Origin: Kiloniellales bacterium
GTDB lineage: Bacteria; Pseudomonadota; Alphaproteobacteria; Kiloniellales; JAKSBE01
DNA length: 64,000 nucleotides
Assembly (NCBI GenBank): GCA_030066685.1
Contig: JASJBF010000034.1
Coordinates: forward strand, 62,001 to 126,000
Direction: 5' to 3'
In this document: positions 1 to 64,000 of the stretch, one piece after another
Position numbering within the stretch: the first letter of the stretch is position 1
Layout: the number at the start of each line of letters is the position of its first letter
Notes under the pieces: generated by a model
What the model was told of the DNA's origin: nothing
The model's database searches: none
What the model saw: only the letters and a program-made list of their open reading frames with translations
Translations under genes and position numbers: made by a program

Positions 1-37
1 GCGCCGGCCAAGCGGAACCGCTCCGGAGTCCGGCGCG

Positions 38-1165
38 ATGAAGACCATTCGAATGGGCGTGATCGGCGCCGGCTACATGGGCAAGGCCCACGCCATCGCC
101 TACAAGTCGGCGGCCACGGTCTTCGACCTGCCGGCCGCGCCGCTCTGCGAGATGCTCGCCACGACCGATGCCGAGGGCGCGGCCGCCAAGGCGCGGGCGC
201 TCGGGTTCCGCCGTTCGACCGGCGACTGGCGCGCCCTGGTCGAGGATCCGGAGGTCGACGCAGTCAACGTCTCCACCCCGCCCGCGACCCACCTGGAGAT
301 GGTCCTGGCGGCGCTGGCGGCGGGCAAGCCGGTGTTCTGCGAAAAGCCCCTGGGCATGAATGCGGCCCAATCCCTGCAGATGGCCGAGGCCGCCGAAGCC
401 GCCGGGCTCGCCAACCTGGTCGGCTACAATTACATCAAGCACCCGGCCAGCCAGCTGGCGAAGCAGATGATCGACGCCGGGGAAATCGGCGAAATCCTCC
501 ACGTACGGGCCACTCACAACGAGGACTATCTGCATGACCCGGCCGAGCCGGGGAACTGGCGCATCACCCGGGACCAGGGCTCTGTCGGCGGCGCCCTGTC
601 CGACGTCGGAAGCCACGTCATCAACGCCGTCCTGCGCTTGGCCGGGCCGATAGAGGCCCTGGTCGCCGACACGGGGATCGTGCATGCCCGCCGCCCGGAC
701 CCGGCCGGCGGCACGCGCGCGGTCGAGAACCCCGACCAGGGGCATTTCCTCGCCCGCTTCGCCAACGGCGCCCTGGGCTCCGTCACCTTCAGCCGGGTCG
801 CCGCCGGCCGCAAGATGGCCTACGCCTACGAGATCACCGGCACCAAGGGGGCGATCGCCTTCGACCAGGAGCGCATGGGGGAGCTGCACTACTTCGAGGC
901 CGGGAAAGCGCCGGCACGCGAGGGCTTCAAGCGGATCCTGATCGGTCCCGAACATCCGGACTTCGTCGACTTCTGCCTCGGCGCGGGCCACGGCCTGGGC
1001 TACAACGACCAGATCGTCATCGAGGCCCGGGATTTCGTCCGGGCCATCGCCACCGGCCAGGCGGTCTGGCCGACCTTCCGAGACGGCTACGAGGTCGACC
1101 GGGTCGCGGACGCGGTCCTGCGCTCCCGGGACAGCGGTGCTTGGGTCGCTATCTCCGACATCTAA
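38..1165 (+). CDS. Gfo/Idh/MocA family oxidoreductase
   Basis: This 375-residue protein is an NAD(P)-dependent dehydrogenase of the Gfo/Idh/MocA family, whose members oxidise or reduce sugars, inositols and similar polyols in the cytoplasm. The N-terminus shows the Rossmann dinucleotide motif GVIGAGYMG (about residues 7-15). The family signature EKPLG follows near residue 100, with the lysine expected to be catalytic. The C-terminal half is the alpha/beta domain that binds substrate. The ATG at 38 is the first possible start after the window edge and precedes the Rossmann strand by the usual distance. A second family member lies 0.8 kb downstream on the same strand, so both may serve one polyol pathway. 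The substrate cannot be told from sequence. Confidence 0.92.
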
Positions 1166-1327
1166 TGCCAAAGGAGGATCCCGCTGATTGCGCGGCCGTC
1201 ATCGACGCAGGGAACGCCGGGCGGCAAAGGCTGTCGGCGCTCGTACTGAAGGTCTGTAATCCGGCGCTTGGGATGGCTACGCCTATTCGCATCCTGCGGC
1301 CACGTCGACCTATTCGATGACAAGGAC

Positions 1328-1855
1328 ATGATCGACAAACTCGAAATACGCGACTGCCTGCCCGACGACGTGACCTCCATCGAGGGGCTTTATCCGGACG
1401 CCTTCCCCGACGAGGACTTGCTGCCGCTCGTGAGGGAACTGCTGAGAGATGGACCGGTTGTTCTCTCGCTCGTCGGGATTGCCGACAAGGCACTGGTGGG
1501 GCATGTCATATTCACGGCATGCGGCATCGCCGGAAGCACCGACAAGGTCGCGCTCCTTGGACCGCTCGCCATCGCCCCCGCCTGGCAACGGCAAGGCATC
1601 GGCAGCGCCCTCCTGCGCGCAGGCTTGCGGCGGTTGGAAAACGCCGGCACGACCCAAGTCTACGTCCTCGGCGACCCTGCCTACTATGGGCGTTTCGGCT
1701 TTGAGCCAGATCACGGCGTCGCACCACCATATCCCTTGCCAGAGGAATGGCAGGGTGCATGGCAATCGCTCAACCTGCGCGGCGATGCGCCGCCGCGCCA
1801 CGGAAAGCTCTCGGTGCCGCACCCATGGCGCCGACCTGCCCTTTGGGCGCCGTGA
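1328..1855 (+). CDS. GNAT family N-acetyltransferase (YhbS-like)
   Basis: The protein is a GCN5-related acetyltransferase of about 175 residues that would move acetyl from acetyl-CoA to an amine. The acetyl-CoA loop is visible as AWQRQGIGSALLRAG (the Q/R-x-x-G-x-G/A motif), followed by the family pattern VLGDPAYYGRFGFEP typical of YhbS-like members. An upstream ATG at 1268 is in frame, but the family-like sequence only begins at the ATG at 1328 (IDKLEIRDCLPDD), so I prefer the shorter form. The gene sits between two Gfo/Idh/MocA dehydrogenase genes on the same strand. The substrate is unknown. Confidence 0.85.
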   Translation: MIDKLEIRDCLPDDVTSIEGLYPDAFPDEDLLPLVRELLRDGPVVLSLVGIADKALVGHVIFTACGIAGSTDKVALLGPLAIAPAWQRQGIGSALLRAGLRRLENAGTTQVYVLGDPAYYGRFGFEPDHGVAPPYPLPEEWQGAWQSLNLRGDAPPRHGKLSVPHPWRRPALWAP

Positions 1856-1980
1856 CTCATTCGTGCGGTCCGGCCCTCCTTCGCTTAAGGGGCGTGAGCC
1901 TGGTCCTCCTTGCCGGGCTTCCCGGGCTTGACCTGTTTGGAGCCGCGTTGCGGATCGAACGCATTTCTTCGTGAGGGGAT

Positions 1981-3126
1981 ATGGAGCGAGCACTGAGCTG
2001 GGGCCTGATCGGCGGTGGCGCGGAGAGTCAGATCGGCGACGCGCACCGCCTTGCCGTGCGCCTGGACGGCCTCTACCGCTTCGCGGCCGGGGCGCTGGAC
2101 ATCGACCCTGAGCGCGGAAAGGCCTTTGCGCGCGACCTGGGGATCTCCGAAGACCGGGCCTACGGCACCTGGCAGGAGATGCTGGAGCGCGAGGCGGCGC
2201 GACCCGACCCCGTCGACCTGGTGACCGTCGCGACGCCCAACGCGACCCATTTCGAGATCTCCCGCGCCTTCCTGGAGCGGGGGTTCCACGTGCTCTGCGA
2301 GAAGCCCCTGACCACGACGCCTCAGGAGGCCGAGGCGCTGGCGGCGCTGGCCGCGGCCGAGAACCGCATCCTGGCGGTCAACTTCGGCTATTCCGGCTAT
2401 GCCATGGTACGCCAGGCGCGGGCAATGGTGCGCAGTGGCGCGCTGGGCCGGGTCCGGCTGGTGGTCGCCGAGTTCGCCCACGCTTCGCACGGTGACGCGG
2501 CCGACGCGGACAACCCGCGGGTCCGCTGGCGCTACGATCCGAAGCAGGCCGGCGTCAGCTCGGTGCTGGCGGACGCCGGCATCCACGCGCTGCACCTGGC
2601 CTCCTATGTCACCGGCCAGTCGGTCGCCTCGGTCTCGGCGGACTTCGTCTCCTGCGTGGCGGGCCGCGAGCTGGAGGACGACGCCATGCTGCTGCTGCGC
2701 TTCGATGGTGGCGCGGTCGGCCGGCTCTGGACCAGCGCCGTCGCCATCGGCCAGGTCCACGGCCTCAACATCCGGGTCTTCGGGGAGACGGGCGGCCTGC
2801 GCTGGGACCAGGAGGCGCCGAACCAGCTCCGCTGGACGCCCTTGGGCGCGCCGACCCGGATCCTGGAGCGCGGCGGCGAGGGCCTGGCGCCGGAGGCGCA
2901 GCGCGCGTCCCGGATCACGGTGGGCCATCCCGAGGGCCTGGTCGGCGCCTTCGGCAACCTCTACCGGGACCTGCACGACGCGATCGCGGCGGCCCGCAAG
3001 GATGGGACCAGCCCCTGGCTCGCCGGACTGCCCTTGGCCGATGCCGGGGTCGAGACCCTGCGGGTGGTCCATGCCGCGGCGGAGTCCGCCCGCAAGGCCG
3101 GCCGCTGGGTCAAGCTCTCGGCATGA
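1981..3126 (+). CDS. Gfo/Idh/MocA family oxidoreductase
   Basis: A second NAD(P)-dependent dehydrogenase of the Gfo/Idh/MocA family, 381 residues. The N-terminal nucleotide-binding segment reads WGLIGGGAESQIGDAHR, a variant in which the third glycine of the loop is replaced, as seen in the branch that acts on nucleotide-sugar or oligosaccharide-like substrates. The EKPLTTTP signature near residue 105 marks the catalytic lysine. It is only distantly similar to the enzyme at 38-1165, so the two are not a recent duplication. Its stop is followed closely by an integrase remnant, which suggests that the right flank of this block was once an insertion boundary. Confidence 0.9.
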   Translation: MERALSWGLIGGGAESQIGDAHRLAVRLDGLYRFAAGALDIDPERGKAFARDLGISEDRAYGTWQEMLEREAARPDPVDLVTVATPNATHFEISRAFLERGFHVLCEKPLTTTPQEAEALAALAAAENRILAVNFGYSGYAMVRQARAMVRSGALGRVRLVVAEFAHASHGDAADADNPRVRWRYDPKQAGVSSVLADAGIHALHLASYVTGQSVASVSADFVSCVAGRELEDDAMLLLRFDGGAVGRLWTSAVAIGQVHGLNIRVFGETGGLRWDQEAPNQLRWTPLGAPTRILERGGEGLAPEAQRASRITVGHPEGLVGAFGNLYRDLHDAIAAARKDGTSPWLAGLPLADAGVETLRVVHAAAESARKAGRWVKLSA

Positions 3127-3256
3127 TCCGATCGGATGGGCTCGCTTCGCGATTCATCTGGCCGGCAACGCCCTGTGGATCGCAGCTTCGCAGGGCGGGT
3201 CTCCGGCGGGGGCGAGCCGGCCCGACACGCTCGGCCGCCACCGGGCGACTCCAGTC

Positions 3257-3374
3257 CGGTCCAGGAAGCTGCCCCCGGATGTCCTCGCACGCCCCGCGGC
3301 ACACCGGCGTTTCCATGCTTGTGGATGGCGGTCCGGACGTGGAGCAGGTCGCTCGCCGGATTTGCCGCAGCGCC
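3257..3374 (+). pseudogene. Tyrosine-recombinase (integrase) C-terminal remnant
   Basis: About 118 bases match the integrase fragment at 18006-18126 at roughly 80 percent by eye. Translation gives SRKLPP in one frame. After a one-base shift it continues in the next frame as HAPRHTGVSMLVDGGPDVEQVARR, against HALRHTNVSLLVDGGLDVYQVSRR in the other copy. The catalytic arginine/histidine box (RHT) can still be recognised, but the frame is broken and nothing of the N-terminal domain remains. It is a dead scrap of a mobile element, not a gene. The stretch 3127-3502 holds nothing else that I recognise. Confidence 0.75.
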
Positions 3375-3502
3375 AAGATTGTACCGAATCCGCTCTCAAT
3401 TTCCGGGCTATCGATGCGATGCAAAGGGTGAGCTATCCGAGGCCTCTGAGGAAAAACTGCCCAGGCAATTAGTCGATGAGGAGTATCTCTTGATCTTGTC
3501 TT

Positions 3503-4237
3503 TCATGAAAAGCCCTTGCTTAGGAAGTATATGCCACCTAGGAGCATAAAGGCTTCGAGGAAAAGCGTGTGGACGCGGATCGGTGTGCGGCGCAGAAGGT
3601 GGCGGCCCAGGCGGTGGCCCGGAATGGTGCAGAGGCCGAGGCCGGCGCCAACCAGCATGTAGCTGGGCGTCAGGAGTGGCGACAGGCCGAAGGCCACCGT
3701 CTTGATCAAGTTCAGGAGAAAACCCATCACCGCCACCGTGGCGATCAGGGTCTCGCCCACGACACCGGCGCCGAGCAGGAAGGGCCCCAGCATCATGCCC
3801 ACGCCGAAGCTCGCGCCCGAGAGAAAGCCATAGGGCACAGCGGCGACGGCCAATCCCGCACGCGGCACCTGGATGCTGCGTCCTTCCAGCACCCGGCGCA
3901 GCGGCACGGTGGTCAGTAGCAAGCTGCCCAGGAACAGGCCGACGGCGGCCTCCGAGAGCTCGATATAGAAGACCACGCCGCCGATGATGAAGGGGACGGC
4001 GACGATGAAGATCGTCGCGAAGGCCCGCCAGTCCACGGAGTTTCTGAACAGCCAGGCGCGCGAACCGTGGGAGACGATCATCGCCACCGCCACGATTGGC
4101 ACGGTCAGTTTGACACCGATGGCCGGCGCGATCGCGATCGCCATCAGCAGGGCGCCCGCGAAGCCGCCGACGCTGTGAAGGGTGGCCGTGACGAACGCGG
4201 CCGCGGCCATGTAGAGCAGGATCGGCAGCTCGATCAT
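3503..4237 (-). CDS. TauE/SafE family membrane exporter
   Basis: A 244-residue integral membrane protein of the TauE/SafE (sulfite or organic anion exporter) family. Almost the entire sequence is hydrophobic, with about seven or eight helices and the family repeat: LHSVGGFAGALL near the N-terminus and PYGFLSGASFGVGMMLGPFLL in the second half. It ends the minus-strand catabolic operon, 6 bp downstream of the enoyl-CoA hydratase gene, so it may export an anionic product of that pathway. There is no direct evidence that its substrate is sulfur-containing, although the sox island lies 14 kb away. Confidence 0.85.
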   Translation of the reverse strand: MIELPILLYMAAAAFVTATLHSVGGFAGALLMAIAIAPAIGVKLTVPIVAVAMIVSHGSRAWLFRNSVDWRAFATIFIVAVPFIIGGVVFYIELSEAAVGLFLGSLLLTTVPLRRVLEGRSIQVPRAGLAVAAVPYGFLSGASFGVGMMLGPFLLGAGVVGETLIATVAVMGFLLNLIKTVAFGLSPLLTPSYMLVGAGLGLCTIPGHRLGRHLLRRTPIRVHTLFLEAFMLLGGIYFLSKGFS

Positions 4238-4243
4238 GCGGGC

Positions 4244-5047
4244 TCAGCGGCCTTTGAAATCGGGCTTGCGCTTTTCCATGAAGGCCCTGCGGCCCTCGAC
4301 ATAGTCTTCCGAGGCGAAGCAGGCGGAGACCATTGCGTCGCAGCGCTCGAGATCGCGTTTCGCCGGATCCGATTCCAGGACCTGGGTGGCGATGTACTTC
4401 ATGGCCGCGATGGTCAGCGGCGCGTTGGCCGCGATCAGGCCGGCCAGCTCGGTGACACGGCCTTCGAGCTCCTCCGCGGGGAGGACCTCCTGAACCAGGC
4501 CGAGCCGGAGCGCCGTCTCGGCGTCGATGCTCCTGGCGGTGAACATCAGCTGCTTCGCGGCGGCCGGGCCGACCGCGTTCATCAGCCGCCGGATCGCGTG
4601 ATAGGGGTAGCCCAGCGCCAGCTTCGCCGCCGGCATGGCGAACTTGGAGGCCGTCGAGCAGAGTCGCAGGTCGCTGCACACCGCCAGGTTCAACCCGCCG
4701 CCGATGCAGTGGCCGTTGATCATTGCGATGGTCGGCTTGGGAAAGGTCTCGACCCGGTGATAGACCTCCTTGATCCGCGCGTTGTAGAGGTCGCTGGCCG
4801 CCTTCGAGCCGCGCTCCTTCTCGAACCTGGAGATGTCGGCACCCGAGACGAAGGCCTTGCCGCCGGCGCCGGAGAGCACGACCACGCGGACCTCCTTATC
4901 CGCCTCGAAGGCCGCGAGGATCGCGTCGGCCGCGTCCCACATCTCCAACGACACGGCGTTGTGCCGCTCCGGATTGTTGAAGATCAAATGGCCGACCGCG
5001 CCGTCCTTGCGGGCGATCATCTTGTCGCTTGCTCGGTCCAGGTTCAT
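4244..5047 (-). CDS. Enoyl-CoA hydratase/isomerase family protein
   Basis: This 267-residue protein belongs to the crotonase superfamily, which hydrates, isomerises or cleaves acyl-CoA thioesters through an oxyanion hole. The two oxyanion-hole segments are visible: SGAGGKAFVSGADISRF (about residues 59-75) and INGHCIGGGLNLAV (about 110-123). Catalytic acid residues differ between subfamilies, so the exact reaction is open. It is read directly after a CaiB-type CoA-transferase gene, with an 18-bp gap. A plausible order is that the transferase activates the imported acid and this enzyme acts on the CoA ester. This order is inference from context. Confidence 0.9.
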   Translation of the reverse strand: MNLDRASDKMIARKDGAVGHLIFNNPERHNAVSLEMWDAADAILAAFEADKEVRVVVLSGAGGKAFVSGADISRFEKERGSKAASDLYNARIKEVYHRVETFPKPTIAMINGHCIGGGLNLAVCSDLRLCSTASKFAMPAAKLALGYPYHAIRRLMNAVGPAAAKQLMFTARSIDAETALRLGLVQEVLPAEELEGRVTELAGLIAANAPLTIAAMKYIATQVLESDPAKRDLERCDAMVSACFASEDYVEGRRAFMEKRKPDFKGR

Positions 5048-5065
5048 GGTGTCCTTCTCGATCCT

Positions 5066-6259
5066 TCAAACAATCGAGCGCTGGCGCAGGTCCAGGATCT
5101 CGTCTTCCGCCAGGCCCAGCTCCTGCAGTAACTCGTCAGTGTTGGCGCCGCGGTCCGGCGGTGGTGCCGCGAGGCGGGACGGCGTGCGCTCCATGCGAAC
5201 CGGCTGGGCCAGCATTCGGGTCGGGCCGAAGGGTTCCGTCTCGACAGGTTCAGTCACATCCAGGTGTTGGACCTGTGGGTCATCGAACATCTCATCGATG
5301 CGGTAGATCGGCCCGCAGGGCACGCCCTGCTTCTGTAGGAGCTCGACCCACTTGGCGCTGGTCCTGGTCTTGACGATCTCCTGGATCGACGCGTTCAGCG
5401 CGTCGCGCCGCTGCCGGCGGTCGTCGTTGGTTGCGAAGGCCGGATCCTCGGCCCAGTCCTGGCGGCCGAGGGCTTGGCAAAGCCTTTGCCAGATCACGTC
5501 GCCGGCGACCGCGATGTTGATCGCGCCGTCGGCCGTCTCGTAGCGGTTGGTTGGCACGCTGGTCGGATGCTCGTTGCCGACCTGGCCGGCGACCTCGCCC
5601 TCCATGAGCCAGCGGGCGGCCTGGAAGTCGAGCATGAAGATCTGCGCCTGGATCAGCGAGGTGTGCAACCACTGGCCCTCGCCGGAGGCTTCTCGCTCCA
5701 AGAGCGCGGTCAGGATGCCGAGCGCGCAGAAGAGGCCCGCGGTCAGGTCTGCGATCGGGATTCCGACGCGCATCGGCCCGCGACCCGGCTCGCCGGTGAT
5801 CGACATCAGCCCGCCCATGCCCTGGGCGATCTGGTCGAAGCCGGGGCGCTTCACGTAGGGGCCATCCTGGCCGAAGCCCGAGATGCTGGCCAGGATGATC
5901 CTCGGATTGACCGCCTTCAAGTTCGGGTAGCCGATGCCGAGACGTTCCTTCACGTCGGGTCGGAAGTTCTCGACCACGACGTCTGCGGTTTCGACCAGGC
6001 GCAGGAACAGCGCCCGGCCCTCAGGCTCCTTGAGGTTGAGCGTCAGGCTGCGCTTGTTGCGCTGCAGGTTCTGGAAGTCGGCCGTGTTGCGCCCGGCCCC
6101 CAGGGCACCCTCCGCCTCCAGAATGGCTGGTTGCTCGATCTTGATCACGTCGGCGCCCCAGTCGGAAAGCTGGCGCACCGCAGTCGGGCCGGAGCGCACG
6201 CGCGTCAGGTCCAGGACCCGGAAGCGGGACAGGGCGTCAGAGGCAGGGAGGTGCGGCAT
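5066..6259 (-). CDS. CaiB/BaiF family CoA-transferase (class III)
   Basis: A class III CoA-transferase of about 397 residues that would move CoA between carboxylic acids. The N-terminus shows the family pattern RVLDLTRVRSGPTAVRQLSDWGADVIKIE. It is followed by NKRSLTLNLK and ADVVVENFRP, and by GFGQDGPYVKRPGFDQIAQGMGGLM, which carries the region with the catalytic aspartate. An upstream GTG at 6271 is possible, but the ATG at 6259 is preceded by a GGAGGAG ribosome-binding site and is preferred. It lies between the MmgE/PrpD and enoyl-CoA hydratase genes in a tightly spaced operon. The substrate is probably the acid imported by the TctABC system upstream. Confidence 0.92.
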   Translation of the reverse strand: MPHLPASDALSRFRVLDLTRVRSGPTAVRQLSDWGADVIKIEQPAILEAEGALGAGRNTADFQNLQRNKRSLTLNLKEPEGRALFLRLVETADVVVENFRPDVKERLGIGYPNLKAVNPRIILASISGFGQDGPYVKRPGFDQIAQGMGGLMSITGEPGRGPMRVGIPIADLTAGLFCALGILTALLEREASGEGQWLHTSLIQAQIFMLDFQAARWLMEGEVAGQVGNEHPTSVPTNRYETADGAINIAVAGDVIWQRLCQALGRQDWAEDPAFATNDDRRQRRDALNASIQEIVKTRTSAKWVELLQKQGVPCGPIYRIDEMFDDPQVQHLDVTEPVETEPFGPTRMLAQPVRMERTPSRLAAPPPDRGANTDELLQELGLAEDEILDLRQRSIV

Positions 6260-6271
6260 GGTCTCCTCCAC

Positions 6272-7657
6272 TCAATTCCGGAATTGTTCGAGCGCGGCCA
6301 GGGAAGGCAAGTCGAAAGCTTCATCGCAGAAGCTCTCATAGGCGCGGGCCAGCGATCCCGGCCAGCCGCCGAAGTCGACGTTGGCGCGGAACTTGGCGTG
6401 GATCTCGTCATCGGACAGGGGCTCTCGCCGCCCGCCGCGTAGGTGTGGCTGGCGCGCCGAAACCGTCTCGCCGTTCGTCAAGAGCGCCCGGACCTCGCCG
6501 ACGTAGTTCTCGGGATAGGGGTCCGCGGGGTCGATCGCGTAGCGAACCTTACTCGCCAGCACAAGCAGCTGCGGGTCGGCGATTGACTCGGGCGTGAACT
6601 GGGCCAAACCGGCGAGGCCTTCGGACAGGCCGAGCGCGATTCCGAAGGGCACGCTGAACTTGGCCGAAAAGGCCGTCGACGGTCGGGCCTTTTCCGCCAG
6701 CGGCTCCCACAGGCGATGCACGATGCCCTCCGCGGTCGGCGCCGTGATCTCGGCGATCTGCTCCGGCTTGACGCCGCCCTCACGCAGCGCGATCGCGGCA
6801 TCGATGAAGGGCTGCACCATGGTGCCGCAAGCGTAGGGCTTGAAGGCGAGGCTCTCCAGCAGCCAGGTCTCCCCCAGACCGTCCGTCAGTCGGCTGTCGT
6901 CACGTCGAATCTCCGGCGCGGCAAAAGCTCGAAAGAAGCCGTGCTCGCCCTCGAAGACCGTGCGCGGCCCGGAAAAGCCCTGGGCTGCCAACTCAGCGGC
7001 GCGGAGTCCCGATTGGGCCGCCCAGCCCGGATGCAGGCGCTTGGTCGACGTGCCCTCGGCCAGATACTCGATGATCCCCGACGCCAAGCTTCCGGCGATG
7101 CCGAGCGCCGAGACGGTCTGCCTCGGTTCGAGCTTGAAGATCGTAGAAGCGCTGAAGGTCGCAGAAAGCGTGCCGATGACCGCGGTTGGGTGGAAGCCGG
7201 CCCGGTGGATCGCGGTTGGAGCCACCACTGCCATGCGGCAGGCCAGCTCGCCGCCGGTCGCCAGGCCGCGAAGGAGGTCGGCGCCGGAGGCCCCGGCTTT
7301 TTCCGCCGCCGTTAGGGCTGCGGGCAGGATCACCGCACTGACGTGGAGGGGCGTGCCCTCGAAGGTGTCGTCGTAGTCCTCGCCGTGAATTGCGACACCG
7401 GAGATCAAGGCCGCGTCCGTGGCCAGGAACCCGCCCTCTTGACCGATCACGGTGCAGGCGCCTGGAGCTTCGGTCGTTTCCCGACAGGCGGTGACGTAGT
7501 CGCGGTCGCGTGCCGCGACCATCAGACCTCCGGAGTCCAGCAGCAGTCGCCGCAGCGTCGCGCGCAGCACGGGCGGTACTGCGTCGGCCTCCAGCTTTGC
7601 CGACCAGTCCGCAAGGTGCTCGGCGATGGTCGTCATGGCCGCGAAGGCATCTGACAC
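6272..7657 (-). CDS. MmgE/PrpD family protein
   Basis: A 461-residue member of the MmgE/PrpD family, which includes 2-methylcitrate dehydratase and cis-aconitate decarboxylase/itaconate-type enzymes. Typical segments are HGEDYDDTFEGTPLHVSAVILPAAL and the later KPYACGTMVQPFIDA, corresponding to the family active-site region. The start could be GTG at 7657 or ATG at 7636; the family N-terminus (TTIAEHLADW) begins at the second, so the first seven residues are uncertain. No prpB/prpC genes are adjacent, so a methylcitrate cycle is not supported. A role in dehydrating or decarboxylating an imported di- or tricarboxylate fits the neighbours better. Confidence 0.88.
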   Translation of the reverse strand: MSDAFAAMTTIAEHLADWSAKLEADAVPPVLRATLRRLLLDSGGLMVAARDRDYVTACRETTEAPGACTVIGQEGGFLATDAALISGVAIHGEDYDDTFEGTPLHVSAVILPAALTAAEKAGASGADLLRGLATGGELACRMAVVAPTAIHRAGFHPTAVIGTLSATFSASTIFKLEPRQTVSALGIAGSLASGIIEYLAEGTSTKRLHPGWAAQSGLRAAELAAQGFSGPRTVFEGEHGFFRAFAAPEIRRDDSRLTDGLGETWLLESLAFKPYACGTMVQPFIDAAIALREGGVKPEQIAEITAPTAEGIVHRLWEPLAEKARPSTAFSAKFSVPFGIALGLSEGLAGLAQFTPESIADPQLLVLASKVRYAIDPADPYPENYVGEVRALLTNGETVSARQPHLRGGRREPLSDDEIHAKFRANVDFGGWPGSLARAYESFCDEAFDLPSLAALEQFRN

Positions 7658-7660
7658 GCT

Positions 7661-8404
7661 TCAGGCAAGGTAGGCCCCGCCGTTGACATGAATGGTTTGT
7701 CCGGTGGTGTAGCCGGCCTCCGGGTGGCAGAGCGCAGCCACGATGTGCGCCACCTCGTCGGGTGCGCCCGGCCGGCCGAGCAGGTTCGGATGCCCGCCGT
7801 GCAAGGCCGCGCCAGCGGCAGCGCCGCGTACCGTGTCGATGCTGCCGGGCACGACGCAGTTGGCGGTGATTCCGGCGTCCGCGAACTCGGCGGCCAGAGC
7901 CCGGGTCATTCCAGTCAATCCGGCCTTGGTCGTAGCGACGTGGACACGGTCCTTCACCCCGCGATGCGCCGAGAGGCCGCCGATCATAACGATCCGCCCC
8001 CAGCCGGCCGACGCCATGTGGGGGACGGCCGCCTGGGTGCAGAGAAAGGGCGCGTCCAGGTTGACGGCGAGCACCGCCCGCCAGTCCTCGTAAGAAGTGT
8101 CACCCAGCGAGGTGTTGCGCCGCATCGCAGCGTTGTTCACCAGGATGTGCAGGCCGCCGAACTCCTGGACCGCAGCCTCGATCAGGGCACGGGCGCCCGC
8201 CGGTTCGCTGAGATCACCGATGTGGGCCGCGGCGCGTCCGCCCTCCGCCGCCACCAGGGCCGCGGTCTCGTCGGCGCCTGCCCGGTTCTCCTTGGCGTGG
8301 GTCACGACGGCGGCGCCGAGCCGGGCGAGCTTTAGGCAGATCTGGCGCCCGATGTTCATGGCGGAGCCGGTCACGATCGCGACGCGCCCCTCGAGTTCCT
8401 TCAT
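7661..8404 (-). CDS. SDR family NAD(P)-dependent oxidoreductase
   Basis: A classical short-chain dehydrogenase/reductase of 247 residues. It shows the N-terminal cofactor motif VTGSAMNIGRQI (a TGxxxxxG variant), the NNA segment LVNNAAMRR, and a C-terminal GAYTTGQTIHVNGG-like pattern. The usual catalytic serine and Y-x-x-x-K positions read IGGLSAHRG and VHVATTKAGL. The tyrosine of Y-x-x-x-K is therefore replaced by valine or histidine, which is unusual and could mean altered activity. It sits 24 bp downstream of tctA, so it is probably part of the same transcript. The substrate is probably a hydroxy acid or its CoA ester. Confidence 0.88.
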   Translation of the reverse strand: MKELEGRVAIVTGSAMNIGRQICLKLARLGAAVVTHAKENRAGADETAALVAAEGGRAAAHIGDLSEPAGARALIEAAVQEFGGLHILVNNAAMRRNTSLGDTSYEDWRAVLAVNLDAPFLCTQAAVPHMASAGWGRIVMIGGLSAHRGVKDRVHVATTKAGLTGMTRALAAEFADAGITANCVVPGSIDTVRGAAAGAALHGGHPNLLGRPGAPDEVAHIVAALCHPEAGYTTGQTIHVNGGAYLA

Positions 8405-8427
8405 TCCTTCCTCCCGGCGCCGTGCCG

Positions 8428-9936
8428 CTACTCGCCTTCGATCACTGCCAGCAATTTCTTCTCCCGCCGGCGGGCCCGCAGCGCCGAGTAGACCGGGCTG
8501 ACGAGCGATACGAAGGTGAAGACGAAGAACAGCAAGACCAGTGGGCGCTCGAGCATCGACAGAATGCTGTTGTCGTGAATGATCATGGCCTTGGAGAAGT
8601 TCTCCTCGATGATCGTGCCGAGGATCAATCCCATGATCAGCGGCGCCGGGCTGAAGCCGAAGCGCAGCATGAAGTAGCCCAGAATCCCCGAAATCAGCAT
8701 GACCCAGACGTCGAAGAAGGATGAGGCGGCCGCATAGGATCCGATCATCGCGAGGATGAAGACCGAGGGCCAGAGGATCGTCCGTGGGATCAGGGTCACC
8801 TGACTGAACAGCTTGGCCCCGGCCAGGCCCACCGCCAGAAAGGTCAGATTGGCGAGGATCATCGCGCCAAAAATGGCGTAGAGGAAATCTGGCTGATTCT
8901 GCAGCAGGAAGGGGCCGGGCTTCAGGCCGTGCATGATCATCGCGCCCAGGATCAGAGCTGTCGAGGTCGAGCCCGGAATGCCGAGGGCGAGGGTGGGAAC
9001 CATCGCGCCGCCGGTCGCCGCATTGTTGGCGGATTCCGGTCCGGCGATGCCTTCGGGCACGCCGTTGCCGAATTCTTCTTTGCGCGACGACCAGCGGCGG
9101 GCCTCGTTGTAGCCCATGATCGCCGCGACTGTGGCGCCCTCCGCCGGAAGGATGCCCACAAAGGTACCGATGCCGCTGGAGCGCAGGATGGTGTACTTGA
9201 TCCGCCGTAGGTCCTCCATGGACGGCAGCCGGATCACGTTGGCGCGGATGCGCTCGTAGACGACGTCGCCTACCCGGGCCTGGTTCAGCATCTCGCCGAT
9301 CGCGAAGAGGCCGATCAGCACCGGCACGAAATGCAGGCCCTCCTGAAGCTCGCTGAACCCGAATGTGAAGCGTTCGACGCCGGTCGTGAGGTGCAGGCCG
9401 ATCGTGCTGATCAGGACCCCGACAGCGCCGGCGATCAAGTTGCGGATCGAGGACTTGCCGCTAACCGAAGCCAGCATCGACAAGGCGAAGAGGGCCAGGG
9501 CGAAGTACTCGGCTGAGGTGAAGTTCACGGCGAAGCGGGCCAAGGCGGGTGCCGCCAGCAGCAGAATGATCAAGCCGATCAAGCCGCCGGTCACGCTAGA
9601 AAAGGCCGCGATGCCCAGGGCGCGGCCCGCTTCGCCGCGCTTGGCCATGGGATAACCGTCCAGCGCCGTCGCGGCCGCGGGCGGCGCGCCGGGTGCGTTG
9701 ATCAGGATGGCTGTGATCGAGCCGCCAAAGGTGCCAGCACAGTAGAGGGCCGCCAGCATCGCGATCGCCGCCGCCGGCTGCATCGAGATCGTGAAAGGGA
9801 TCAGCAGCGCGATGGCCATGGGCGAGCTCAGGCCCGGCAAGGCCCCGACCAACACGCCGATCAGCACCCCGAAGACGATCGCCCCGATCGTCGACAGTTC
9901 CAGGAGCATCGAAAGGCCGGCGAGGAAGGCGTCCAT
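8428..9936 (-). CDS. tctA: Tripartite tricarboxylate transporter large permease TctA
   Basis: The 502-residue large membrane subunit of a tripartite tricarboxylate transporter (TctABC type), with about twelve hydrophobic helices. The family signature is clear: GVLIGVLVGALPGLSSPMAIALLIP near the N-terminus and the repeat GTFVGILPAEGATVAAIMGYNEAR, then GGAMVPTLALGIPGS in the middle. It works with TctB and the periplasmic binding protein TctC, both encoded just upstream, to take up carboxylates with a proton or sodium gradient. The downstream CoA-transferase and hydratase genes suggest that the imported acid is used as carbon source. Confidence 0.95.
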   Translation of the reverse strand: MDAFLAGLSMLLELSTIGAIVFGVLIGVLVGALPGLSSPMAIALLIPFTISMQPAAAIAMLAALYCAGTFGGSITAILINAPGAPPAAATALDGYPMAKRGEAGRALGIAAFSSVTGGLIGLIILLLAAPALARFAVNFTSAEYFALALFALSMLASVSGKSSIRNLIAGAVGVLISTIGLHLTTGVERFTFGFSELQEGLHFVPVLIGLFAIGEMLNQARVGDVVYERIRANVIRLPSMEDLRRIKYTILRSSGIGTFVGILPAEGATVAAIMGYNEARRWSSRKEEFGNGVPEGIAGPESANNAATGGAMVPTLALGIPGSTSTALILGAMIMHGLKPGPFLLQNQPDFLYAIFGAMILANLTFLAVGLAGAKLFSQVTLIPRTILWPSVFILAMIGSYAAASSFFDVWVMLISGILGYFMLRFGFSPAPLIMGLILGTIIEENFSKAMIIHDNSILSMLERPLVLLFFVFTFVSLVSPVYSALRARRREKKLLAVIEGE

Positions 9937-9945
9937 GGCTGCGAC

Positions 9946-10476
9946 CTATCGGACGGTGATGCCGAAGAGGCCGGGCTCGAAGTAGACCCGCAAGACTACG
10001 GCGAAGATGTAGGTGACAGCTGCGGTGAAGGCGATCGCATAGAGCAGCAGCAGCCACCAGCGGCGCTCGCCCCAGAGGGCCGGAAGCACGAGGCTGGAGA
10101 CCAGGATGGTGAGGATGGTTCCAAGGCTCTCGGCCAAGGCCAGGATCACCACCAGCAAGCCGATCGTCGCCCAGGTGGTGAACCCGATCGGCGCCCCTCG
10201 CGCCTTCCGGATCAGTGGGTGCCGCTTTCGCTCTAGCAGATGCTCGAAGGGCAGGGTCAAGGCCAGGGCGCCGATGATCACCAACAGCATTTGCGGGAAC
10301 TCGGCCGGCAGCACGTTGTCGCCCAGGAAGAGGGCTGGCTGCTCGAAACCCGTCGTCACGTAGTAGAGCGCGCCGCAAATCAGGATCAGCACCAGCGCAA
10401 GGATAGCGTCGATACGGTCGACCAAGCCCGACGGTCCCGGAAGCTCCGGGCTCGAGCCTTCGTCGTCGCGGGACAT
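9946..10476 (-). CDS. tctB: Tripartite tricarboxylate transporter small subunit TctB
   Basis: A 176-residue small membrane subunit of the TctABC transporter, with about four hydrophobic helices (ILALVLILICGALYYV at the N-terminus is the first) and poor sequence conservation, as is usual for TctB. Identification rests on its length, its helix pattern and its place between tctC and tctA, only 9 bp from the latter. The charged N-terminal stretch before the first helix is predicted to be cytoplasmic. Confidence 0.88.
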   Translation of the reverse strand: MSRDDEGSSPELPGPSGLVDRIDAILALVLILICGALYYVTTGFEQPALFLGDNVLPAEFPQMLLVIIGALALTLPFEHLLERKRHPLIRKARGAPIGFTTWATIGLLVVILALAESLGTILTILVSSLVLPALWGERRWWLLLLYAIAFTAAVTYIFAVVLRVYFEPGLFGITVR

Positions 10477-10565
10477 GACGGCCTCCTTTGCGTGACCTGG
10501 CGCACAGTCCGACCCCGGGCCTCACTGGCAACCGGCCGGCGGGGCCCGGTGACGAGCTTAGGCCT

Positions 10566-11516
10566 TCAGTTGCTCGACAGTTCCTTGAGGGCCTCGGCGG
10601 CCTTTGCGTATTCCGCCTTCAGCTGGGCGTCCCAGACGTCGGTCCCGGCGACCGAGGACTCGGCATCGAGGCCGGCGCTCTTGAGGTAGTTGGCGAAGGT
10701 CTCATGCTTCATGGCCTTCACCAAGGCATCCGAGAGCTTCTTGATGACCTCGGGTGGCGTGCCTTTCCTCACCGCATAGCCCCGGGTGGTCGAGGTGCTG
10801 ACCTCGTGGCCGAGCTCCCAGGTGGTCGGCACGTCCGGATAGTCGGCCAGGCGCTCCTTTGCCATCACGGCCAGGGGGCGGATAGAGCCGTCCTCGATCA
10901 TCGACTGCGCTTCAGAGACGTTCGGCAGGGTGGCATCGAGCTCGCCGGACACCAGGCCCTGAACCATCTGCATGCCCGAGCCCATGGCGACTGGCTTGTA
11001 TTTGAAGTCAGCAACCTTGGCCAGCTGGGCCAAGCCGATGTGCTCGGTGCCGCCGATGTTGGCAACCCCCCAGTTCGAGGCCTTCTTCTTCCCAGCCGCG
11101 ATCAGGTCGTCGAGGGTTTTGTGGGGACTGTCCTTACCCACCGCAATGAAGGTCGGATCGTCCATTGCCCGGGCGATGCCGATGATGTCGTCGATTTTCA
11201 TCTCCGACTTGCCCTGCGCCATCGTGTAGAGATGGGTCTGGGTCAGGGCCATGATCGTGTAGCCGTCGGCGGGCTTCGAAAGCACGTAGCCCTGCGCCTT
11301 GGCGCCGGAGCCGCCGCGCTTGGAGACCACGAACATGTCGGTATCCAGATTCCGGCGCGAGCGGATCATCATCATGCGCGCGGTCGTGTCGGTCCCGCCG
11401 CCGTACTTCGAATGGATCACCACTTCGATCGGTTTCGATGGAAACTCGTCGGCAACAGCAGCCATAGGTGCGATGGCGACCGCGGCAGCGACTAGGATTT
11501 GTCTAAGACCGTTCAT
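10566..11516 (-). CDS. tctC: Tripartite tricarboxylate transporter substrate-binding protein TctC
   Basis: A periplasmic binding protein of the Bug/TctC family, about 316 residues. The chosen ATG at 11516 gives a clean signal peptide (LRQILVAAAVAIAPMAAVADE, cleaved after ADA/AVA-like sites), and a longer in-frame ORF upstream lacks protein-like sequence. Family marks are PSKPIEVVIHSKYGGGTDTTAR and the later QGLVSGELDATLPN. It would capture a carboxylate and pass it to TctAB. It is the first gene of the minus-strand operon, so the promoter should lie in 11517-11755, where no gene is visible. Confidence 0.92.
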   Translation of the reverse strand: MNGLRQILVAAAVAIAPMAAVADEFPSKPIEVVIHSKYGGGTDTTARMMMIRSRRNLDTDMFVVSKRGGSGAKAQGYVLSKPADGYTIMALTQTHLYTMAQGKSEMKIDDIIGIARAMDDPTFIAVGKDSPHKTLDDLIAAGKKKASNWGVANIGGTEHIGLAQLAKVADFKYKPVAMGSGMQMVQGLVSGELDATLPNVSEAQSMIEDGSIRPLAVMAKERLADYPDVPTTWELGHEVSTSTTRGYAVRKGTPPEVIKKLSDALVKAMKHETFANYLKSAGLDAESSVAGTDVWDAQLKAEYAKAAEALKELSSN

Positions 11517-11755
11517 TGCCTTGCTCCCCGTTGGTTGTCTCTTTGTCCGACGCGAACCACGGTGCGCGCTGGCCTTGGAGGCTTTTTTAGAAAGGCTATA
11601 GGGGTCGACCACCAGTGGCAACAAGAGCGACGCTTGGATTTGCGCGCCCTGCCGCTTCGTCTAGGGAACTCCCAAGTCGAGGCGAAGTCGGCAGTTTCAC
11701 TCCGCCGCCAGTTGCTCGACATCCAGGGCCGCGATCAGCAGAGATAACGCTTGAT

Positions 11756-12200
11756 TCAGTCCTCGTGGCGGTCCCGGCGCGACACCGCGGCCGTCAGCTT
11801 TGCGGTCGCGAGGTCCGTGAGCGCTTTGGGCGGCGTGCCCTCCCCGAGCGCCTTCAAAGTGGCGTATACGGCCTGGACAGCCGCTGCGAAAAGCTGGTGG
11901 CCCTGCAGACGGATCCTAACCCTCTGTCCAGCGCAATAGGTCGCATCATTGAGGTCAGGACCGGCGCCGCCGATAATCATGGGCTGGCTCGTCTCAGCGG
12001 CGACTGCTTCGAGGTCCTCGCGCGATTTCAGTCCGACAAGGAAAATCGTGTCCGTGCCGGCAGCCTTGTGCGAGCGGGCCCGTTCGATCGTATCCTTGAT
12101 GCCGGCGCGCCAGGTTTCGCCGGCATCCTTCCTCTCTTGATTGCAACGGGCGCGGCACAGATCACCCGGCACAGCGTGGGCACATCGGTCGCGGGCGGAA
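11756..12200 (-). pseudogene. Isocitrate lyase/PEP mutase family remnant
   Basis: The C-terminal third of a PEP-mutase/isocitrate-lyase-like enzyme is readable (GIKDTIERARSHKAAGTDTIFLVGL, then PMIIGGAGPDLNDA and AVYATLKALGEG). Before that point the frame breaks: residues similar to the preceding family segment lie in another frame around 12100-12225. The N-terminal barrel with its metal- and phosphate-binding motifs is not found. I read this as a decayed gene in a degenerate stretch that also holds an IS relic. Confidence 0.6.
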
Positions 12201-12376
12201 TGATCGCCGCCATGCGGATCGACATCTTCGCGGTTCCGGCAGTTTGTGTCGTCGTTCAGACAACCCATCAAACTCATCAAGCCTTGCAATTCCCACCAGC
12301 GACTTGCCATCAAGAGTCACATGGCGAATTGAGAGTGTCGGCTTCTCCGGCCCCGCTTGGGGCTCCCGTAGCGCCT

Positions 12377-12943
12377 TCAATAGACCGCTTTGCGATAAAG
12401 GATCGCCTCGCAGGTACAACCGTTGTGGCGATGTATGCAACTAAAGACTCCTTGGTCGCAGCTCTCCTTGAAGTAGGTCGGGAGCTTGGCCCATTGTTCA
12501 AAGCCAAGCCTGTCCATGATAGCGTCGACGCTCGCTTCAACAGGTCCCCTCTTGAAGGTGACGATCAGCTTGTCGGCCCCCAGGCCCACAATGCCATCGT
12601 GAACGGCGCGAAGTAGCTTTGTTCCAATGCCCTTTGCGCGGTACTCGGCGGCAACAGCCACCGATTGGACGACACCCAACACGCCCTGCGCATCGGCGGC
12701 TTTCAGATCTTCCGGGATATCCTTGATCCTTTGCTCCAGAAACCCCTGGAGGCCACCCTGCGGCAGTACTCTTCCGTAGACAAACCCAATGACTTCTTCG
12801 TCTGGCGAGATGCAAACCAGGAAGCAAGAGTCAGTGGCCTGAGGTATCTCTGAAGCACTCCTGAAGTATCCAGCACCAAAGATCCGTTCTGCCAGTCCAT
12901 CTATCTTGGCCTGCCACCGCGGCGTGTAAGCTTCAATGCGCAT
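12377..12943 (-). CDS. GNAT family N-acetyltransferase
   Basis: A 188-residue acetyltransferase of the GNAT fold. The sequence from the ATG at 12943 reads MRIEAYTPRWQAKIDGLAER and contains the acetyl-CoA loop EYRAKGIGTKLLRAVHDG after the strand VQSVAVAAEY. A longer upstream frame exists but is not protein-like. The C-terminus carries several cysteines (CDQGVFSCIHRHNGCTC), which is unusual for the family and could bind metal or simply be a divergent tail. The gene is isolated in a decayed region, so its function cannot be guessed from its neighbours. Confidence 0.75.
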   Translation of the reverse strand: MRIEAYTPRWQAKIDGLAERIFGAGYFRSASEIPQATDSCFLVCISPDEEVIGFVYGRVLPQGGLQGFLEQRIKDIPEDLKAADAQGVLGVVQSVAVAAEYRAKGIGTKLLRAVHDGIVGLGADKLIVTFKRGPVEASVDAIMDRLGFEQWAKLPTYFKESCDQGVFSCIHRHNGCTCEAILYRKAVY

Positions 12944-13334
12944 TGTCGGCTTCCAGGGCCGTCCCGCCGCCCGTCGAGAGTGAGAGAGGCTACGGCCACG
13001 ATCCTCAGTTCCCCTGCAGGATAGCACACCAGCGAAACCAGCGCGTGGCACCATCCCTTGGGCGGGGGACCGTCCTAACGGAGGCCGATATACCGGCTTA
13101 TGTGCATAATGAATGAAACTGCGAACCTCGGGAAGTGGTTGACTGCGCAATTGCTTCAGATGCACGCGTTCGCAGCATGGCTGTCTATTGCGGTCACGAG
13201 GACGACGTGCACCCAATTCTGCAACGGCACTACGGTTGCCGGGTCTAGATGCTTTGGAGCGACCAGCCTTAGGGCCGCCCGTCCGTCTCGATCCGGGTTG
13301 GCCTCTGAAGTCGACAGGCGAGCGAGCGTCGGAC
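12944..13334. other. Intergenic stretch without recognised gene
   Basis: I see no convincing coding sequence here on either strand. The open frames that cross it are shadows without domain-like sequence. It probably holds the promoter of the acetyltransferase gene to its left. Confidence 0.5.
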
Positions 13335-13529
13335 CTAGCGAGAGCCGGACTGGGCCGCCCGGCTGCGCAGCCGGCGCCAGAGCATCTCGGCCACGTGCGC
13401 TTCGGCTGAGGCATGGCCGAAACGTGCCAAGCAGTCGTAATAGTCGCGCTCGGCCTGCAGTGCCGGATCCGGTGATCCGGTGGAAGCGGGCGCCTTGCGG
13501 CCAAGGCTCAGTTTGGTTACCTCGGTCAT
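13335..13529 (-). CDS. Small hypothetical protein (64 aa)
   Basis: A short reading frame beginning at the ATG at 13529, preceded by a GGGAG ribosome-binding site seven bases upstream. The product has a polar N-terminus and a helical, charged C-terminal half (ERDYYDCLARFGHASAEAHVAE followed by basic residues), which looks like a folded helix-turn-helix-sized peptide rather than random translation. No membrane segment or signal peptide is seen. I do not recognise a family. It lies between an acetyltransferase gene and an IS relic. Confidence 0.45.
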   Translation of the reverse strand: MTEVTKLSLGRKAPASTGSPDPALQAERDYYDCLARFGHASAEAHVAEMLWRRLRSRAAQSGSR

Positions 13530-13878
13530 CGATCTGCTCCCATAGTTGTCCGCTCCGGTATTCGTCCGCGCAGTCCCGACCAACGTCAAAGGTTAGGACA
13601 TGGCCCCGGCCAGCCCCGGCGCCCAATCGGCCTTCCGGCGGCTTGTCATCGGATTGTCCTATCGGCAGGGTCCGGGAGAGTCTGATAGACAGCTCCTATC
13701 AGAACCGGCAGTGCTTCGGATTAGACCAATCATGCCCCACACGCCATCTCGCCTGCTATGCCGTGACGTCCGGCGTCGACGGCGAAACAAGTAGGCGGTG
13801 GTCCTGCCGCTTTAACCGGCTTCAGACGTCAAATTCGAGATGTCGACGCTGCGGGCCTTTTGAGAAGGGGTGCAGCAA

Positions 13879-14157
13879 ATGTCGAGGAAGCGGCTGTCGG
13901 TCGAGCAGATCATCAATCATCTTCGAGAAGCCGGATTGATCTTGGCTCAAAGACAGACTGTCGGCGCGATCGGTCGTTGCATAGGAGTATCGGAGCGGAA
14001 TAGCCAACGTTAGCGTCAGGAATACGGTGGGCGCAGAGTCGATCAGGCCAAGCGACTGAAGGAGCCCGAGCAGGAGTACATCCGCTTCGAGCCTGCGGTC
14101 GCTGATCTGATTCTGGATGCACTGATCCTGAAAGAGGCGGCTGCGGAAAACTGGTAG
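13879..14157 (+). pseudogene. IS3-family transposase OrfA relic
   Basis: Translation from the ATG at 13879 gives a recognisable IS3/IS407-type OrfA: MSRKRLSVEQIINHLREAG at the start, then VDQAKRLKEPEQEY and [12 protein letters not shown] at the end. It is interrupted by TAG at 14011-14013, at the position where the family has the tryptophan of a Y-R-W-R motif. Several usually conserved residues are also changed. No OrfB with the DDE catalytic core follows and no terminal inverted repeats were found, so the element is dead and truncated. Apart from this relic, 13530-14369 holds nothing I can support. Confidence 0.75.
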
Positions 14158-14369
14158 GCCCCAAGCGTCGCCAGCGATCTGTCCGGCATGTTGAGCGTTT
14201 TCACCAGGTTTGCGAGCGCCGGGCCTGCCGGATGATCATCCGGGTGCACCATGGCCAGAGCTCGAAGGTCTTCGGCGGATTTGCGAATGATAGCCAACCC
14301 TTCCTATCTATCGATGTGGGCAGACGTGTCCGGCAACCGCTTGGGCGCCAGCAGCATGAGAGGCAAGAC

Positions 14370-14822
14370 ATGGTCGAACTCACTGTGAACGGAAAGAAGG
14401 TCCAGGCGGATGGCCAGGACGACACCCGGCTCCTGTTCTTTCTGCGGGATGAACTCGGCTTGACCGGAACCAAATTCGGTTGCGGCGTCGGCTCGTGCGG
14501 AGCTTGCACGGTGCATGTCGACGGCGTGGCGACCTATGCCTGTCAAACCTACACGAGCGACCTAGAGGGCGCTGAGGTGACGACCATCGAAGGGCTCTCG
14601 TCCACCGGGGATCATCCGCTGCAAAGGGCATGGGTGGCCGAACAGGTGCCGCAATGCGGATACTGCCAGTCCGGACAGATCATGCGCGCCGCCGACTTGC
14701 TGGCTCAAAACCCGGATCCGAGCCGCGAGGAAATCCGTGAGCATATGAGCGCCAACCTCTGCCGCTGCGGAACGTATGCCCGGATCACCTTGGCCGTCCA
14801 ACGCGCCGCGAAGGAGGCTTGA
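14370..14822 (+). CDS. Molybdenum hydroxylase small subunit, 2x[2Fe-2S] (IorA-like)
   Basis: The 150-residue iron-sulfur subunit of a xanthine-oxidase-family molybdoenzyme, similar to isoquinoline 1-oxidoreductase alpha subunit. The plant-type ferredoxin cluster motif is [16 protein letters not shown] followed by a later cysteine, and the second cluster is held by [11 protein letters not shown] and NLCRCGTY. It passes electrons from the molybdenum subunit encoded immediately downstream. The ATG at 14370 is preferred because [10 protein letters not shown] is the usual beginning, while the longer frame upstream is not family-like. Confidence 0.93.
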
Positions 14823-14824
14823 TC

Positions 14825-17041
14825 ATGGGCACGATCGACAACATCCAGGCTGGTACTATGACCCGCCGCAGCTTCCTCGGATTTAGCGGCGCGCTGGTCT
14901 TCGCCATCGGAGCCGGCGGGCTCGAGCACGTGGCCCGCGCCGACGATCGGCTTAGCGAGATCTCCCCGAACGCGTGGCTCCGCATCGCGCGCGACGGCAA
15001 GATCACCATCATCTTTCCGCTGACGGAAATGGGACAGGGGAGCTCGACGTCTCTGCCGATGATCCTGGCTGAGGAACTTGACGCCGCCTGGGACGACGTT
15101 GTGGTTGAACAGCTCGACCGGGACGACCGCACCTACGGAAACCCGCTGTTCGGTAACGTCCTCTACACTGCCGGAAGCACGGGCGTGCGCGCTTACTTCA
15201 CGCCGCTGCGTTTGGCCGGCGCCCAGGCACGACGTATGCTGATTGAGACGGCTGCACGGCATTGGTCGGTCGATCCCTCGGAGCTTGAGACCGAGCCGAG
15301 CCTGGTCCGTCATCCGGCATCGAACCGCACGATCAGCTACGGCGATTTGGTCGATCTCTGGGATGCATCGGTCCAGATCCCCGAGGTGACGGAAGCCGAT
15401 CTGAAATCGCCCGCAGACTTTCGCTATATCGGCTCGGACGCCCCGCGCCGCGATAGCTTTGCGAAGTCCACGGGAGCGCAAACCTACGCGATCGATGTGA
15501 CCGTGCCGGATATGCTGTTCGCGGCTGTCTTGCGCGCCCCGGTCGAGGGCGAAAGTCCTTTGAGCCTTGGAGACGAGGCGGCGCGCAGGTCTACAGGTGT
15601 GGTAGATGTGGTGATCCTGCCCGATGGTGTGGCCGTCGTGGCGGATACCTACGAGCATGCGCTCGCCGCGCGAGATCTTCTTGACGTGACCTGGTCCGAG
15701 ACCTCGCCCGCCCGAGCCTTCGACAGCGAGGCCGACCTCGCAGCCTATGCTGCCGCCGCGCAGGATCTGGCACAAACCGCTGCGGTCTGGTCGGAGAAGG
15801 GCGATGCGCCGGCCGCCATTGCCGGCTCGGATCGCCAGGTAGAACGGGTCTATCTCTCGGACTATGCCTATCACGCCCAGATCGAACCCATGGCCGCCGT
15901 TGCCTCCGTCGACCCCGACGGCAAGGGCGCTGAGGTCTGGGCCGGGACCCAAAGCCAGACGCTGACCACTCTGACGGTGACCAAGGTCCTGGACACGACA
16001 CCGGATCGCGTGCGCCTCAATATGATGACTATGGGCGGCGGGTTTGGGCGCCGCACCGCGCTGATGCAGGAATACGTGCGCGACGCGCTGCTGGCCTCAA
16101 AGGCGACGGGCCGCCCGGTCAAGGTGGTTTGGACCCGCGAGGACGATGTGAAAACCGGCGCACTTCGCCCAGCGGCCGCGCAGCATTTGAGCGCTGGAGT
16201 CACCGGGGATGGTCGGGTCAGCGGCTGGCGCCATCGGGTCGCCGCGCCGTCGGTCATCGCCTTCTTCAATCCGGTTCGTTGGGAGCAGGTGAAACCGAAG
16301 GACATCATCACCATGAAGGGGTCGGACAATCCCTTCTATGACCTTCCCGATCTTCTTGCCGAACATGTCGTGACTCAACGGGGCGCCAGGCTGAGCCCGT
16401 GGCGCGGGATCGGTGCCTCCTACACGACCTTCGCAGCCGAAGCCTTTCTGGACGAGGTCGCGCATGAAGCGGGCCAGGACCCGGTTGAGTTGCGCCGGAC
16501 ACTTCTGGCCGACAACATCCGCGGCCAGAAGGTCCTGTCGCGCGTTCTGGAGATGTCGGACTGGGCCCGCAAGCGGGACGGCACGGCGCTTGGGCTGGCG
16601 CTTGGCCACTACGGGCCAAGCCAGGGTGCGCTGGTCGTCGAGGTAGGAGTCGACGCGGACAGTGGGCTGATCTCGGTGACAAACGCATGGGGTGCCTTCG
16701 ACGCGGGCCTGATCGTAGCCCCCAACAATGCGCTCAACCAGTTGGAGGGCGGCATCGTCTACGGGCTCAGCAGCGCGTTGAAGGAACGCGTCACTATCTC
16801 GTCCGGCGAGATCGAACAGTCGAATTTCTACGACTACGAGATCCTTCGGGCCAACGCAGTGCCAGAGATGTCCGTTGAGCTTCTGGAGGTTGACGCGCCG
16901 CCGACAGGCATTGGCGAGCTCTCGACACCGATGGTGGCCCCGGCCATCGCCAATGGCTTCTTCGCGCTGACCGGGCGGCGTCTGCGGCACATGCCCTTCA
17001 CGCCGGACCGGGTGCTGGAGGCGCTGGAAGCACCCGTCTGA
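14825..17041 (+). CDS. Molybdopterin-binding aldehyde/isoquinoline oxidoreductase large subunit (IorB-like)
   Basis: A molybdenum-cofactor subunit of about 738 residues, resembling isoquinoline 1-oxidoreductase beta and related aldehyde dehydrogenases. A twin-arginine export signal is visible (TRRSFLGFSG), so the complex probably works in the periplasm. Cofactor-region motifs include GGGFGRR (about residue 395) and RGIGASYTTFAAEAFLDEVA. The ATG at 14825 stands seven bases behind an AAGGAGG site; a TTG at 14819 overlapping the previous stop is less likely. It forms an operon with the iron-sulfur gene. At 738 residues it has the normal length for the IorB type. The substrate is unknown. Confidence 0.92.
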   Translation: MGTIDNIQAGTMTRRSFLGFSGALVFAIGAGGLEHVARADDRLSEISPNAWLRIARDGKITIIFPLTEMGQGSSTSLPMILAEELDAAWDDVVVEQLDRDDRTYGNPLFGNVLYTAGSTGVRAYFTPLRLAGAQARRMLIETAARHWSVDPSELETEPSLVRHPASNRTISYGDLVDLWDASVQIPEVTEADLKSPADFRYIGSDAPRRDSFAKSTGAQTYAIDVTVPDMLFAAVLRAPVEGESPLSLGDEAARRSTGVVDVVILPDGVAVVADTYEHALAARDLLDVTWSETSPARAFDSEADLAAYAAAAQDLAQTAAVWSEKGDAPAAIAGSDRQVERVYLSDYAYHAQIEPMAAVASVDPDGKGAEVWAGTQSQTLTTLTVTKVLDTTPDRVRLNMMTMGGGFGRRTALMQEYVRDALLASKATGRPVKVVWTREDDVKTGALRPAAAQHLSAGVTGDGRVSGWRHRVAAPSVIAFFNPVRWEQVKPKDIITMKGSDNPFYDLPDLLAEHVVTQRGARLSPWRGIGASYTTFAAEAFLDEVAHEAGQDPVELRRTLLADNIRGQKVLSRVLEMSDWARKRDGTALGLALGHYGPSQGALVVEVGVDADSGLISVTNAWGAFDAGLIVAPNNALNQLEGGIVYGLSSALKERVTISSGEIEQSNFYDYEILRANAVPEMSVELLEVDAPPTGIGELSTPMVAPAIANGFFALTGRRLRHMPFTPDRVLEALEAPV

Positions 17042-17060
17042 CCACGGTCAGAATGCTGCC

Positions 17061-17078
17061 GACCCGGCGGGCCGGGTC
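17061..17078 (+). terminator. Putative terminator hairpin after the molybdenum hydroxylase operon
   Basis: A perfect 7-bp inverted repeat, GACCCGG and CCGGGTC, with a four-base loop lies 20 bases after the stop codon. No T-run follows, so it may stabilise the mRNA end rather than terminate by itself. Confidence 0.5.
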
Positions 17079-17314
17079 AACCGATTGCAGGCGATGCGTC
17101 AAGTTGACGTACCGCATGTCGCGCTTGCGGGCTGGCCGCATGGAGACGCAGATGGATCTGAAGTGGATATCCTCCCTCATTGCGCCCACCTGCCTTGGAT
17201 CGAATGTCCGCTCTGTCCGCCTTGCGGACGAACCGCCGCCGAGGGTGATGACGTGGTGCCCCCGAACCGCTTCCTTGCAGGCCGATCTCTAGGCCCCGTA
17301 CTGCGGAGACAGCC

Positions 17315-17821
17315 ATGACCAAGATTCTCGTTCTCTACTACTCGTCCTACGGTCACGTTGAACGGATGGCAAGCGCTGTTGCAGAGGGCGCGTCCGAAAT
17401 CGACGGCGTGAACGTCGTCGTCAAACGCGTGCCTGAGCTCGTCCCCGAAGAGGTCGCCCGCAAAAGCGACTTCAAGCTCGACCAAGCGGCGCCGATCGCC
17501 AGTCCTGGCAAGTTGGCTGACTATGACGGCATTATCTTCGGAACGCCGACGCGGTTCGGAAACATGTCATCGCAAATGCGCAACTTTCTCGACCAAGCCG
17601 GCGGACTTTGGGCGGCGGGGAAGCTCATCGGCAAGGTCGGTTCGGTATTCACCTCGACCGGCACCGGTGGCGGCAATGAAACAACGATCACTTCGTTTTG
17701 GCATACGCTGGCTCACCAAGGCATGGTCATCCTCGGCCTTCCCTATGCGAGTCCCGAGTTGTCCGATATCAGCGCGGTGCGTGGCGGGTCCCCCTACGGC
17801 GCCGCAACGATCGCAGGCGGG
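17315..17821 (+). pseudogene. wrbA: wrbA-like NAD(P)H:quinone oxidoreductase, 3'-truncated
   Basis: The reading frame encodes a flavodoxin-like WrbA quinone reductase from its ATG at 17315. The FMN loop is [13 protein letters not shown], followed by [19 protein letters not shown] and [14 protein letters not shown], and it holds the normal sequence up to [11 protein letters not shown]. At about 17821 WrbA similarity stops and the frame runs into sequence that, in a different frame, encodes an integrase. About 30 C-terminal residues of normal WrbA are missing. The protein might still fold, but the last helix is lost. The break point looks like an old integration or deletion junction close to the tRNA-Ser gene. 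Confidence 0.8.
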
Positions 17822-17831
17822 ACAGCGCTCA

Positions 17832-18212
17832 CTCTCCCTGGCGCCCATCGCAAGCCACGTCCTGCGCCAGCACCGGGCGGAGGTCCTGGAGCAGCGGATC
17901 AAGCTCGGCATGGGCAAGCTGCCGGAGGCGGCCCTGGTTTTCTCGAACATCGAGGGGGCCCCGATCCGGCCTGACAAGCTCAGCCGCGATTGGGCGAACC
18001 TGGTTCGGTCCAGAAAGCTGCCTCTGGTGTCTTTTCACGCCCTGCGGCATACCAATGTTTCCCTGCTTGTGGACGGCGGCCTGGACGTGTATCAGGTCTC
18101 CCGCCGGATTGGCCACAGCAGCGCCAGCTTAACGTTGAAGACCGATACCCACCTGTTCCGCAGCAAGGAAGCGGAGGCCGCAGAGGCGATCGAAGCGGCT
18201 CTCGGGAACTGA
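17832..18212 (+). pseudogene. Tyrosine recombinase (integrase) C-terminal fragment, catalytic Tyr lost
   Basis: The frame encodes only the C-terminal catalytic half of a phage-type integrase ([49 protein letters not shown]). The arginine/histidine box RHT and the GHSS box are present. The position of the nucleophilic tyrosine, usually LKTYTHLF, reads LKTDTHLF, so it has become aspartate and cannot form the DNA intermediate. The N-terminal DNA-binding region is absent because the fragment starts inside the broken wrbA. It ends 63 bp before tRNA-Ser, which is a classic place for a tRNA-targeting integrase. Confidence 0.85.
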
Positions 18213-18275
18213 CCGGTCCCATTCGGGTACTAACGGGCGGGTCGGCGAGACGTCAAGTGATTGAAATCTCTACGC

Positions 18276-18365
18276 GGAGGGGTGCCGGAGTGGTCGAACG
18301 GGGCGGTCTCGAAAACCGTTGTACGCTTGCGCGTACCGTGGGTTCGAATCCCACCCCCTCCGCCA
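18276..18365 (+). tRNA. tRNA-Ser (anticodon CGA)
   Basis: A complete 90-base serine tRNA. The acceptor stem GGAGGGG pairs with CCCCTCC, the anticodon loop reads CTCGAAA (anticodon CGA for UCG codons), and a long variable arm (GTACGCTTGCGCGTAC) typical of tRNA-Ser is present. The T loop is GGTTCGAAT and CCA is encoded. The 3' part from the anticodon loop onwards recurs 17.4 kb downstream, so the gene appears to be the left attachment site of an island and has been kept intact by the insertion. Confidence 0.97.
18308..18365 (+). repeat. Left attachment-site repeat (attL) within tRNA-Ser
   Basis: The 58 bases from the anticodon loop to the CCA end are repeated at 35708-35765 with only two mismatches. 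Weaker similarity (about 12 of 14 bases) continues beyond the CCA end. The spacing is exactly 17,400 bp and both copies are direct, as expected for attL and attR of an element that integrated in the tRNA 3' end. Confidence 0.88.
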
Positions 18366-18423
18366 GAAATATCAATAACTTAGCTATAGAGAAACGGTCC
18401 CGAATCGGGGCCGAACAAAGGGA

Positions 18424-18452
18424 GAATTCCGACTTTTTGCAAGTCGGAATTC
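18424..18452 (+). other. Perfect 12-bp inverted repeat between tRNA-Ser and integrase
   Basis: GAATTCCGACTT and AAGTCGGAATTC flank a five-base loop, making a very stable hairpin. Part of the same word (TTCCGACTTCC) is repeated directly after it. There is no T-run, so a terminator is only one possibility. Integrase or accessory-factor binding sites near attL would also fit. Confidence 0.6.
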
Positions 18453-18474
18453 CGACTTCCGTTCGCAAAACGTT

Positions 18475-19276
18475 CTAAAAGGCTACCCGGCCTCGCCTTT
18501 GGGGAAGCACTCGATCACGCCCTTGGCGTCGGGGAATTTGACCCGAATCACGTCGCGCGCATGGTTGCAGGCGGCCTCGGTGTCGGACTCCGCGACCAGC
18601 TGATCTGGGGTTTGCATACCGGCGAGCAAGACGATCAGGATCCACTTCATCCATCAAAGATGATCCTTGCTGCCTTCGTGCCTCAAGGCGCTTCTTGAAA
18701 GCGGCGGCCGCCTGGCCGCGGCTGGGCAGCCAGTAGTGCTTCATGATCATGTCGACCGTCGCCGGGCTGTGACCCGTCACGGTGGCGATCTCGAGCGTGC
18801 TGCAGCCGGCCTCGGCGAGCCGGAGCACAGCGGTGTGGCGGAGGCGCGAGAACCACAGCGCCGTGAAGGGCTCGCGCTTGTCCGGATCGAAGGGCACCGA
18901 GACCGTCTTCATGGTCTTGGGCGCGGCCGCGCGGATCTCGCCGAAGATGCTGTTAAAGGTGTCCCCCCTTGTAGGGCCGGCCGGTCGACTCGTCGATCAG
19001 GATCGCGGTCCCGGCCAGGCCGCGCTCCGCCTGGCGGGCATACTCGGCCTCGAGGCGCTCGACCAGTTGGGGGACATGGTCGACGGGCAACACGACCCGG
19101 GCCCCGGTCTTGCCTTGCTGGAAGTGGAAGCCGCCGTCCCGGCAGATCTTCCGCGACAGGCCGAGCAGAACCGCCTTGCGCTGGCCGAACCACTCGTTGA
19201 GCGTGAAGGCCGTGCCGATCGAGTGCCGCCCCACAGAGATCGTTCTCTTCCAACTGATGTGGCGGTGGCGGTTCAA
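18475..19276 (-). pseudogene. Island integrase (tyrosine recombinase), truncated and frameshifted
   Basis: Two adjoining frames together form the catalytic domain of a tyrosine recombinase: FTLNEWFGQRKAVLLGL and FHFQQGKTGARVVLP in 18953-19276, then SRLRHTAVLRLAEAG, ATVTGHSPATV and the tyrosine in IMKHYW in 18475-18912. They are separated by one extra G in a run of six at about 18964-18969; removing it restores a continuous PYKGDTFNSIFGEI. The N-terminal core-binding domain is absent, because the open frame starts next to the sox genes. The gene reads towards tRNA-Ser from inside the island, the usual layout for such elements. Unless the G-run is a sequencing error, the island can no longer excise by itself. 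Confidence 0.85.
18483..18617 (-). CDS. Small hypothetical protein (44 aa)
   Basis: A short frame from the ATG at 18617 codes for 44 residues (MQTPDQLVAESDTEAACNHA at the start, DAKGVIECFPKGEAG at the end). The composition looks protein-like. It overlaps the 3' end of the broken integrase in another frame, so it may be the remains of the integrase tail or an independent small island gene. Confidence 0.35.
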   Translation of the reverse strand: MQTPDQLVAESDTEAACNHARDVIRVKFPDAKGVIECFPKGEAG

Positions 19277-19349
19277 TCCTTACGTTGGCGGCACGCATCG
19301 ACGTCCCATCGGCGCCCAGAATTCCGACGTAATCGGTCCGCCGTCCCAA

Positions 19350-20618
19350 TCATCCGAAGATGTCGTTGGTGATGCCGGCGTACCAGCCGTCGGCCTCCAG
19401 CTTGGTCTGCTGGCGAATTTCTGCGTCTTCACCGACCTCGCTGATGAAGCCGTCGATCTTGGCGATCTTCTCCTCGGTCGCCTCGTAGTTGGCCCCAACC
19501 TTGACCGCGTCCTCGGCCGCCACCGTGCTCCAGCAGGTGTTGCGGAACCTCGGCGGGAACTTCTTTGATCCGGTCAGCTCGTGGCGAATAGCCATGGCCG
19601 CGACTTTGGCCTGGCTGTTGGCCGAGAAGGCTGACTTGGGCATGTCGCCGGGGATGCAGGCATCGCCCACGACGTAGACCCCCGGCACCGTACGCGAGGC
19701 CATGGACTCGGGCACCACCGGGCACCAGCCGCTGTCGTCGGTCAGGCCAGCGAGCCGGGCAATCGCGCCGGCCTGCTGCGCCGGGATGACGTTGGCGACA
19801 CCGGCCTTGTGCTTTTCGCCGCCGGCGATCAGCGTCATGGTCGCGGCGTCGACGGTCTCGACCTTGCCGCCGAATTCCTCGGGCACCCACTCGATCATGC
19901 CCTCGTAGTAGTTCTCCCAGGCCTCCTGGAAGAGCGCCTGCTTGGAGTGCTTGTTCTTGGCGTCCAGGATCAGGATCTTCGACTTCGGCTTGGCCTGCTT
20001 GAAGTAGTGGGCGACAAGGCTGACCCGCTCGTAGGGGCCAGGCGGGCAGCGGTAGGGATTGGGCGGAGCCGCCATGACGAAAAGGCCGCCGTCCGCCATG
20101 GCCTCGAGTTGCTTGCGCAGGATCTGGGTCTGCTGCCCGGCCTTCCAGCTGTGGGGCATGACCAGCGAGGCAGCCTCGCTGTAGCCCTCGATCGAATCGT
20201 AGACGATATCGATTCCGGGGGCGACCGCCAGGGCGTCGTAGGCGAGCTTGCCGCCGTCCTGCAGGGCAACCGTCTTGGCGGTGGTGTCGACGTCGACGGC
20301 GCGGTCGAAGACCAGCTTGATGCCGTAGTTTTGCGAGAGCTTCGCGTAGCCATGGGTGATGCTGTCGAAGCTGCGCATCCCGCCGAGATAGAGGTTGCTG
20401 TAGAAGCAGGTCGTATAGAGCGGATTCTCTTGGACCAGGGTGACATCGAGCGCGCCCTTGCTGTCGCGCGCTGCGTACTTGGCCAATGTGGCGCCGGCGG
20501 CGCCGCCGCCGATCACGACCAGCCGGCCCTTGCTCTGGGCGCGCAGCAGCGAGGGTGCGGCGACCGCCGTGGCCAGGGCGCCCAGGCCCTTTCCGAAGCT
20601 CCGTCGTGTCAGTTTCAT
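19350..20618 (-). CDS. soxF: Flavocytochrome c sulfide dehydrogenase flavoprotein subunit (SoxF/FccB)
   Basis: A 422-residue periplasmic flavoprotein that would oxidise sulfide and give its electrons to the small cytochrome c encoded next to it. It starts with a Tat signal (TRRSFGKGLGALATAVAAP), followed by the FAD-binding loop VVIGGGAAGATLAKYAA. The two redox-active cysteines are visible in YTTCFYSNLYLGG and FRNTCWSTVAAEDAV, and GVYVVGDAC is the second FAD contact. Length matches FccB/SoxF. The gene lies 22 bp downstream of the cytochrome gene and is the first metabolic gene after the integrase remnant. Confidence 0.93.
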   Translation of the reverse strand: MKLTRRSFGKGLGALATAVAAPSLLRAQSKGRLVVIGGGAAGATLAKYAARDSKGALDVTLVQENPLYTTCFYSNLYLGGMRSFDSITHGYAKLSQNYGIKLVFDRAVDVDTTAKTVALQDGGKLAYDALAVAPGIDIVYDSIEGYSEAASLVMPHSWKAGQQTQILRKQLEAMADGGLFVMAAPPNPYRCPPGPYERVSLVAHYFKQAKPKSKILILDAKNKHSKQALFQEAWENYYEGMIEWVPEEFGGKVETVDAATMTLIAGGEKHKAGVANVIPAQQAGAIARLAGLTDDSGWCPVVPESMASRTVPGVYVVGDACIPGDMPKSAFSANSQAKVAAMAIRHELTGSKKFPPRFRNTCWSTVAAEDAVKVGANYEATEEKIAKIDGFISEVGEDAEIRQQTKLEADGWYAGITNDIFG

Positions 20619-20640
20619 GATCTTCCCTCCCGAGGCTATT

Positions 20641-20958
20641 TCATTGCTGGCGCTGAGCGGCGTAGTAGGTCGCCAGCGCGGTGATCTCTTCGTCGGTGAG
20701 CGCGTTGGCGACGCTCACCATGGCCGGGTTGTCCCGACGGCCCGACTTGTACTCCCGCATCGCGATGATGAAGTAGTCCTTCGGCAGGTGCCCGAGGGGC
20801 GGAATGCCGCCCTCGAAGGCGTCGAGCCGATGGCAAGTCGAGCATTGCGAGGAGAGGTATTCGCCGTACTCCAAGAGCTCGTCGCCCAAGGCGCCTTGCG
20901 GCAAGGCCAGCAGCAAGGCGAAGGACGACGCAGCGAGCAGGCGCTGCGGCAAGTTCAT
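20641..20958 (-). CDS. soxE: Monohaem cytochrome c subunit of flavocytochrome c (SoxE/FccA-like)
   Basis: A small cytochrome c of 105 residues with a cleavable signal peptide (LLAASSFALLLALPQGALG). One haem-binding motif CSTCH is seen at about residues 39-43 and a likely methionine ligand lies in NPAMVSVANAL. It would take electrons from the adjacent SoxF flavoprotein and deliver them to the respiratory chain. The monohaem form is shorter than the dihaem FccA of Allochromatium, and it matches cytochromes paired with SoxF. SoxE is a name by context. Confidence 0.88.
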   Translation of the reverse strand: MNLPQRLLAASSFALLLALPQGALGDELLEYGEYLSSQCSTCHRLDAFEGGIPPLGHLPKDYFIIAMREYKSGRRDNPAMVSVANALTDEEITALATYYAAQRQQ

Positions 20959-21007
20959 CGCTGGACCCTCCCGGTTTCGAATTGCGGAAAGTCTCTCTCT
21001 GGTGCGG

Positions 21008-21508
21008 TTACAGCGGCAGGCGGTCCTCGATCGCCGCGATCCCGGCCAGGGCGCAGTCGTGGTCCTCTTCGCCGCCGGGGGCGCCGGAGACGCCGACCGC
21101 GCCGACCATCTGGCCTCCGACAGAAACCACCACGCCGCCGCCCAGCATCAGGGCGTTGGTGATGTCCCGGGCGCCGGACTGCGGCATGCCGCCCTTGGTG
21201 GCGGGCACCAGTTCCTGGGTGTCGCTGCGAAAGCTCACGGCGGTCCAGGCCTTGCGGGTCGCGGTGTCCGGCGTGTGCGGTCCGGCGAAGCGGTCGCGGA
21301 CCAGGGCCTGCGGCACGCCGAAGCGGTCGACGACCGCGACCGCGACCTGGAAACCCTTCTCGTTGCAGGCCTTCATCACGGACTGCGCGAGCTCGACCGC
21401 GAGCTGCGGCGCCAGCACCTGGAAGGTCACCAAGGGCTCTTCGTCCGCGGTGGCCGGTCCCGCGAGCACGCCAAGGATCACGCCGATTGTAGCAAGCCTT
21501 TTCAGCAT
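21008..21508 (-). CDS. Exported GlcG/HbpS-like (DUF336) protein
   Basis: A 166-residue protein of the GlcG/HbpS fold. The ATG at 21508 gives a signal peptide (LKRLATIGVILGVLAGPATA), so the product is periplasmic. Family marks are the helix KACNEKGFQVAVAVVDRFG and the glycine-rich LMLGGGVVVSVGGQMVGAVGVSGAPGGEEDHDCALAGI. HbpS-type members can bind haem or cobalamin-like ligands. It lies between soxE and soxS in a sox gene set. A role in haem handling for the several c-type cytochromes made here is possible, but that is inference only. Confidence 0.85.
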   Translation of the reverse strand: MLKRLATIGVILGVLAGPATADEEPLVTFQVLAPQLAVELAQSVMKACNEKGFQVAVAVVDRFGVPQALVRDRFAGPHTPDTATRKAWTAVSFRSDTQELVPATKGGMPQSGARDITNALMLGGGVVVSVGGQMVGAVGVSGAPGGEEDHDCALAGIAAIEDRLPL

Positions 21509-21558
21509 CTCTGCCCCTCTCCCGTTCTCGGGTCTTCGTGAGTTCTCATTTGCCTGCG

Positions 21559-21975
21559 TCAGCCCTCCGGGCTGCGGCCGAGCCGCGCCAGCAGGTCGCT
21601 CAGCATCGGCCAGAAGAAATCTTCGCCGGGATAGCCGACGATGCGGCCGACCTCCGCGCCCTCCGCGAAGAGGACGAAGGTCGGGCTGAAGACCACCGCA
21701 TCGACCGCCTCCAAGTCCCTCGGCCTGGGCGCGGTCATGTCGACCCGGCGCAGCGGCGCCCGGCGGCCCTCGGCCGTCTTGTCGTAGACGATGCCGATCT
21801 CGGCCCGCCAAGCCGCGCACCAGGGGCAGCCCGGCTCCTCGAACATCAGGAGCTCCGCCGCTCTCGGCACCCCCGGAAAGATCAGGAACAGCGCGAGAAC
21901 CGCGGGCAGCATCAAGCCCGTCTCCCAGCGCCGCGGTCCCGATGTTTTCTCGCTTCGCCCCTTGAACATCACCAC
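21559..21975 (-). CDS. soxS: SoxS-like periplasmic thioredoxin-fold protein
   Basis: A 138-residue thiol:disulfide oxidoreductase with an N-terminal hydrophobic export/anchor segment (LMLPAVLALFLIFPGVPRA) and the redox motif EEPGCPWCAAWRAEIG. Family-like text follows (YDKTAEGRRAPLRRVDM, then SPTFVLFAEGAEVGRIVGYPGEDFFW). In Paracoccus, SoxS reactivates the SoxY swinging-arm cysteine. The gene is divergent from soxX across a 117-bp region with putative SoxR sites. ATG at 21975 or 21969 are both possible starts. Confidence 0.82.
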   Translation of the reverse strand: MVMFKGRSEKTSGPRRWETGLMLPAVLALFLIFPGVPRAAELLMFEEPGCPWCAAWRAEIGIVYDKTAEGRRAPLRRVDMTAPRPRDLEAVDAVVFSPTFVLFAEGAEVGRIVGYPGEDFFWPMLSDLLARLGRSPEG

Positions 21976-21977
21976 TC

Positions 21978-22010
21978 ACATTCAAACTTGATATATTGTC
22001 TAAAACGAAT
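21978..22010. promoter_or_regulatory. Candidate SoxR operator/promoter between soxS and soxX
   Basis: The divergent region holds ACATTC (21978-21983) and GAAT (22007-22010) with an AT-rich core ATATATTG. A related ACATATTC word occurs upstream of soxW and soxC. It fits an ArsR-type operator over the promoters but is not proven. Confidence 0.4.
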
Positions 22011-22092
22011 ACGATTGTCGCAAGAAAATTATAGGCGGGATGCCCAGTGTTTTTCGGCACGGCTCCTCGCAGAGGCGAAGCAGGAGGAAGAC

Positions 22093-22557
22093 TTGACCAC
22101 CAGGACCATCGCGTCCCTTGCGGCACTCTTCGTGTCCCTGGGGTTCTGCATGACGGCAAGCCTGGCTGACGAGCTGGTGGCTTATAAGGTCGTCGACGAT
22201 TCGATGATCGAAGCGTCGTTGACCGGAAAGTCCGGCGATCCGAAGCAGGGCCGCAAGGTCGCCATCGACCGCAAGCTCGGCAACTGCCTGGCCTGCCACA
22301 GCCTGCCGATCCCCGAGCAGCAGTTTCACGGCGAGACCGGCCCCGACCTGGCCGGCGTTGGCAGTCGTCTGACCCCGGGCGAGCTCAGGCTGCGTGTCGT
22401 CGATCCCAAGGTCGTCAACCCGGAGACCATGATGCCCGCCTTCTACAGGGTCAAAGGCTTGAACCGGGTGATGAAGGACTTCGCTGGCAAGCCGATCCTG
22501 ACCGCCGAGCAGGTCGAGGACGTCGTCGCCTATCTCGTGACCCTGAAGGAAGACTAG
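22093..22557 (+). CDS. soxX: SoxX, monohaem cytochrome c of the SoxAX complex
   Basis: A periplasmic monohaem cytochrome of about 154 residues, partner of SoxA in joining thiosulfate to the SoxY cysteine. The TTG at 22093 is preferred: AGGAGGAAG precedes it and it gives a complete signal peptide (TIASLAALFVSLGFCMTASLA). An internal ATG would lose the signal. The haem motif is CLACH in LGNCLACHSLPIPEQQFHG, the rest is typical of SoxX (TGPDLAGVGSRLTPGELRLR), and the methionine ligand probably lies in NPETMMPAFYR. It heads the soxXYZA operon. Confidence 0.94.
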   Translation: MTTRTIASLAALFVSLGFCMTASLADELVAYKVVDDSMIEASLTGKSGDPKQGRKVAIDRKLGNCLACHSLPIPEQQFHGETGPDLAGVGSRLTPGELRLRVVDPKVVNPETMMPAFYRVKGLNRVMKDFAGKPILTAEQVEDVVAYLVTLKED

Positions 22558-22618
22558 GCGCCTGCGGCCGCGACGCGGAACGGGCGCTCGGATGCCAGCC
22601 AAACGGCAGGAGAACGGA

Positions 22619-23128
22619 ATGACAAGCCAGACAGGACCGAACCAAACGCGCGCGACGGGCTGGACCCGGCGCCGGTTCATCATCACCGTCGGCGCGGCCT
22701 CGGCGGCCGCAGCCGGCTTGAACGCGCTGACCGCCGGCCTTGCCTGGAGCGCCGAAGAGGCCAAGACCACCGAGGAGGAGATTAAACGCCTGGTCGGCGG
22801 CAAGGAGCTCGCCGACGGCGCCAAGATCATCTCGATGGACCTGCCGCAGATCGCCGAGAACGGCAACACCGTGCCGCTCGAGATCGCGGTCGAGAGCCCG
22901 ATGACCGAGGCGGACCATGTCACCGCAGTCCACATCGTCGCCGACGGGAACCCGCGCCCCGGGGTGGCGAGCTTCCACTTCACGCCCCTCAGCGGGCGCG
23001 CCCAGGCCTCGACGCGGATGCGCCTCGCCAAGACCCAGAACGTCATCGCCATCGCCGAGACGTCCGACGGCAAGGCCTACATGACCAAGGCCGAGGTCAA
23101 GGTGACCATCGGCGGCTGCGGCGGCTGA
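22619..23128 (+). CDS. soxY: SoxY, sulfur-carrier subunit
   Basis: SoxY carries the sulfur substrate on a cysteine at its C-terminal swinging arm and is exported to the periplasm with SoxZ. The C-terminus reads TIGGCGG, matching the essential GGCGG arm, and a Tat signal (WTRRRFIITVGAASAAAAG) is present. The ATG at 22619 is preferred because AGGAGA stands five bases upstream, and an earlier in-frame ATG at 22592 has none. The protein is about 169 residues. SoxZ follows after 29 bp and has no signal of its own, so the pair would be co-exported. Confidence 0.96.
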   Translation: MTSQTGPNQTRATGWTRRRFIITVGAASAAAAGLNALTAGLAWSAEEAKTTEEEIKRLVGGKELADGAKIISMDLPQIAENGNTVPLEIAVESPMTEADHVTAVHIVADGNPRPGVASFHFTPLSGRAQASTRMRLAKTQNVIAIAETSDGKAYMTKAEVKVTIGGCGG

Positions 23129-23157
23129 CCGCGGCAAGCGACGGGAGCACAGCAAAC

Positions 23158-23487
23158 ATGGCGACACCCAAGCCCCGGGTCCGCGCACCCAAGAAGGCCT
23201 CCAAGGGCGAGGTGATCGAGATCAAGACCCTGATCTCTCACCCCATGGAGTCCGGCCAGCGCAAGGACCGCAAGACCGGGGAGATCATCCCCCGGAAGAT
23301 CATCAACAGCTTCACCTGCACCTACAACGGACAGGAAGTCTTCAAGGCCGACTTCCATCCGGCCATCTCGGCCAACCCTTACATGTCCTTCTTCGTGAAG
23401 GTCGAGGAGAGCGGCGAGTTCGAGTTTACCTGGGTCGACGATGACGGCTCGACCTATTCGAAGAAAAGCAAGCTGACGGTCAACTGA
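23158..23487 (+). CDS. soxZ: SoxZ, sulfur-carrier partner subunit
   Basis: A 109-residue immunoglobulin-like protein that binds SoxY to form the carrier complex. Typical segments are RVRAPKKASKGEVIEIKTLISHPMESG near the N-terminus, then SFTCTYNGQEVFKADFHPAISANPY and a closing FTWVDDDGSTY. It lacks a signal peptide and has normal length for SoxZ. It is transcribed with soxY and soxA. Confidence 0.96.
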   Translation: MATPKPRVRAPKKASKGEVIEIKTLISHPMESGQRKDRKTGEIIPRKIINSFTCTYNGQEVFKADFHPAISANPYMSFFVKVEESGEFEFTWVDDDGSTYSKKSKLTVN

Positions 23488-23506
23488 CCGCGAAAGGGGG
23501 AGGAGG

Positions 23507-24310
23507 ATGCGCAGACTGGGACTGGCCCTGCTTTGCGGCGGGGCGGTGAGCCTGGCCTTCGCCGGGGTCGCCATGACCGACGACGCGGCCGAATGGGGCC
23601 CCTACAAGGTGGGCGAAAAGCGTTCGGGCTATACCTACGCGCAGCCGGAGACCCGGGCGATCCAGGAGGACGACTTCGAGAACCCGGCCTTTCTTCTGGT
23701 CGACGCCGCCGCCGAGCTCTGGGAGACGGCCGAGGGCGAGGCCGGCAAGTCCTGCGCCGACTGCCACGACGACGTCGAGAGCCTGAAAGGTGTCGGGGCT
23801 CGCTACCCGATCTTCTACGAGCCCTGGGGCAAGCTCATGAACGTCGAGCAGCGCATCAACCAGTGCCGCACCGAGAACATGAAGGCCGAGCCCTGGAAGT
23901 ACGAGTCAGATGCGCTGCTGGGCATGACCATGCTGGTCAAGTCGCAGTCGCGCGGCATGCCGATGGAAGTGGCCATCGACGGCCCGGCCGCCCCCTTCTA
24001 TGAAAAGGGCAAGGCCTTCTACGAGGAACGCCGCGGCCAGCTCGACCTGGCCTGCGCGCACTGCCACGTCGACAACGCCGGGACCATGCTCCGCGCCAAC
24101 CTGCTGAGTCAGGGGCAGCCGAACGGCTTCCCGACCTATCGCCTGAAGTGGCAGAAGGCCGGTTCGCTGCATAGGCGGCTGCGCGGCTGCAACAAGCAGG
24201 TTCGGGCGACGCCCTTCAAGGCGGGATCGGACGAATACGTGAACCTGGAGCTCTACATTTCACACCGGGCCAACGGCCTCCCTGTTGAAACTCCGGCGGT
24301 CCGCAACTGA
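23507..24310 (+). CDS. soxA: SoxA, dihaem cytochrome c of the SoxAX complex
   Basis: A 267-residue periplasmic cytochrome with a signal peptide (LGLALLCGGAVSLAFAGVAM). Two haem motifs, CADCH (about 85-89) and CAHCH (about 184-188), place it in the dihaem SoxA type. The cysteine in RRLRGCNKQVR near the C-terminus corresponds to the persulfide-modified active-site ligand. With SoxX it oxidatively couples thiosulfate to SoxY. It ends the soxXYZA run, and a strong terminator-like hairpin follows before soxB. Confidence 0.96.
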   Translation: MRRLGLALLCGGAVSLAFAGVAMTDDAAEWGPYKVGEKRSGYTYAQPETRAIQEDDFENPAFLLVDAAAELWETAEGEAGKSCADCHDDVESLKGVGARYPIFYEPWGKLMNVEQRINQCRTENMKAEPWKYESDALLGMTMLVKSQSRGMPMEVAIDGPAAPFYEKGKAFYEERRGQLDLACAHCHVDNAGTMLRANLLSQGQPNGFPTYRLKWQKAGSLHRRLRGCNKQVRATPFKAGSDEYVNLELYISHRANGLPVETPAVRN

Positions 24311-24323
24311 ACGGTCTGCTGTC

Positions 24324-24377
24324 CGGTCGCCGTCCCCGACTTGGGACCGCCTCTTCGAGGACGGCGGCCGTTTTCTT
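24324..24377 (+). terminator. Intrinsic terminator between soxA and soxB
   Basis: CGGTCGCCGTCC (24324-24335) pairs with GGACGGCGGCCG (24359-24370), a 12-bp stem with one G-U pair. TTTTCTT follows directly. This is a complete rho-independent terminator layout, starting 14 bases after the soxA stop. Confidence 0.75.
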
Positions 24378-24442
24378 AGCTCCGCTCTCCGTCCCGCCTC
24401 GGCGCCGCGCCGCGGGCCAGAGCCATAGGATGCCGAGCCACC

Positions 24443-26128
24443 ATGTTCAGCCGACGTGACTTCCTGATCCTGGCCGCGACCACCGCGGCGTTGACGGGGG
24501 CCAAGGGCCGCCTGGCCCGGGTTGCCGCCCAGCAGGCGATTACCCAGGAGGATCTGCTGTCCTTCGACTCCCTGGGCCAAGTCACGCTTCTGCATTTCAC
24601 CGACCTTCACGCCCAGCTCCGGCCGATCTACTTTCGCGAGCCCTCGGTCAACCTGGGGGTCGGCGAGGTCAAGGGCTTGCCGCCGCACGTCACCGGCCAG
24701 AGCTTCCTAGAAGCCCACGGCATCGCTGCCAAGTCTGCCGAGGCCTACATGCTGACCGACCAGGACTTCGAAGCCCTGGCCCGCAGCTACGGCCGAGTCG
24801 GCGGCCTCGATCGCATGGCCAGCCTGGTCAAAGCGATCCGGGCAGCGCGGCCGGACAAGACCCTGCTGCTCGACGGCGGCGACACCTGGCAGGGCTCCTA
24901 CACCTCGCTGGTCACGGACGGCGCCGACATGGTCAAGGCCATGAACGCCCTGGGCGTCGAAGCCATGACCGCGCACTGGGAGTTCACCTACGGCAGCGAT
25001 CGGGTCCAGGAGCTGATCGAGGAGCTGGCCTTCCCCTTCCTGGCGGGCAACGTCGTCGACACGGACTGGGAGGAGCCGGTCTTCTCTCCGACTCAGTTCT
25101 TCGAGCGCGGCGGCATCAAGGTCGCGGTGATCGGCCAAGCCTTCCCCTACACGCCGGTGGCCAACCCACGCTACAAGATCCCGACCTGGTCCTTCGGCAT
25201 CCGCGAGAAGGAAGTCCAGGGCCACGTCGAGAACGCCCGCGCCGAGGGCGCCGAATTGGTGGTCCTTCTCAGCCACAACGGCTTTGACGTTGACCGCAAG
25301 CTGGCCGGCCGGGTCGAGGGCATAGACGTAGTTCTGACCGGCCACACCCACGACGCACTGCCTCGGGTGGAGACCGTCGGCAAGACCCTGCTGGTCGCCT
25401 CGGGCAGCCACGGCAAGTTCCTGTCGCGCCTTGACCTCAAGGTCGAGGGCGGCCAGGTGGCCGACCACCGCTATCGCCTTATCCCGGTCCTCAGCGACGC
25501 CATCGAGCCGGACCCCGAGATGACCGCGGTGATCGAGGAGATCCGCAAGCCCCACGAGACGGAGCTGCGCCGCGTCCTGGGCCGGACCGAAAGCCTGCTC
25601 TACCGCCGCGGCAACTTCAACGGCACCTTCGACGACCTGATCTGCCAGGCCCTGCTGGAGGAGCGCGACGCCGAGATCGCGCTCTCGCCCGGCTTCCGCT
25701 GGGGCGCCTCGCTGCTGCCCGGCCAGGAGATCACGGTCGAGGACGTCTACAATATGACGGCCATCACCTATCCCAACGCCTACCGCAGCGAGATGTCCGG
25801 CCAGATGCTCAAGGACATCCTCGAGGACGTGGCCGACAACCTCTTCAACCCCGATCCCTACTACCAGCAGGGCGGCGACATGGTGCGGGTCGGAGGCCTC
25901 GCCTACACCATCGACGTCCAGAAGCCGATCGGCAGCCGGATCAGCGACATGACCCTTGCTAAGGACGGCATCCCGATCGATCCGGCGCGGAGCTACGTCG
26001 TCGCCGGCTGGGCCTCGGTCAACGAGGGCACCGAGGGCCCGCCGATCTACGACCTCGTCGCGCGCTACATCGAGAAGAAAAAGAGCGTCGTGGTGCCGGA
26101 AAACCGGAGCATCCGCGTCGTCTCATGA
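24443..26128 (+). CDS. soxB: SoxB, dimanganese thiosulfohydrolase
   Basis: SoxB hydrolyses the sulfonate off SoxY-bound thiosulfate in the periplasm. The 561-residue protein starts with a Tat-like signal (SRRDFLILAATTAALTG). It carries the metallophosphoesterase motifs TDLHAQLRP, DGGDTWQGSYT, LLSHNGFDVD and TGHTHDALP, which supply the two-metal ligands. The C-terminal 5'-nucleotidase domain contains RRGNFNGTFDDL and SPGFRWG. Length is typical. It overlaps the next gene by 4 bp, so soxB and soxV are co-translated. Confidence 0.96.
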   Translation: MFSRRDFLILAATTAALTGAKGRLARVAAQQAITQEDLLSFDSLGQVTLLHFTDLHAQLRPIYFREPSVNLGVGEVKGLPPHVTGQSFLEAHGIAAKSAEAYMLTDQDFEALARSYGRVGGLDRMASLVKAIRAARPDKTLLLDGGDTWQGSYTSLVTDGADMVKAMNALGVEAMTAHWEFTYGSDRVQELIEELAFPFLAGNVVDTDWEEPVFSPTQFFERGGIKVAVIGQAFPYTPVANPRYKIPTWSFGIREKEVQGHVENARAEGAELVVLLSHNGFDVDRKLAGRVEGIDVVLTGHTHDALPRVETVGKTLLVASGSHGKFLSRLDLKVEGGQVADHRYRLIPVLSDAIEPDPEMTAVIEEIRKPHETELRRVLGRTESLLYRRGNFNGTFDDLICQALLEERDAEIALSPGFRWGASLLPGQEITVEDVYNMTAITYPNAYRSEMSGQMLKDILEDVADNLFNPDPYYQQGGDMVRVGGLAYTIDVQKPIGSRISDMTLAKDGIPIDPARSYVVAGWASVNEGTEGPPIYDLVARYIEKKKSVVVPENRSIRVVS

Positions 26129-26865
26129 CCGGGATGGAGGTCTCCACCCTCGCCGCGGTCGGGGCGGGGATCCTCAGCTTCCTAAGCCCCTGCGTCCTGC
26201 CGCTGGTGATTCCCTACCTGGCCTTCCTCGGCGGGGTGACTCTGCAGGAAAGCGATTCCGAGTCTTCGAGTTGGACGATCCTGCGCCGCGTCCTGCCCTC
26301 GGCGCTCGCCTTCGTGCTCGGCTTCTCCACGGTCTTTATCGCCATGGGCGCGACGGCCTCGGCACTCAGCGGTCTGATCGCGCGCTACATCCACGTCCTC
26401 GCGCCGGTTGCCGGCGTGGTGATCATCGTGCTCGGATTACACTTCCTGGGCGCCTTCCGGATCATGGCGCTGTTCCGCGAGGCCCGCTTCCACATCGAGT
26501 CGCGGCCGGCGGGATTGCTCGGCGCCTACGTGATCGGCCTGGCCTTCGCCTTCGGCTGGACCCCTTGCGTCGGGCCGATCCTGGCCGCGATCCTGATGGT
26601 CGCCGGCAGCGAGGATTCCATGACCTACGGCGCCTCGCTCCTCGGCGCCTACGCGCTTGGCCTGGGCGTCCCTTTCCTCCTCGCGGCGGTCGCCGTGCAG
26701 CCCTTCATGGCCTTCCTCAAGCGCTTCCGCCGCCATTTGGGCAAGGTCGAGAAGGCCATGGGCGGCCTGCTGGTCGCGACCGGGCTGCTCTTTGTCACCG
26801 GCTCGATGTCCGACATCGCCTACTGGCTGCTGGAGACCTTTCCCGCCCTCGGCCGCATCGGCTGA
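26125..26865 (+). CDS. soxV: CcdA/SoxV-like membrane thiol transporter
   Basis: A 246-residue, six-helix membrane protein of the CcdA/DsbD family that moves electrons from cytoplasmic thioredoxin to the periplasm. The two redox cysteines lie in LSFLSPCVLPLVIPY and FGWTPCVGPILA, at the start of the two homologous halves. Its ATGA start overlaps the soxB stop. In Sox systems this protein is called SoxV and supplies reductant to SoxW/SoxS, both of which are encoded nearby. Confidence 0.92.
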   Translation: MTGMEVSTLAAVGAGILSFLSPCVLPLVIPYLAFLGGVTLQESDSESSSWTILRRVLPSALAFVLGFSTVFIAMGATASALSGLIARYIHVLAPVAGVVIIVLGLHFLGAFRIMALFREARFHIESRPAGLLGAYVIGLAFAFGWTPCVGPILAAILMVAGSEDSMTYGASLLGAYALGLGVPFLLAAVAVQPFMAFLKRFRRHLGKVEKAMGGLLVATGLLFVTGSMSDIAYWLLETFPALGRIG

Positions 26866-26875
26866 CGCCCGCGGC

Positions 26876-27337
26876 TCAGGGATGCACGTAGGTCCAGCCG
26901 GAGAGCTGGCGCTCGACGATCTCGGCGACCCCGGCCTGGACGTAGTCGACTCCCTCGATCAGCTCCTCGGGGTTGTGCTTGGTCGCCTCCAGGGTGTTGC
27001 CGCAGCCGATGAACTGAACGTTGTACTTGAGCAGGCTCTCGACCCGCTCGCGCACCGGCGAGGTCTCCTTGTAGAGTGCGGTCATGCCCGGTCCGAAGAC
27101 CACGATGGCGACCTCGACGTTGTCCATGCCGTAGAACTTCTGCATGTTGACCGCGTTGTAGAGCGTGTCGTTGATCTTGCGCGTGTCGTCGGTCGAGATC
27201 TGCAGCAGGATTTTCCGCGGCGCGTCGAAGTCCGGCGGCGGATCGGCGATCTCGGTCTCAAGCTGACCGGCGGCGAGCGGCGGCGCCGCGGCCAGGCCAA
27301 GGCCGAGCAGCAGGCCGGCAAGCAACCTTCTGGTCAT
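26876..27337 (-). CDS. Exported DsrE-like protein
   Basis: A 153-residue protein of the DsrE/DsrF sulfur-relay fold with a signal peptide (RRLLAGLLLGLGLAAAPPLAAG). This is unusual because most DsrE-like proteins are cytoplasmic. Fold marks are RKILLQISTDD at the start of the domain, VEVAIVVFGPGM and the conserved cysteine in FIGCGNTLEATK. A similar exported protein lies at 34587-35027 in the same island. It is convergent with soxV, with only 10 bp between them. Possible roles are periplasmic sulfane-sulfur carriage or delivery; this is inference. Confidence 0.85.
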   Translation of the reverse strand: MTRRLLAGLLLGLGLAAAPPLAAGQLETEIADPPPDFDAPRKILLQISTDDTRKINDTLYNAVNMQKFYGMDNVEVAIVVFGPGMTALYKETSPVRERVESLLKYNVQFIGCGNTLEATKHNPEELIEGVDYVQAGVAEIVERQLSGWTYVHP

Positions 27338-27347
27338 ATCTCCCTCC

Positions 27348-28073
27348 TCATCCGAACTGCAGCCAGAGCATGCGGTCGAAGGAGCGGATCTCGCGCAGGA
27401 TCGAGATCACCGCCTCCCCGTCCCCGGCGTCGATCACGGCCCACATGCGTCCCAGGGACTCCAGGGTGCCGCCCATGATCCGCTTGAACTCTGGCGCCGC
27501 CGCGATATCCGCCGGCGCCTGCTCGGCGCAGCGGCGGTAGAGATAGGCGGTGACCGCGGTCTTCGCCCTGAGGTCGTTGACCTGGTCCGGCACGCCGAAA
27601 TCCGGCGGCGCCTTCCGGAAGACCCAGAGCGCGTCCATGGCGGCGTTGGCCTCGTCGATGCAATCCGAGAAGACCCGCACCTGATTGCGCGCCCGCAGCG
27701 CCGCCAGCGCCGGGCGGATCGGCGCCAGCGCCTCCGCGGCCGGCTCCGCCAATCCTTCGCCGGTCGCCGAGGCCGCCTTTTCCAGGCGTGCCGCGACGTC
27801 GTCCAGCAGGCCCGGCCAGGCGTCGTCCTCCCCGAATGCGTCCGGCGGCGCCTCGCGGAACGGCAGGACCTCGGCGGTCCAGAGGGCGGCGGCCTGCTGC
27901 AGCTCGATGTTGGCCACCGCCGGGTTGCCGGTCCGCAGGTAGAAGACCGCGCCGCGGTAGTGCGTGTAGGCCTTGGCGACCGCGGCGTTGAAGCGCGCCA
28001 GTTCGCCCGCTCCGGCCGGAGCGGCGATCGCGACCATCAGGAGGCCGAGAAAGATCAAGCGTCGAGCGGACAT
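27348..28073 (-). CDS. Exported protein of unknown function
   Basis: A 241-residue protein with a clear signal peptide (RRLIFLGLLMVAIAAPAGAG) and an almost entirely helical, alanine-rich mature part. Two cysteines (VFSDCIDEAN and YRRCAEQAP) are present, but no haem motif. I do not recognise a family. It lies 10 bp upstream of the exported DsrE-like gene and 22 bp downstream of the fused membrane/spermidine-synthase-like gene, so it probably belongs to one sulfur-linked operon. A redox or scaffold role in the periplasm is a guess. Confidence 0.8.
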   Translation of the reverse strand: MSARRLIFLGLLMVAIAAPAGAGELARFNAAVAKAYTHYRGAVFYLRTGNPAVANIELQQAAALWTAEVLPFREAPPDAFGEDDAWPGLLDDVAARLEKAASATGEGLAEPAAEALAPIRPALAALRARNQVRVFSDCIDEANAAMDALWVFRKAPPDFGVPDQVNDLRAKTAVTAYLYRRCAEQAPADIAAAPEFKRIMGGTLESLGRMWAVIDAGDGEAVISILREIRSFDRMLWLQFG

Positions 28074-28095
28074 CGGGCACCTCCCGGAAAGGGGC

Positions 28096-29721
28096 TCAGG
28101 GATCCTCGGCCAGGACCGGCAGCATCAGGCGGTCGACCGGGGCGAAGTCGTCGGTCAGAAGCGGCACCCCCGCCGCCGCGATTCGGCGCTGGAGGTCTTC
28201 CGCGGGCCAGCGCCGCCAGCGCGGTCCCTCCGGGCCCACAGCGGCCAAGCGATCCCGGCCGCTGCCGAGCCGGCCGGCGACGACCAAGTAGGTGACCCGG
28301 CCGCCGCCGAGCTGGTCCTCGTCAACCCAAACCTCGACCTGCTCGAAGACCTCGGCCAAGGTCCGGACGCTGGCCAGCAGGAAGAGCGGGCGCCGTGCGC
28401 CGTCGACCACGTTGAGGGCGTAGAAGCCGTCCGGCTTCAGGCGGGATTCGAGCAACCGGGCAAACTCCAGGGTGGTCAGGTGCTGCGGCACCGAGATGTC
28501 GTGAAAGGCGTCGCCGACGATGACGTCGAAGGCCGTTGCCTCCGGCATCGCGGCGAGCGCCCTGCGCGCGTCCCGGTGGGTGACCTCGACGTTGCCGCGC
28601 ACGCGGTCCCACAGAGCGCTGCGGGCAACCGCGGTCACTGCCGGGTCGATCTCGGAAACCAGAAGCCTGGCCTCGGGATAGCGCGCCGACCAGGCCCGCG
28701 GCAGGGAGTTGGCGCCGCCGCCGATGAAAAAGGCCGTGAAGTCCTCGGGCGGTCCGAGCCGCAGGGTCAGGAGCCGGTCGGTCAGCGCCAGGTAGGAGGA
28801 GTGCAGCCGCAGCGGATCCTCGCGGTCGTTGATGCCGTGGCCGAGGTGATCGAGGACCATGGCCGCCGCCGGGCGGCCGATCTCGGCGGTCAGGTCGACG
28901 ACCCGGATGCAGTAGTAGTCGCTCTCGACCAGGCAGGGGCTGGTGAAGGCTTGGGTTCGAGCGCCGCCCCCGAGCGCGGCGGCCAGTGCCAGACCCAGGG
29001 CCGCGGCCGCACCCCAGGCCCGGCGCCCGGCCGGGCGCGCGGCGCAGCCGAAGCCCAGCGCCATAGTCAGATAGGCGGCCGCGACGGCGAGCACCGAGCC
29101 GACCGAGCCGATCCAGGAGATCAGCACGTAGCCCGCCGCCAGGGTCCCGGCGATGCTGCCGATGGCACCGACGGCGAACATCTGGCCGATGGCCTGCCCC
29201 GGCGCCCGCGGCAGTGCGTCAACCGCCAGCTTGGTCAGGATCGGCGACAACGTGCCGACAAAGAGGCTGGGCAGCAGGAAGAGTGCCGAGGTCAGCAGGA
29301 CGATCGCGGTGATGGGGTGCAGCCCCGCGGAGAGCACCAGGGGCGAGACCAGCCGGATCAGCGGCAGGCAGGCGGCCGTCGTGACCGCCGCCAGGCCCAG
29401 CAGCCAGGCGAGCTGCCAGCGCGCCTCGCGGTCGTCGCGGGTCGCCAGGCGGCCGCCGACCCAATGCCCGATCGAGAAGCCGGCCAGCACCACGGCGATG
29501 ACCGCGGTCCAGGTGTAGAGCGACATGCCGACGTAGGGCGCGATCATGCGCCCGGCAACGATCTCCAGGATCAGGCCGCCCGCCGAGCTGACGAAGAGCA
29601 CGCCGGCGTAGAGCAGCCGCCGGCCGCCGGCGCCGACCTCCGCCCGAGGCCCTTGCAGGGCCATGGGCGCCCCGGCCTCGATCGGCTCTTCGCCGCCCTC
29701 CAGCTTCACTTCGCCTGCCAT
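28096..29721 (-). CDS. Fused membrane transporter-like/spermidine synthase-like protein
   Basis: About 541 residues from the ATG at 29721. The N-terminal half has six to eight hydrophobic helices (YAGVLFVSSAGGLILEIVAGR, VIAVVLAGFSIGHWVGG, LFLLPSLFVGTLSPILTK). The C-terminal half is a class I methyltransferase fold like spermidine synthase (HLGHGINDRED, FFIGGGANSLPRAW, VSEIDPAVTAVAR, FDVIVGDAFHD). These fused proteins are widespread but their substrate is unknown. Spermidine synthases usually show a D-x-x-x-L/D-x-G pattern that is only partly kept here. It sits inside the sox island, divergent from soxW. An earlier TTG at 29754 is less likely. Confidence 0.85.
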   Translation of the reverse strand: MAGEVKLEGGEEPIEAGAPMALQGPRAEVGAGGRRLLYAGVLFVSSAGGLILEIVAGRMIAPYVGMSLYTWTAVIAVVLAGFSIGHWVGGRLATRDDREARWQLAWLLGLAAVTTAACLPLIRLVSPLVLSAGLHPITAIVLLTSALFLLPSLFVGTLSPILTKLAVDALPRAPGQAIGQMFAVGAIGSIAGTLAAGYVLISWIGSVGSVLAVAAAYLTMALGFGCAARPAGRRAWGAAAALGLALAAALGGGARTQAFTSPCLVESDYYCIRVVDLTAEIGRPAAAMVLDHLGHGINDREDPLRLHSSYLALTDRLLTLRLGPPEDFTAFFIGGGANSLPRAWSARYPEARLLVSEIDPAVTAVARSALWDRVRGNVEVTHRDARRALAAMPEATAFDVIVGDAFHDISVPQHLTTLEFARLLESRLKPDGFYALNVVDGARRPLFLLASVRTLAEVFEQVEVWVDEDQLGGGRVTYLVVAGRLGSGRDRLAAVGPEGPRWRRWPAEDLQRRIAAAGVPLLTDDFAPVDRLMLPVLAEDP

Positions 29722-29756
29722 CTCTGCCCCATGCGGCCCAGAAACCGCGTGCAATT

Positions 29757-29780
29757 ACATATTCACACTATAGAATGTGT
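29757..29780. promoter_or_regulatory. Candidate SoxR operator upstream of soxW
   Basis: ACATATTC, an 8-base spacer and GAATGTGT form an imperfect dyad (seven of eight bases) in an AT-rich pocket between the divergent soxW and fused transporter genes. The half-site word recurs in front of soxC. Confidence 0.45.
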
Positions 29781-29829
29781 TCGCCCGAAAGGACAGCTTG
29801 CAGGCCAGATTTCGATGCGGAGGGGTGCC

Positions 29830-30429
29830 ATGATGCTGACGCGGCGACGGCTGGTGCAGACGACCTTGGGTACGGCGGCTGGCGCCGCCCTGCTGCGGCC
29901 CTGGCAGCGGGCCCTAGGCGAGACCGAGGAGCCGCGCCTCAACGACGACGGGCTCTACGAGCAGCCCTTCTTCGTGCAATCCTTCCTCGACTTGGCCGAG
30001 GACCTCGAGACCGCGGCGGACGCCGGCAAGCGATTTGCGGTGATGTGGGAGCTGAAGGGCTGCCCCTACTGCAAGGAAACCCACCTGGTCAACTTCGCCG
30101 ACCCGGAGATCCGCAGCTTCGTCAGCGGCAACTTCGACATCCTTCAGCTCAACCTGGTCGGCGCGCGCGAGGTCGTCGACTTCGATGGCGAGGCGCTGGA
30201 GGAACGTGCGTTAGCTCGCAAGTGGGGCATCCGTTTTACCCCGACCACGATGTTCTTCCCGAATGACCCGGAGGCGGTTGCCGGCCGCCCAGGCCAGACG
30301 GCCGAGGTCGCGCGCATGCCCGGGTACTTCCGGCCGCTGCACTTCCTCGCGATGTACCGCTTCGTCCAGGAAAGGGCCTACGAGACGACCAGCTTCAACG
30401 CCTATCTGCAGCGGGCATCCGGCGGCTGA
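29830..30429 (+). CDS. soxW: SoxW-like periplasmic thioredoxin
   Basis: A 199-residue thioredoxin-fold protein with a Tat-like signal (LTRRRLVQTTLGTAAGAALL). The redox motif is CPYC in MWELKGCPYCKETHLVNF, and the later segment FTPTTMFFPND matches the family cis-proline region. A GGAGG site lies six bases before the ATG at 29830; earlier in-frame ATGs do not have one. In sox clusters SoxW receives electrons from SoxV and keeps the SoxYZ cysteine reduced. Confidence 0.86.
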   Translation: MMLTRRRLVQTTLGTAAGAALLRPWQRALGETEEPRLNDDGLYEQPFFVQSFLDLAEDLETAADAGKRFAVMWELKGCPYCKETHLVNFADPEIRSFVSGNFDILQLNLVGAREVVDFDGEALEERALARKWGIRFTPTTMFFPNDPEAVAGRPGQTAEVARMPGYFRPLHFLAMYRFVQERAYETTSFNAYLQRASGG

Positions 30430-30486
30430 AGGGCACGGCAAGACGCCGGGCCCGAGGGGCCCTCGGGCGCCATCTCCCCTGTCCAA

Positions 30487-30521
30487 ACATATTCGATTAT
30501 GATAAAATATCTGGAATGAAT
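30487..30521. promoter_or_regulatory. Candidate SoxR operator/promoter upstream of soxC
   Basis: ACATATTC at 30487-30494 is followed by an AT-rich stretch and GAATGAAT. The same half-site is seen before soxW, and this lies 70-110 bases ahead of soxC. It is a plausible operator, not a proven one. Confidence 0.4.
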
Positions 30522-30593
30522 GAGTTGGGCTGTCCGGCGCTTGCGGGCGGCCGATGACAGACCCCCGATGGAGAGTCCCAAGGAGCCTGTTGC

Positions 30594-31889
30594 ATGACTG
30601 ACCGAAAGCCGAAAGCGTCCAGGCTTCCGGCCTCGCCCGAGCGGCGACGTTTCCTGCTGGCCGGCGCCGCCGGTGGCGGTCTCGCCTCGGCCGGCGCCTT
30701 GGTCGGCGCGGCCGCGGCCGCCAGCAACCCCGAGAATCTGCCGCCTAACGTCGCCGACTGGTCGCGCTACCTGGGCAGCGGTGTCGACGCCCAGCCCTAT
30801 GGCGTGCCTTCGGAGCACGAGGCGCACGTGATCCGGCGCAACGTCCCCTGGCTCACCGCGACCCCGGAATCCTCGGTCAACTTCACGCCCTTGCACGAGT
30901 TGGACGGCTTCGTCACCCCCAACGGCCTCTGCTTCGAGCGGCATCACGGCGGCGTCGCCGAGATCGACCCGGCGGACCACCGATTGATGATCCACGGCCT
31001 GGTCGAGAAGCCGCTGATCTTCACGATGGCGGACATCAAACGCTTCCCCCAGGAGAACCGCTTCCACTTCCTGGAGTGCGCCGCGAACGGCGGCATGGAG
31101 TGGCGCGGCGCGCAGCTCAATGGGGTGCAGTACACCCACGGCATGGTCCACTGCGTGCAGTACACCGGGGTCCCGCTGAAGCTGCTGCTGCAGGAAGCCG
31201 GCCTTAGGACCAGCGGCACCTGGATCCTGGCCGAGGGCGCGGATTCGGCAGGGATGTCGCGCTCGATCCCGATCGAGAAAGCGCTGGACGATTGCCTGGT
31301 CGCCTATTCCATGAACGGCGAGCGCCTGCGCCCTGAACAGGGCTATCCCCTGCGCTTGGTCGTCCCCGGCTGGGAAGGCAACATGTGGGTCAAGTGGCTG
31401 CGCCGGATCGAGGTCGGCGACGCCGCATGGTACCACCGCGAGGAGACCTCGAAGTACACCGATCTGCTGCCGGACGGACGGGCCTACAAGTTCACCTGGA
31501 CCATGGAGGCCAAGTCGGTGATCACCTCGCCTTGCCCCGAGATGCCGATGACCGACACCGGGGCCCACGTCATCAAGGGCCTGGCCTGGTCGGGCAACGG
31601 CCGGATCAAGCGGGTCGACGTCTCCCTGGACGGCGGCAAGAACTGGCGGACGGCCAGGCTGCACGGCCCGGTGCTGCCGAAGTGCCTGACCCGCTTCACA
31701 CTGGACTGGGTCTGGGACGGCAAGCCAGCCCTGCTGCAGAGCCGCTGCATCGACGAGACCGGCTACGTGCAGCCCGAGATCGCCGCCCTGCAGAAGGTCC
31801 GCGGCGTGAACTCCATCTACCACAACCACGCGATCCAGACGTGGCTGGTGAACGAAAGCGGCGAGGTCGAAAATGTGCGCTTGGGCTAG
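30594..31889 (+). CDS. soxC: SoxC, sulfane dehydrogenase molybdenum subunit
   Basis: A sulfite-oxidase-family molybdoenzyme of 431 residues that, with SoxD, oxidises the sulfane sulfur left on SoxY. A Tat signal is visible (ERRRFLLAGAAGGGLASAG). The molybdenum ligand is probably the cysteine in HFLECAANGGMEWRG (about residue 160), and downstream segments (YPLRLVVPGWEGNMWVKWL, then a dimerisation domain ending IQTWLVN) fit SoxC. AAGGAG stands eight bases before the ATG. It overlaps soxD by 17 bp. Confidence 0.95.
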   Translation: MTDRKPKASRLPASPERRRFLLAGAAGGGLASAGALVGAAAAASNPENLPPNVADWSRYLGSGVDAQPYGVPSEHEAHVIRRNVPWLTATPESSVNFTPLHELDGFVTPNGLCFERHHGGVAEIDPADHRLMIHGLVEKPLIFTMADIKRFPQENRFHFLECAANGGMEWRGAQLNGVQYTHGMVHCVQYTGVPLKLLLQEAGLRTSGTWILAEGADSAGMSRSIPIEKALDDCLVAYSMNGERLRPEQGYPLRLVVPGWEGNMWVKWLRRIEVGDAAWYHREETSKYTDLLPDGRAYKFTWTMEAKSVITSPCPEMPMTDTGAHVIKGLAWSGNGRIKRVDVSLDGGKNWRTARLHGPVLPKCLTRFTLDWVWDGKPALLQSRCIDETGYVQPEIAALQKVRGVNSIYHNHAIQTWLVNESGEVENVRLG

Positions 31890-32532
31890 ACGGCTTGGCG
31901 GCTTCGCCGCCCTCGGACTCGGCGTGGCGCTCGCCGCTTCGGTCGCCTGGGCCGAGCCCGGCGGCTTCGGGCTCGGCCGCGTGGCCACGCCGGAAGAGAT
32001 CGCCGGCTGGGACGTCGACGTCCGCCCCGACGGCACCGGGCTGCCGCCTGGCTCGGGCTCGGTCGAGCAGGGCGAGGCGATCTACCTGGAGCGCTGCGCC
32101 GCCTGCCATGGCGAGTTCGGCGAAGGGGCCGGCCGCTACCCGGTCCTGATGGGCGGCTTCGAAAGCCTTCAAGAGGACCGGCCCGAGAAGACCATCGGCA
32201 GCTACTGGCCCTATGCCAGCACGATCTGGGACTACGTCCAGCGCGCCATGCCCTTCGGCGAGGCCCGCTCGCTGAGCGCCGACGAGACCTACGCGGTGAC
32301 CGCCTTCCTGCTCTACCTCAACGAGGTCGTCGAGGACGACTTCGTGCTCAACCGGGAGAACTTCACCGAGGTGCGACTGCCCAACGAGGACGGCTTCTTC
32401 CTGCGCAACGGTTCCGACCTGCCCAGTGGCGAGGAGCCTTGCATGAAGGACTGCAAGGCCGCGGTTGAGGTCATCGGCCGAGCGCGCACGCTCGACGTGA
32501 CGCCTGAGGACGAGCAGCAGGCGATCGAATAG
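31873..32532 (+). CDS. soxD: SoxD, cytochrome c subunit of sulfane dehydrogenase (short, monohaem)
   Basis: A 219-residue cytochrome c with a signal peptide (LGLGVALAASVAWA) and one haem motif CAACH in LERCAACHGEFGEGAGRYP. The family SoxD start after the signal, FGLGRVATPEEIAGWDVDVRPDG, is well kept. In Paracoccus SoxD has two haems and about 384 residues. Here the second haem domain is absent and the protein ends in a cysteine-bearing tail (EPCMKDCKAAVEV). The stop and downstream spacing look normal, so this is a genuine short form and not a broken gene. Confidence 0.93.
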   Translation: MCAWARRLGGFAALGLGVALAASVAWAEPGGFGLGRVATPEEIAGWDVDVRPDGTGLPPGSGSVEQGEAIYLERCAACHGEFGEGAGRYPVLMGGFESLQEDRPEKTIGSYWPYASTIWDYVQRAMPFGEARSLSADETYAVTAFLLYLNEVVEDDFVLNRENFTEVRLPNEDGFFLRNGSDLPSGEEPCMKDCKAAVEVIGRARTLDVTPEDEQQAIE

Positions 32533-32589
32533 GCTCAAGCGCCTCGGTCGACTCGGATCGGACCTGAGGTTTCGGGGAAAATTCCGGGT

Positions 32590-32952
32590 TCAGTCCGCGG
32601 CGGCCGCCACAAGCTGCTTGGCGCGGCTGCGGGGTTTGTTGCCTGCGCAGTAGATCCGGTAGAGCACGCCGATCACCTCCTCCACGTCGCGGCTCGCTAG
32701 GCTATAGTAGATCGCCTTACCTTCGCGTCGGGTAGTGACCAGGTTTTCCTCGCGCAGCACCGCAAGCTGTTGAGAAAGGGTCGGCTGGCGGATTCCGAGG
32801 CTGGCCTCCAGATCGCTGACGCTGCGCTCACCTTGCGAGAGCAGGCAGAGGATTGTCAAACGGTTCCGATTGGCCAGGGCCTTGAGGAAATCAGCGGCCC
32901 GCTCGGCGTTGTCCGCCAGCGCTTCCATATCCTTCTCCTTGAGATCAGCCAT
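32590..32952 (-). CDS. soxR: SoxR, ArsR-family persulfide-sensing repressor
   Basis: A 120-residue winged-helix repressor of the ArsR family (LKALANRNRLTILCLLSQGERSV, recognition helix around RQPTLSQQLAVLREENLV). Two cysteines, 36 and 102, are 66 residues apart, the same spacing as the Cys41/Cys107 pair of SqrR, which forms a sulfur bridge with reactive sulfane species. It would therefore be released from sox promoters when sulfide or persulfide appears. The gene lies next to soxD, convergent with it. Confidence 0.9.
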   Translation of the reverse strand: MADLKEKDMEALADNAERAADFLKALANRNRLTILCLLSQGERSVSDLEASLGIRQPTLSQQLAVLREENLVTTRREGKAIYYSLASRDVEEVIGVLYRIYCAGNKPRSRAKQLVAAAAD

Positions 32953-33329
32953 GATCGCCTTTCGCCTTAAAGCACCTTCACCCCTGGGCCGTCACCTGCC
33001 GGCCAATTCTCGCCGGCCACCGGGAATTCAGACTGCATTTCATTTCATTGCGGCAGAATTATAGCCCGGATCGGGAGGGCGCGTCAGCCATCGTCGGGCT
33101 TCCCAGACGAACCGCCGAACCGCTGGACGGCGCGTCTGACCCTAGACTCGGTCACCGGCGCCCGCAACTTCCAGCGGAGCGGAGAGGCGATTGGCCAAGC
33201 CCTCGACGCGGCGCCTGAGGTCTGCTTCGATGTAAGTGGTTGGCAGCCGTCAAGGAAGCAAATCGTGTCCCGAACCGAACTCCGGGGGCCTGTGTGGCCA
33301 AGCCCCGCTCGTTGTGGCTTCAAGGTCCG
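32953..33329. other. Divergent regulatory region between soxR and soxT
   Basis: The 377-bp gap between soxR and the YeeE-type gene holds no convincing protein-coding frame. An AT-rich pocket at about 33033-33065 (ATTTCATTTCATT and GAATTATAG) stands out from the GC-rich surroundings and probably contains the promoters. The soxR side should be autoregulated, by analogy with related repressors. Confidence 0.45.
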
Positions 33330-34436
33330 ATGGCGGAACCGGTAATGCCGGAGCTCCCCATCCCCCTGCTGATGGCCGGCCTCGGTTTCGCGATCGGGGC
33401 CGCCTTCGGGGCGACCGCGCGCTTGGCCGAGTTCTGCACCCTGGGGGCGATCGCCGATGCCTTTCTGGCGGCCGACCGGCGGCGCCTGCGCAGCTGGCTG
33501 CTGGCGATCGTGGTTGCCGCCATGGCCAGCCAGGCGATGGATTCGGCGGGCTGGATCGACCTCCGGGACTCGATCTATCTGACCAGCGACCTGCCCTGGC
33601 TCGGCGCTGTCCTTGGCGGCCTCTGCTTCGGCTTTGGTATGGCGCTGGTTGGGACCTGCGGCTATGGCGCCCTGATCCGGCTGGGCGGCGGCGATCTGCG
33701 CTACCTAGTGGTGGCCGTGGTCCTGGGTGTTGCCGCCTACATGACGCTGGGCGGGATTCTCGGGGTCTTCCGGGTCGGTGTGATTGAGGCCACCAACCTC
33801 GAGCTGGCTGCTGACAGCCAGGGCCTGGTCGACCTGCTCGTCGCGGCCACGGGGCTCTCCACGGGCGGCCTGCGCTGGCCGGTTGTCGGCGTGGTCGCTG
33901 CCGGCCTCCTGCTCTACTGCTTTGCCGATCCGGGCTTCCGGCAATCCCGGCCGGCGGTCATCGGCGGCGCCCTGATGGGCCTGCTGGTCGCCGCCGGCTG
34001 GTTCGCCACCGGCGTTCTCGGCGCTGACGACTTCGACCCGGCGCCATTGCGCTCGCTTACCTTCGTCACGCCGATCGGCGACGCGTTGCTCTACCTCATG
34101 ACCTTCACCGGCTCGACCATCGATTTCGGCATCGGCTCGGTGGCCGGCGTGATCGTCGGCGCCTTTCTCGCCAATCGGGCCAAGGGGACGCTCCGGCTGG
34201 AAGGCTTCGACGGCAGGCGGGAGCTACTGCGCCACCTCTGTGGAGCCACATTGATGGGCTTCGGCGGGGTCACTGCGCTGGGCTGTACCGTCGGCCAGGG
34301 GATCACCGCCATGTCGACCCTCGCGCTGTCCGGCCCTCTGGCGCTGGCCGCGATCTTCTTGGGCGCCTATCTCGGCCTCCGCTTCCTAGAGACTGGGCGG
34401 CTCTGGCGCCGGATCTCGGCCTTATCCGCTCGCTAA
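33330..34436 (+). CDS. soxT: YeeE/YedE (SoxT-like) sulfur-compound transporter
   Basis: A membrane protein of about 368 residues with ten or more hydrophobic helices, of the YeeE/YedE family that imports thiosulfate or other sulfur units. The N-terminal signature is FGATARLAEFCTLGAIADAF. Two conserved cysteine segments, VGTCGYGALIRLGGG and TALGCTVGQGITAMSTLALSG, are expected in the transport path. The ATG at 33330 begins the family N-terminus and has AAGG in front. An earlier ATG at 33240 is in frame but non-family. Its place beside soxR supports the SoxT name. Confidence 0.88.
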   Translation: MAEPVMPELPIPLLMAGLGFAIGAAFGATARLAEFCTLGAIADAFLAADRRRLRSWLLAIVVAAMASQAMDSAGWIDLRDSIYLTSDLPWLGAVLGGLCFGFGMALVGTCGYGALIRLGGGDLRYLVVAVVLGVAAYMTLGGILGVFRVGVIEATNLELAADSQGLVDLLVAATGLSTGGLRWPVVGVVAAGLLLYCFADPGFRQSRPAVIGGALMGLLVAAGWFATGVLGADDFDPAPLRSLTFVTPIGDALLYLMTFTGSTIDFGIGSVAGVIVGAFLANRAKGTLRLEGFDGRRELLRHLCGATLMGFGGVTALGCTVGQGITAMSTLALSGPLALAAIFLGAYLGLRFLETGRLWRRISALSAR

Positions 34437-34586
34437 CGGCGTCGGCATACCCCAAAAAAGCAGCGGGAGCCTTGGAGCCGAAAGTCATCGCGCCCTCAAT
34501 AATGGGGACGCAAGGGAACGGTGTTTGCTCGCGACATTTGGAGGGTTCTAAGCTTGTTCCAGCGGAAAACCAACGGGAGGCCCGTC

Positions 34587-35027
34587 ATGAAGATCAGAAC
34601 TCTAATTCCGGCGGTTGGCCTGGTGCTTGCTGTTGCACTCAGCGCCGGCCTGGTTGCCGTCGCCGGCACGCAAGAAAAGATGAAGGTCGCTTATCATCTA
34701 TCGGAAGAAGGCAAGGTTGGCTTCGTCCTCAACAACATTCGCAACCATCTCAAGGGTGTGGGAGGCCCCGCGAACGTGGACATCGTCCTCGTCGTGCACG
34801 GCCCGGCGCTCAAGGCCTTCCACGACATTCAGGCCGAATCAACCGTCCTGGAGCGAATGCAATCTCTGCTGAAGGAAGGGGTCTCTTTCAACGCCTGCGG
34901 CAATACGATGCGCGCGCAGGGCGTTGAAACCAAAGATTTGCTGCCCGGCTTCGTCCGCGTCGACCAAGGTGGCGTCGTTCGCCTCGCCGAGCTGCAGTCG
35001 GAAGGTTATGTTTACCTTCGGCCGTGA
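34587..35027 (+). CDS. Exported DsrE-like protein
   Basis: A 146-residue DsrE/DsrF-fold protein with a signal peptide (LIPAVGLVLAVALSAGLVAVAG) and the conserved cysteine in FNACGNTMRAQG. The ATG at 34587 has CGGGAGG six bases upstream, so the longer frame from 34521 is rejected. It resembles the exported protein at 26876-27337 in layout and in the CGNT box, but the two differ over most of their length. It is the last gene before the right end of the island. Confidence 0.86.
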   Translation: MKIRTLIPAVGLVLAVALSAGLVAVAGTQEKMKVAYHLSEEGKVGFVLNNIRNHLKGVGGPANVDIVLVVHGPALKAFHDIQAESTVLERMQSLLKEGVSFNACGNTMRAQGVETKDLLPGFVRVDQGGVVRLAELQSEGYVYLRP

Positions 35028-35420
35028 AAAACACCGGTCATATTGGTACCGCCGTTAGCTCCGAGTCGCGAACCTCCTCGTCGCTGGTTTAGGCCATTTC
35101 GAGACCGGCAACTCAAATGGATCCTTGTCAATTCTGCCCGCTTTTCCCAGTTGGTTGTTGGGAAGTTACGGCAGCTAAGAGGCCTGTCTCAAAATGCGAT
35201 AGTCGTCTGCTGTTGCCTATCTTTCCCCGTCACGGCCTGCCTGCCAAACGACCTGTTGACCCTTCATAGCCGACATTCGCAACCTTGATCGCGAACGGCT
35301 CTTTAGGGTCGATGCTAGCCATTCGGTGTGGCTGGGATGCGCCGTGCTGGCATTCTCACCGTGGCCCAAACAGGGCCGCACCACTAGATAGACGCGACAC
35401 GACCGTTCAGCAGGTAAAGT

Positions 35421-35468
35421 TGGTTACGGGGGCAGGATTTGAACCTGCGACCTTCAGGTTATGAGCCT
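35421..35468 (-). pseudogene. tRNA-fMet 3' fragment
   Basis: Reading on the minus strand, the 3' half of an initiator-type tRNA is intact: the anticodon loop CTCATAA (CAT), the T arm GCAGG-TTCAAAT-CCTGC and an encoded CCA end. The 5' half does not form a D arm or pair with the acceptor strand. I read it as a fragment left by an integration event. It lies 240 bp from the tRNA-Ser fragment. Confidence 0.7.
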
Positions 35469-35707
35469 AATGGGCTGGCTCCTACCTGGAGTTACTAGGG
35501 ATTAGAATTGCGGGCTCTGCCGGGCGGCCGACTAACGCTCCTATCACTGAGTCGTCTAGCAAACAAGAACCGCAAACCAAATTGCAAACGAACTCTGCGT
35601 CACCACACAGATTCGGAAAAGACTCGACGAATCAATAGAAGCCCGTATCCCTTGGAATCAATACACTCCAGCACTTGTCAGTACAGAGCATCATACCAAT
35701 TAGCAAA

Positions 35708-35765
35708 CTCGAAAACCGTTGTACGCTTGCACGTACCGTGGGTTCGAATCCCACGCCCTCCGCCA
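35708..35765 (+). repeat. Right attachment-site repeat (attR), tRNA-Ser 3' fragment
   Basis: This direct copy of 18308-18365 starts at the anticodon loop CTCGAAA and ends with CCA. There are two substitutions, one in the variable arm and one in the acceptor strand. There is no 5' half, so it is not a functional tRNA. It marks the right end of the 17.4-kb island. Confidence 0.88.
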
Positions 35766-35820
35766 TATTTCAATAGCTTAATCGGCCCCAGCGTCTGAAG
35801 TCGACGAGTAAGGGGCGGTC

Positions 35821-36480
35821 TTATCGCGAAGCGATGGCCCCGGCCGCGCCCGCCACCGCACCGGCGGCAGCCCGGTTGATCCATTTCTGTGCAGACCGTG
35901 CAGATACGAGCTTTTTGGCACGCTCCGCGGCCGCCGCATAGCCGATCAAGACCAGTCCCCAGACTGCGATGATCACCCCGCTCAGTTGCAAAGCCGCGCT
36001 CCAAGACAAAGCCGCCACGTCGAGGACGGCCGGCAACAGTGCAACGTAGAAGCCGATGGCCTTCGGATTGCCGAGCGGAAGAAGCGTACCAAGCCCCACC
36101 AGTCTCCACCGCTCCCCTTCAGGTGCGCTCGGAGGAATCTCGAAAGGCTCGGACACCCACAGTCTGTACGCAAGGTAGAGCGGTTAGGCGACACCGAGCC
36201 ACTTGATGACGGCAAACATCGGTCCCAGGGTCGCCGCCAAGGCTGCAAGGCCGGCGACGGCCAGGGCGAAGAGAAGGAGGTCGCCAAACACAAGTCCCAC
36301 GAAAAACGGCAGCGTTCGGCGCAGCCCGGTTGCAGCGCCTTTCGCCATCACCGCGGCGGTCGCCGGCCCCGGCAAAATTGAGTCGGCGGCGAACACCAGT
36401 GCAAAGGCGAGGAGGTACTCAACCTCCAAGGCGGTCCTCCTCTGCCGAGGCGCTTGCGGTGCACGACGTCCGAAGTTCAC
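35821..36480 (-). pseudogene. LysE/RhtB-family exporter with in-frame stop
   Basis: The whole frame reads as a LysE-type amino-acid exporter: LAFALVFAADSILPGPATAAVMAKGAATG at the start, FVGLVFGDLLLFALAVAGLAAL in the middle and LVGLGTLLPLGNPKAIGFYVALLP after the gap. A TAA at 36184-36186 interrupts it at the position where the family has tyrosine in a G-a-a-Y-L motif. The frame continues without any shift for another 120 residues. This is a single-stop pseudogene unless the stop is read through or is an error. It lies just outside the island attR. Confidence 0.82.
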
Positions 36481-36609
36481 GCTGACGGCGCAGACGGTCA
36501 GGTCGAGCCGAAGTCAAAGGACTGCCGTTTGGACCACCTGGGCCGTGAGCCGTGACCGGACGCATTTCTATGCCAAAGCGGCCGCCCGGTTGGACGGGGC
36601 GCCGTGCCG

Positions 36610-36945
36610 TCAGGGCGCACCCCAGATGTCGTCGTAGAGAACCGTGTTATCGCGCGGGTTCCGCATGGCGTCGCGGTGGCTGGCGGCCTGCGCCCGGGCT
36701 CGCCGAAAGATGTCGGCGGTGAAGAAAACGCCCACGAGGAGGACTGTGTGACCGATCACACTCGATCCAAAGGCCATCGCCGACCCGACCCAGATCGTGA
36801 ACACGGTGGACCACATGTAAGAGAGGATGAGCATGTACTGAAAGCGGACCATTTTCGGCAGTCCGCTCAGCGGGTTCTGCTTGGGATCCATCACTAATCT
36901 AAAAAACTGGCGCAGCATCTCTTCATATCCTTTCGCGATTTCCAT
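36610..36945 (-). CDS. Small membrane protein of unknown function (111 aa)
   Basis: A 111-residue protein with two hydrophobic helices (YMLILSYMWSTVFTIWVGSAMAFG and VIGHTVLLVGVFFTADIF), a polar N-terminus and a basic, charged C-terminus. The initial ATG is well placed and the sequence is protein-like. I do not recognise a family. It stands alone between the LysE pseudogene and the ECF sigma gene. Confidence 0.7.
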   Translation of the reverse strand: MEIAKGYEEMLRQFFRLVMDPKQNPLSGLPKMVRFQYMLILSYMWSTVFTIWVGSAMAFGSSVIGHTVLLVGVFFTADIFRRARAQAASHRDAMRNPRDNTVLYDDIWGAP

Positions 36946-37455
36946 TGCCTACGTGAAATCTGACGGTCAGGATCACGGCAGCCCAGAGCCGAGCCTCGCG
37001 GCTGGGGCTCGGGTCAGAATATAGGAATTTTATCCTTGAGCCCTGCGGTTGTTCGCTTGGGTGTTGAACCGCGGCTCTCAGGACGCAGCGGGGGCCGTCT
37101 TCGCTGCGCGAAACGACAGTCGCCGGGGCCGGAAGGCCGATATCCGCTCGATGTCGGCCCCGGCACGAGAAGCGGCGGTCGCGGAGTGCGGATGACGTCG
37201 GCCGCCGCTCTGATCCAAGGTCGCCCCCGCACAAGCCAGTGATTCACTGTCATGAAAAGCCGGGGACGGTGTGTCCGCTGCACCCGTCGAGTTGCCGCGC
37301 CGCCTCTGCGCGAGGCCGGGAGTGACGTGTGATCCGGGCCCAATTCGATCGCGTATTGTGGTCGAATTAACGCGGGCCCAGTACCGCGCAGGTGCCTAAC
37401 GCAGCATCCGAGGCTACTTGTTGGCGTTGCTGGGCTGCCATGACATGCCGAAACA
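36946..37455. other. Long leader region before the ECF sigma gene
   Basis: I see no gene in this 510-bp stretch. Its right part probably contains the promoter of the sigma/ChrR operon. The open frames in it are shadows with shuffled, arginine-rich sequence. Confidence 0.45.
37330..37359 (+). promoter_or_regulatory. Candidate ECF (RpoE-type) autoregulated promoter
   Basis: TGATCC at 37330-37335 matches the -35 box recognised by the alphaproteobacterial RpoE/ChrR system, and a weak -10-like TATTGT follows after 18 bases. It lies about 100 bases before the sigma gene, as expected for autoregulation. Confidence 0.4.
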
Positions 37456-38031
37456 ATGGTCGAAGTCATCACAGCGCCGGAAACGACCCCTGACGAAATG
37501 GGCGACCTGCTCGTCGCGGTGGCGGAACGGAAGGACCGGGCGGCATTCGTGCGTTTGTTCGAATATTTCGCGCCGCGGGTGAAGAGCTACTTGACGCGTC
37601 TGGGGGCGGGCGACAGTCAGTCGGAAGACCTGGTGCAGGAGGTGATGCTGACGGTCTGGCGGAAAGCATGGCAGTACGATCCCAAGAAGGCGCGGGCCAC
37701 CACCTGGATCTTCACGATTGCGCGGAACAAGCGCATCGACGCGATCCGTCGGGAACGACGCCCCGAATTGGATCCGAACGATCCGGCCTTGGTGCCTGAT
37801 CCGGAGGTCATCCCGGACGAAGCTGCCTCCGCCGGTGAATGGAGAGCTTTGATCCGGCAAGCGATCGCGCAGGTGCCGGCTGAACAGGCGACGATCTTGA
37901 GGCTCCATTTCTTCGAGGAGAAGACGCAAGACGCCATCGCCAAGGAATTGGGTCTGCCATTGGGCACCGTGAAATCGCGGATACGCCTCGCGATGAGGAA
38001 ACTCCGCCGCAACCTGGAAGAACTGAGGTAA
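37456..38031 (+). CDS. ECF RNA polymerase sigma factor (RpoE-type, paired with ChrR)
   Basis: A 191-residue sigma factor with the sigma-2 region (FVRLFEYFAPRVKSYLTRLG, then EDLVQEVMLTVWRKAWQYD) and the sigma-4 helix-turn-helix (FFEEKTQDAIAKELGLPLGTVKSRIRLAM). In related bacteria this sigma is held inactive by ChrR and freed by singlet oxygen or organic peroxides. Its TAA overlaps the ATG of the chrR gene by one base (TAATG), a mark of translational coupling that keeps the two proteins balanced. Confidence 0.93.
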   Translation: MVEVITAPETTPDEMGDLLVAVAERKDRAAFVRLFEYFAPRVKSYLTRLGAGDSQSEDLVQEVMLTVWRKAWQYDPKKARATTWIFTIARNKRIDAIRRERRPELDPNDPALVPDPEVIPDEAASAGEWRALIRQAIAQVPAEQATILRLHFFEEKTQDAIAKELGLPLGTVKSRIRLAMRKLRRNLEELR

Positions 38032-38696
38032 TGCCGCACCATCACCCATCCGAAGAGATGCTGCTGCGCTACGCGGCAGGGAGCGCGAGTGAGCCTTTGG
38101 GGTTGCTCGTCGCGACGCACATGGCGCTATGCCCGGATTGCCGGCGCGTCCACGCAGCTTACGAGAGCCTCGGAGGCGATGAACTGGAAGGTCAGCGGCC
38201 TTCCGCCCTCAGGAGCGATAGCCTGGCGCGCGTTCTCGAGAAGCTTGACGCGCCTGCGGCAACAGCCTTCGATGTCTCGGGCCAACTTGCCGTCGCGACG
38301 AGGCGCCACGTCGACATCAGGCTGCCGCAGCCGCTGCGCGACTACATCGCCGGCCCCCTCGAGGGCCTCGATTGGCGAAAAAGGGGCGGCATCGCCGAAG
38401 CCAGCGTGTTCGGGGACGGCCCTGACCTTCGGGTCCGGCTGATGCGCATAGAGCCGGGGACGGCGGTTCCCCGGCATGGGCACGGGGGAATGGAATACAC
38501 TCTGGTGCTGACGGGCGGGTTCAGCGACGCATCCGGCCATTACACGCGCGGCGACGTCGCCATCGCGGATCCCACGACACAGCACCGGCCTGTGGCCGAC
38601 CCGGTCGAGGACTGCATCTGCCTGACCGTGACCGAAGGCAGCGTCCGCTTCACCAGCCCGATCACCCGGCTGCTGAGCCCCATTCTCCGCCCCTGA
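38031..38696 (+). CDS. chrR: ChrR-family anti-sigma factor (zinc and cupin domains)
   Basis: A 221-residue anti-sigma factor with the two ChrR domains. The N-terminal zinc domain is H-x3-C-x2-C (ATHMALCPDC, about residues 30-39) preceded by HHHPSEEMLLRYAAG. The C-terminal cupin domain contains the metal-binding cluster PRHGHGGMEYTLVLTGG. The cupin is needed for response to singlet oxygen in Rhodobacter sphaeroides. It binds the sigma factor encoded immediately before it. Confidence 0.92.
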   Translation: MPHHHPSEEMLLRYAAGSASEPLGLLVATHMALCPDCRRVHAAYESLGGDELEGQRPSALRSDSLARVLEKLDAPAATAFDVSGQLAVATRRHVDIRLPQPLRDYIAGPLEGLDWRKRGGIAEASVFGDGPDLRVRLMRIEPGTAVPRHGHGGMEYTLVLTGGFSDASGHYTRGDVAIADPTTQHRPVADPVEDCICLTVTEGSVRFTSPITRLLSPILRP

Positions 38697-38789
38697 AGCC
38701 CCTTAGGAACCACGTGGCATTGATGGGCTGCGAAGTTGTGACGGCGCTGCGAGGGCGGCATCAATGACAGTTTCGGATCGGCCACCGTC

Positions 38790-39212
38790 ATGAAGTTTGT
38801 CTGCGACGCTCCGGACAAGAAGACCTGGTTCCGCTTCGAAACCGAGGCCGAGGCCGAGCAGGAGTCGACGCTGATGGGTCACGCGGTCGCGAAGCATTTC
38901 CGGCGCGAAAGGGAGAAGGCAGTCGCCCGTTACGAACCTGACTCGGCGACATTCATAGAGCAGAATATCGGATTGGAGGCACACGTTCAGCGCGAGATGC
39001 CGCTCTTTCTGACGCTGAGGGATTCGCAGGGCGGTGGTTTGGCAACGGCGATGCTTCCGCCATGCGGTCGTGATGATCCTGCATTCAGGATCATTGTCGT
39101 CGGCGTGGAAAATGCCGACCCCTACCCGGCGCATGACTCCGCGATCGAAGCGCTCGGCACACACTACGGGCTCAGCCTTGATCGGTCGCGGTGTTATCCA
39201 TATCGGAACTAG
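38790..39212 (+). CDS. Hypothetical protein (140 aa)
   Basis: A soluble 140-residue protein, acidic to neutral, starting at an ATG 90 bp after chrR. It contains a charged N-terminal segment (FETEAEAEQESTLMGHAVAKHF) and a mixed alpha/beta C-terminal part (FRIIVVGVENADPYPAHD). No signal peptide or membrane segment is seen. I do not recognise a family. Its place after the ECF/ChrR pair suggests that it could be a target of that sigma factor. Confidence 0.65.
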   Translation: MKFVCDAPDKKTWFRFETEAEAEQESTLMGHAVAKHFRREREKAVARYEPDSATFIEQNIGLEAHVQREMPLFLTLRDSQGGGLATAMLPPCGRDDPAFRIIVVGVENADPYPAHDSAIEALGTHYGLSLDRSRCYPYRN

Positions 39213-39422
39213 CGAGTTCTTTGGACTGCGATTCGGCAGTCAGCCTCTCATGCGGGGCGCAAAACCGAAGCGCATTCAGGCATGCGTAGCGCGGCGACGT
39301 CTTCATCGCCAGCGAGCGATCTCGCGGCGAGCCCTGTGCCGATTCACGCTTGATTGAAGACGCGCTCTGCGGGGCAGCCGGCTCGGCGGGTTCTATCTGG
39401 GCGCCATCAAGATCTCGGCCGT

Positions 39423-40808
39423 TCAGGCTGTGATGAGCGGAAAGCTCACGCCGAGCGCCCAAGCCAGAATCAGACCGAGCGCAAGTCCGGTGGCCATCGG
39501 GTTGCCGGTTCTCTGGCCTACGAAGGCGCCCATCAGCCCGAAGACGAGGAAAAACAGAACAATGACGGGCAGGATGAGCAAAAGGAAAAACAACCTTTCG
39601 AAATCCAACGCCACGGCAAGGCCGAGAGAGGCGAGGAAGGCGAGCCGGGCAAAGATCCGGCGCCAGAGGCGCGCGCGCCCCGCCTCTGTCAGCAGGCCGT
39701 CCGCCAACATGAAAGGCACCGCGCCAAGCGTCATCGCGAGAATGATTGGGATCCGCCCCGCATGCGGCACGAAGCTCGCCGCGTAGCGGTCGAGCGCCAG
39801 GCCGAATACGCCGAGACCGAAGACCAAAAGCGCGACACTCGGAAGGAGGGCGGGACGCCCGAAACCGATGCCGCGACGATGGAGGACGGCAAGCGCGATC
39901 ACACCGTAAAGCATCAGATGCAGCGCCAGGTAATCCGCAACAAGAACGGGTAGAACTCGCATTTCGAGCGGAGAGAGAACGATCGGTGTGAGGACCGCAG
40001 GCAGCAGGACTGCCATCAGAAACGCCGCGCGGCTTGGCGTCTCCGGTCGGTCGGGACCTTGAGGCAGCAAGCCGGAGAGCGGCCAGGCGAGAAGGACGAT
40101 GCCGACCAGGAGCAGCGCGATCCAGGCGCCCGTCGCGGCGACGGGGCCGGCGCTTTCGCGGCCGAGAGCGTCATCGATCCATCTCCGGGCTTCCCGAAGG
40201 GAGGTTGGGCTATAGAGCACGCCCACGTGCTCGACACTGGGCGCGACGGCTGCGCGACGCAGCGTGCCGGTCGTCGGGCTTTCCGCGGTCTCGCCTTCCT
40301 CCGCGTCCGGACTTACGAGGCGAAGCGTATCGAGCGCGACCGCGCGAAGGCGCCTTTCCCAGGCGCCGGTGACGATGAGAAGCCGGTCGGGCGTATCGGC
40401 CGTCACAGCCTCCGAATACATCGACACCGCGACGACGGCGGCGACGCGCTGGTCCGCGATTGCCTGACGTATGACGATGTCGGATGCCATCGAGTGGCCG
40501 ACGAGCGCTACGGGGCCCGTCACGCCCTCGAGCGCCAGAGTGGCGTCGATCACCGAGGCCGTCTCTGCGACGAGCCGCTGCGTCGTGCCTTCGATTCGCG
40601 TCACGTCCCCGGACATGGGAACCGGATTCCTGCCGTGACCCTGGAAGTCGAAACTGACGGCCGTGTAGCCGGCGCGCGCGAAGGTCAGGGCGAAGGCCTC
40701 CATGAGCTGCCGCGAGCCGGCGAAGCCATGGGCAATGACAACGGCGGGTCCGGGGGCATTCTGATTTCGGTAAACAGTTGCCGGCGTATCGCCAACGCGA
40801 AGCGGCAT
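39423..40808 (-). CDS. Alpha/beta hydrolase with a C-terminal multi-pass membrane domain
   Basis: A 461-residue two-part protein. The N-terminal 250 residues form an alpha/beta hydrolase (VVIAHGFAGSRQLMEAFALTF as the oxyanion-hole strand, nucleophile elbow LVGHSMASDIV). The C-terminal half has eight or so hydrophobic helices (WIALLLVGIVLLAWPLSGLL, then a long run ending LGLILAWALGVSFPL). The in-frame sequence before the ATG at 40808 is strongly hydrophobic and signal-like (VRKLIGVLAASLIALCVWQLE), yet no ATG, GTG or TTG lies between it and the upstream stop. The natural start may be lost or non-standard. Confidence 0.85.
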   Translation of the reverse strand: MPLRVGDTPATVYRNQNAPGPAVVIAHGFAGSRQLMEAFALTFARAGYTAVSFDFQGHGRNPVPMSGDVTRIEGTTQRLVAETASVIDATLALEGVTGPVALVGHSMASDIVIRQAIADQRVAAVVAVSMYSEAVTADTPDRLLIVTGAWERRLRAVALDTLRLVSPDAEEGETAESPTTGTLRRAAVAPSVEHVGVLYSPTSLREARRWIDDALGRESAGPVAATGAWIALLLVGIVLLAWPLSGLLPQGPDRPETPSRAAFLMAVLLPAVLTPIVLSPLEMRVLPVLVADYLALHLMLYGVIALAVLHRRGIGFGRPALLPSVALLVFGLGVFGLALDRYAASFVPHAGRIPIILAMTLGAVPFMLADGLLTEAGRARLWRRIFARLAFLASLGLAVALDFERLFFLLLILPVIVLFFLVFGLMGAFVGQRTGNPMATGLALGLILAWALGVSFPLITA

Positions 40809-41267
40809 AATGGAAAGGCCAGAGCGAGCGGCTTCCAGTTGCCAGACGCAGAGAGCGATGAGCGAAGCCGCTAGAACCCCGATGAGCTTTCTGACACGTG
40901 GGATCTCAACCCCCTGCTGTGGTTATGGCACCGATTGCCAAGGCCTACGGCCCTCAGGTCTGACCGGATGACCGCCGACGTCGCCTCTTCGTGGAGAGCC
41001 ACCGGACTGTGGCGCATCTAGTCGGTGTTGTGGTTGAGGGCAAAACCAATATCCGCTCAGCCACGTAGAGAGGGCCGTAAGAGACAGAACAAATGCGTTC
41101 TACGGAAGGTCTAACCGGAAAGCACGCAAGTTCGCGGACCTGGCATCTCAATTCTGCAGCCGCAGAAGCCTTGGTGATCCCCCGACCCATGACGGCCCTC
41201 CGCTGCGCAGGACAGACGCCGACACAACCGCGACGACCGCTGTCGCGAGGACAAATGGAGAAGCAAC
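40809..41267. other. Intergenic region with unexplained in-frame coding extension
   Basis: The first 90 bases from the left would extend the hydrolase N-terminus in frame with a hydrophobic segment, without a standard start codon. I see no gene in the remaining 370 bases. The promoters of the hydrolase (minus) and EF-hand (plus) genes should lie here. Confidence 0.45.
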
Positions 41268-41564
41268 ATGAATCGTCTCGGAGCCTTCTTGGTCGCGCTG
41301 GTGGCGGGCACAGCGGCAGCGAGCGGGGTCGCCTCGGCCGACAAGCCAGCAACGCCTCTTGCCATCGCCGAGCACATCTTCACGAAGGCCGACGTCGACG
41401 CGGACGGAGCCATGACCCCCGATGAATACGCCGGAGGTGGTCTCGGCAACTACGGTGCATCCTTTGAGGACTTCGACCTCGACAAGGATGGTCGCGTGAC
41501 CCTTGCGGAGTATCGCAAGGTCTTTGCCCGCTTTCACGGCGGGCCTCGACAAGACGACGTCTAA
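41268..41564 (+). CDS. Exported EF-hand calcium-binding protein
   Basis: A 98-residue protein with a signal peptide (LGAFLVALVAGTAAASGVASA) and two EF-hand loops: DVDADGAMTPDEY and DLDKDGRVTLAEY. Both have the acidic positions 1, 3, 5 and 12 needed for calcium binding. The second loop is followed by a helix (RKVFARFHGG). A role in periplasmic calcium binding is likely; the specific partner is unknown. Confidence 0.85.
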   Translation: MNRLGAFLVALVAGTAAASGVASADKPATPLAIAEHIFTKADVDADGAMTPDEYAGGGLGNYGASFEDFDLDKDGRVTLAEYRKVFARFHGGPRQDDV

Positions 41565-41639
41565 CGGCCGCCAAGCGCGCCATTGTGCGGCTGGGCTTGG
41601 CCAGTCCTGTCCCTCGCTGAGCAGCAGGTCCGTCTTGGC

Positions 41640-41963
41640 ATGAAGGCATCATCAAATCTGCGCACGGTGCTGCTGACCGCGTTCTTGCAGGGCGGCGCCA
41701 TCGTGACCATCCTGATCTGGACCGCATTGTCGTTCGTGCCCCTCGTCGCGCTCGTTTATGGCAGCCTGACGGTCTCGGAGATAATCCTGAATGTCATCTT
41801 TGCCTGCACCGGCGTGCTGGGCGTGGGATCGCTCTATGCCCTGTGGCTCTTGCTTGCGTCGCCCGAGGCCCGGGTGAGGCTCGCTCCGGACAGCCGCAAT
41901 GTGCTTCATTGGCTGGGCGTCTTCGCTGCTGGGTGGATCCTGCTCTTCACGCTCCTTGGCTGA
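41640..41963 (+). CDS. Small membrane protein of unknown function (107 aa)
   Basis: From the ATG at 41640 the product has three hydrophobic helices (LLTAFLQGGAIVTILIWTALSFVPLVALVYG, ILNVIFACTGVLGVGSLYALWLLL and WLGVFAAGWILLFTLLG). The frame runs back to 41583, but the earlier ATG gives no additional family-like sequence. I do not recognise it. It is downstream of the EF-hand gene on the same strand. Confidence 0.6.
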   Translation: MKASSNLRTVLLTAFLQGGAIVTILIWTALSFVPLVALVYGSLTVSEIILNVIFACTGVLGVGSLYALWLLLASPEARVRLAPDSRNVLHWLGVFAAGWILLFTLLG

Positions 41964-42191
41964 CGTCGGGACGAGGTGGCGGTCGCCCCATCTCCATCAT
42001 TCGCTAGGTCGTCAGCCATGCGCGCGCGTGGCAGCGGCGACGTAATCGATGATCAGCTTCACGCCGGCACTCGCTCGTAGCAAAGCGGACCATCCGATCC
42101 CGGCTGGGACGTGCCCCGGACCGGTTCTCACCCTCGTGACCGCAGGTCGCGGGGCATTGCCTAGGCGCCGTTTGGAACATATAGTGAACAA

Positions 42192-43427
42192 ATGGCGCGG
42201 CTCGATTTGAAGCAGAAGCTCGCGATTCTCAGCGACGCGGCAAAGTACGATGCCTCCTGCGCGTCGTCAGGTGGCGCCAAGCGCGACAGTCGCGACGGCA
42301 AGGGGCTTGGGTCGAACGAAGGCTCGGGCATCTGTCATGCCTACGCGCCGGACGGACGCTGCATCTCTCTGCTCAAGATCCTGATGACGAACTTCTGCAT
42401 CTACGACTGCGCCTACTGCGTGAACCGCGTTTCGTCCAACGTGCCGCGGGCGCGCTTCTCCATAGACGAAGTCGTGCGGCTGACCATCGAGTTCTATCGG
42501 CGCAACTACATCGAGGGGCTGTTTCTGTCCTCCGGCATCATAAGGTCCCCCGATGCGACCATGTCCGATATGGTTCGCATCGCCAAACGCCTGCGGGAAG
42601 ACGAGGGCTTTCGCGGATACATTCACCTCAAGACGATCCCCGACGCCGGCCCGGAGCTGATCGAGGAGGCGGGCCTCCATGCCGATCGCCTCTCGATCAA
42701 CGTCGAGCTGCCGACCGACCGGAGCGTCAACTCCTACGCGCCCGAGAAGAACCCCGAGACGATCCGGGCGACGATGGCCGACGTGCGGCTGCGCAGGGAA
42801 ATGGCCAAGGACCGCTCCCACAGGGGTCGACGCGGGAAGCGCTTCGCGCCTGCAGGCCAGTCTACCCAGGTGATCATCGGTGCGGATGGGTCCAGCGATG
42901 CGACCATTCTGGGCACCTCCACCCGGCTCTATGCGAGCTACAGGCTCAGGCGAGTCTACTACTCCGCCTTTTCTCCCATTCCGGACGCGTCGGAGAAGCT
43001 GCCGCTCATCAGGCCGCCGCTGCTGAGGGAGCACCGGCTTTATCAGGCCGACTGGCTGCTGCGGTTCTACGGCTTCGACCTCAGCGAAATCACCGCCGCC
43101 ACGGTGGACGGCAACCTCGATCTCGACATCGACCCGAAGCTCGCTTGGGCGCTCGCTCACCGCGGCCGATTTCCGATCGACGTGAACGTCGCGGAGCGGG
43201 AGATGCTTCTGCGCATCCCCGGCTTTGGGGTGAAAACCGTGAATCGGATTCTCTCGACCCGCCGACATCGCAGGGTGAGCTACCGGGATTTGAGGAACAT
43301 GGGCGCAAGCCTGAAGAAAGCGAAGCCTTTCATAGCGACGTCGGACTGGACGCCCGGCGCGCTGATCGACAGCGAGAACTTGCGCGCGCGCTTCGCGCCA
43401 CCGCCGGAGCAACTGGGCCTGTTGTGA
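42192..43427 (+). CDS. Putative DNA modification/repair radical SAM protein
   Basis: A 411-residue radical SAM enzyme of the type described as putative DNA modification/repair protein. The 4Fe-4S cluster motif is C-x3-C-x2-C (TNFCIYDCAYCVNR, about residues 65-78). The C-terminus holds a helix-hairpin-helix element (LRIPGFGVKTVNRIL) typical of DNA-binding proteins. It overlaps the next gene by 4 bp, so the two are made together. The family is commonly paired with the domain encoded next to it, which indicates one functional unit. The modified substrate is unknown. Confidence 0.88.
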   Translation: MARLDLKQKLAILSDAAKYDASCASSGGAKRDSRDGKGLGSNEGSGICHAYAPDGRCISLLKILMTNFCIYDCAYCVNRVSSNVPRARFSIDEVVRLTIEFYRRNYIEGLFLSSGIIRSPDATMSDMVRIAKRLREDEGFRGYIHLKTIPDAGPELIEEAGLHADRLSINVELPTDRSVNSYAPEKNPETIRATMADVRLRREMAKDRSHRGRRGKRFAPAGQSTQVIIGADGSSDATILGTSTRLYASYRLRRVYYSAFSPIPDASEKLPLIRPPLLREHRLYQADWLLRFYGFDLSEITAATVDGNLDLDIDPKLAWALAHRGRFPIDVNVAEREMLLRIPGFGVKTVNRILSTRRHRRVSYRDLRNMGASLKKAKPFIATSDWTPGALIDSENLRARFAPPPEQLGLL

Positions 43428-44887
43428 CGCTTTCCATTCGACTGCCGGCAATCGGTACGGCCGAAGCCTGGCGCAAGGCCGCGCGCGCCTGCCTGGCGCA
43501 GGGCATCCGGCCCGAGAACATTCTTTGGAGCTACGGCGAAGCGGCGCCTGATCTTTTTGCCCAGGAGACCCTCGCTCCTTCCGGCAGAGCCAGGTTCAAG
43601 GTTTCGAAATCCTTCATTGATCTCGCCGACAGCGTCGTCTGGCACAGCGACCCGGAACGCTTCGCCCGTCTCTACGCCCTGCTTTGGGAGGTGAAGGACC
43701 GCTCGGTCGTCATGGCCGACCGGGGCCATCCGGGCCTGTCGCAGCTTCGCGTGATGGAAAGGTCGGTCCGCCGCTGCCAGCACAAAATGAAGGCCTTCGT
43801 CCGGTTCCGGGAAATCGGCGCGGCGGATGCCCTGCGCCGCAGCTTTGCGGCCTGGTTCGAGCCCTCGCATCACACGGTCGAGCCGACAGCGCCCTTCTTC
43901 GCGCGGCGCTTTGCCGACATGGACTGGTGCATCGTCACGCCCGACCGGACCGCAGTCTTCGAGGATGGCGAACTGAGGTTTGATTCAGGTCGACAGAGGC
44001 CGCCGCTGCCCGAGGACGCGGCCGAAGAACTCTGGTCGACCTATTTTCGGAACATCTTCAACCCGTCGCGGCTGAAGGTGAAGGCGATGCAAAGCGAGAT
44101 GCCGAAGAAATACTGGGGCAATCTGCCCGAAGCCCGGCTGATTCCCGAACTGATCGCGCTGGCAGAAGCGCGTGCGGTGGCGATGCGGACGGCCGCGCCG
44201 ACACTGCCGCCACGGCGCGCCGTCAGGATCAAGGCGCGGCCCTCGCCCGGCGATCCCGCAATCGAGCCGGCGGACAGCTGGGACGCCTTGCGGCACTCGG
44301 CACAGTCCTGCACCCGCTGTCCACTCTACCGCCAGGCCACACAGGTCGTCATGGGGGAGGGACCGGCCGATGCGGATCTGATGTTCGTCGGCGAACAGCC
44401 GGGGGACTACGAAGATCTTGCTGGCCGGCCCTTCGTCGGTCCAGCCGGACGGCTCTTCGACGAAGCCTGCCAGGCCGCCGGCATCGAACGCGAGAGCGTG
44501 TTCGTCACGAATGCGGTGAAGCACTTCAAGTTCACGCCGCGCGGCAAGAAGCGGATACATCAGCGGCCGAGCGCGGGCGAGATCTCTCATTGCAGATGGT
44601 GGCTGGACCTGGAGCGGAAACTCGTCCGGCCCCGTCTCATCGTCGCCTTGGGCGCGACGGCGGCCGAGGCACTGACCGGGCGCGGTCAGGAAATCCTCAA
44701 GCGCCGCGGCCGGATCGAGCGGGCCGACGACGGCACGCCGGTCCTCCTCACCATCCATCCGTCTTACCTGCTTCGACTGCCCGACCGCGAATCGAAAGCT
44801 GTGGCAACGGAAAGCTTCCGACGCGATCTCTTGGCCGCAGCCGCCTATCTCCGAAGGCCATTCGCGGGGTCTGTGGCGAGCGCTTGA
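43424..44887 (+). CDS. udgX: UdgX-type uracil-DNA glycosylase fused to a radical-SAM-partner domain
   Basis: The GTG at 43424 overlaps the previous stop (GTGA). The 487-residue protein has two parts. Residues 1-270 form the domain seen as partner of the radical SAM protein (KSFIDLADSVVWHSDPERFARLY, then FFARRFADMDWCIVTPD). The rest is a UdgX domain: iron-sulfur cysteines CTRCPLYRQ, motif GEQPGDYEDLAGRPFVGPAGR, and the R-loop KKRIH. In studied UdgX proteins this R-loop histidine forms a covalent bond with the abasic sugar after uracil removal. The fusion supports capture of damaged or modified DNA. Confidence 0.9.
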   Translation: MTLSIRLPAIGTAEAWRKAARACLAQGIRPENILWSYGEAAPDLFAQETLAPSGRARFKVSKSFIDLADSVVWHSDPERFARLYALLWEVKDRSVVMADRGHPGLSQLRVMERSVRRCQHKMKAFVRFREIGAADALRRSFAAWFEPSHHTVEPTAPFFARRFADMDWCIVTPDRTAVFEDGELRFDSGRQRPPLPEDAAEELWSTYFRNIFNPSRLKVKAMQSEMPKKYWGNLPEARLIPELIALAEARAVAMRTAAPTLPPRRAVRIKARPSPGDPAIEPADSWDALRHSAQSCTRCPLYRQATQVVMGEGPADADLMFVGEQPGDYEDLAGRPFVGPAGRLFDEACQAAGIERESVFVTNAVKHFKFTPRGKKRIHQRPSAGEISHCRWWLDLERKLVRPRLIVALGATAAEALTGRGQEILKRRGRIERADDGTPVLLTIHPSYLLRLPDRESKAVATESFRRDLLAAAAYLRRPFAGSVASA

Positions 44888-45047
44888 TCGGTGCACGCCT
44901 TGGCTCCATCTCCAAGCAGGCCCCAGAGAAAAGACCTCAAGCGAACCCGCGCATCTTCGGAGGCACCTTGATGCCGCGTATCCTTCTGCAGATCGTTGAA
45001 ACTTGAAACCGTCTCGCCGTCGGGTTCGTCGGTAAAGGTGACGTGCC

Positions 45048-45833
45048 GTGCCTGAGGGTCACACCATCCACCGCGCCGCGCGGGAGCAATGCCGTCTGCT
45101 CGGCGGCCAGGTTCTCGCCGTCTCTTCGCCTCAGGGCCGCTTCACGGAAGGGGCCGCACGCCTCGACGGACGGCGCTGTCTCATCGTCGAGGCCTACGGC
45201 AAGCATCTGATCTATCGCTTTGAGGGGCAGGAAGCGCTCCACCTCCACCTTGGCCTTTTCGGTCGGATCCGGAAACGCAAGCTTCCCTTGACCGAGCCGC
45301 GCGGCGCCGTCCGGGTGCGGCTCGTAGGGACGACCCATGTGGTCGATGTCAACGGACCGAACATATGCGAGGTTCTGGACGAACAGGCTGTGGCATCACG
45401 CCTGCAACGCCTCGGACCCGACGTCTTGCGGCCGGATGCCGATCCGGAACGTGCCTTCCGTCGGATCTCCAGAAGCCGCGCATCGATTGGCCGCCTGATC
45501 CTGGATCAGTCGGTCATGGCCGGCATCGGCAACATCTACCGCACCGAGATCCTCTGGCGGCAGGCCATTCACCCCGAGACGCCCGGGCGGGCAATCGATC
45601 GCATCGCCTTCGAGCGGATCTGGAGGGACGCGGTCGAGCTGCTCGAGATCGGCGTCAGGCGAAACTCGATTGTAACGGTTGCCAACCCGCCATCCGGGCG
45701 TGGCCGGTTCCGCGAGCGCGTGAACATCTTCGGCAAACAGACCTGTCCGAAATGCAAGGGACCGATACGGCGTTTCGAGCTCGACGCGCGCCGTGCCTAC
45801 GTCTGCGAGGCCTGTCAGCCTGTGCAGACCTGA
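45048..45833 (+). CDS. nei: Fpg/Nei-family DNA glycosylase (endonuclease VIII-like)
   Basis: A 261-residue bifunctional DNA glycosylase/lyase that removes oxidised bases. The N-terminus MPEGHTIHRAA (GTG start) carries the catalytic proline and glutamate, PEGHT being the Nei-2-like form. A helix-two-turn-helix region includes GRLILDQSVMAGIGNIYRTE. The C-terminal zinc finger is C-x2-C-x16-C-x2-C (CPKCKGPIRRFELD to CEAC). It lies 160 bp after udgX and may form a repair module with it. Confidence 0.93.
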   Translation: MPEGHTIHRAAREQCRLLGGQVLAVSSPQGRFTEGAARLDGRRCLIVEAYGKHLIYRFEGQEALHLHLGLFGRIRKRKLPLTEPRGAVRVRLVGTTHVVDVNGPNICEVLDEQAVASRLQRLGPDVLRPDADPERAFRRISRSRASIGRLILDQSVMAGIGNIYRTEILWRQAIHPETPGRAIDRIAFERIWRDAVELLEIGVRRNSIVTVANPPSGRGRFRERVNIFGKQTCPKCKGPIRRFELDARRAYVCEACQPVQT

Positions 45834-45914
45834 CGATCATGATGACGTTCGTGACTTGCCGGCCGTGCGATCGGGCGGTTCCGCCGCTGGACGAAGGCCA
45901 GCGTGCCGGCCCGG

Positions 45915-46337
45915 TCAGCTCTCGTCAGCATCACGTCCAGGCTCGAGGGCTCCCTGCCGCTTTCGTCGGCATCCGCCTTGACCTCGACTCGGTCTCAGCT
46001 TGCCGCGCAGACGAAGCGACGCCGCGTTGAGCCTGTCGATGTCCTCCTGGCCGGTAAGCAGGGCGAGGCCCAGGTCCACCGCCTCGTGCAGGGTCTCTAA
46101 CGGCGTGTTCCGCCACGCAGGAGGCGGGACGACCTCGCGCCAAGGACGACCGACGGCGTTGTCCAATAGGACGCGGGCGAAGCAGTGATTTTCAGTGATC
46201 GGCCATCCATGCCGCAATGCCGCGGCCGGAAGCGCAACGTCAACGAGCGACCGCCAAGCCGCTCGGAGTTCGGACTCCTCGGAGGGTTCCGTAATTTCAA
46301 ACATCGAGACTTGTTTGTCTTCGCGGCGGTCCGACAT
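45915..46337 (-). CDS. Small protein with RHGWPITEDHCF-type motif
   Basis: A soluble protein of about 140 residues. The central stretch RHGWPITENHCFARVLLDNAVG and the following WREVVPPPAWRNTPLETLHEAV resemble a family of short proteins often labelled GCN5-related in databases, although the acetyl-CoA loop of that fold is absent. The function is unknown. The C-terminus is arginine-rich and looks less typical. Starts at 46349, 46337 or 46304 are possible; no clear ribosome-binding site decides between them. Confidence 0.6.
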   Translation of the reverse strand: MSDRREDKQVSMFEITEPSEESELRAAWRSLVDVALPAAALRHGWPITENHCFARVLLDNAVGRPWREVVPPPAWRNTPLETLHEAVDLGLALLTGQEDIDRLNAASLRLRGKLRPSRGQGGCRRKRQGALEPGRDADES

Positions 46338-46489
46338 CGCGTTCCACATGGGATGGCCGTCTTCGGATCCTTACTCGGCACGCCGACCCGTCCGCCGCCG
46401 CGGGCGTGCTCAAGAGCCGGCACACCTGCTAATTCGCGCGACGCGCCGCCTCGAAGTCCCGCGCCAGCAGGCCCCGCGTGATGGTCCCG

Positions 46490-46678
46490 CTACACCCGAG
46501 CCCAGACTTCGTCGGTGGGACGCTGCCGACCCGAAGAAACAAGAGCCTCGGCTGCGAGCCGCTGCAGAACGGCCGCGTAGTCGACGTCTGTCTGCGTCAC
46601 GTTCCTCTTCGAAAGGATCTTGTCGGCAAGGACCTGAAGTCGCGCCGCCCAGGATATCAAGTTTGCGCGTTCGACCAT
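46490..46678 (-). CDS. Small hypothetical protein (62 aa)
   Basis: The ATG at 46678 is preceded by a strong GAGGAGG site, which supports translation. The product is helical and charged (MVERANLISWAARLQVLADK, then LQRLAAEALVSSG), without membrane segments or a signal. No family is recognised. Longer in-frame starts upstream are not protein-like. It is separated from the DUF1127 gene by 313 bp. Confidence 0.6.
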   Translation of the reverse strand: MVERANLISWAARLQVLADKILSKRNVTQTDVDYAAVLQRLAAEALVSSGRQRPTDEVWARV

Positions 46679-46991
46679 GATTACCTCCTCTGTTGATGAC
46701 TTCATACGCAGGCGACGCCAATCCCGATTGCTTCGATCGCAAGTCACGGTCGCATCGCTGCGCCCGACGGCGGCTCGCGTCGCACCACCTTCGCCGAGTC
46801 TGCAAATGAGTGAAGGCGCTGTGCGCGTGTACCAATCTCCAGGCCGCCGAGTGAGAGGCACGCCGTCCGGTCTGCCATCCGTCCTTCTATGCCTGCCGGC
46901 TGGCGCAAACATGCATCCAGGACATGGTCCGAAGCGCCTCCCGTGGCGTATTGCAGTGCAACAACCGAGGCAAGCCAAGGAGCTATGACAG
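46679..46991. other. Intergenic region without recognised gene
   Basis: This 313-bp gap between the minus-strand small gene and the DUF1127 gene has no convincing coding frame. It probably contains divergent promoters. Confidence 0.4.
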
Positions 46992-47207
46992 ATGAGCGAA
47001 CTTGTGGCGGGCCGGGTTCGACGTTCCGGTATAGGAACGATTTTCAGGGCTTGGGCCGCCCACCGGCGGGCCCGCAAGACCTACGACGAACTCATGGCCC
47101 TCAGCGATGAGACCCTCTACGACATCGGTGTGAGCCGCGCCGACATCTGGGCCGTGTCTCAGCACTGCGCTGGCGACGTGCAGCGAAGGCAAACGACCCA
47201 TGCCTAG
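46992..47207 (+). CDS. DUF1127 domain small protein
   Basis: A 71-residue protein with the DUF1127 signature: ARKTYDELMALSDETLYDIGVSRADI, close to the form found in many alphaproteobacteria. These short arginine-rich proteins often affect RNA turnover or stress responses; some bind RNA. It is translated from a GATG start close to the end of an upstream purine-rich stretch. The next gene is the stress-related ahpC. Confidence 0.82.
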   Translation: MSELVAGRVRRSGIGTIFRAWAAHRRARKTYDELMALSDETLYDIGVSRADIWAVSQHCAGDVQRRQTTHA

Positions 47208-47471
47208 CATCGCGCGCAGAAAAGCGTGCTGACCAGGCTCTTCGTGCCTGTCACCGATAGCGTCACGAAGAGCCTGATCCGAAGCCTGCTGCGCCGCTTG
47301 GCGACATCCAGAGCGGCGCAGCCTCGGTACCCGGAAAAAATCTTCAGCAAAAGCTTGATTCCCAAGGGCATCCGCCCCAAATCGCACATTGAAATCAATA
47401 TAATATATAAGTTAACAGACTGATAAATAAAGATTAAAATCTCAAACCTTCAGGACCAAAGGAGATCTAGC

Positions 47472-48020
47472 ATGCTCACTGTGGGTGACAGCCTGCCCGA
47501 GTTTTCCGTCGTTGGCGTGAAGCCGGGCGCGATGGAGCCGGGAGACGGAAGCGCTTTCGAGACCATTACCAGGGACAGCTTCGAAGGGAAGTGGAAGGTC
47601 ATTTACTTCTATCCGAAGGACTTCACTTTCGTTTGTCCCACTGAAATCACCGAGTTCGCGCGGCTGACGGAAGAGTTCGAGGAGCGCGACTGTGTCGTGA
47701 TGGGCGGCAGCACCGACAACGAGTTCTGCAAGCTGGCGTGGCGCCGCGCCCATCCGGACTTGGCCCGTCTCAACCACTGGTCCTTCGCAGATACGACGGG
47801 ATCGCTGGTCGATGCGCTTGGAGTGCGATCCGAGGAGGGCGTCGCCCTTCGCGCCACCTTCTTGGTGGATCCGCACAACACGATTCAGCACGTCGCCGTG
47901 AACAACTTGAATGTGGGTCGCAATCCCACGGACACCTTGCGGATCCTCGACGGGCTTCAGACCGACGAGCTCTGCCCCTGCAATCGCCCCGTTGGCGGTG
48001 AGACCCTGCAGGCTGCCTGA
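47472..48020 (+). CDS. ahpC: AhpC/TSA-family peroxiredoxin
   Basis: A 182-residue peroxiredoxin that reduces hydrogen peroxide and organic peroxides. The peroxidatic cysteine is in FTFVCPTEITEF (about residue 56), and the C-terminal resolving cysteine pair is in DELCPCNRPVGG. The gene is followed at 82 bp by ahpD, which can act as its reductase partner. The 264-bp gap before it is AT-rich near 47390-47450, unlike the surrounding DNA, and probably holds a strong promoter. Confidence 0.93.
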   Translation: MLTVGDSLPEFSVVGVKPGAMEPGDGSAFETITRDSFEGKWKVIYFYPKDFTFVCPTEITEFARLTEEFEERDCVVMGGSTDNEFCKLAWRRAHPDLARLNHWSFADTTGSLVDALGVRSEEGVALRATFLVDPHNTIQHVAVNNLNVGRNPTDTLRILDGLQTDELCPCNRPVGGETLQAA

Positions 48021-48101
48021 CCTCAGGCGTCGGAGGCGTGGGCCCGGTCGGCCTGCGCCTCGCGCCGGTCTTCCATCACCAAGAGATGAAGGTCAACGAA
48101 C

Positions 48102-48653
48102 ATGTCGATTGAAGCACTGAGAGCCCGACTGCCGGACTATGCGAAGGATCTGAAGCTGAACCTGTCCAGCCTGCTGCGCGAGGAGGTCCTTACCGAGCAG
48201 CAACTCTGGGGCACCCTCCTCGCTTCGGCGATCGCGTCGCGCAACGTCGAAACCCTCGCGGCGATCGAGTCGGAAGCCGCTCAACATCTGTCGGCCGACG
48301 CGATCGCGGCGTCCCGGGCCGCCGCCGCCATCATGTCGATGAATAACGTTTATTACCGCTTCGTTCATCTCGCGACGTCCGGAGAGTACAACACCATGCC
48401 GGCGCGCTTGCGCATGAACGTGATCGCCAACCCCGGCGTCGAGAGGTCGGACTTCGAGCTGTGGTCCCTGGCCGTCTCGGCGATCAACGGTTGCGGCCTC
48501 TGTATCGAGGCGCACGAAAAGGAGCTCCGCAAGGCTGGCGTCGGCAAGGAGGCAATCCAGACGGCGGTCCGCTTGGCCTCGGTTACGCATGCCGTCGCGG
48601 TCGTCCTGGAGTCCGAGGCGCAGGCGCCTGTGGCTCGGGCGGATGCCGCTTAG
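48102..48653 (+). CDS. ahpD: AhpD-like alkylhydroperoxidase
   Basis: A 183-residue AhpD protein, reductase partner of AhpC. The redox centre is the C-x2-C motif in [19 protein letters not shown] (about residues 129-147), with the conserved glutamate and histidine. The N-terminal helices ([19 protein letters not shown]) fit the family. It lies in an operon with ahpC. Confidence 0.93.
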
Positions 48654-48838
48654 CCGAGACCTTGGCCCATGGAACAGCGCGGCCAGGGTCGGCTGTCCGG
48701 CTCGAGGGGCCGCGGCAGCGCATTGGCAGCGTAGAATCCCTGGCGCAAGCCCTGACGTCGTCACGGAAGCTCGAATAAAGCGTCTCGAAGACAAGTCTAT
48801 TCCGTGGGCTAACGCGTATATTGGAATGTATCAAAAAA

Positions 48839-48853
48839 CTGACCAAAGGTCAG
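48839..48853. promoter_or_regulatory. Inverted repeat in the ftsH leader
   Basis: CTGACC-AAA-GGTCAG is a perfect 6-bp dyad 38 bases before the ftsH start. It could be an operator or an mRNA leader hairpin. No known regulator is assigned. Confidence 0.45.
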
Positions 48854-48890
48854 ACCGTACCACCACCGCTCGATCTAGGACGAAGGAACC

Positions 48891-50816
48891 ATGAAAGCTG
48901 ACAACAAGTTTCAGACCTGGATTATCCTTGGCCTCCTGCTGGCCTTGGCGCTTTTTGCCTTTCGTGGTGGGCCGGCGGAAACCTTGACCGAGGTCAGCTA
49001 CTCCGACTTCCTGGCGCAGGTCGAGGCCGGCCAAGTCCAGGAGGTCACGATCCAAGGCCAGGGCATTTCGGGTCGCTACGACGACGGAGAGTCCTTTCGC
49101 ACGTTCGCGCCGGCCGGCACCGATCTTGTCGCGCCGCTGCGCGAGCAGGGCGTCCGCATCACGGCTGCACCCGAAGCTCAGCCCGGTTTACTCGGTACCC
49201 TCTTCTTCTCGCTTTTGCCCATCCTGCTCCTGATCGGCTTCTGGCTGTTCATGATGCGACGCATGCAGGGTGGTGGCGCGGGCGGCGTCATGAGCTTCGC
49301 CAAGAGCAAGGCGCGCATGCTGTCGCCCGACCAGAAGCGCGTGACCTTCGAGGACGTGGCTGGGATCGACGAAGCGAAGCAGGAGCTCGAGGAAATCGTC
49401 GACTTCCTCAAGGACCCGCAGAAGTTCATGCGCCTCGGGGGCCAAATCCCCAAGGGCGTGCTGCTGGTCGGGCCTCCGGGGACGGGAAAGACCCTGCTGG
49501 CGCGCGCGATCGCCGGCGAAGCGAACGTGCCCTTCTTCACGATCTCGGGCTCCGATTTCGTCGAGATGTTCGTCGGGGTCGGAGCGTCGCGGGTCCGCGA
49601 CATGTTCGAGCAGTCCAGAAAGAATGCGCCCTGCATCATCTTCATCGACGAGATCGATGCCGTCGGCCGCAGCCGCGGCGCTGGCCTCGGTGGCGGGCAC
49701 GACGAGCGCGAGCAGACGCTCAACCAGCTGCTCGTCGAGATGGACGGCTTCGAGGCCACCGAGGGCGTCATCCTGATCGCGGCCACCAACCGGCCGGACG
49801 TTCTCGACCCGGCCCTGCTGCGGCCCGGCCGCTTCGACCGCCAGGTCGTCGTGCCCAATCCGGACGTGATCGGCCGCGAGCAGATCCTCAAGGTGCACAT
49901 GCGGAAGGTGCCGCTCGGCCCGGACGTGGACGCCCGCATCATCGCGCGCGGCACGCCGGGGTTCTCGGGCGCCGACCTCGCCAACCTGGTCAACGAGGCC
50001 GCCTTGCTCGCCGCCCGGGCCAACCGCCGCCTGGTCACGATGGCCGACTTCGAGGCCGCGAAGGACAAGGTGATGATGGGTGCCGAGCGCCGGTCCATGG
50101 CGATGACGGAAGACGAGAAGCGCCTGACCGCCTACCACGAAGCGGGCCATGCGCTGGTCGGCCTTCTGGTGCCGGGCAACGATCCTCTGCACAAGGTGAC
50201 GATCATCCCGCGCGGTCGGGCCCTGGGCGTGACCATGAACCTGCCGGAGCGCGATCGCTATTCGATGAGTAAGAGCGAGATCGAGGCGCGACTCGCCATG
50301 ATGTTCGGCGGCCGGATCGCGGAGGAGCTGATCTTCGGCCGCGATAACGTCACCACGGGGGCCAGCAACGACATCCAGCAGGCGACCGACCTCGCGCGCC
50401 GCATGGTCACGGAGTGGGGCATGAGCGACAAGCTTGGCCGCCTTCGCTACAGCGAGAACGAAGAGCAGGTCTTCCTCGGGCGCTCGCTCGCGCAGAGCAA
50501 GAGCGTTTCCGAAGCGACGGCCCGTCTCATCGACGACGAAGTCCGGCGCATTGTCGAGGAGGCTGAAGACCGAGCCCAGCGGGCGCTGGAGGAGAACATG
50601 GACGCCCTCCATGCGGTATCCGAGGCTCTGTTGTTCTTCGAGACCCTCAGCGGTGATGAGGTCCGTCGAATTCTTGCAGGCGAGCCGCTGGTCCGCAGCG
50701 ACCAGTCCGACGAAGGCCCGTCCTCCGGTCGCAGCGCCATTCCCTCTACCGGTAAGGCCGGATCAACAGGCCACCGCCCGGTTTTCGGAGCCCCGCAGGC
50801 GCAACCTCAGAGCTAG
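48891..50816 (+). CDS. ftsH: FtsH, membrane-bound ATP-dependent zinc metalloprotease
   Basis: A 641-residue protease of the inner membrane that degrades misfolded or regulatory proteins. It has two N-terminal membrane segments ([16 protein letters not shown] and [19 protein letters not shown]), the AAA ATPase motifs [13 protein letters not shown] and [11 protein letters not shown], the second region of homology, and the protease site HEAGH (about residue 420). The C-terminal tail is low-complexity and charged. The gene stands apart from folP or tilS and is likely a second ftsH copy. Confidence 0.96.
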
Positions 50817-50820
50817 TGCC

Positions 50821-50856
50821 GAGAGACCGGCCCGCGCACGGCGGGCCGGGACTCTC
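50821..50856 (+). terminator. Stable hairpin after ftsH
   Basis: CCGGCCCGC and GCGGGCCGG flank a five-base loop, and GAGAG/CTCTC extend the stem after a small bulge. It starts a few bases after the ftsH stop. A T-run is missing. Confidence 0.55.
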
Positions 50857-50987
50857 CGATGGGACCGAGACAGAGCCGCGGACGGCAAAGCTCTGACGTT
50901 GCAATGCTCGCCTTAAACGGAGGTTGCGGCCCCCTTGGCCATGTTCACGGCAAGGTGGGTTTGCGGGTCCAAGTCTAAGGGATCGAC

Positions 50988-52244
50988 GTGGCCGGGGACA
51001 TGCCAAGCGACAGCCTAGATGACAGCCGGGCTTTCCGAGCTTACCGAGACCGGATTCTCGTTTCGGCGAACGCGGCTGGACGCTCCTCCGCGTCCGGACT
51101 TGGGGCCAACGGGCAGTCCGGAGCGCGCTGGGATCGCCTGAAGCCTGCGACAGCGCTGCAGAGGTTGCTGGGTTTCGCCAAGAGCCTGGCGTCGTTCCGT
51201 CATCATTTGAGTCATTGGGTCATGCTGCTCGCGCTCGTCGTGATGTGGGGCAGCTCCTTTGGCCTGACGAAGATCGCTGTCTCCACAGCCTCCGCAGACA
51301 GCGTGGTCGCGGCTCGGCTCTTCGTTGCCGGCCTTTTCCTTGTCGTCGTGGTCCTTGCGTCCGGGAAGCGCATCCCGAGGGACGGCCGCGCCTGGCTGGC
51401 CTTCATGGCCATGGCCGTGCTGGGCAATGTCTTGCCCTACTGGCTGATCACCTGGGGGCAGGAGACGGTCGAGAGCGGGCTCGCGGGCGTCCTGATGGCG
51501 GTCATGCCGCTGGTGACGCTGGTTCTGGCGCATGTCTTCGTCAAGGACGACCGCATGACGCGACGTAAGACGGTCGGATTCCTGCTCGGATTTCTCGGGG
51601 TCGTGGTCCTGATGGGTCCCGGAGTCGGCTTTGGACTTGCCGGTTCCGGCGGTGCGCTGCTCGCCCAGCTCGCGATCATCGCCGGTGCCGTTTGCTATGC
51701 CGTCAATACGATCATCGCCCGGCACTGCCCGGAATCGGACAGCTTGATTGCCGCGGCAGGCACCGCAATCGCCGCGAACTTGCTTCTTGTGCCAATCAGC
51801 TGGAAGGACCTGCCAGCCGTCGTCGGATCCTTCGATTTGGCGTCGTTTCTGGCGGTCGCGATCCTTGGGGTCGTTTCGACGGCTCTGGCGCCGATCCTGT
51901 ACTTCCACCTGATCCGGCGGGCCGGTCCGACGTTCTTCTCCCTGACCAACTACCTCATTCCTGTGTGGGCCCTGCTGATCGGGATTGTCTTTCTGGAGGA
52001 ATCGCCGGGATGGACGGCCTTCGCCGGGATGGCTCTGATCCTGGGTGGGATAGCGGTTTCGCAACTCGCGAAGGGCCGAGGACCCGCTACGCGGCAGACC
52101 GGGACGACGTCGCGGGTTCCGCAGGGATACCATCGACCCGGACCGAAGAGCCGGAGATCCGGAAGATCCGACAGACCTGAAGCCTGGCAGCTGGCGTCAG
52201 GCGAGGCCGCGTCCAGGGCCCCGGCAGGGCGGCAAGTGCCATAG
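50988..52244 (+). CDS. EamA/DMT-family exporter
   Basis: A drug/metabolite transporter with ten hydrophobic helices in two EamA repeats (VVMWGSSFGLTKIAVSTAS at the beginning, LFVAGLFLVVVVLASGKR, and GPTFFSLTNYLIPVWALLIG in the second half). The frame begins at 50988, but sequence similarity only starts close to the ATG at 51222. The first 78 residues and a charged C-terminal tail of about 60 residues are therefore uncertain. The physiological substrate is not known. It is convergent with the following minus-strand gene, with only 3 bp between them. Confidence 0.85.
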   Translation: MAGDMPSDSLDDSRAFRAYRDRILVSANAAGRSSASGLGANGQSGARWDRLKPATALQRLLGFAKSLASFRHHLSHWVMLLALVVMWGSSFGLTKIAVSTASADSVVAARLFVAGLFLVVVVLASGKRIPRDGRAWLAFMAMAVLGNVLPYWLITWGQETVESGLAGVLMAVMPLVTLVLAHVFVKDDRMTRRKTVGFLLGFLGVVVLMGPGVGFGLAGSGGALLAQLAIIAGAVCYAVNTIIARHCPESDSLIAAAGTAIAANLLLVPISWKDLPAVVGSFDLASFLAVAILGVVSTALAPILYFHLIRRAGPTFFSLTNYLIPVWALLIGIVFLEESPGWTAFAGMALILGGIAVSQLAKGRGPATRQTGTTSRVPQGYHRPGPKSRRSGRSDRPEAWQLASGEAASRAPAGRQVP

Positions 52245-52247
52245 CGC

Positions 52248-52895
52248 TCAGGGAATGAGCCAGGCGCCCTCGACCTCTCCATCGGTCCAAGAGAAGCGCG
52301 CGCGCCGGTGGCCCCTTGCCGCCAAATAGAGCCATTCGAGGCCGTCGATCGAGACGGATATGGCGGCAAAGTTCTCGCGGCCGGCGTCCGGATCGTCGGC
52401 ATCGCCGGCGCTGGATGAGGCCTGCGGATTTGCCACGACGGTGCCGGGCATCTCCGCGACGCGGTAGCACGCACGGCTGAAAAGTCGGGTTGCGCGCCAT
52501 GCCGTGTCTGCGAGTTCGTCGTCCCTGTGCAGGGTCGCCCGTCCATCGGCCCGCAGCTGGACCTTCTTGGACGGGTCATAGAAATGCACGGCAACGCGCG
52601 GGTCGGCCGATATCTCGCGGAACTTGGCCGAGCGAGCGTCCGTGTGGAAGCGAAGCCGGTGCTGCATCACGTCGACCGCTCTCAAAACGACGGTTCGTAC
52701 GGCGGGAAAGCCGTCGTCGCGCCGGGTCGCGAGCGCCGGTGTGTGGAACGGCGATCGGCGGTCCTTCACCCCGCGTCTCAGGAGACGCCAGGCTTCGAGC
52801 AGGCTTGCATCGAGATCATCGTAGAAGGGGGGCGCGGGCCGCACCCTCGGAGCTTCCGGTCGGTCTGTGTCCGGGCTCGACTTGATCGGTTCCAT
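52248..52895 (-). CDS. Pyridoxamine 5'-phosphate oxidase-like flavoprotein
   Basis: A 215-residue split-barrel flavoprotein resembling PdxH-type FMN-binding proteins (Alr4036 group). FMN contacts are expected in FPAVRTVVLRAVDVMQHRLRFHTDARSAKF and VAVHFYDPSKKVQLRADG. The C-terminus WLYLAARGHRRARFSW matches the dimer strands. True PdxH activity is uncertain because these shorter relatives often have other roles. It faces away from sodB across a 215-bp gap. Confidence 0.85.
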   Translation of the reverse strand: MEPIKSSPDTDRPEAPRVRPAPPFYDDLDASLLEAWRLLRRGVKDRRSPFHTPALATRRDDGFPAVRTVVLRAVDVMQHRLRFHTDARSAKFREISADPRVAVHFYDPSKKVQLRADGRATLHRDDELADTAWRATRLFSRACYRVAEMPGTVVANPQASSSAGDADDPDAGRENFAAISVSIDGLEWLYLAARGHRRARFSWTDGEVEGAWLIP

Positions 52896-53110
52896 CGTTC
52901 CAGCACGGGAAATGAGTTCGAACAGTTGCTACGGGTCTCGACTAGCTACGGTTCACTTTCCTGGTGTCTGTCATTACTCGGGAATGCTGATTTCGGTCGA
53001 AGGGCGCCCGCCATCGAGAGAAATCCGAAGCGACCGATATTTCGTAGTGATTATCAAATGGCGGTCAGTGGTGACCGTGTGGTGATTTTCAGCCTTGTGG
53101 ACGAGAAGAC

Positions 53111-53731
53111 ATGACTTTCAGCCTGCCCGACCTACCCTATGCTGGTGACGCTCTTGAGCCATACATCTCTGCGAACACGCTCAGCTATCACCACGGCAAG
53201 CACCATGCTGCTTATGTCGATAAGCTGAACGCACTCCTGGCTGGCTCACCTCTTGCCGATCGGACCTTGGAGGAGGTGATCGTCGAAGTGAAGGACGATC
53301 CCGAACAAGCAGCGATTTTCAACAACGCAGCGCAGGCCTGGAACCACGCCTTCTATTGGAACTGCATGACACCGAACGGCGGGGGCCGTCCTGGCGGCGA
53401 GGTCGGCGAGAGGATCGCCAGGGATTTTCATAGCTTCGAGAGCTTTCGCTCAGAGTTCGCGGCCGCGGCGAGCGGACAGTTCGGCAGCGGCTGGGCTTGG
53501 CTCGTCTTCGAGCGTGGGCAGCTGCGCATCACGGCGACGTCCAACGCCTTGACGCCCGTGGCGCAGGGCCAGCACGCCCTGCTGACCTGCGACGTCTGGG
53601 AGCACGCCTATTATCTTGACTACCAGAACCGGCGCGGCGACTACGTGGAGATGTTCCTGGAGAAGCTCGTGAACTGGCAGTTCGTCGAGCAACAGCTCAC
53701 GGCGGCGGAAAGCCGGGCGACGGCGGCTTGA
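53111..53731 (+). CDS. sodB: Fe/Mn superoxide dismutase
   Basis: A 206-residue superoxide dismutase. The four metal ligands lie in the usual context: SYHHGKHHAAYV (first His), AWNHAFYW (second His), and CDVWEHAYYLDY (Asp and His). The sequence TPNGGGRPGGE between them agrees with the FeSOD/cambialistic group of alphaproteobacteria. It would remove superoxide in the cytoplasm. The two small membrane-protein genes that follow may be in the same operon. Confidence 0.95.
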   Translation: MTFSLPDLPYAGDALEPYISANTLSYHHGKHHAAYVDKLNALLAGSPLADRTLEEVIVEVKDDPEQAAIFNNAAQAWNHAFYWNCMTPNGGGRPGGEVGERIARDFHSFESFRSEFAAAASGQFGSGWAWLVFERGQLRITATSNALTPVAQGQHALLTCDVWEHAYYLDYQNRRGDYVEMFLEKLVNWQFVEQQLTAAESRATAA

Positions 53732-53805
53732 CGGCCTTTGAACCTTCCGTCCAAGCCTTTCCGCCAGGTTCATCCGATGCACTTGGCGACGACCGGGAGA
53801 GGAAT

Positions 53806-53928
53806 ATGGGTGTCATTGCGAGCTACCTCGTCGCTGTGAAGGCCTTCATGATTGGCACGGCAATCGGCGCCGGCGCCGTTCTCGTGCAAAAACGGCGCGA
53901 AGCAGAAAACGCCCGGAGACAGCGCTGA
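53806..53928 (+). CDS. Tiny membrane protein (40 aa)
   Basis: The ATG at 53806 is preceded by GGGAGAGG. The product has one hydrophobic helix (MGVIASYLVAVKAFMIGTAI) and a basic tail. A longer frame from 53728 overlaps the sodB stop but reads like intergenic sequence before this point. Its ATGA stop overlaps the start of the next gene. No family is known to me. Confidence 0.55.
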   Translation: MGVIASYLVAVKAFMIGTAIGAGAVLVQKRREAENARRQR

Positions 53929-54101
53929 TGCTCTTCCGCCTCTCCCTCAATTTCGCCGCGCATCTCGTGGCCGGGGTCGCCTTTGGTGCGCTTGCCGCCT
54001 CTGCCGCCCACGCGCTGCGGACCAGAGATGACGAAAGCGGCACATCGGCCCAGAGCCCCACGGCTGGTCCTGCGCCGAACAACGCCGAAAACAACCGTTG
54101 A
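53928..54101 (+). CDS. Tiny membrane protein (57 aa), coupled to the previous gene
   Basis: The start overlaps the preceding stop in ATGA, indicating coupled translation. The sequence has one membrane helix (LSLNFAAHLVAGVAFGALAA) and a polar, disordered tail ending NNAENNR. It is too short for most gene finders. Together with the 40-residue protein it may form a membrane pair downstream of sodB. The function is unknown. Confidence 0.5.
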   Translation: MLFRLSLNFAAHLVAGVAFGALAASAAHALRTRDDESGTSAQSPTAGPAPNNAENNR

Positions 54102-54272
54102 CTCTGCCCGCCTTGCCGCCTGCACCGCCTCAGGTGCTGCCCCGTCCTTGTCCGGATCGGCCTCCGGCTTGATCGGGTCCACTTCGATCAGACACCTTTG
54201 CATCTAGCCCGGAGTCCCGCTCCAAGTCATGGCAAGAAGAGCACAATATCCGGCCAAATGGATTGCGTGCAC

Positions 54273-54324
54273 TAGCGCACTTCCCGATCAGACGCATTCG
54301 CGTCTGGCCTGGAGTAGTGCGCTA
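54273..54324. repeat. Palindromic repeat element, copy 1
   Basis: Nested inverted repeats: TAGCGCACT/AGTGCGCTA outside (9 bp) and CAGACGC/GCGTCTG inside (7 bp) around an ATTC loop. It is a diverged, inverted copy of the element at 54341-54394. The interval 54102-54272 holds no gene. Confidence 0.65.
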
Positions 54325-54340
54325 ACACGTTGAAACGAGC

Positions 54341-54394
54341 GCATTACATCCGGCCAGATGGATCGCAAAGCGACTCCATCTGATCGGATAATGC
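54341..54394. repeat. Palindromic repeat element, copy 2, next to a stop codon
   Basis: Nested inverted repeats: GCATTA/TAATGC outside and CAGATGGA/TCCATCTG inside with a 12-base loop. It lies directly after the stop codon of the symporter gene on the minus strand and may act as its terminator or mRNA end. Copy 1 has the same plan in the opposite orientation, as in REP/BIME pairs. Confidence 0.65.
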
Positions 54395-54395
54395 C

Positions 54396-56597
54396 CTAGT
54401 CGACCCAACCCAGCAGGTTACGGATAACCGACCAGCGAGGCGGTTCGGCTTGTTTGGTCTCGCCCTGGATCCAGTAGTTGTAGACCTCGGCGATACCGCC
54501 GCTCTGCTTCTCGATCATGAGCCAGGCGTTGAGATTGCGTAGCAGAAGCCGACTGTCCTCTGCGACGATGTAGACGACCGGAACCCGTATGACCGGCCGG
54601 GGTATGACCGCGGTGAATTCCGGATAGAGAATGGTCCAAGCCGCCCCCTGCTCGGCGGTGTCCAAAAAGGCGTCGGCCGCCGCTTCATCGGATTCGAAAT
54701 ACCTGGCCTGGGCCTCCGGCGAGGAGAGCCGGACGATCCTGGCCTCCGGCAAGCGGGTCGAAATCCCCCTCGGCAGCTCATGGAACGGGCTGGTCGCGAT
54801 CAGGACCTCCCCCTGGTCTCTGATCGCTTGCCAAGTCGCGAAGTCCTCGCGCCGATGATCGGGCACAAGGAAGGCCGCCGTGGCCATTTCGAAGGGTATC
54901 GTGTCGACCACCGACTCCCTGTCCCTCAGCTCCAGGGGCATGGAGTTGAACACCGCGTCGCAGTAGCCGGTGTCCAGGCGCTGCGGGCCGTCTTCCAGCT
55001 GCGCAAGGGGCCGGAACTCCAGGCTCAATCTCAGGCGCTCGGCGAACCTGTGCGCCAGCTCGATGTCGAAGCCGACCAGCTCGCCTTCGGCGTTGAAGTA
55101 GGACAGCGGATAGTTGCCGGGCAAGTAGCAGGCCCGCAGCCTGCCGCTTTCGACGATCTGCGCATAAGATCGCGGCCCGGCGTCCTCGGCCGAAGCGACC
55201 GGGGCGTCCCTGTAGACCACCGCCGGCTGGGGACGGCGCAGAAGATTGAGGCCCTTGAGCACGTCGTCCTTGGTGTAGGGCACGACGACGACGTGGGTGT
55301 AAAAAGCGCGCACCCCGATCAAGGTCGCCGCGATCAGAAAGCCACCGAGGGTCGCTACGCGCAGCAACGGCCAGGGGCGGATACGGGTTATGCCCCGCAG
55401 GGCGAAGGTTCCGATCAGGGCGATGCTCGCGTAGTGCATCGCACTCAGGAAGATCGCTATGCGGCCGCCGATCACGTTGATCGACAAAAACACCTGGAAG
55501 AGGTCGAGGGGCAGCTCGGCCAGTTCCAGGACGAGGGGGATCGCCAGGATCGCGCCGCCGAACAGGCCGGCGATGCCTGCGAGGATCACCTCGGGGTATT
55601 GCTCCGCCGAAACCGGCAATCCGATGTACCAGCCGGCAAAGAGCACAAAGCTCAACGATAGGATGGCCCCGGTGGTCGGGAAGCTGTAGAAGGTCGGGAT
55701 CAGCACGTCCACCGTCGACTCGACGTCTTCGTCATCTTCGGAGGCGCCGGCCTCGCTTGCCGACTCGGCGATCAGCCGCTTGCAGGCCGCCGCCATGAGC
55801 GGCAGCACGACCAGGACGCTGCCGGTCGCGAAGGCCGTGATCATCGGCGTATGAAGCTCCCTGACGACGGTCCCGTAGCGCAGCGGCGTCACGCTGGCGA
55901 CCAAGGCCGGCAGCACCCAGAGGCCGAGGACCAGCGCCATCGAAAGGAGGACGACGACGTAGACCTGCAGGCGGGCCAGATCTTCGAAGCTCATCGTTCC
56001 GGCTGCGCTGGCGATCAGCGCGAAGACGCCCAACGGTGCGAGCTTGGCCACGAAGCCCGTGACCCTCATGAGGGTTTCGGCCAGCGCCGAAAGCGGCTCG
56101 AGGATTGTTTCCTTCCGCTGCACGCCGATCATGGCGAGGCCGATCAGGATGCTGAAGACGACGACCGCCGGGACGATCGTATTGGCCAGCGAAAAGAAGG
56201 GGTTGGCTGGAATGTAGAGTTGCAGGAAATCCGGCGCCGTTTCCGATTCGATCGAGCTCTTCTGGAAGAAGGAGCGCGACGGCCAGTCCGGAAAGGAGAG
56301 CGGGGACAGCACGACCAGGACGATCCCGATGCCCCAAAGCAAGAGAAGGACGCTGCCGCCGCGCAGGGCGAGTTCCTTGACCTCCTCGTAGCTGAGGCGG
56401 CCGAGCCCGGTGATCAGCGCCACGACGATGTAGGGAACGACCGTGACCTGCAGCAGCCGGACGAAGGCGTCGCCGACCCACTTCAGCGGGGCAACCAGCT
56501 CGCCGAAGCCCAGGCCGGCCGCCACGCCGAGGAGCAGGCCGAGCAGAACCTGATTTGCCAGGCCGATCCGGGGCTTCTTGCCGGCTTCTGGGGTCAA
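54396..56597 (-). CDS. Dicarboxylate/amino acid:cation symporter fused to a solute-binding domain
   Basis: A 733-residue fusion. Residues 1-430 are a sodium/proton dicarboxylate symporter of the GltP/DctA family (NTIVPAVVVFSILIGLAMIG, then the reentrant-loop region FYSFPTTGAILSLSFVLFAGW). Residues 480-733 form a family 3 periplasmic solute-binding domain (GRLRACYLPGNYPLSYFNAEGELVGFDIELAHRFAERL, DTGYCDAVFNSMPLE). Binding and transport would thus be covalently linked, with the sensor on the periplasmic side. The N-terminal part matches the family length. It is followed by a palindromic repeat and preceded at 175 bp by an AspT-like gene. Confidence 0.92.
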   Translation of the reverse strand: MTPEAGKKPRIGLANQVLLGLLLGVAAGLGFGELVAPLKWVGDAFVRLLQVTVVPYIVVALITGLGRLSYEEVKELALRGGSVLLLLWGIGIVLVVLSPLSFPDWPSRSFFQKSSIESETAPDFLQLYIPANPFFSLANTIVPAVVVFSILIGLAMIGVQRKETILEPLSALAETLMRVTGFVAKLAPLGVFALIASAAGTMSFEDLARLQVYVVVLLSMALVLGLWVLPALVASVTPLRYGTVVRELHTPMITAFATGSVLVVLPLMAAACKRLIAESASEAGASEDDEDVESTVDVLIPTFYSFPTTGAILSLSFVLFAGWYIGLPVSAEQYPEVILAGIAGLFGGAILAIPLVLELAELPLDLFQVFLSINVIGGRIAIFLSAMHYASIALIGTFALRGITRIRPWPLLRVATLGGFLIAATLIGVRAFYTHVVVVPYTKDDVLKGLNLLRRPQPAVVYRDAPVASAEDAGPRSYAQIVESGRLRACYLPGNYPLSYFNAEGELVGFDIELAHRFAERLRLSLEFRPLAQLEDGPQRLDTGYCDAVFNSMPLELRDRESVVDTIPFEMATAAFLVPDHRREDFATWQAIRDQGEVLIATSPFHELPRGISTRLPEARIVRLSSPEAQARYFESDEAAADAFLDTAEQGAAWTILYPEFTAVIPRPVIRVPVVYIVAEDSRLLLRNLNAWLMIEKQSGGIAEVYNYWIQGETKQAEPPRWSVIRNLLGWVD

Positions 56598-56771
56598 GCC
56601 CCCTGTTCCTTTCCGGCGCTCTTGTACGGAGTCACCCTCCTTCGGGCCAAACCCGACGGAGGGTCGAAGCGCCTTGCCTTTGCGCGCCAGGCGTGTCGCT
56701 TTGTAATCGTCGGTCGCATCCTTCGAGACAGCGGTTCGGCCGGTTTGCGCTGCGGCCCCGGGCCGGCTATC

Positions 56772-58460
56772 TCAGACGGTCAGCACGATCACCGGGCCCA
56801 GGAGCGTCAGCAACACGTTGCCGACGGCATAGGGCACGGTGTAGCCGAGAACCGGCGTCTCGCTTTCGGCTTCGGCTACGATGGCATTGAGGCCCGCGGT
56901 GCAGGTGAAGGCCCCCGCCAGGGCCCCGCAGATGACGACCGGATTCATCTTCAGGACGTATTTCGCGAAGTACATGGAGATGACGATCGGCAGCAGCACC
57001 ACCACGATTGCCAGGGCCGGCAGCAGGACACCCTGTTCCTTCAGCAGGTTGAGAGCCTCCGGTCCGACCGAGAGTCCGACGCTGGCGACGAAGACCGCGA
57101 GGCCGAAGTCCCTCAGGTGCACGGCGGTCGGCGTCGGCAGGCTGCCGAAGGTCGGATGCTTGGAGCGCAGCCAGCCGAAAAGCAGACCGGAGATGAGGCA
57201 GCCCCCGCCGGTGTGCAGGGCGACCGGCGTGCCGGCAACCGGCACGGTGATCAGGCCGATCAGGATGCCGGCAATGACGCCCAGCCCGAGGTAGACGTAG
57301 TCGACACGATCGCTGCGGTCTATCGGGTAGCCGATCGCCTTGACCACGGCCTCGATGCTGCCGGGCAGCCCGACGAAGGTCGCCACGTCACCGGCCTCGA
57401 ACCGGGTCCGCGGCCTCAGCTCGAGCGCGTGCCCGACCCGGGTAAGCTTGGCGAGGTAGACGCCGTGGCGCATCTCAAGCGGCACCAGCGATCTCACCTG
57501 GCTCAGGGTCGCGCCCACGAGCTTGCGGTTGGTCACCACCACTTCGACGGTCTCGCCGACGACGCTGATGCCCCGCACGTCGGCGCTCTCCTCGCCGAGG
57601 ACGGCGCCGGCCTCGATCACCGGCTCCAGGAGGCCGGCAAGTGCGACCCGGTCACCGCTCATGAAGGTGAGGCCGGGCTTGATTTCGCGCGGCCGCCCTC
57701 TGCGGATCAGCTGATGGACGTGCACGGTACCGTCGTAGGTCTTCTCGAGCTCCGCGACGGTCATGCCCTCGGCCTCGGGGCTGCTGATCTGGTAGACCCG
57801 GGCGACGACGTTCTTGATCCCCTCCTCCTGGCCGGGATCGAGGTCTTCGCCCACGTCGCCCAGTTCTTCCTCGTAGGCGTCGGCGGCCTCCTTCAAGTCG
57901 ATGCCCAGCATGCGCGGCGCCACGACGCTGACGAAGAAGACGACCAGCGTGAAGCCGAAGAGATAGGTCACGGCATAGGTGACGCCGATGTTCGCCTGCA
58001 GCGTCTTTACCGTTGCGGCCTCCAGCCCCTGGCCTGTGAGCGCCTCGCTGGCCGTGCCGACCGACGCCGATTCGGTCGTCGCACCGGCCAGGAGCCCGGC
58101 CGCCGTGCCCTTGTCGAGGTCCAGGGCCTGGGCGAGCAGCCACACGGTCGCGAAGATCAGAACGCTGTTGAAGATCGAAAGGTGCACATGCCCGAGCGTG
58201 CTGCGCCCCAGGCTGCTGAAGAACTGGGGGCCGCTGACGTAGCCGAGCGAATAGATGAAGAGCGCAAAGGCGAGGGTCTTGACGACACCGGAGGTCTCGA
58301 CGCCGATCTGACCGATCGCGATCGCGGCAAACAACGTCCCGACGGTTCCGCCGATCTGAACGCCCGCGATCTTCACGTTGCCGATGCCGTAGCCGATCGC
58401 GACGCAGAGGAAGAGCGCAATGAGCGGAGAGGACTCGAAGAGCGACTTAAGCAGGTCCAT
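56772..58460 (-). CDS. AspT-like antiporter with regulatory TrkA-C domains
   Basis: An aspartate-alanine antiporter-type transporter of 562 residues from the ATG at 58460 (the longer frame upstream is not family-like). Two five-helix halves (LFLCVAIGYGIGNVKIAGVQIGG and LRDFGLAVFVASVGLSVGPEA) surround a central cytoplasmic region with two TrkA-C-like domains (LTFMSGDRVALAGLLEPV, RTRFEAGDVATFVGLPG). These proteins exchange carboxylates or similar anions and are often regulated by nucleotide binding. It is the most divergent of three related genes in this block. Confidence 0.9.
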   Translation of the reverse strand: MDLLKSLFESSPLIALFLCVAIGYGIGNVKIAGVQIGGTVGTLFAAIAIGQIGVETSGVVKTLAFALFIYSLGYVSGPQFFSSLGRSTLGHVHLSIFNSVLIFATVWLLAQALDLDKGTAAGLLAGATTESASVGTASEALTGQGLEAATVKTLQANIGVTYAVTYLFGFTLVVFFVSVVAPRMLGIDLKEAADAYEEELGDVGEDLDPGQEEGIKNVVARVYQISSPEAEGMTVAELEKTYDGTVHVHQLIRRGRPREIKPGLTFMSGDRVALAGLLEPVIEAGAVLGEESADVRGISVVGETVEVVVTNRKLVGATLSQVRSLVPLEMRHGVYLAKLTRVGHALELRPRTRFEAGDVATFVGLPGSIEAVVKAIGYPIDRSDRVDYVYLGLGVIAGILIGLITVPVAGTPVALHTGGGCLISGLLFGWLRSKHPTFGSLPTPTAVHLRDFGLAVFVASVGLSVGPEALNLLKEQGVLLPALAIVVVLLPIVISMYFAKYVLKMNPVVICGALAGAFTCTAGLNAIVAEAESETPVLGYTVPYAVGNVLLTLLGPVIVLTV

Positions 58461-58653
58461 TTTGACCTTCCCAGCAGCTTGCCCCCAGCGGCTTGCCGAG
58501 GCGTTCACCAACGGCTTTCCCGACCACAAGTGGGGAAGGTGCCTGCCGCATGTCTGGCGATCTGCGCGCTAGACGAAAGGCCAGTCTGTCAAAGCTGCAT
58601 CCGCTCCCCTTGCCACTACGTGCCAGCCGGCTCTGCGCGGGCCCGGCTCACGG

Positions 58654-60621
58654 TCAGGACAGGATCATCGCGAGGTAACCGCCGATCAGGGCGAGGACCG
58701 CGCCGATGGCGTAGGTCACCGGAAAGGTGGCCATGGGGATCGCGCTCCTTGATTCGTCGCAGATCGCGGTTAGGCCGGGTGTATTGTTGCGCGCGCCCGT
58801 CGTGGCGCCGGCCGAGACGACCGAGTTCAGCCGGAAGAGCCTGATGCCGATCCAAAAGCTCACGACGGGGGGGATCAGCGCGGCCAGGATCCCGATCAGG
58901 GCGATCCAGATCACGGTCGTGCCCTGGAAGGATTGCAGGATCTTGGGGCCGACGTTCGCCGCCAGCACGGCCACGAACAAGTTGAGTCCCATGTCCTGAA
59001 GCAAGCTGCGGGCGCCTTCGCTGACCGGTCCCCCAAGCTCCGGGTTGCGGCTGCGCAGATAGCTGACGAAGATCCCGGCGAGCAGGCAGCCGGCCGAGGT
59101 GCCGAGGGCGAAGGGGATCCCCCCGACGGTCACCGAGACGATGCCGACGAGGTAGCCGACCGCCATCGCGATCGCCAGGTACATCACCTCGGTGGTCGTC
59201 GTCTCCAGGATCGGGCGACCGCCGAGGATCTCGGCGGCGCGCTCTATGCACCATTCGGGCCCGACGATCCGCGCGACATCGCCGAACTCGACCACCGTCT
59301 GCGGTCCGACCGGCATCTGCTGGCCCTGACGGAACAGCGCCTTGAGCTGGAGCCCGAAGCCGACGAGTGCGTCGAGTTCCGCGACCGTCTTTCCGCTCGC
59401 TTCCTTCGAGCCGATGCGCAGGTCGGCGGCCTCCAGCCGGATGTCGCGGGCGAGGGGATCGTCCACCTCCGGGCCGAGGACCGCCTCTCCCTTCAGGATC
59501 AGGTCCTTGACGTCGGCGCGCACGGCGACGACGTCGCCCTTCCGGATGGTCGGGTTCTGCGCTGGCTCGATGACCGCGCCGTCCCGGACGACCCGCAGGA
59601 CCGGGCCGTCGGGGTGTCGCTCGAACAATTGTTCGATGGTCTTGCCGGCGAAGGCCTCGCCCTCGACTCGGAAGGCGCGGATGTCGAGCGGCGAAAACCC
59701 CAGGGTGAGCGACCCTGCGGCGCCCGGCACCGGCTCAGTCGCGCCGCCGCTCATTTGCACCTCGGCCTGCTTCGCGTCCGCGACCGGATCGCGGCCGAAG
59801 ATCGCGGGCAGGTAGCGGATCAGCACGATGGTCCCGATGCTCGATACGATGTAGCTGATCGCGTAGCCGGCGGCGATGTTGGCGCCGACCTGATCCGCCG
59901 ACATTCCCTGTGGCGGGCTCCAGGAGCCGCTCTGCAGCGCCGAGGTCGCGACGCCGATGACCGCCGTGACGGTGTGGCTGCCGGCGATGACTCCGGCGGC
60001 GAAGCCGGGGTCGAGGCCGGCGACCCGAACCCCGCCGAAGGCGATGATCCAGTTCAGGATCCAGACGACGAGGGCGATGACCACCAAGGCCGGGCCGCCC
60101 GATCTCAGACCGGCGAAGAACTGCGGCCCGACCTTGAGCCCGAGGGCGTACATGAACAGCAGCATGAAGATCGTCGAGACCAGGCCCGGCATCGAATAGG
60201 TGATGTCGAAGCCGAGCTTGGCGGTCAGCGAGATCGCCGTGCCGACCAGGAGGGTGCCGGCGGTCGCGCCCAGGGAGATCCCCCCGACCTTCACCCGGCC
60301 GAGCGGATAGCCCAGGGCCAGGGCGAGCAGCAGGAAGACAAAAGGCTGCTTGTCGAGCAGCTCGAAGAAGCCCTGCAGGTCGCCGTGGGTCACCGGCTCG
60401 AAGATCTCGAGCGCCGCGCCGCCAAGCCGCTCGACCTCGGCCATAGCGGATCCGGCTTCCGGGGCGGGGAGCGTCGCGGTCTGCCCCAGCGCCTCGCCAG
60501 GGCTCAGGCCCGTGATCAGGAGTGAGGTCGCCATCAGAGCCGTCCCGAACCCAAGGGGCGATCTCGGACTTGCGCGCGTCACGACGCCGGCCCCCTGCTC
60601 GAAGGTCGGGCGCCTCACCAC
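58654..60621 (-). CDS. AspT-like antiporter, paralogue A
   Basis: A 655-residue AspT-like transporter with an N-terminal hydrophobic export segment (GFGTALMATSLLITGLSPGEALG). Its core (LLALALGYPLGRVKVGGISLGATAGTLL and MYALGLKVGPQFFAGLRSGG in the first half, NLFVAVLAANVGPKILQSFQG in the second) surrounds the central regulatory domains (NPTIRKGDVVAVRADVKDL). It is nearly the same as the protein at 61347-63437 from residue 65 on. GTG at 60621 overlaps the preceding gene by 7 bp; ATG at 60534 is an alternative. Confidence 0.9.
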   Translation of the reverse strand: MVRRPTFEQGAGVVTRASPRSPLGFGTALMATSLLITGLSPGEALGQTATLPAPEAGSAMAEVERLGGAALEIFEPVTHGDLQGFFELLDKQPFVFLLLALALGYPLGRVKVGGISLGATAGTLLVGTAISLTAKLGFDITYSMPGLVSTIFMLLFMYALGLKVGPQFFAGLRSGGPALVVIALVVWILNWIIAFGGVRVAGLDPGFAAGVIAGSHTVTAVIGVATSALQSGSWSPPQGMSADQVGANIAAGYAISYIVSSIGTIVLIRYLPAIFGRDPVADAKQAEVQMSGGATEPVPGAAGSLTLGFSPLDIRAFRVEGEAFAGKTIEQLFERHPDGPVLRVVRDGAVIEPAQNPTIRKGDVVAVRADVKDLILKGEAVLGPEVDDPLARDIRLEAADLRIGSKEASGKTVAELDALVGFGLQLKALFRQGQQMPVGPQTVVEFGDVARIVGPEWCIERAAEILGGRPILETTTTEVMYLAIAMAVGYLVGIVSVTVGGIPFALGTSAGCLLAGIFVSYLRSRNPELGGPVSEGARSLLQDMGLNLFVAVLAANVGPKILQSFQGTTVIWIALIGILAALIPPVVSFWIGIRLFRLNSVVSAGATTGARNNTPGLTAICDESRSAIPMATFPVTYAIGAVLALIGGYLAMILS

Positions 60622-61265
60622 ACCAAGGGCGCAACCAAACCTTTGAGCCAGGACACGAGCGAGCTCTCCAGGTCTGAGCTTTGCGCCTCCAGCTGCAGCG
60701 CCATCGTCCAGACCCGACCGACCAGCAGGAGCAACACGACATAGGCAAGGGCCAGGGCGACGTCGGCGCGCCGTCCGAAAGGCGAGCGCAGCAATGAGAC
60801 GACTGGCCCCAGATAGGCGGCCAGAGCCCAGGCGACTCCGCCGAAGGCGTGCGTGACGTCCGAGGTCAGGGCGAAGAGTCGCGCCTGCTCCGGATCGGAC
60901 AGTGCGACACGCTCGAACTCGGAGTGGAAGGCGCCGAAGAATCCGACCACCGTCTGCGCCAGGGCCAGATACATCAGGAGGTCGCCGGCCAGCAGCGACC
61001 AGTGGTTGCAGGTGCCGTCACGATCCATGGCGCAGGACGCGATGAAGCTGACCATCGCCATGATCGACAGCGCCATGCCGAGGAACAGGGCGGCGGCAGC
61101 CGACACGTAGAGATCTTTTCCGAGACCGGGTAGCTGGATGCCACCGTCCAGCGCCGGCAGCTCCTTGATCTGAAACGTGATGATTGCAAGGTTGAAGCCG
61201 AGGATCGTGAGGCGCGCGCGCATCACGTTGACCGCAATGCGGATCGGCTCGCGTAGCTCCGCCAT
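60615..61265 (-). CDS. Four-helix membrane protein between the paralogous antiporters
   Basis: A 216-residue protein with four hydrophobic segments (LTILGFNLAIITFQI, YVSAAAALFLGMALSIMAMVSFIAS, LLAGDLLMYLALAQTVVGFFGA, and VALALAYVVLLLLVGRVWTM). The ATG at 61265 has GGAGGTGG in front and is preferred to 61280. It overlaps the next transporter gene by 7 bp, so the two are coupled. I do not recognise a family. A partner or regulator of the antiporter is the simplest guess from its position. Confidence 0.8.
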   Translation of the reverse strand: MAELREPIRIAVNVMRARLTILGFNLAIITFQIKELPALDGGIQLPGLGKDLYVSAAAALFLGMALSIMAMVSFIASCAMDRDGTCNHWSLLAGDLLMYLALAQTVVGFFGAFHSEFERVALSDPEQARLFALTSDVTHAFGGVAWALAAYLGPVVSLLRSPFGRRADVALALAYVVLLLLVGRVWTMALQLEAQSSDLESSLVSWLKGLVAPLVW

Positions 61266-61286
61266 TTTCACCACCTCCAAATGCCT

Positions 61287-61324
61287 GCGCGGACCGCACC
61301 GTCGATCAACGGCGCGGTCCGCGC
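61287..61324 (-). terminator. 16-bp hairpin between antiporter B and the membrane protein
   Basis: Left arm 61287-61302 (GCGCGGACCGCACCGT) and right arm 61309-61324 pair with one mismatch over 16 positions around a six-base loop. It lies after the stop of the transporter gene in the direction of transcription and 22 bases before the start of the next gene. No T-run follows, so partial termination or mRNA protection are equally possible. Confidence 0.65.
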
Positions 61325-61346
61325 ATCGACGCCCCCCTTCGCGGCG

Positions 61347-63437
61347 CTACGAGAGGATCATGGCCACGTAACCGCCGATCAGGGCCAGGACCGTGGTGAT
61401 GGCATAGGTCAGCGGATAGGGCACCGCCGCCGCCGCACTCTTCGACTCCTCACAGATGGCGTTCAAGCCCGGCGTCGAATTGCGCGCGCCCGTCGTGGCG
61501 CCGGCCGAGACCACCGAGTTCAGCTTGAAGATCTTGTAGCCGATGAAGAAGGAGATGAAGGGCGGCACCAGGGCGGCAAGGACGCCGATCAGGGCGACCC
61601 AGATCACGGTCGTGCCCTGGAAGGACTGCAGGATCTTCGGGCCGACGTTCGCCGCCAGCACGGCCACGAACATGTTGAGCCCGATGTCCTGCAGGAAGCT
61701 GCGTGCTCCCTCGCTCACCGGACCCCCGAGTTCCGGGTTGCGGCTGCGGAAGTAGCTGACGAAGATTCCGGCGAGCAGGCAGCCGGCCGAGGTGCCGAGG
61801 GCGAAGGGGATCCCGCCCACGGTTACCGAGACGATGCCGACGAGATAGCCGATCACCATCGCGATCGCCAGGTACATGACCTCGGTGGTCATCGTCTCCA
61901 GGATCGGACGGCCGCCGACGATCTTGGCCGCGCGCTGGATGCACCACTCGGGACCCACGATGCGCGCGACGTCGCCGAACTCGACCACGGTCTGCGGTCC
62001 GACCGGCAGCTGCTGGCCCTGACGGAACAGGGCCTTGAGCTGCAGCCCGAAGCCGACGACCTTGTGGAGTTCTTCCACGGTCTTTCCGCTGGCTTCCTTC
62101 GAGCCGATGCGCAGGTCGGCGGCCTCGAGCTGGATGTCGCGCGCGGTGGGATCGTCGACCTCGGGGCCGACGACCACATGCCCCTTGTGGATCATGTCGT
62201 CGACGTCGGCGCGCACGGCGACGACGTCGCCCTTCCGGATGGTCGGGTTTTCTGCCGGCTCAATGACCTGGCCGTCGCGCACGATGCGCAGGACCGGTGC
62301 CTCAGGATGTTCCGCGAAGAGGTCCTCGATGGTCTTGCCGACGAAATCCTCCTGTTCCACCCGAAAGGCGCGGATGTCGAGCGGCGAGAACCCCAGGGTG
62401 AGCGATCCGGCGGCGCCCGGCACCGGCTCGGTCGCGCCGCCGCTCATCTCCGCCTCGGCCGCTTTCGCGTCTGCGACCGCGTCGCGGCCGAACATCGCCG
62501 GCAGATACCGGATCAGCAGGATGATGCCGATGCTCGACAGGACGTAGCTGATCGCATAGCCGGCGGCGATGTTCGCACCGACCTGGTCTGCCGACATCCC
62601 ATCCGGCGGGGTATAAGCACCGCTCTGCAAAGCCGAGGTCGCGACACCGATGATCGCGGTGATGGTGTAGCTCCCGGAGATGATGCCCGGGGCGAAGCCG
62701 GGATCGAGACCGACCAGCTTGACGCCGCCGAAGGCGATGATCCAGTTGAGCGTCACGACGGTGAGGCCGATCAAGATAAAGGCCAAGCCGCCCGACTTCA
62801 GGCCGGCGAAGAACTGTGGCCCGACTCTCAGCCCGAGGGCGTACATGAAGAGCAGTAGGAAGATCGTCGAGACCAGGCCGGGGATCGAGTAGGTGATGTC
62901 GAACATCACCTTTGCCGTCAGCGAGATCAGCACGCCGACCAGGAGCGTCCCGGCGGTCGCCCCCAGGGATATCATCCCGAACTTCACCCGGCCGAGCGGG
63001 TAGCCGAGGGCCAGGGCGAGCAGCAGGAAGATGAAGGGCTGCTTATCGAGCAGCTCGAAGAAGCCGTGTAGGCCACCTTCGACCACCGGCTCGAAGATCT
63101 CGAGCGCCGCGCCGCCGACCCGCTCGACCACATCCAGCACTTCCTCGGATTCCGTGGCGCCGGTCGTCTCCGTCTGCGCCGCGGCCTCTTCCGCTGGCAC
63201 GTTCGTAGCCTGCGCGAGCAGGACAGGCGGCGCGCCCGCGGTGGCGAGCTCGATCTCGCGGTCCGTGCCCAGTGGCCTGCTGTAGGGCGAAGCGAGGCGC
63301 TGCGATGCTTCCTCGAACAGGCTGCCGGATTCCCCGCGGGCCTCCGGTACCGCAAACACTGCGACGCCGATCGTGAGCACGGCGAGCGCAAGGATTTGCA
63401 CCCTTTGCCCGATTGGCTGATTCGCGGTCCGCATCAT
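61347..63437 (-). CDS. AspT-like antiporter, paralogue B
   Basis: A 696-residue AspT-like transporter. The ATG at 63437 is preferred because GGAGG lies six bases upstream and a signal-like segment follows (QILALAVLTIGVAVFAVPEARG). A low-complexity linker rich in Ala, Thr and Glu (about 75-110) precedes the membrane core, which is shared with paralogue A. The central TrkA-C-like region and the second helix bundle (NMFVAVLAANVGPKILQSFQG) are also shared. The duplication is recent enough for long nucleotide identity. The gene lies downstream of an AraC-type regulator. Confidence 0.91.
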   Translation of the reverse strand: MMRTANQPIGQRVQILALAVLTIGVAVFAVPEARGESGSLFEEASQRLASPYSRPLGTDREIELATAGAPPVLLAQATNVPAEEAAAQTETTGATESEEVLDVVERVGGAALEIFEPVVEGGLHGFFELLDKQPFIFLLLALALGYPLGRVKFGMISLGATAGTLLVGVLISLTAKVMFDITYSIPGLVSTIFLLLFMYALGLRVGPQFFAGLKSGGLAFILIGLTVVTLNWIIAFGGVKLVGLDPGFAPGIISGSYTITAIIGVATSALQSGAYTPPDGMSADQVGANIAAGYAISYVLSSIGIILLIRYLPAMFGRDAVADAKAAEAEMSGGATEPVPGAAGSLTLGFSPLDIRAFRVEQEDFVGKTIEDLFAEHPEAPVLRIVRDGQVIEPAENPTIRKGDVVAVRADVDDMIHKGHVVVGPEVDDPTARDIQLEAADLRIGSKEASGKTVEELHKVVGFGLQLKALFRQGQQLPVGPQTVVEFGDVARIVGPEWCIQRAAKIVGGRPILETMTTEVMYLAIAMVIGYLVGIVSVTVGGIPFALGTSAGCLLAGIFVSYFRSRNPELGGPVSEGARSFLQDIGLNMFVAVLAANVGPKILQSFQGTTVIWVALIGVLAALVPPFISFFIGYKIFKLNSVVSAGATTGARNSTPGLNAICEESKSAAAAVPYPLTYAITTVLALIGGYVAMILS

Positions 63438-63751
63438 GGTCGGCCTCCTTCTTGTCCCTCGTTCGCGCGTCGCAGGCAGCCGAGCGCGCGATGCGCCCTC
63501 GATCGGATGTTCCGAGCCGTCCGCCGTACTTGTCCGCCGGTCCCGGTCGTCGACCGGCAGCCCCGCCGGTCTCCGCTGGCGTTCCGAACGGCGAAGCAAG
63601 AGCTCTTCGCTGCCTGTAACGCGATGGTCCTGTTCGATCGGGTGTCAGCTTGTCGCCACCGCCGGCGCATGACTTGCCAATAAGTGACAGTGCGTTTCCT
63701 CAACGCCGGCGCCCCGCATCCCGGGCTCGAGGAAGCCGCTCGCCGAAGGCT
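63438..63751. other. Region between AraC-type gene and antiporter array
   Basis: No coding frame is convincing in these 314 bp. The promoter of the antiporter array should lie here. Confidence 0.45.
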
Positions 63752-64000
63752 TCACTTTCGGCAGGCGTGGTTTGCCCGTTCGCGATAGGCGCGCGGCGTC
63801 ACGCCGTGCCAACGGACGAAGGCTCGCGTGAAGTGCGCGGGATCGGAATAACCGAGCGCCGAGGCGACCTGCGCTAGGCTGAAGTCGTTGTCGTCGATCA
63901 GACGACACGCGGCGTCGCGGCGGATCTCCTCGCGCAATTGGCTGTAGGTCAAGCCCTCCGCGGCGAGGCGACGCTGTAGGCTGCGCACGCTGAGACCGGC
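63752..64000 (-). CDS. AraC-family transcriptional regulator, partial (N-terminal part outside the window)
   Basis: The C-terminal DNA-binding domain of an AraC-type regulator: SVRSLQRRLAAEGLTYSQL in the first helix-turn-helix and SLAQVASALGYSDPAHFTRAFVRWHGVTPRAYR in the second, the classical family signature. The frame remains open at the window edge, so the N-terminal sensor domain is unseen. Its position upstream of the antiporter array in the same direction suggests that it regulates it. Confidence 0.9.
   Translation of the reverse strand, partial: AGLSVRSLQRRLAAEGLTYSQLREEIRRDAACRLIDDNDFSLAQVASALGYSDPAHFTRAFVRWHGVTPRAYRERANHACRK

Follow-up and report, generated by a model that had tools for sequence, protein, structure and literature searches.

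A predicted LexA-controlled operon of a radical SAM protein and a DUF4130-UdgX fusion in a Kiloniellales bacterium

Many bacteria appear to switch on a two-gene emergency repair operon upon DNA damage. The pairing of a radical SAM gene with a DUF4130 gene has been published (PMC3765255), and the accessible part of that paper terms the partners of DUF4130 SplB-like. SOS control is reported in the accessible text of two further papers, for CAC3343-CAC3344 (PMC3828012) and for the COG1573-COG4277 operon, the latter described as a 'base excision repair' operon of Bacteroidetes, Verrucomicrobia, and Alphaproteobacteria (PMC8565304). Both the gene pair and its SOS control are thus already in print. 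The physiological role of UdgX is described as largely unknown in the available part of PMC10359453, which presents UdgX as exploited in genome-wide methods; it also features in base-editor papers.

We analyzed a 64,000-nucleotide stretch of a Kiloniellales contig (the window). The features of the locus are listed below, with positions counted from the first letter of the window.

42157..42185, + strand: predicted sigma-70 type promoter, TTGCCT-17-TATAGT (1 found; shuffling the region gives an expectation of 0.4)
42175..42189, no strand assigned: alphaproteobacterial LexA (SOS) box, GAAC-ATATAGT-GAAC, 2 bp 5' of the start codon
42192..43427, + strand: gene 1, radical SAM protein with a C-terminal helix-hairpin-helix (TIGR03916, rSAM_link_UDG), 411 aa
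42258..42362, + strand: codons of the extra cysteines C23, C48, and C57, 5' of the SAM cluster (from the alignment)
42396..42419, + strand: CX3CX2C radical SAM cluster motif (C69, C73, C76), invariant in 51 of 51 aligned rows
43128..43256, + strand: helix-hairpin-helix segment (match to HHH_5 at E 0.00076, short of that family's cut-off)
43424..44887, + strand: gene 2, opening at GTG, encoding a 487-aa fusion of DUF4130 and UdgX
43454..44134, + strand: DUF4130 / TIGR03915 domain (profile matches)
44138..44833, + strand: UdgX domain (TIGR03914), uracil-excision and DNA cross-linking site predicted to be intact (profile, alignment, and fold)
44390..44404, + strand: UdgX motif A, GEQPG (protein 2 residues 323-327)
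44546..44560, + strand: UdgX R-loop, KKRIH (protein 2 residues 375-379)
44756..44776, + strand: UdgX motif B, HPSYLLR (from the alignment)
45048-45833, + strand: gene 3, Fpg/Nei-type gene, 261 aa

The first-pass annotation had described a radical SAM/helix-hairpin-helix gene overlapping a two-domain UdgX gene, with a Nei-type gene 3' of the pair, and the open reading frames and family matches agree with this layout, the HHH_5 match lying under its cut-off. The middle frame opens mechanically at TTG 43145, but the conserved protein begins at GTG 43424, so that the two genes likely overlap by 4 nt (GTGA). The identical 4-nt overlap was found in 58 of 79 related loci. The order of the pair and the fusion match those in 71 of the 78 related loci that were uncut, and all three TIGR models scored far over their cut-offs. 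The gene layout, the family matches, and the motifs are not due to chance. The window operon is no different in kind from the TIGR03916/TIGR03915/TIGR03914 set (rSAM_link_UDG, SAM_7_link_chp, and UDG_fam_dom).

In the profile search, the gene 1 protein matched TIGR03916 with 567.7 bits (cut-off 343.5), and Radical_SAM was also matched. We take COG4277 to be this radical SAM/helix-hairpin-helix protein. The window operon is likewise a two-gene operon that includes a UDG and is predicted to be under LexA control, as is the COG4277-COG1573 operon; the available text of PMC8565304 speaks of a general UDG, whereas the UDG of the window appears from its residues to be of the covalent UdgX type and is fused to DUF4130. 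Three cysteines upstream of the SAM cluster (C23, C48, and C57) were invariant in 51 of 51 aligned rows and in 10 of 10 rows of alignment A1, and they are a candidate N-terminal auxiliary Fe-S site. The structure model of the protein (m5a07dbc92f48, pLDDT 86) showed a radical SAM barrel; the pLDDT of residues 23-45 was below 50, so that the model does not speak to the geometry of the candidate site. In the fold search, HydE, lipoyl synthase, biotin synthase, and their kin were the best among the matches listed; that a fold such as that of spore photoproduct lyase is missing from such a list carries no weight.

Spore photoproduct lyase (SplB), also a radical SAM protein, has an established role in DNA repair, while the corresponding role of the window protein is predicted. 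The window protein differs in its helix-hairpin-helix tail and its extra N-terminal cysteines. It matched no SPL family up to E 5 in NCBIfam or Pfam, libraries that contain an SPL model, and on these family matches the reading as a spore photoproduct lyase was rejected. To our knowledge, no activity has been described for this radical SAM protein or for DUF4130. A Streptomyces 'radical SAM protein' of the LexA regulon (vnz_31145) was left out of the evidence, as its family was not assigned.

The gene 2 protein matched TIGR03915 with 201-204 bits (cut-off 112.25) and Pfam DUF4130 with 127 bits (cut-off 27). Among 299 sampled genomes of the phylum, TIGR03916 was over the cut-off in 72, and all 72 also carried TIGR03915; three genomes carried DUF4130 over the cut-off without the radical SAM gene. 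The same held in the class, where TIGR03916 was over the cut-off in 11 of 192 genomes and TIGR03915 accompanied it in 11 of 11. The DUF4130 gene lay downstream of the radical SAM gene in 79 of 80 related loci, and the 80th ends at a contig edge. The obligate partners are the radical SAM protein and DUF4130, a partner overlooked by the first-pass annotation. A profile search of solved structures for the DUF4130 fold returned a single match, to a ribosomal protein (E 0.14). The fold matches of the fusion model were taken up by the UDG domain, so the DUF4130 fold was barely probed, and the inter-domain arrangement was not used owing to a pTM of 0.59.

The UdgX domain scored 327.6 bits against TIGR03914 (cut-off 189.95), and Pfam UDG was also matched. 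A solved relative is the UdgX of M. smegmatis (PDB 6ajo and 6l6s), with which it has in common the GEQPG motif, the K-x-R-I-H loop, and the HPS motif; the fold match had a Z of 29.8 and an rmsd of 1.6 over 200 residues with 46% identity. The M. smegmatis protein stands alone, in contrast to the window UdgX, which is a C-terminal domain behind DUF4130. The retention of GEQPG and KKRIH, claimed from the first inspection, was confirmed at residues 323-327 and 375-379, and the residues through which UdgX is known to capture abasic DNA are, by alignment, retained: the final His of KKRIH aligns with H109 of M. smegmatis UdgX in 6ajo. Across the 54 UdgX-bearing aligned rows, this cross-linking His was retained in 53, E324 of motif A in 53, and Q325 in 52.

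UdgX was present in 72 of the 78 uncut loci, in frame with DUF4130 in 71, and was missing from the other 6, which keep the radical SAM-DUF4130 core. In the class, the operon lacked any UdgX in 4 of 11 genomes, and 9 of the 192 genomes had a UdgX but not the core. The gene tree requires 5 changes of the UdgX fusion, at least 3 of which are forced by well-supported branches. UdgX is thus a frequent and dispensable add-on to the radical SAM-DUF4130 pair. The proposed linkage of the radical SAM and UdgX-fusion genes held, with the DUF4130 gene downstream in 79 of the 80 loci; UdgX itself is optional.

The LexA box reads GTTCN7GTTC on the opposite strand, a perfect match to the published Caulobacter motif given in the accessible part of PMC12700426, and the predicted -10 hexamer sits within it. 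In the same genome, this motif is also present in the recA and lexA stretches. For the span from -150 to +20 around the radical SAM start, an exact box was found in 76 of the 80 related loci and in 27 of 5461 control stretches (Fisher p about 7e-143, a value inflated by the kinship of the loci). Three of the 4 loci without an exact box have a one-mismatch form. Of ten class loci, nine carried the exact box and one did not. By its promoter motif, the operon is predicted to bind LexA and to belong to the alphaproteobacterial SOS regulon.

The imuA-imuB-dnaE2 cassette, the SOS mutasome, carries the same type of LexA box and adjoined the module in 11 of the 80 loci, in two arrangements. It was divergent in four loci (L055, L081, L090, and L098), and same-strand mutasome genes enclosed the module in seven (L079, L080, L093, L094, L097, L099, and L101). 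Mutasome genes also lay beside the module in G125, one of the 11 class stretches. The neighboring polymerase scored 1558.6 bits to 'error-prone DNA polymerase'; the module, in contrast, has no polymerase of its own. No mutasome gene was found within the stretch examined in 69 of the 80 loci or in the 64 kb of the window. All-against-all clustering of 3867 ORFs from the 80 loci was used to list the neighbor families present in at least 6 loci; besides the module genes and antisense frames, each recurred in at most 13 loci. The ten recurrent families looked up in Pfam included ImuB (IMS domain), an ImuA-like protein, and DnaE2, with an ABC-transporter ATPase (13 loci), ketopantoate hydroxymethyltransferase, and a LysR regulator among the others. 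Five of the ten had no Pfam match; no modification gene and no defence-system family was found among them, the ABC-transporter ATPase giving weak AAA-type matches only.

The gene 3 protein matched Fapy_DNA_glyco and H2TH and fell short of the cut-off of all seven Fpg/Nei equivalog models that it matched. The first-pass annotation had counted Nei as a partner of the pair and had called for a survey of its co-location; a Nei homologue adjoined the module in 0 of 80 related loci, at a threshold of 1e-8, and in 0 of 11 class loci. Distant Fpg/Nei paralogues mostly match at E 1e-10 to 1e-12, and thus this threshold should catch many of them, not all. Close Nei orthologues occur in two genomes (G196 and G201), both of which lack the radical SAM-DUF4130 pair. 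Nei was therefore rejected as a third component, and the downstream gene is an independent repair gene and a neighbor only.

The LexA box over the promoter, kept in the related loci, together with the mutasome neighbors, makes an SOS-induced repair or damage-tolerance operon of two genes the most likely reading, rather than a base-marking system, and we give this reading as a whole a probability of roughly 70%. By this reading, LexA bound at 42175-42189 would keep the promoter shut until RecA is activated by DNA damage, as the conserved box suggests, and both proteins would then be produced together from the overlapping reading frames. The radical SAM/helix-hairpin-helix protein and DUF4130, which strictly co-occur, would form the working core, probably as a physical complex, and the core may act on damaged DNA via 5'-deoxyadenosyl-radical chemistry. 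It would share the response, and in some genomes the gene cluster, with the ImuA-ImuB-DnaE2 translesion polymerase, with which it might act jointly. Going by the residues of M. smegmatis UdgX, the UdgX domain would excise uracil and stay bonded to the abasic site through the R-loop His; once bonded, it could cap the site against strand cleavage and hold the core there. No damage phenotype for the operon genes was found in the literature searched. A more specific form, which we regard as speculative and on balance unlikely, is that the radical SAM protein, with a second Fe-S site at C23, C48, and C57, and DUF4130 make up a new type of enzyme for radical DNA repair, able to convert or reverse lesions ahead of ImuB-DnaE2, with UdgX as a built-in suicide anchor by which SOS cells would cap deaminated or abasic sites covalently and so let the core act before strand breaks arise. 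If true, the suicide-anchor reading would give UdgX a physiological role.

The core without UdgX and UdgX without the core both occur, and linkage therefore does not establish a shared reaction. It is possible, though doubtful, that one promoter serves two functions, with the core handling one lesion class and a UdgX fused by chance handling uracil separately. The repeated changes of the fusion on the tree, the core-only operons, and the UdgX genes apart from the core would fit this, whereas the presence of UdgX in nearly all uncut loci, mostly within the DUF4130 frame, speaks against it, and the near-universal retention of its active site suggests a lasting benefit of tethering. We consider it rather unlikely that the operon is a mutagenesis helper, whose enzymes create or stabilize template sites, abasic or altered, for ImuB and DnaE2 to copy, with mutation or bypass rather than restoration as the purpose. 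The conserved SOS box, the adjoining error-prone cassettes, and the label 'predicted mutagenesis-related enzyme', given to DUF4130 from gene context in the accessible text of PMC3765255, are in line with such a role; however, most loci have no mutasome neighbor, and a UdgX bonded at an abasic site would be expected to impede copying. The present data do not separate bypass from repair.

A DNA base modification system, in which the radical SAM protein marks bases, UdgX traps them, and Nei removes them, had been proposed from the first inspection. Radical SAM chemistry could alter bases, and the NCBIfam name leaves 'modification/repair' open, but we found no evidence for marking and judge this very unlikely: SOS-type control fits an inducible damage job rather than constitutive marking, Nei is unlinked and UdgX optional, no modification gene recurs among the neighbors looked up, and the LexA box and the mutasome point to damage-induced repair or tolerance. 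Least probable, and very unlikely, is an anti-phage defence against phages with uracil or modified bases. The module is sporadic, with TIGR03916 over the cut-off in the window's genome only among 38 genomes (it and 37 relatives), and is present on 158 plasmid records, as a defence system might be; against this stand the SOS box, the lack of a defence family among the recurrent neighbors, and PADLOC, none of whose families was matched by the three proteins.

With UdgX fused, its active site apparently intact, and the operon predicted to be LexA-controlled, the role of UdgX becomes directly testable in a laboratory alphaproteobacterium. DUF4130, for which we found no solved relative, is named as the partner to be worked out beside the uncharacterized radical SAM enzyme.

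The two module proteins had no match in PHROG. The phage collection gave 10 matching records, two from Acinetobacter and eight unannotated human-faecal scaffolds. In the one Acinetobacter record inspected, the neighbors of the module include glyQ and glyS, genes of chromosomal type. A phage or defence origin was rejected. Viral contigs contributed the loci L018 and L104.

The three genes proposed in the first-pass annotation were located as open reading frames (ORFs) in the window, together with a predicted LexA box (the SOS-repressor site, GTTCN7GTTC).

42175-42189, LexA box GAAC-ATATAGT-GAAC, 2 bp before the ATG of gene 1
42192-43427, + strand, gene 1, radical SAM/helix-hairpin-helix protein (TIGR03916)
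43424-44887, + strand, gene 2, DUF4130-UdgX fusion
45048-45833, + strand, gene 3, Fpg/Nei N-terminal and H2TH domains

In a profile search, gene 2 matched TIGR03915 (DUF4130) and TIGR03914 ("UdgX family uracil-DNA binding protein"). Its mechanical ORF begins at TTG 43145; the likely start is GTG 43424, where this codon and the stop codon of gene 1 overlap as GTGA; the product then has 487 aa. Gene 3 matched seven Fpg/Nei models, in every case with a score under the cut-off.

Related loci came from a scan of genome contigs with a radical SAM alignment of 10 rows (A1); of the 592 confirmed relatives, the best 80 were retained. Nearly all of these are Alphaproteobacteria by title, so that the set is biased to close kin. 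A DUF4130 gene was found downstream of the radical SAM gene in 79 of the 80 loci, the other (L094) ending with its contig. With ATG, GTG, TTG, and CTG accepted as start codons, the two genes overlap by 4 nt at the first usable start in 58 of these 79 loci and by 1 nt in five. A gap of 336 to 1022 bp separates them in L056, L069, L085, L087, L091, and L095. UdgX was present in 72 of the 80 loci (in the DUF4130 reading frame in 71 and in another frame in L095) and absent from six (L044, L049, L050, L059, L076, and L082), while L094 and L096 are cut by contig ends. Searching 14 named genomes with the UdgX model gave six over the cut-off, each at the fused gene; nothing over the cut-off was found genome-wide for the six core-only loci, or in the genome of L096, whose downstream gene runs off its contig. 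The fused UdgX of Acetobacter nitrogenifigens (L042, 6930-8360) falls under the cut-off, with degenerate TDQPG and GRRIP segments after a conserved DUF4130.

Co-occurrence was counted in two overlapping samples, 192 genomes of Alphaproteobacteria and 299 of Pseudomonadota. In the class sample, TIGR03916, TIGR03915, and TIGR03914 scored over the cut-off in 11, 12, and 17 genomes, respectively. DUF4130 was present in all 11 genomes having the radical SAM gene, and in the twelfth DUF4130 genome (G152) the radical SAM gene is reduced to a C-terminal remnant. In the broken module of that genome (L134, 6816-7999), all of the radical SAM gene but its C-terminal third is missing, and an open DUF4130 gene follows. 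UdgX exceeded the cut-off in eight of the 11 radical SAM genomes (fused in seven, elsewhere in G026) and in nine class genomes without the radical SAM gene. In the phylum sample, TIGR03916 was over the cut-off in 72 of 299 genomes, and TIGR03915 was present in all 72; three genomes of one genus (G398, G408, and G455) had TIGR03915 but not TIGR03916 over the cut-off. A tree built quickly from 94 radical SAM rows (78 labeled as fused, including L042 and L095, 12 as lacking the fusion, and four left uncounted) required five changes of UdgX fusion, at least three of them forced by well-supported branches, where support is SH-aLRT only and some branches are long. From these counts and the tree, radical SAM and DUF4130 form the core of the module, and UdgX is a common, clustered, and dispensable extension.

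It had been suggested that the pair, followed by a Nei-type gene, belongs to a system that marks, traps, and removes special bases. The Nei of the window had no match in any of the 80 loci (E 1e-8; flanks of about 6 kb unless a contig ended sooner), nor round any of the 11 class members, for each of which about 12 to 16 kb was searched (E 1e-5). Close orthologues (72-74% identity) occur in G201 and G196, both genomes without the radical SAM gene, and neither module gene lies near the Nei gene of G201. Gene 3 is thus a neighbor and not a component of the module. The scheme of marking, trapping, and removal with Nei is not supported.

The UdgX reading held well. The UdgX domain aligned with Mycobacterium smegmatis UdgX at E 8.7e-51 and resembles it in fold (Z 29.8, rmsd 1.6, 200 aligned, 46% identity). 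Alignment A2 has 61 rows, one from the window and the others from 60 of the 79 loci in which a downstream gene is present. The UdgX columns hold letters in 54 of these rows, and 53 of the 54 keep the motif A Glu, R-loop His, and motif B Arg, as well as cysteines C296, C299, and C390; L042 is the exception. The phage family-A DNA polymerase in PDB 9qhs also contains a segment similar to the UdgX/UDG domain in both sequence and fold. For DUF4130, R127, F128, P147, F159, R162, I170, W204, Y207, R216, W231, and E236 were invariant in 37 rows, and a search for a relative with a solved structure found none. In the radical SAM protein, the CX3CX2C cysteines (C69, C73, and C76) and a further three (C23, C48, and C57; window 42258-42362) were invariant in all 51 rows of A3 (the window, 49 of the best-80 loci, and L018) and kept in all 10 rows of A1, including divergent gut and Acinetobacter copies. 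The N-terminal set suggests an auxiliary (second) Fe-S cluster, in a region where the predicted model is uncertain. The predicted barrel resembles radical SAM enzymes in general, HydE being the best match (Foldseek E 2.8e-7; Z 17.9, rmsd 2.2, 213 aligned), and the superposition identifies no reaction.

The predicted LexA box overlaps the -10 element of the sole sigma-70-type match found in 41900-46100. GTTCN7GTTC, given as the LexA box of Caulobacter in the available text of PMC12700426, also occurs upstream of the recA and lexA matches in the corresponding stretches of the window's genome. Since the whole window holds five such sites against 1.87 expected, a single match is weak alone, and conservation carries the SOS argument. 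Between positions -150 and +20 relative to the aligned start of the radical SAM gene, 76 of the 80 loci carry an exact box, usually 13 to 45 bp ahead of that start, as compared with 27 of the 5461 control stretches (170 bp each) taken from the same loci (Fisher p about 7e-143, overstated because the loci are related). Three of the remaining four have a one-mismatch form, and the fourth is from a betaproteobacterium, Acidovorax (L076). Among the 10 class loci whose radical SAM gene is intact, the window's own genome being left out, nine have the exact box (the miss being G166, L124), as do a Leisingera plasmid copy and a viral-contig copy. A further perfect site at 34545-34559, near the start of a small exported-looking ORF (34521-35027), may be chance. 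In a gut metagenomic copy (L019, about 7890-8004), CGAACAAATGTG and CAAACAAATGTTCG precede the radical SAM gene and resemble Gram-positive LexA boxes.

The gene pairing and its SOS control are already known from the accessible portions of earlier papers. SOS control was described in Bacteroidetes for an operon of two genes, COG1573-COG4277, and control of this kind of UDG system is said to have been reported in Verrucomicrobia and Alphaproteobacteria as well (PMC8565304, in part); LexA control of CAC3343-CAC3344 was predicted in Clostridium acetobutylicum (PMC3828012, excerpt), and the radical SAM gene was reported as raised in dried Acinetobacter (PMC13130816, excerpt). No activity is given in the sections available for either the radical SAM protein or DUF4130, UdgX itself is described as having a largely unknown physiological role (PMC10359453, excerpt), and our literature search found no paper holding both "UdgX" and "radical SAM". 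Our analysis adds a separation, by counts, of core, add-on, and neighbor. It also shows that the LexA box over the promoter is conserved, that linkage to the mutasome takes two arrangements, that the UdgX active site is retained, and that the radical SAM protein has extra cysteines. The operon is best read as an SOS-induced DNA repair or tolerance system with a radical SAM-DUF4130 core, which in the window and most related copies carries a covalent uracil/abasic-site capture domain (UdgX).

The SOS mutasome imuA-imuB-dnaE2 was the one recurrent functional neighbor when ORFs round the best-80 modules were clustered and recurrent families looked up, at least one of its genes occurring in 11 loci (imuB 10, imuA-like 10, dnaE2 9). 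The cassette is divergent from the module in L055, L081, L090, and L098 (Hyphomonadaceae, Methylopilaceae, and Nitrobacteraceae), and L090 and L098 each have just one exact LexA box in the stretch, lying between cassette and module. In L079, L097, L099, and L101, imuA and then imuB precede the radical SAM gene on one strand, with the fusion gene and then dnaE2 after it. The stretches of L093 and L094 stop at contig ends and have imuA and imuB upstream; in L080 only dnaE2 was seen, on the downstream side. The cassette also encloses the module in G125 (L125), the sole case among the 11 class stretches. Because the enclosing form is confined to one Sphingomonadales group on the radical SAM tree, we infer that the linkage arose at least twice, not eleven times. 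No mutasome gene was found in the examined stretches of the other 69 loci or in the 64 kb of the window. The link is probably not new, as DUF4130 is named in PMC3765255 in the legend of a figure that shows the gene neighborhoods of SRAP and ImuB-C. The linkage raises the weight of a rival reading, that the module serves mutation or bypass, which we consider unlikely.

As to how the operon reached this genome, horizontal acquisition is plausible. The window genome was the only one over the cut-off among itself and 37 relatives, two of its genus included; the nearest radical SAM proteins, among the matches listed and in the tree, are from Roseobacteraceae (about 80% identity), and 158 plasmid records carry such a protein.
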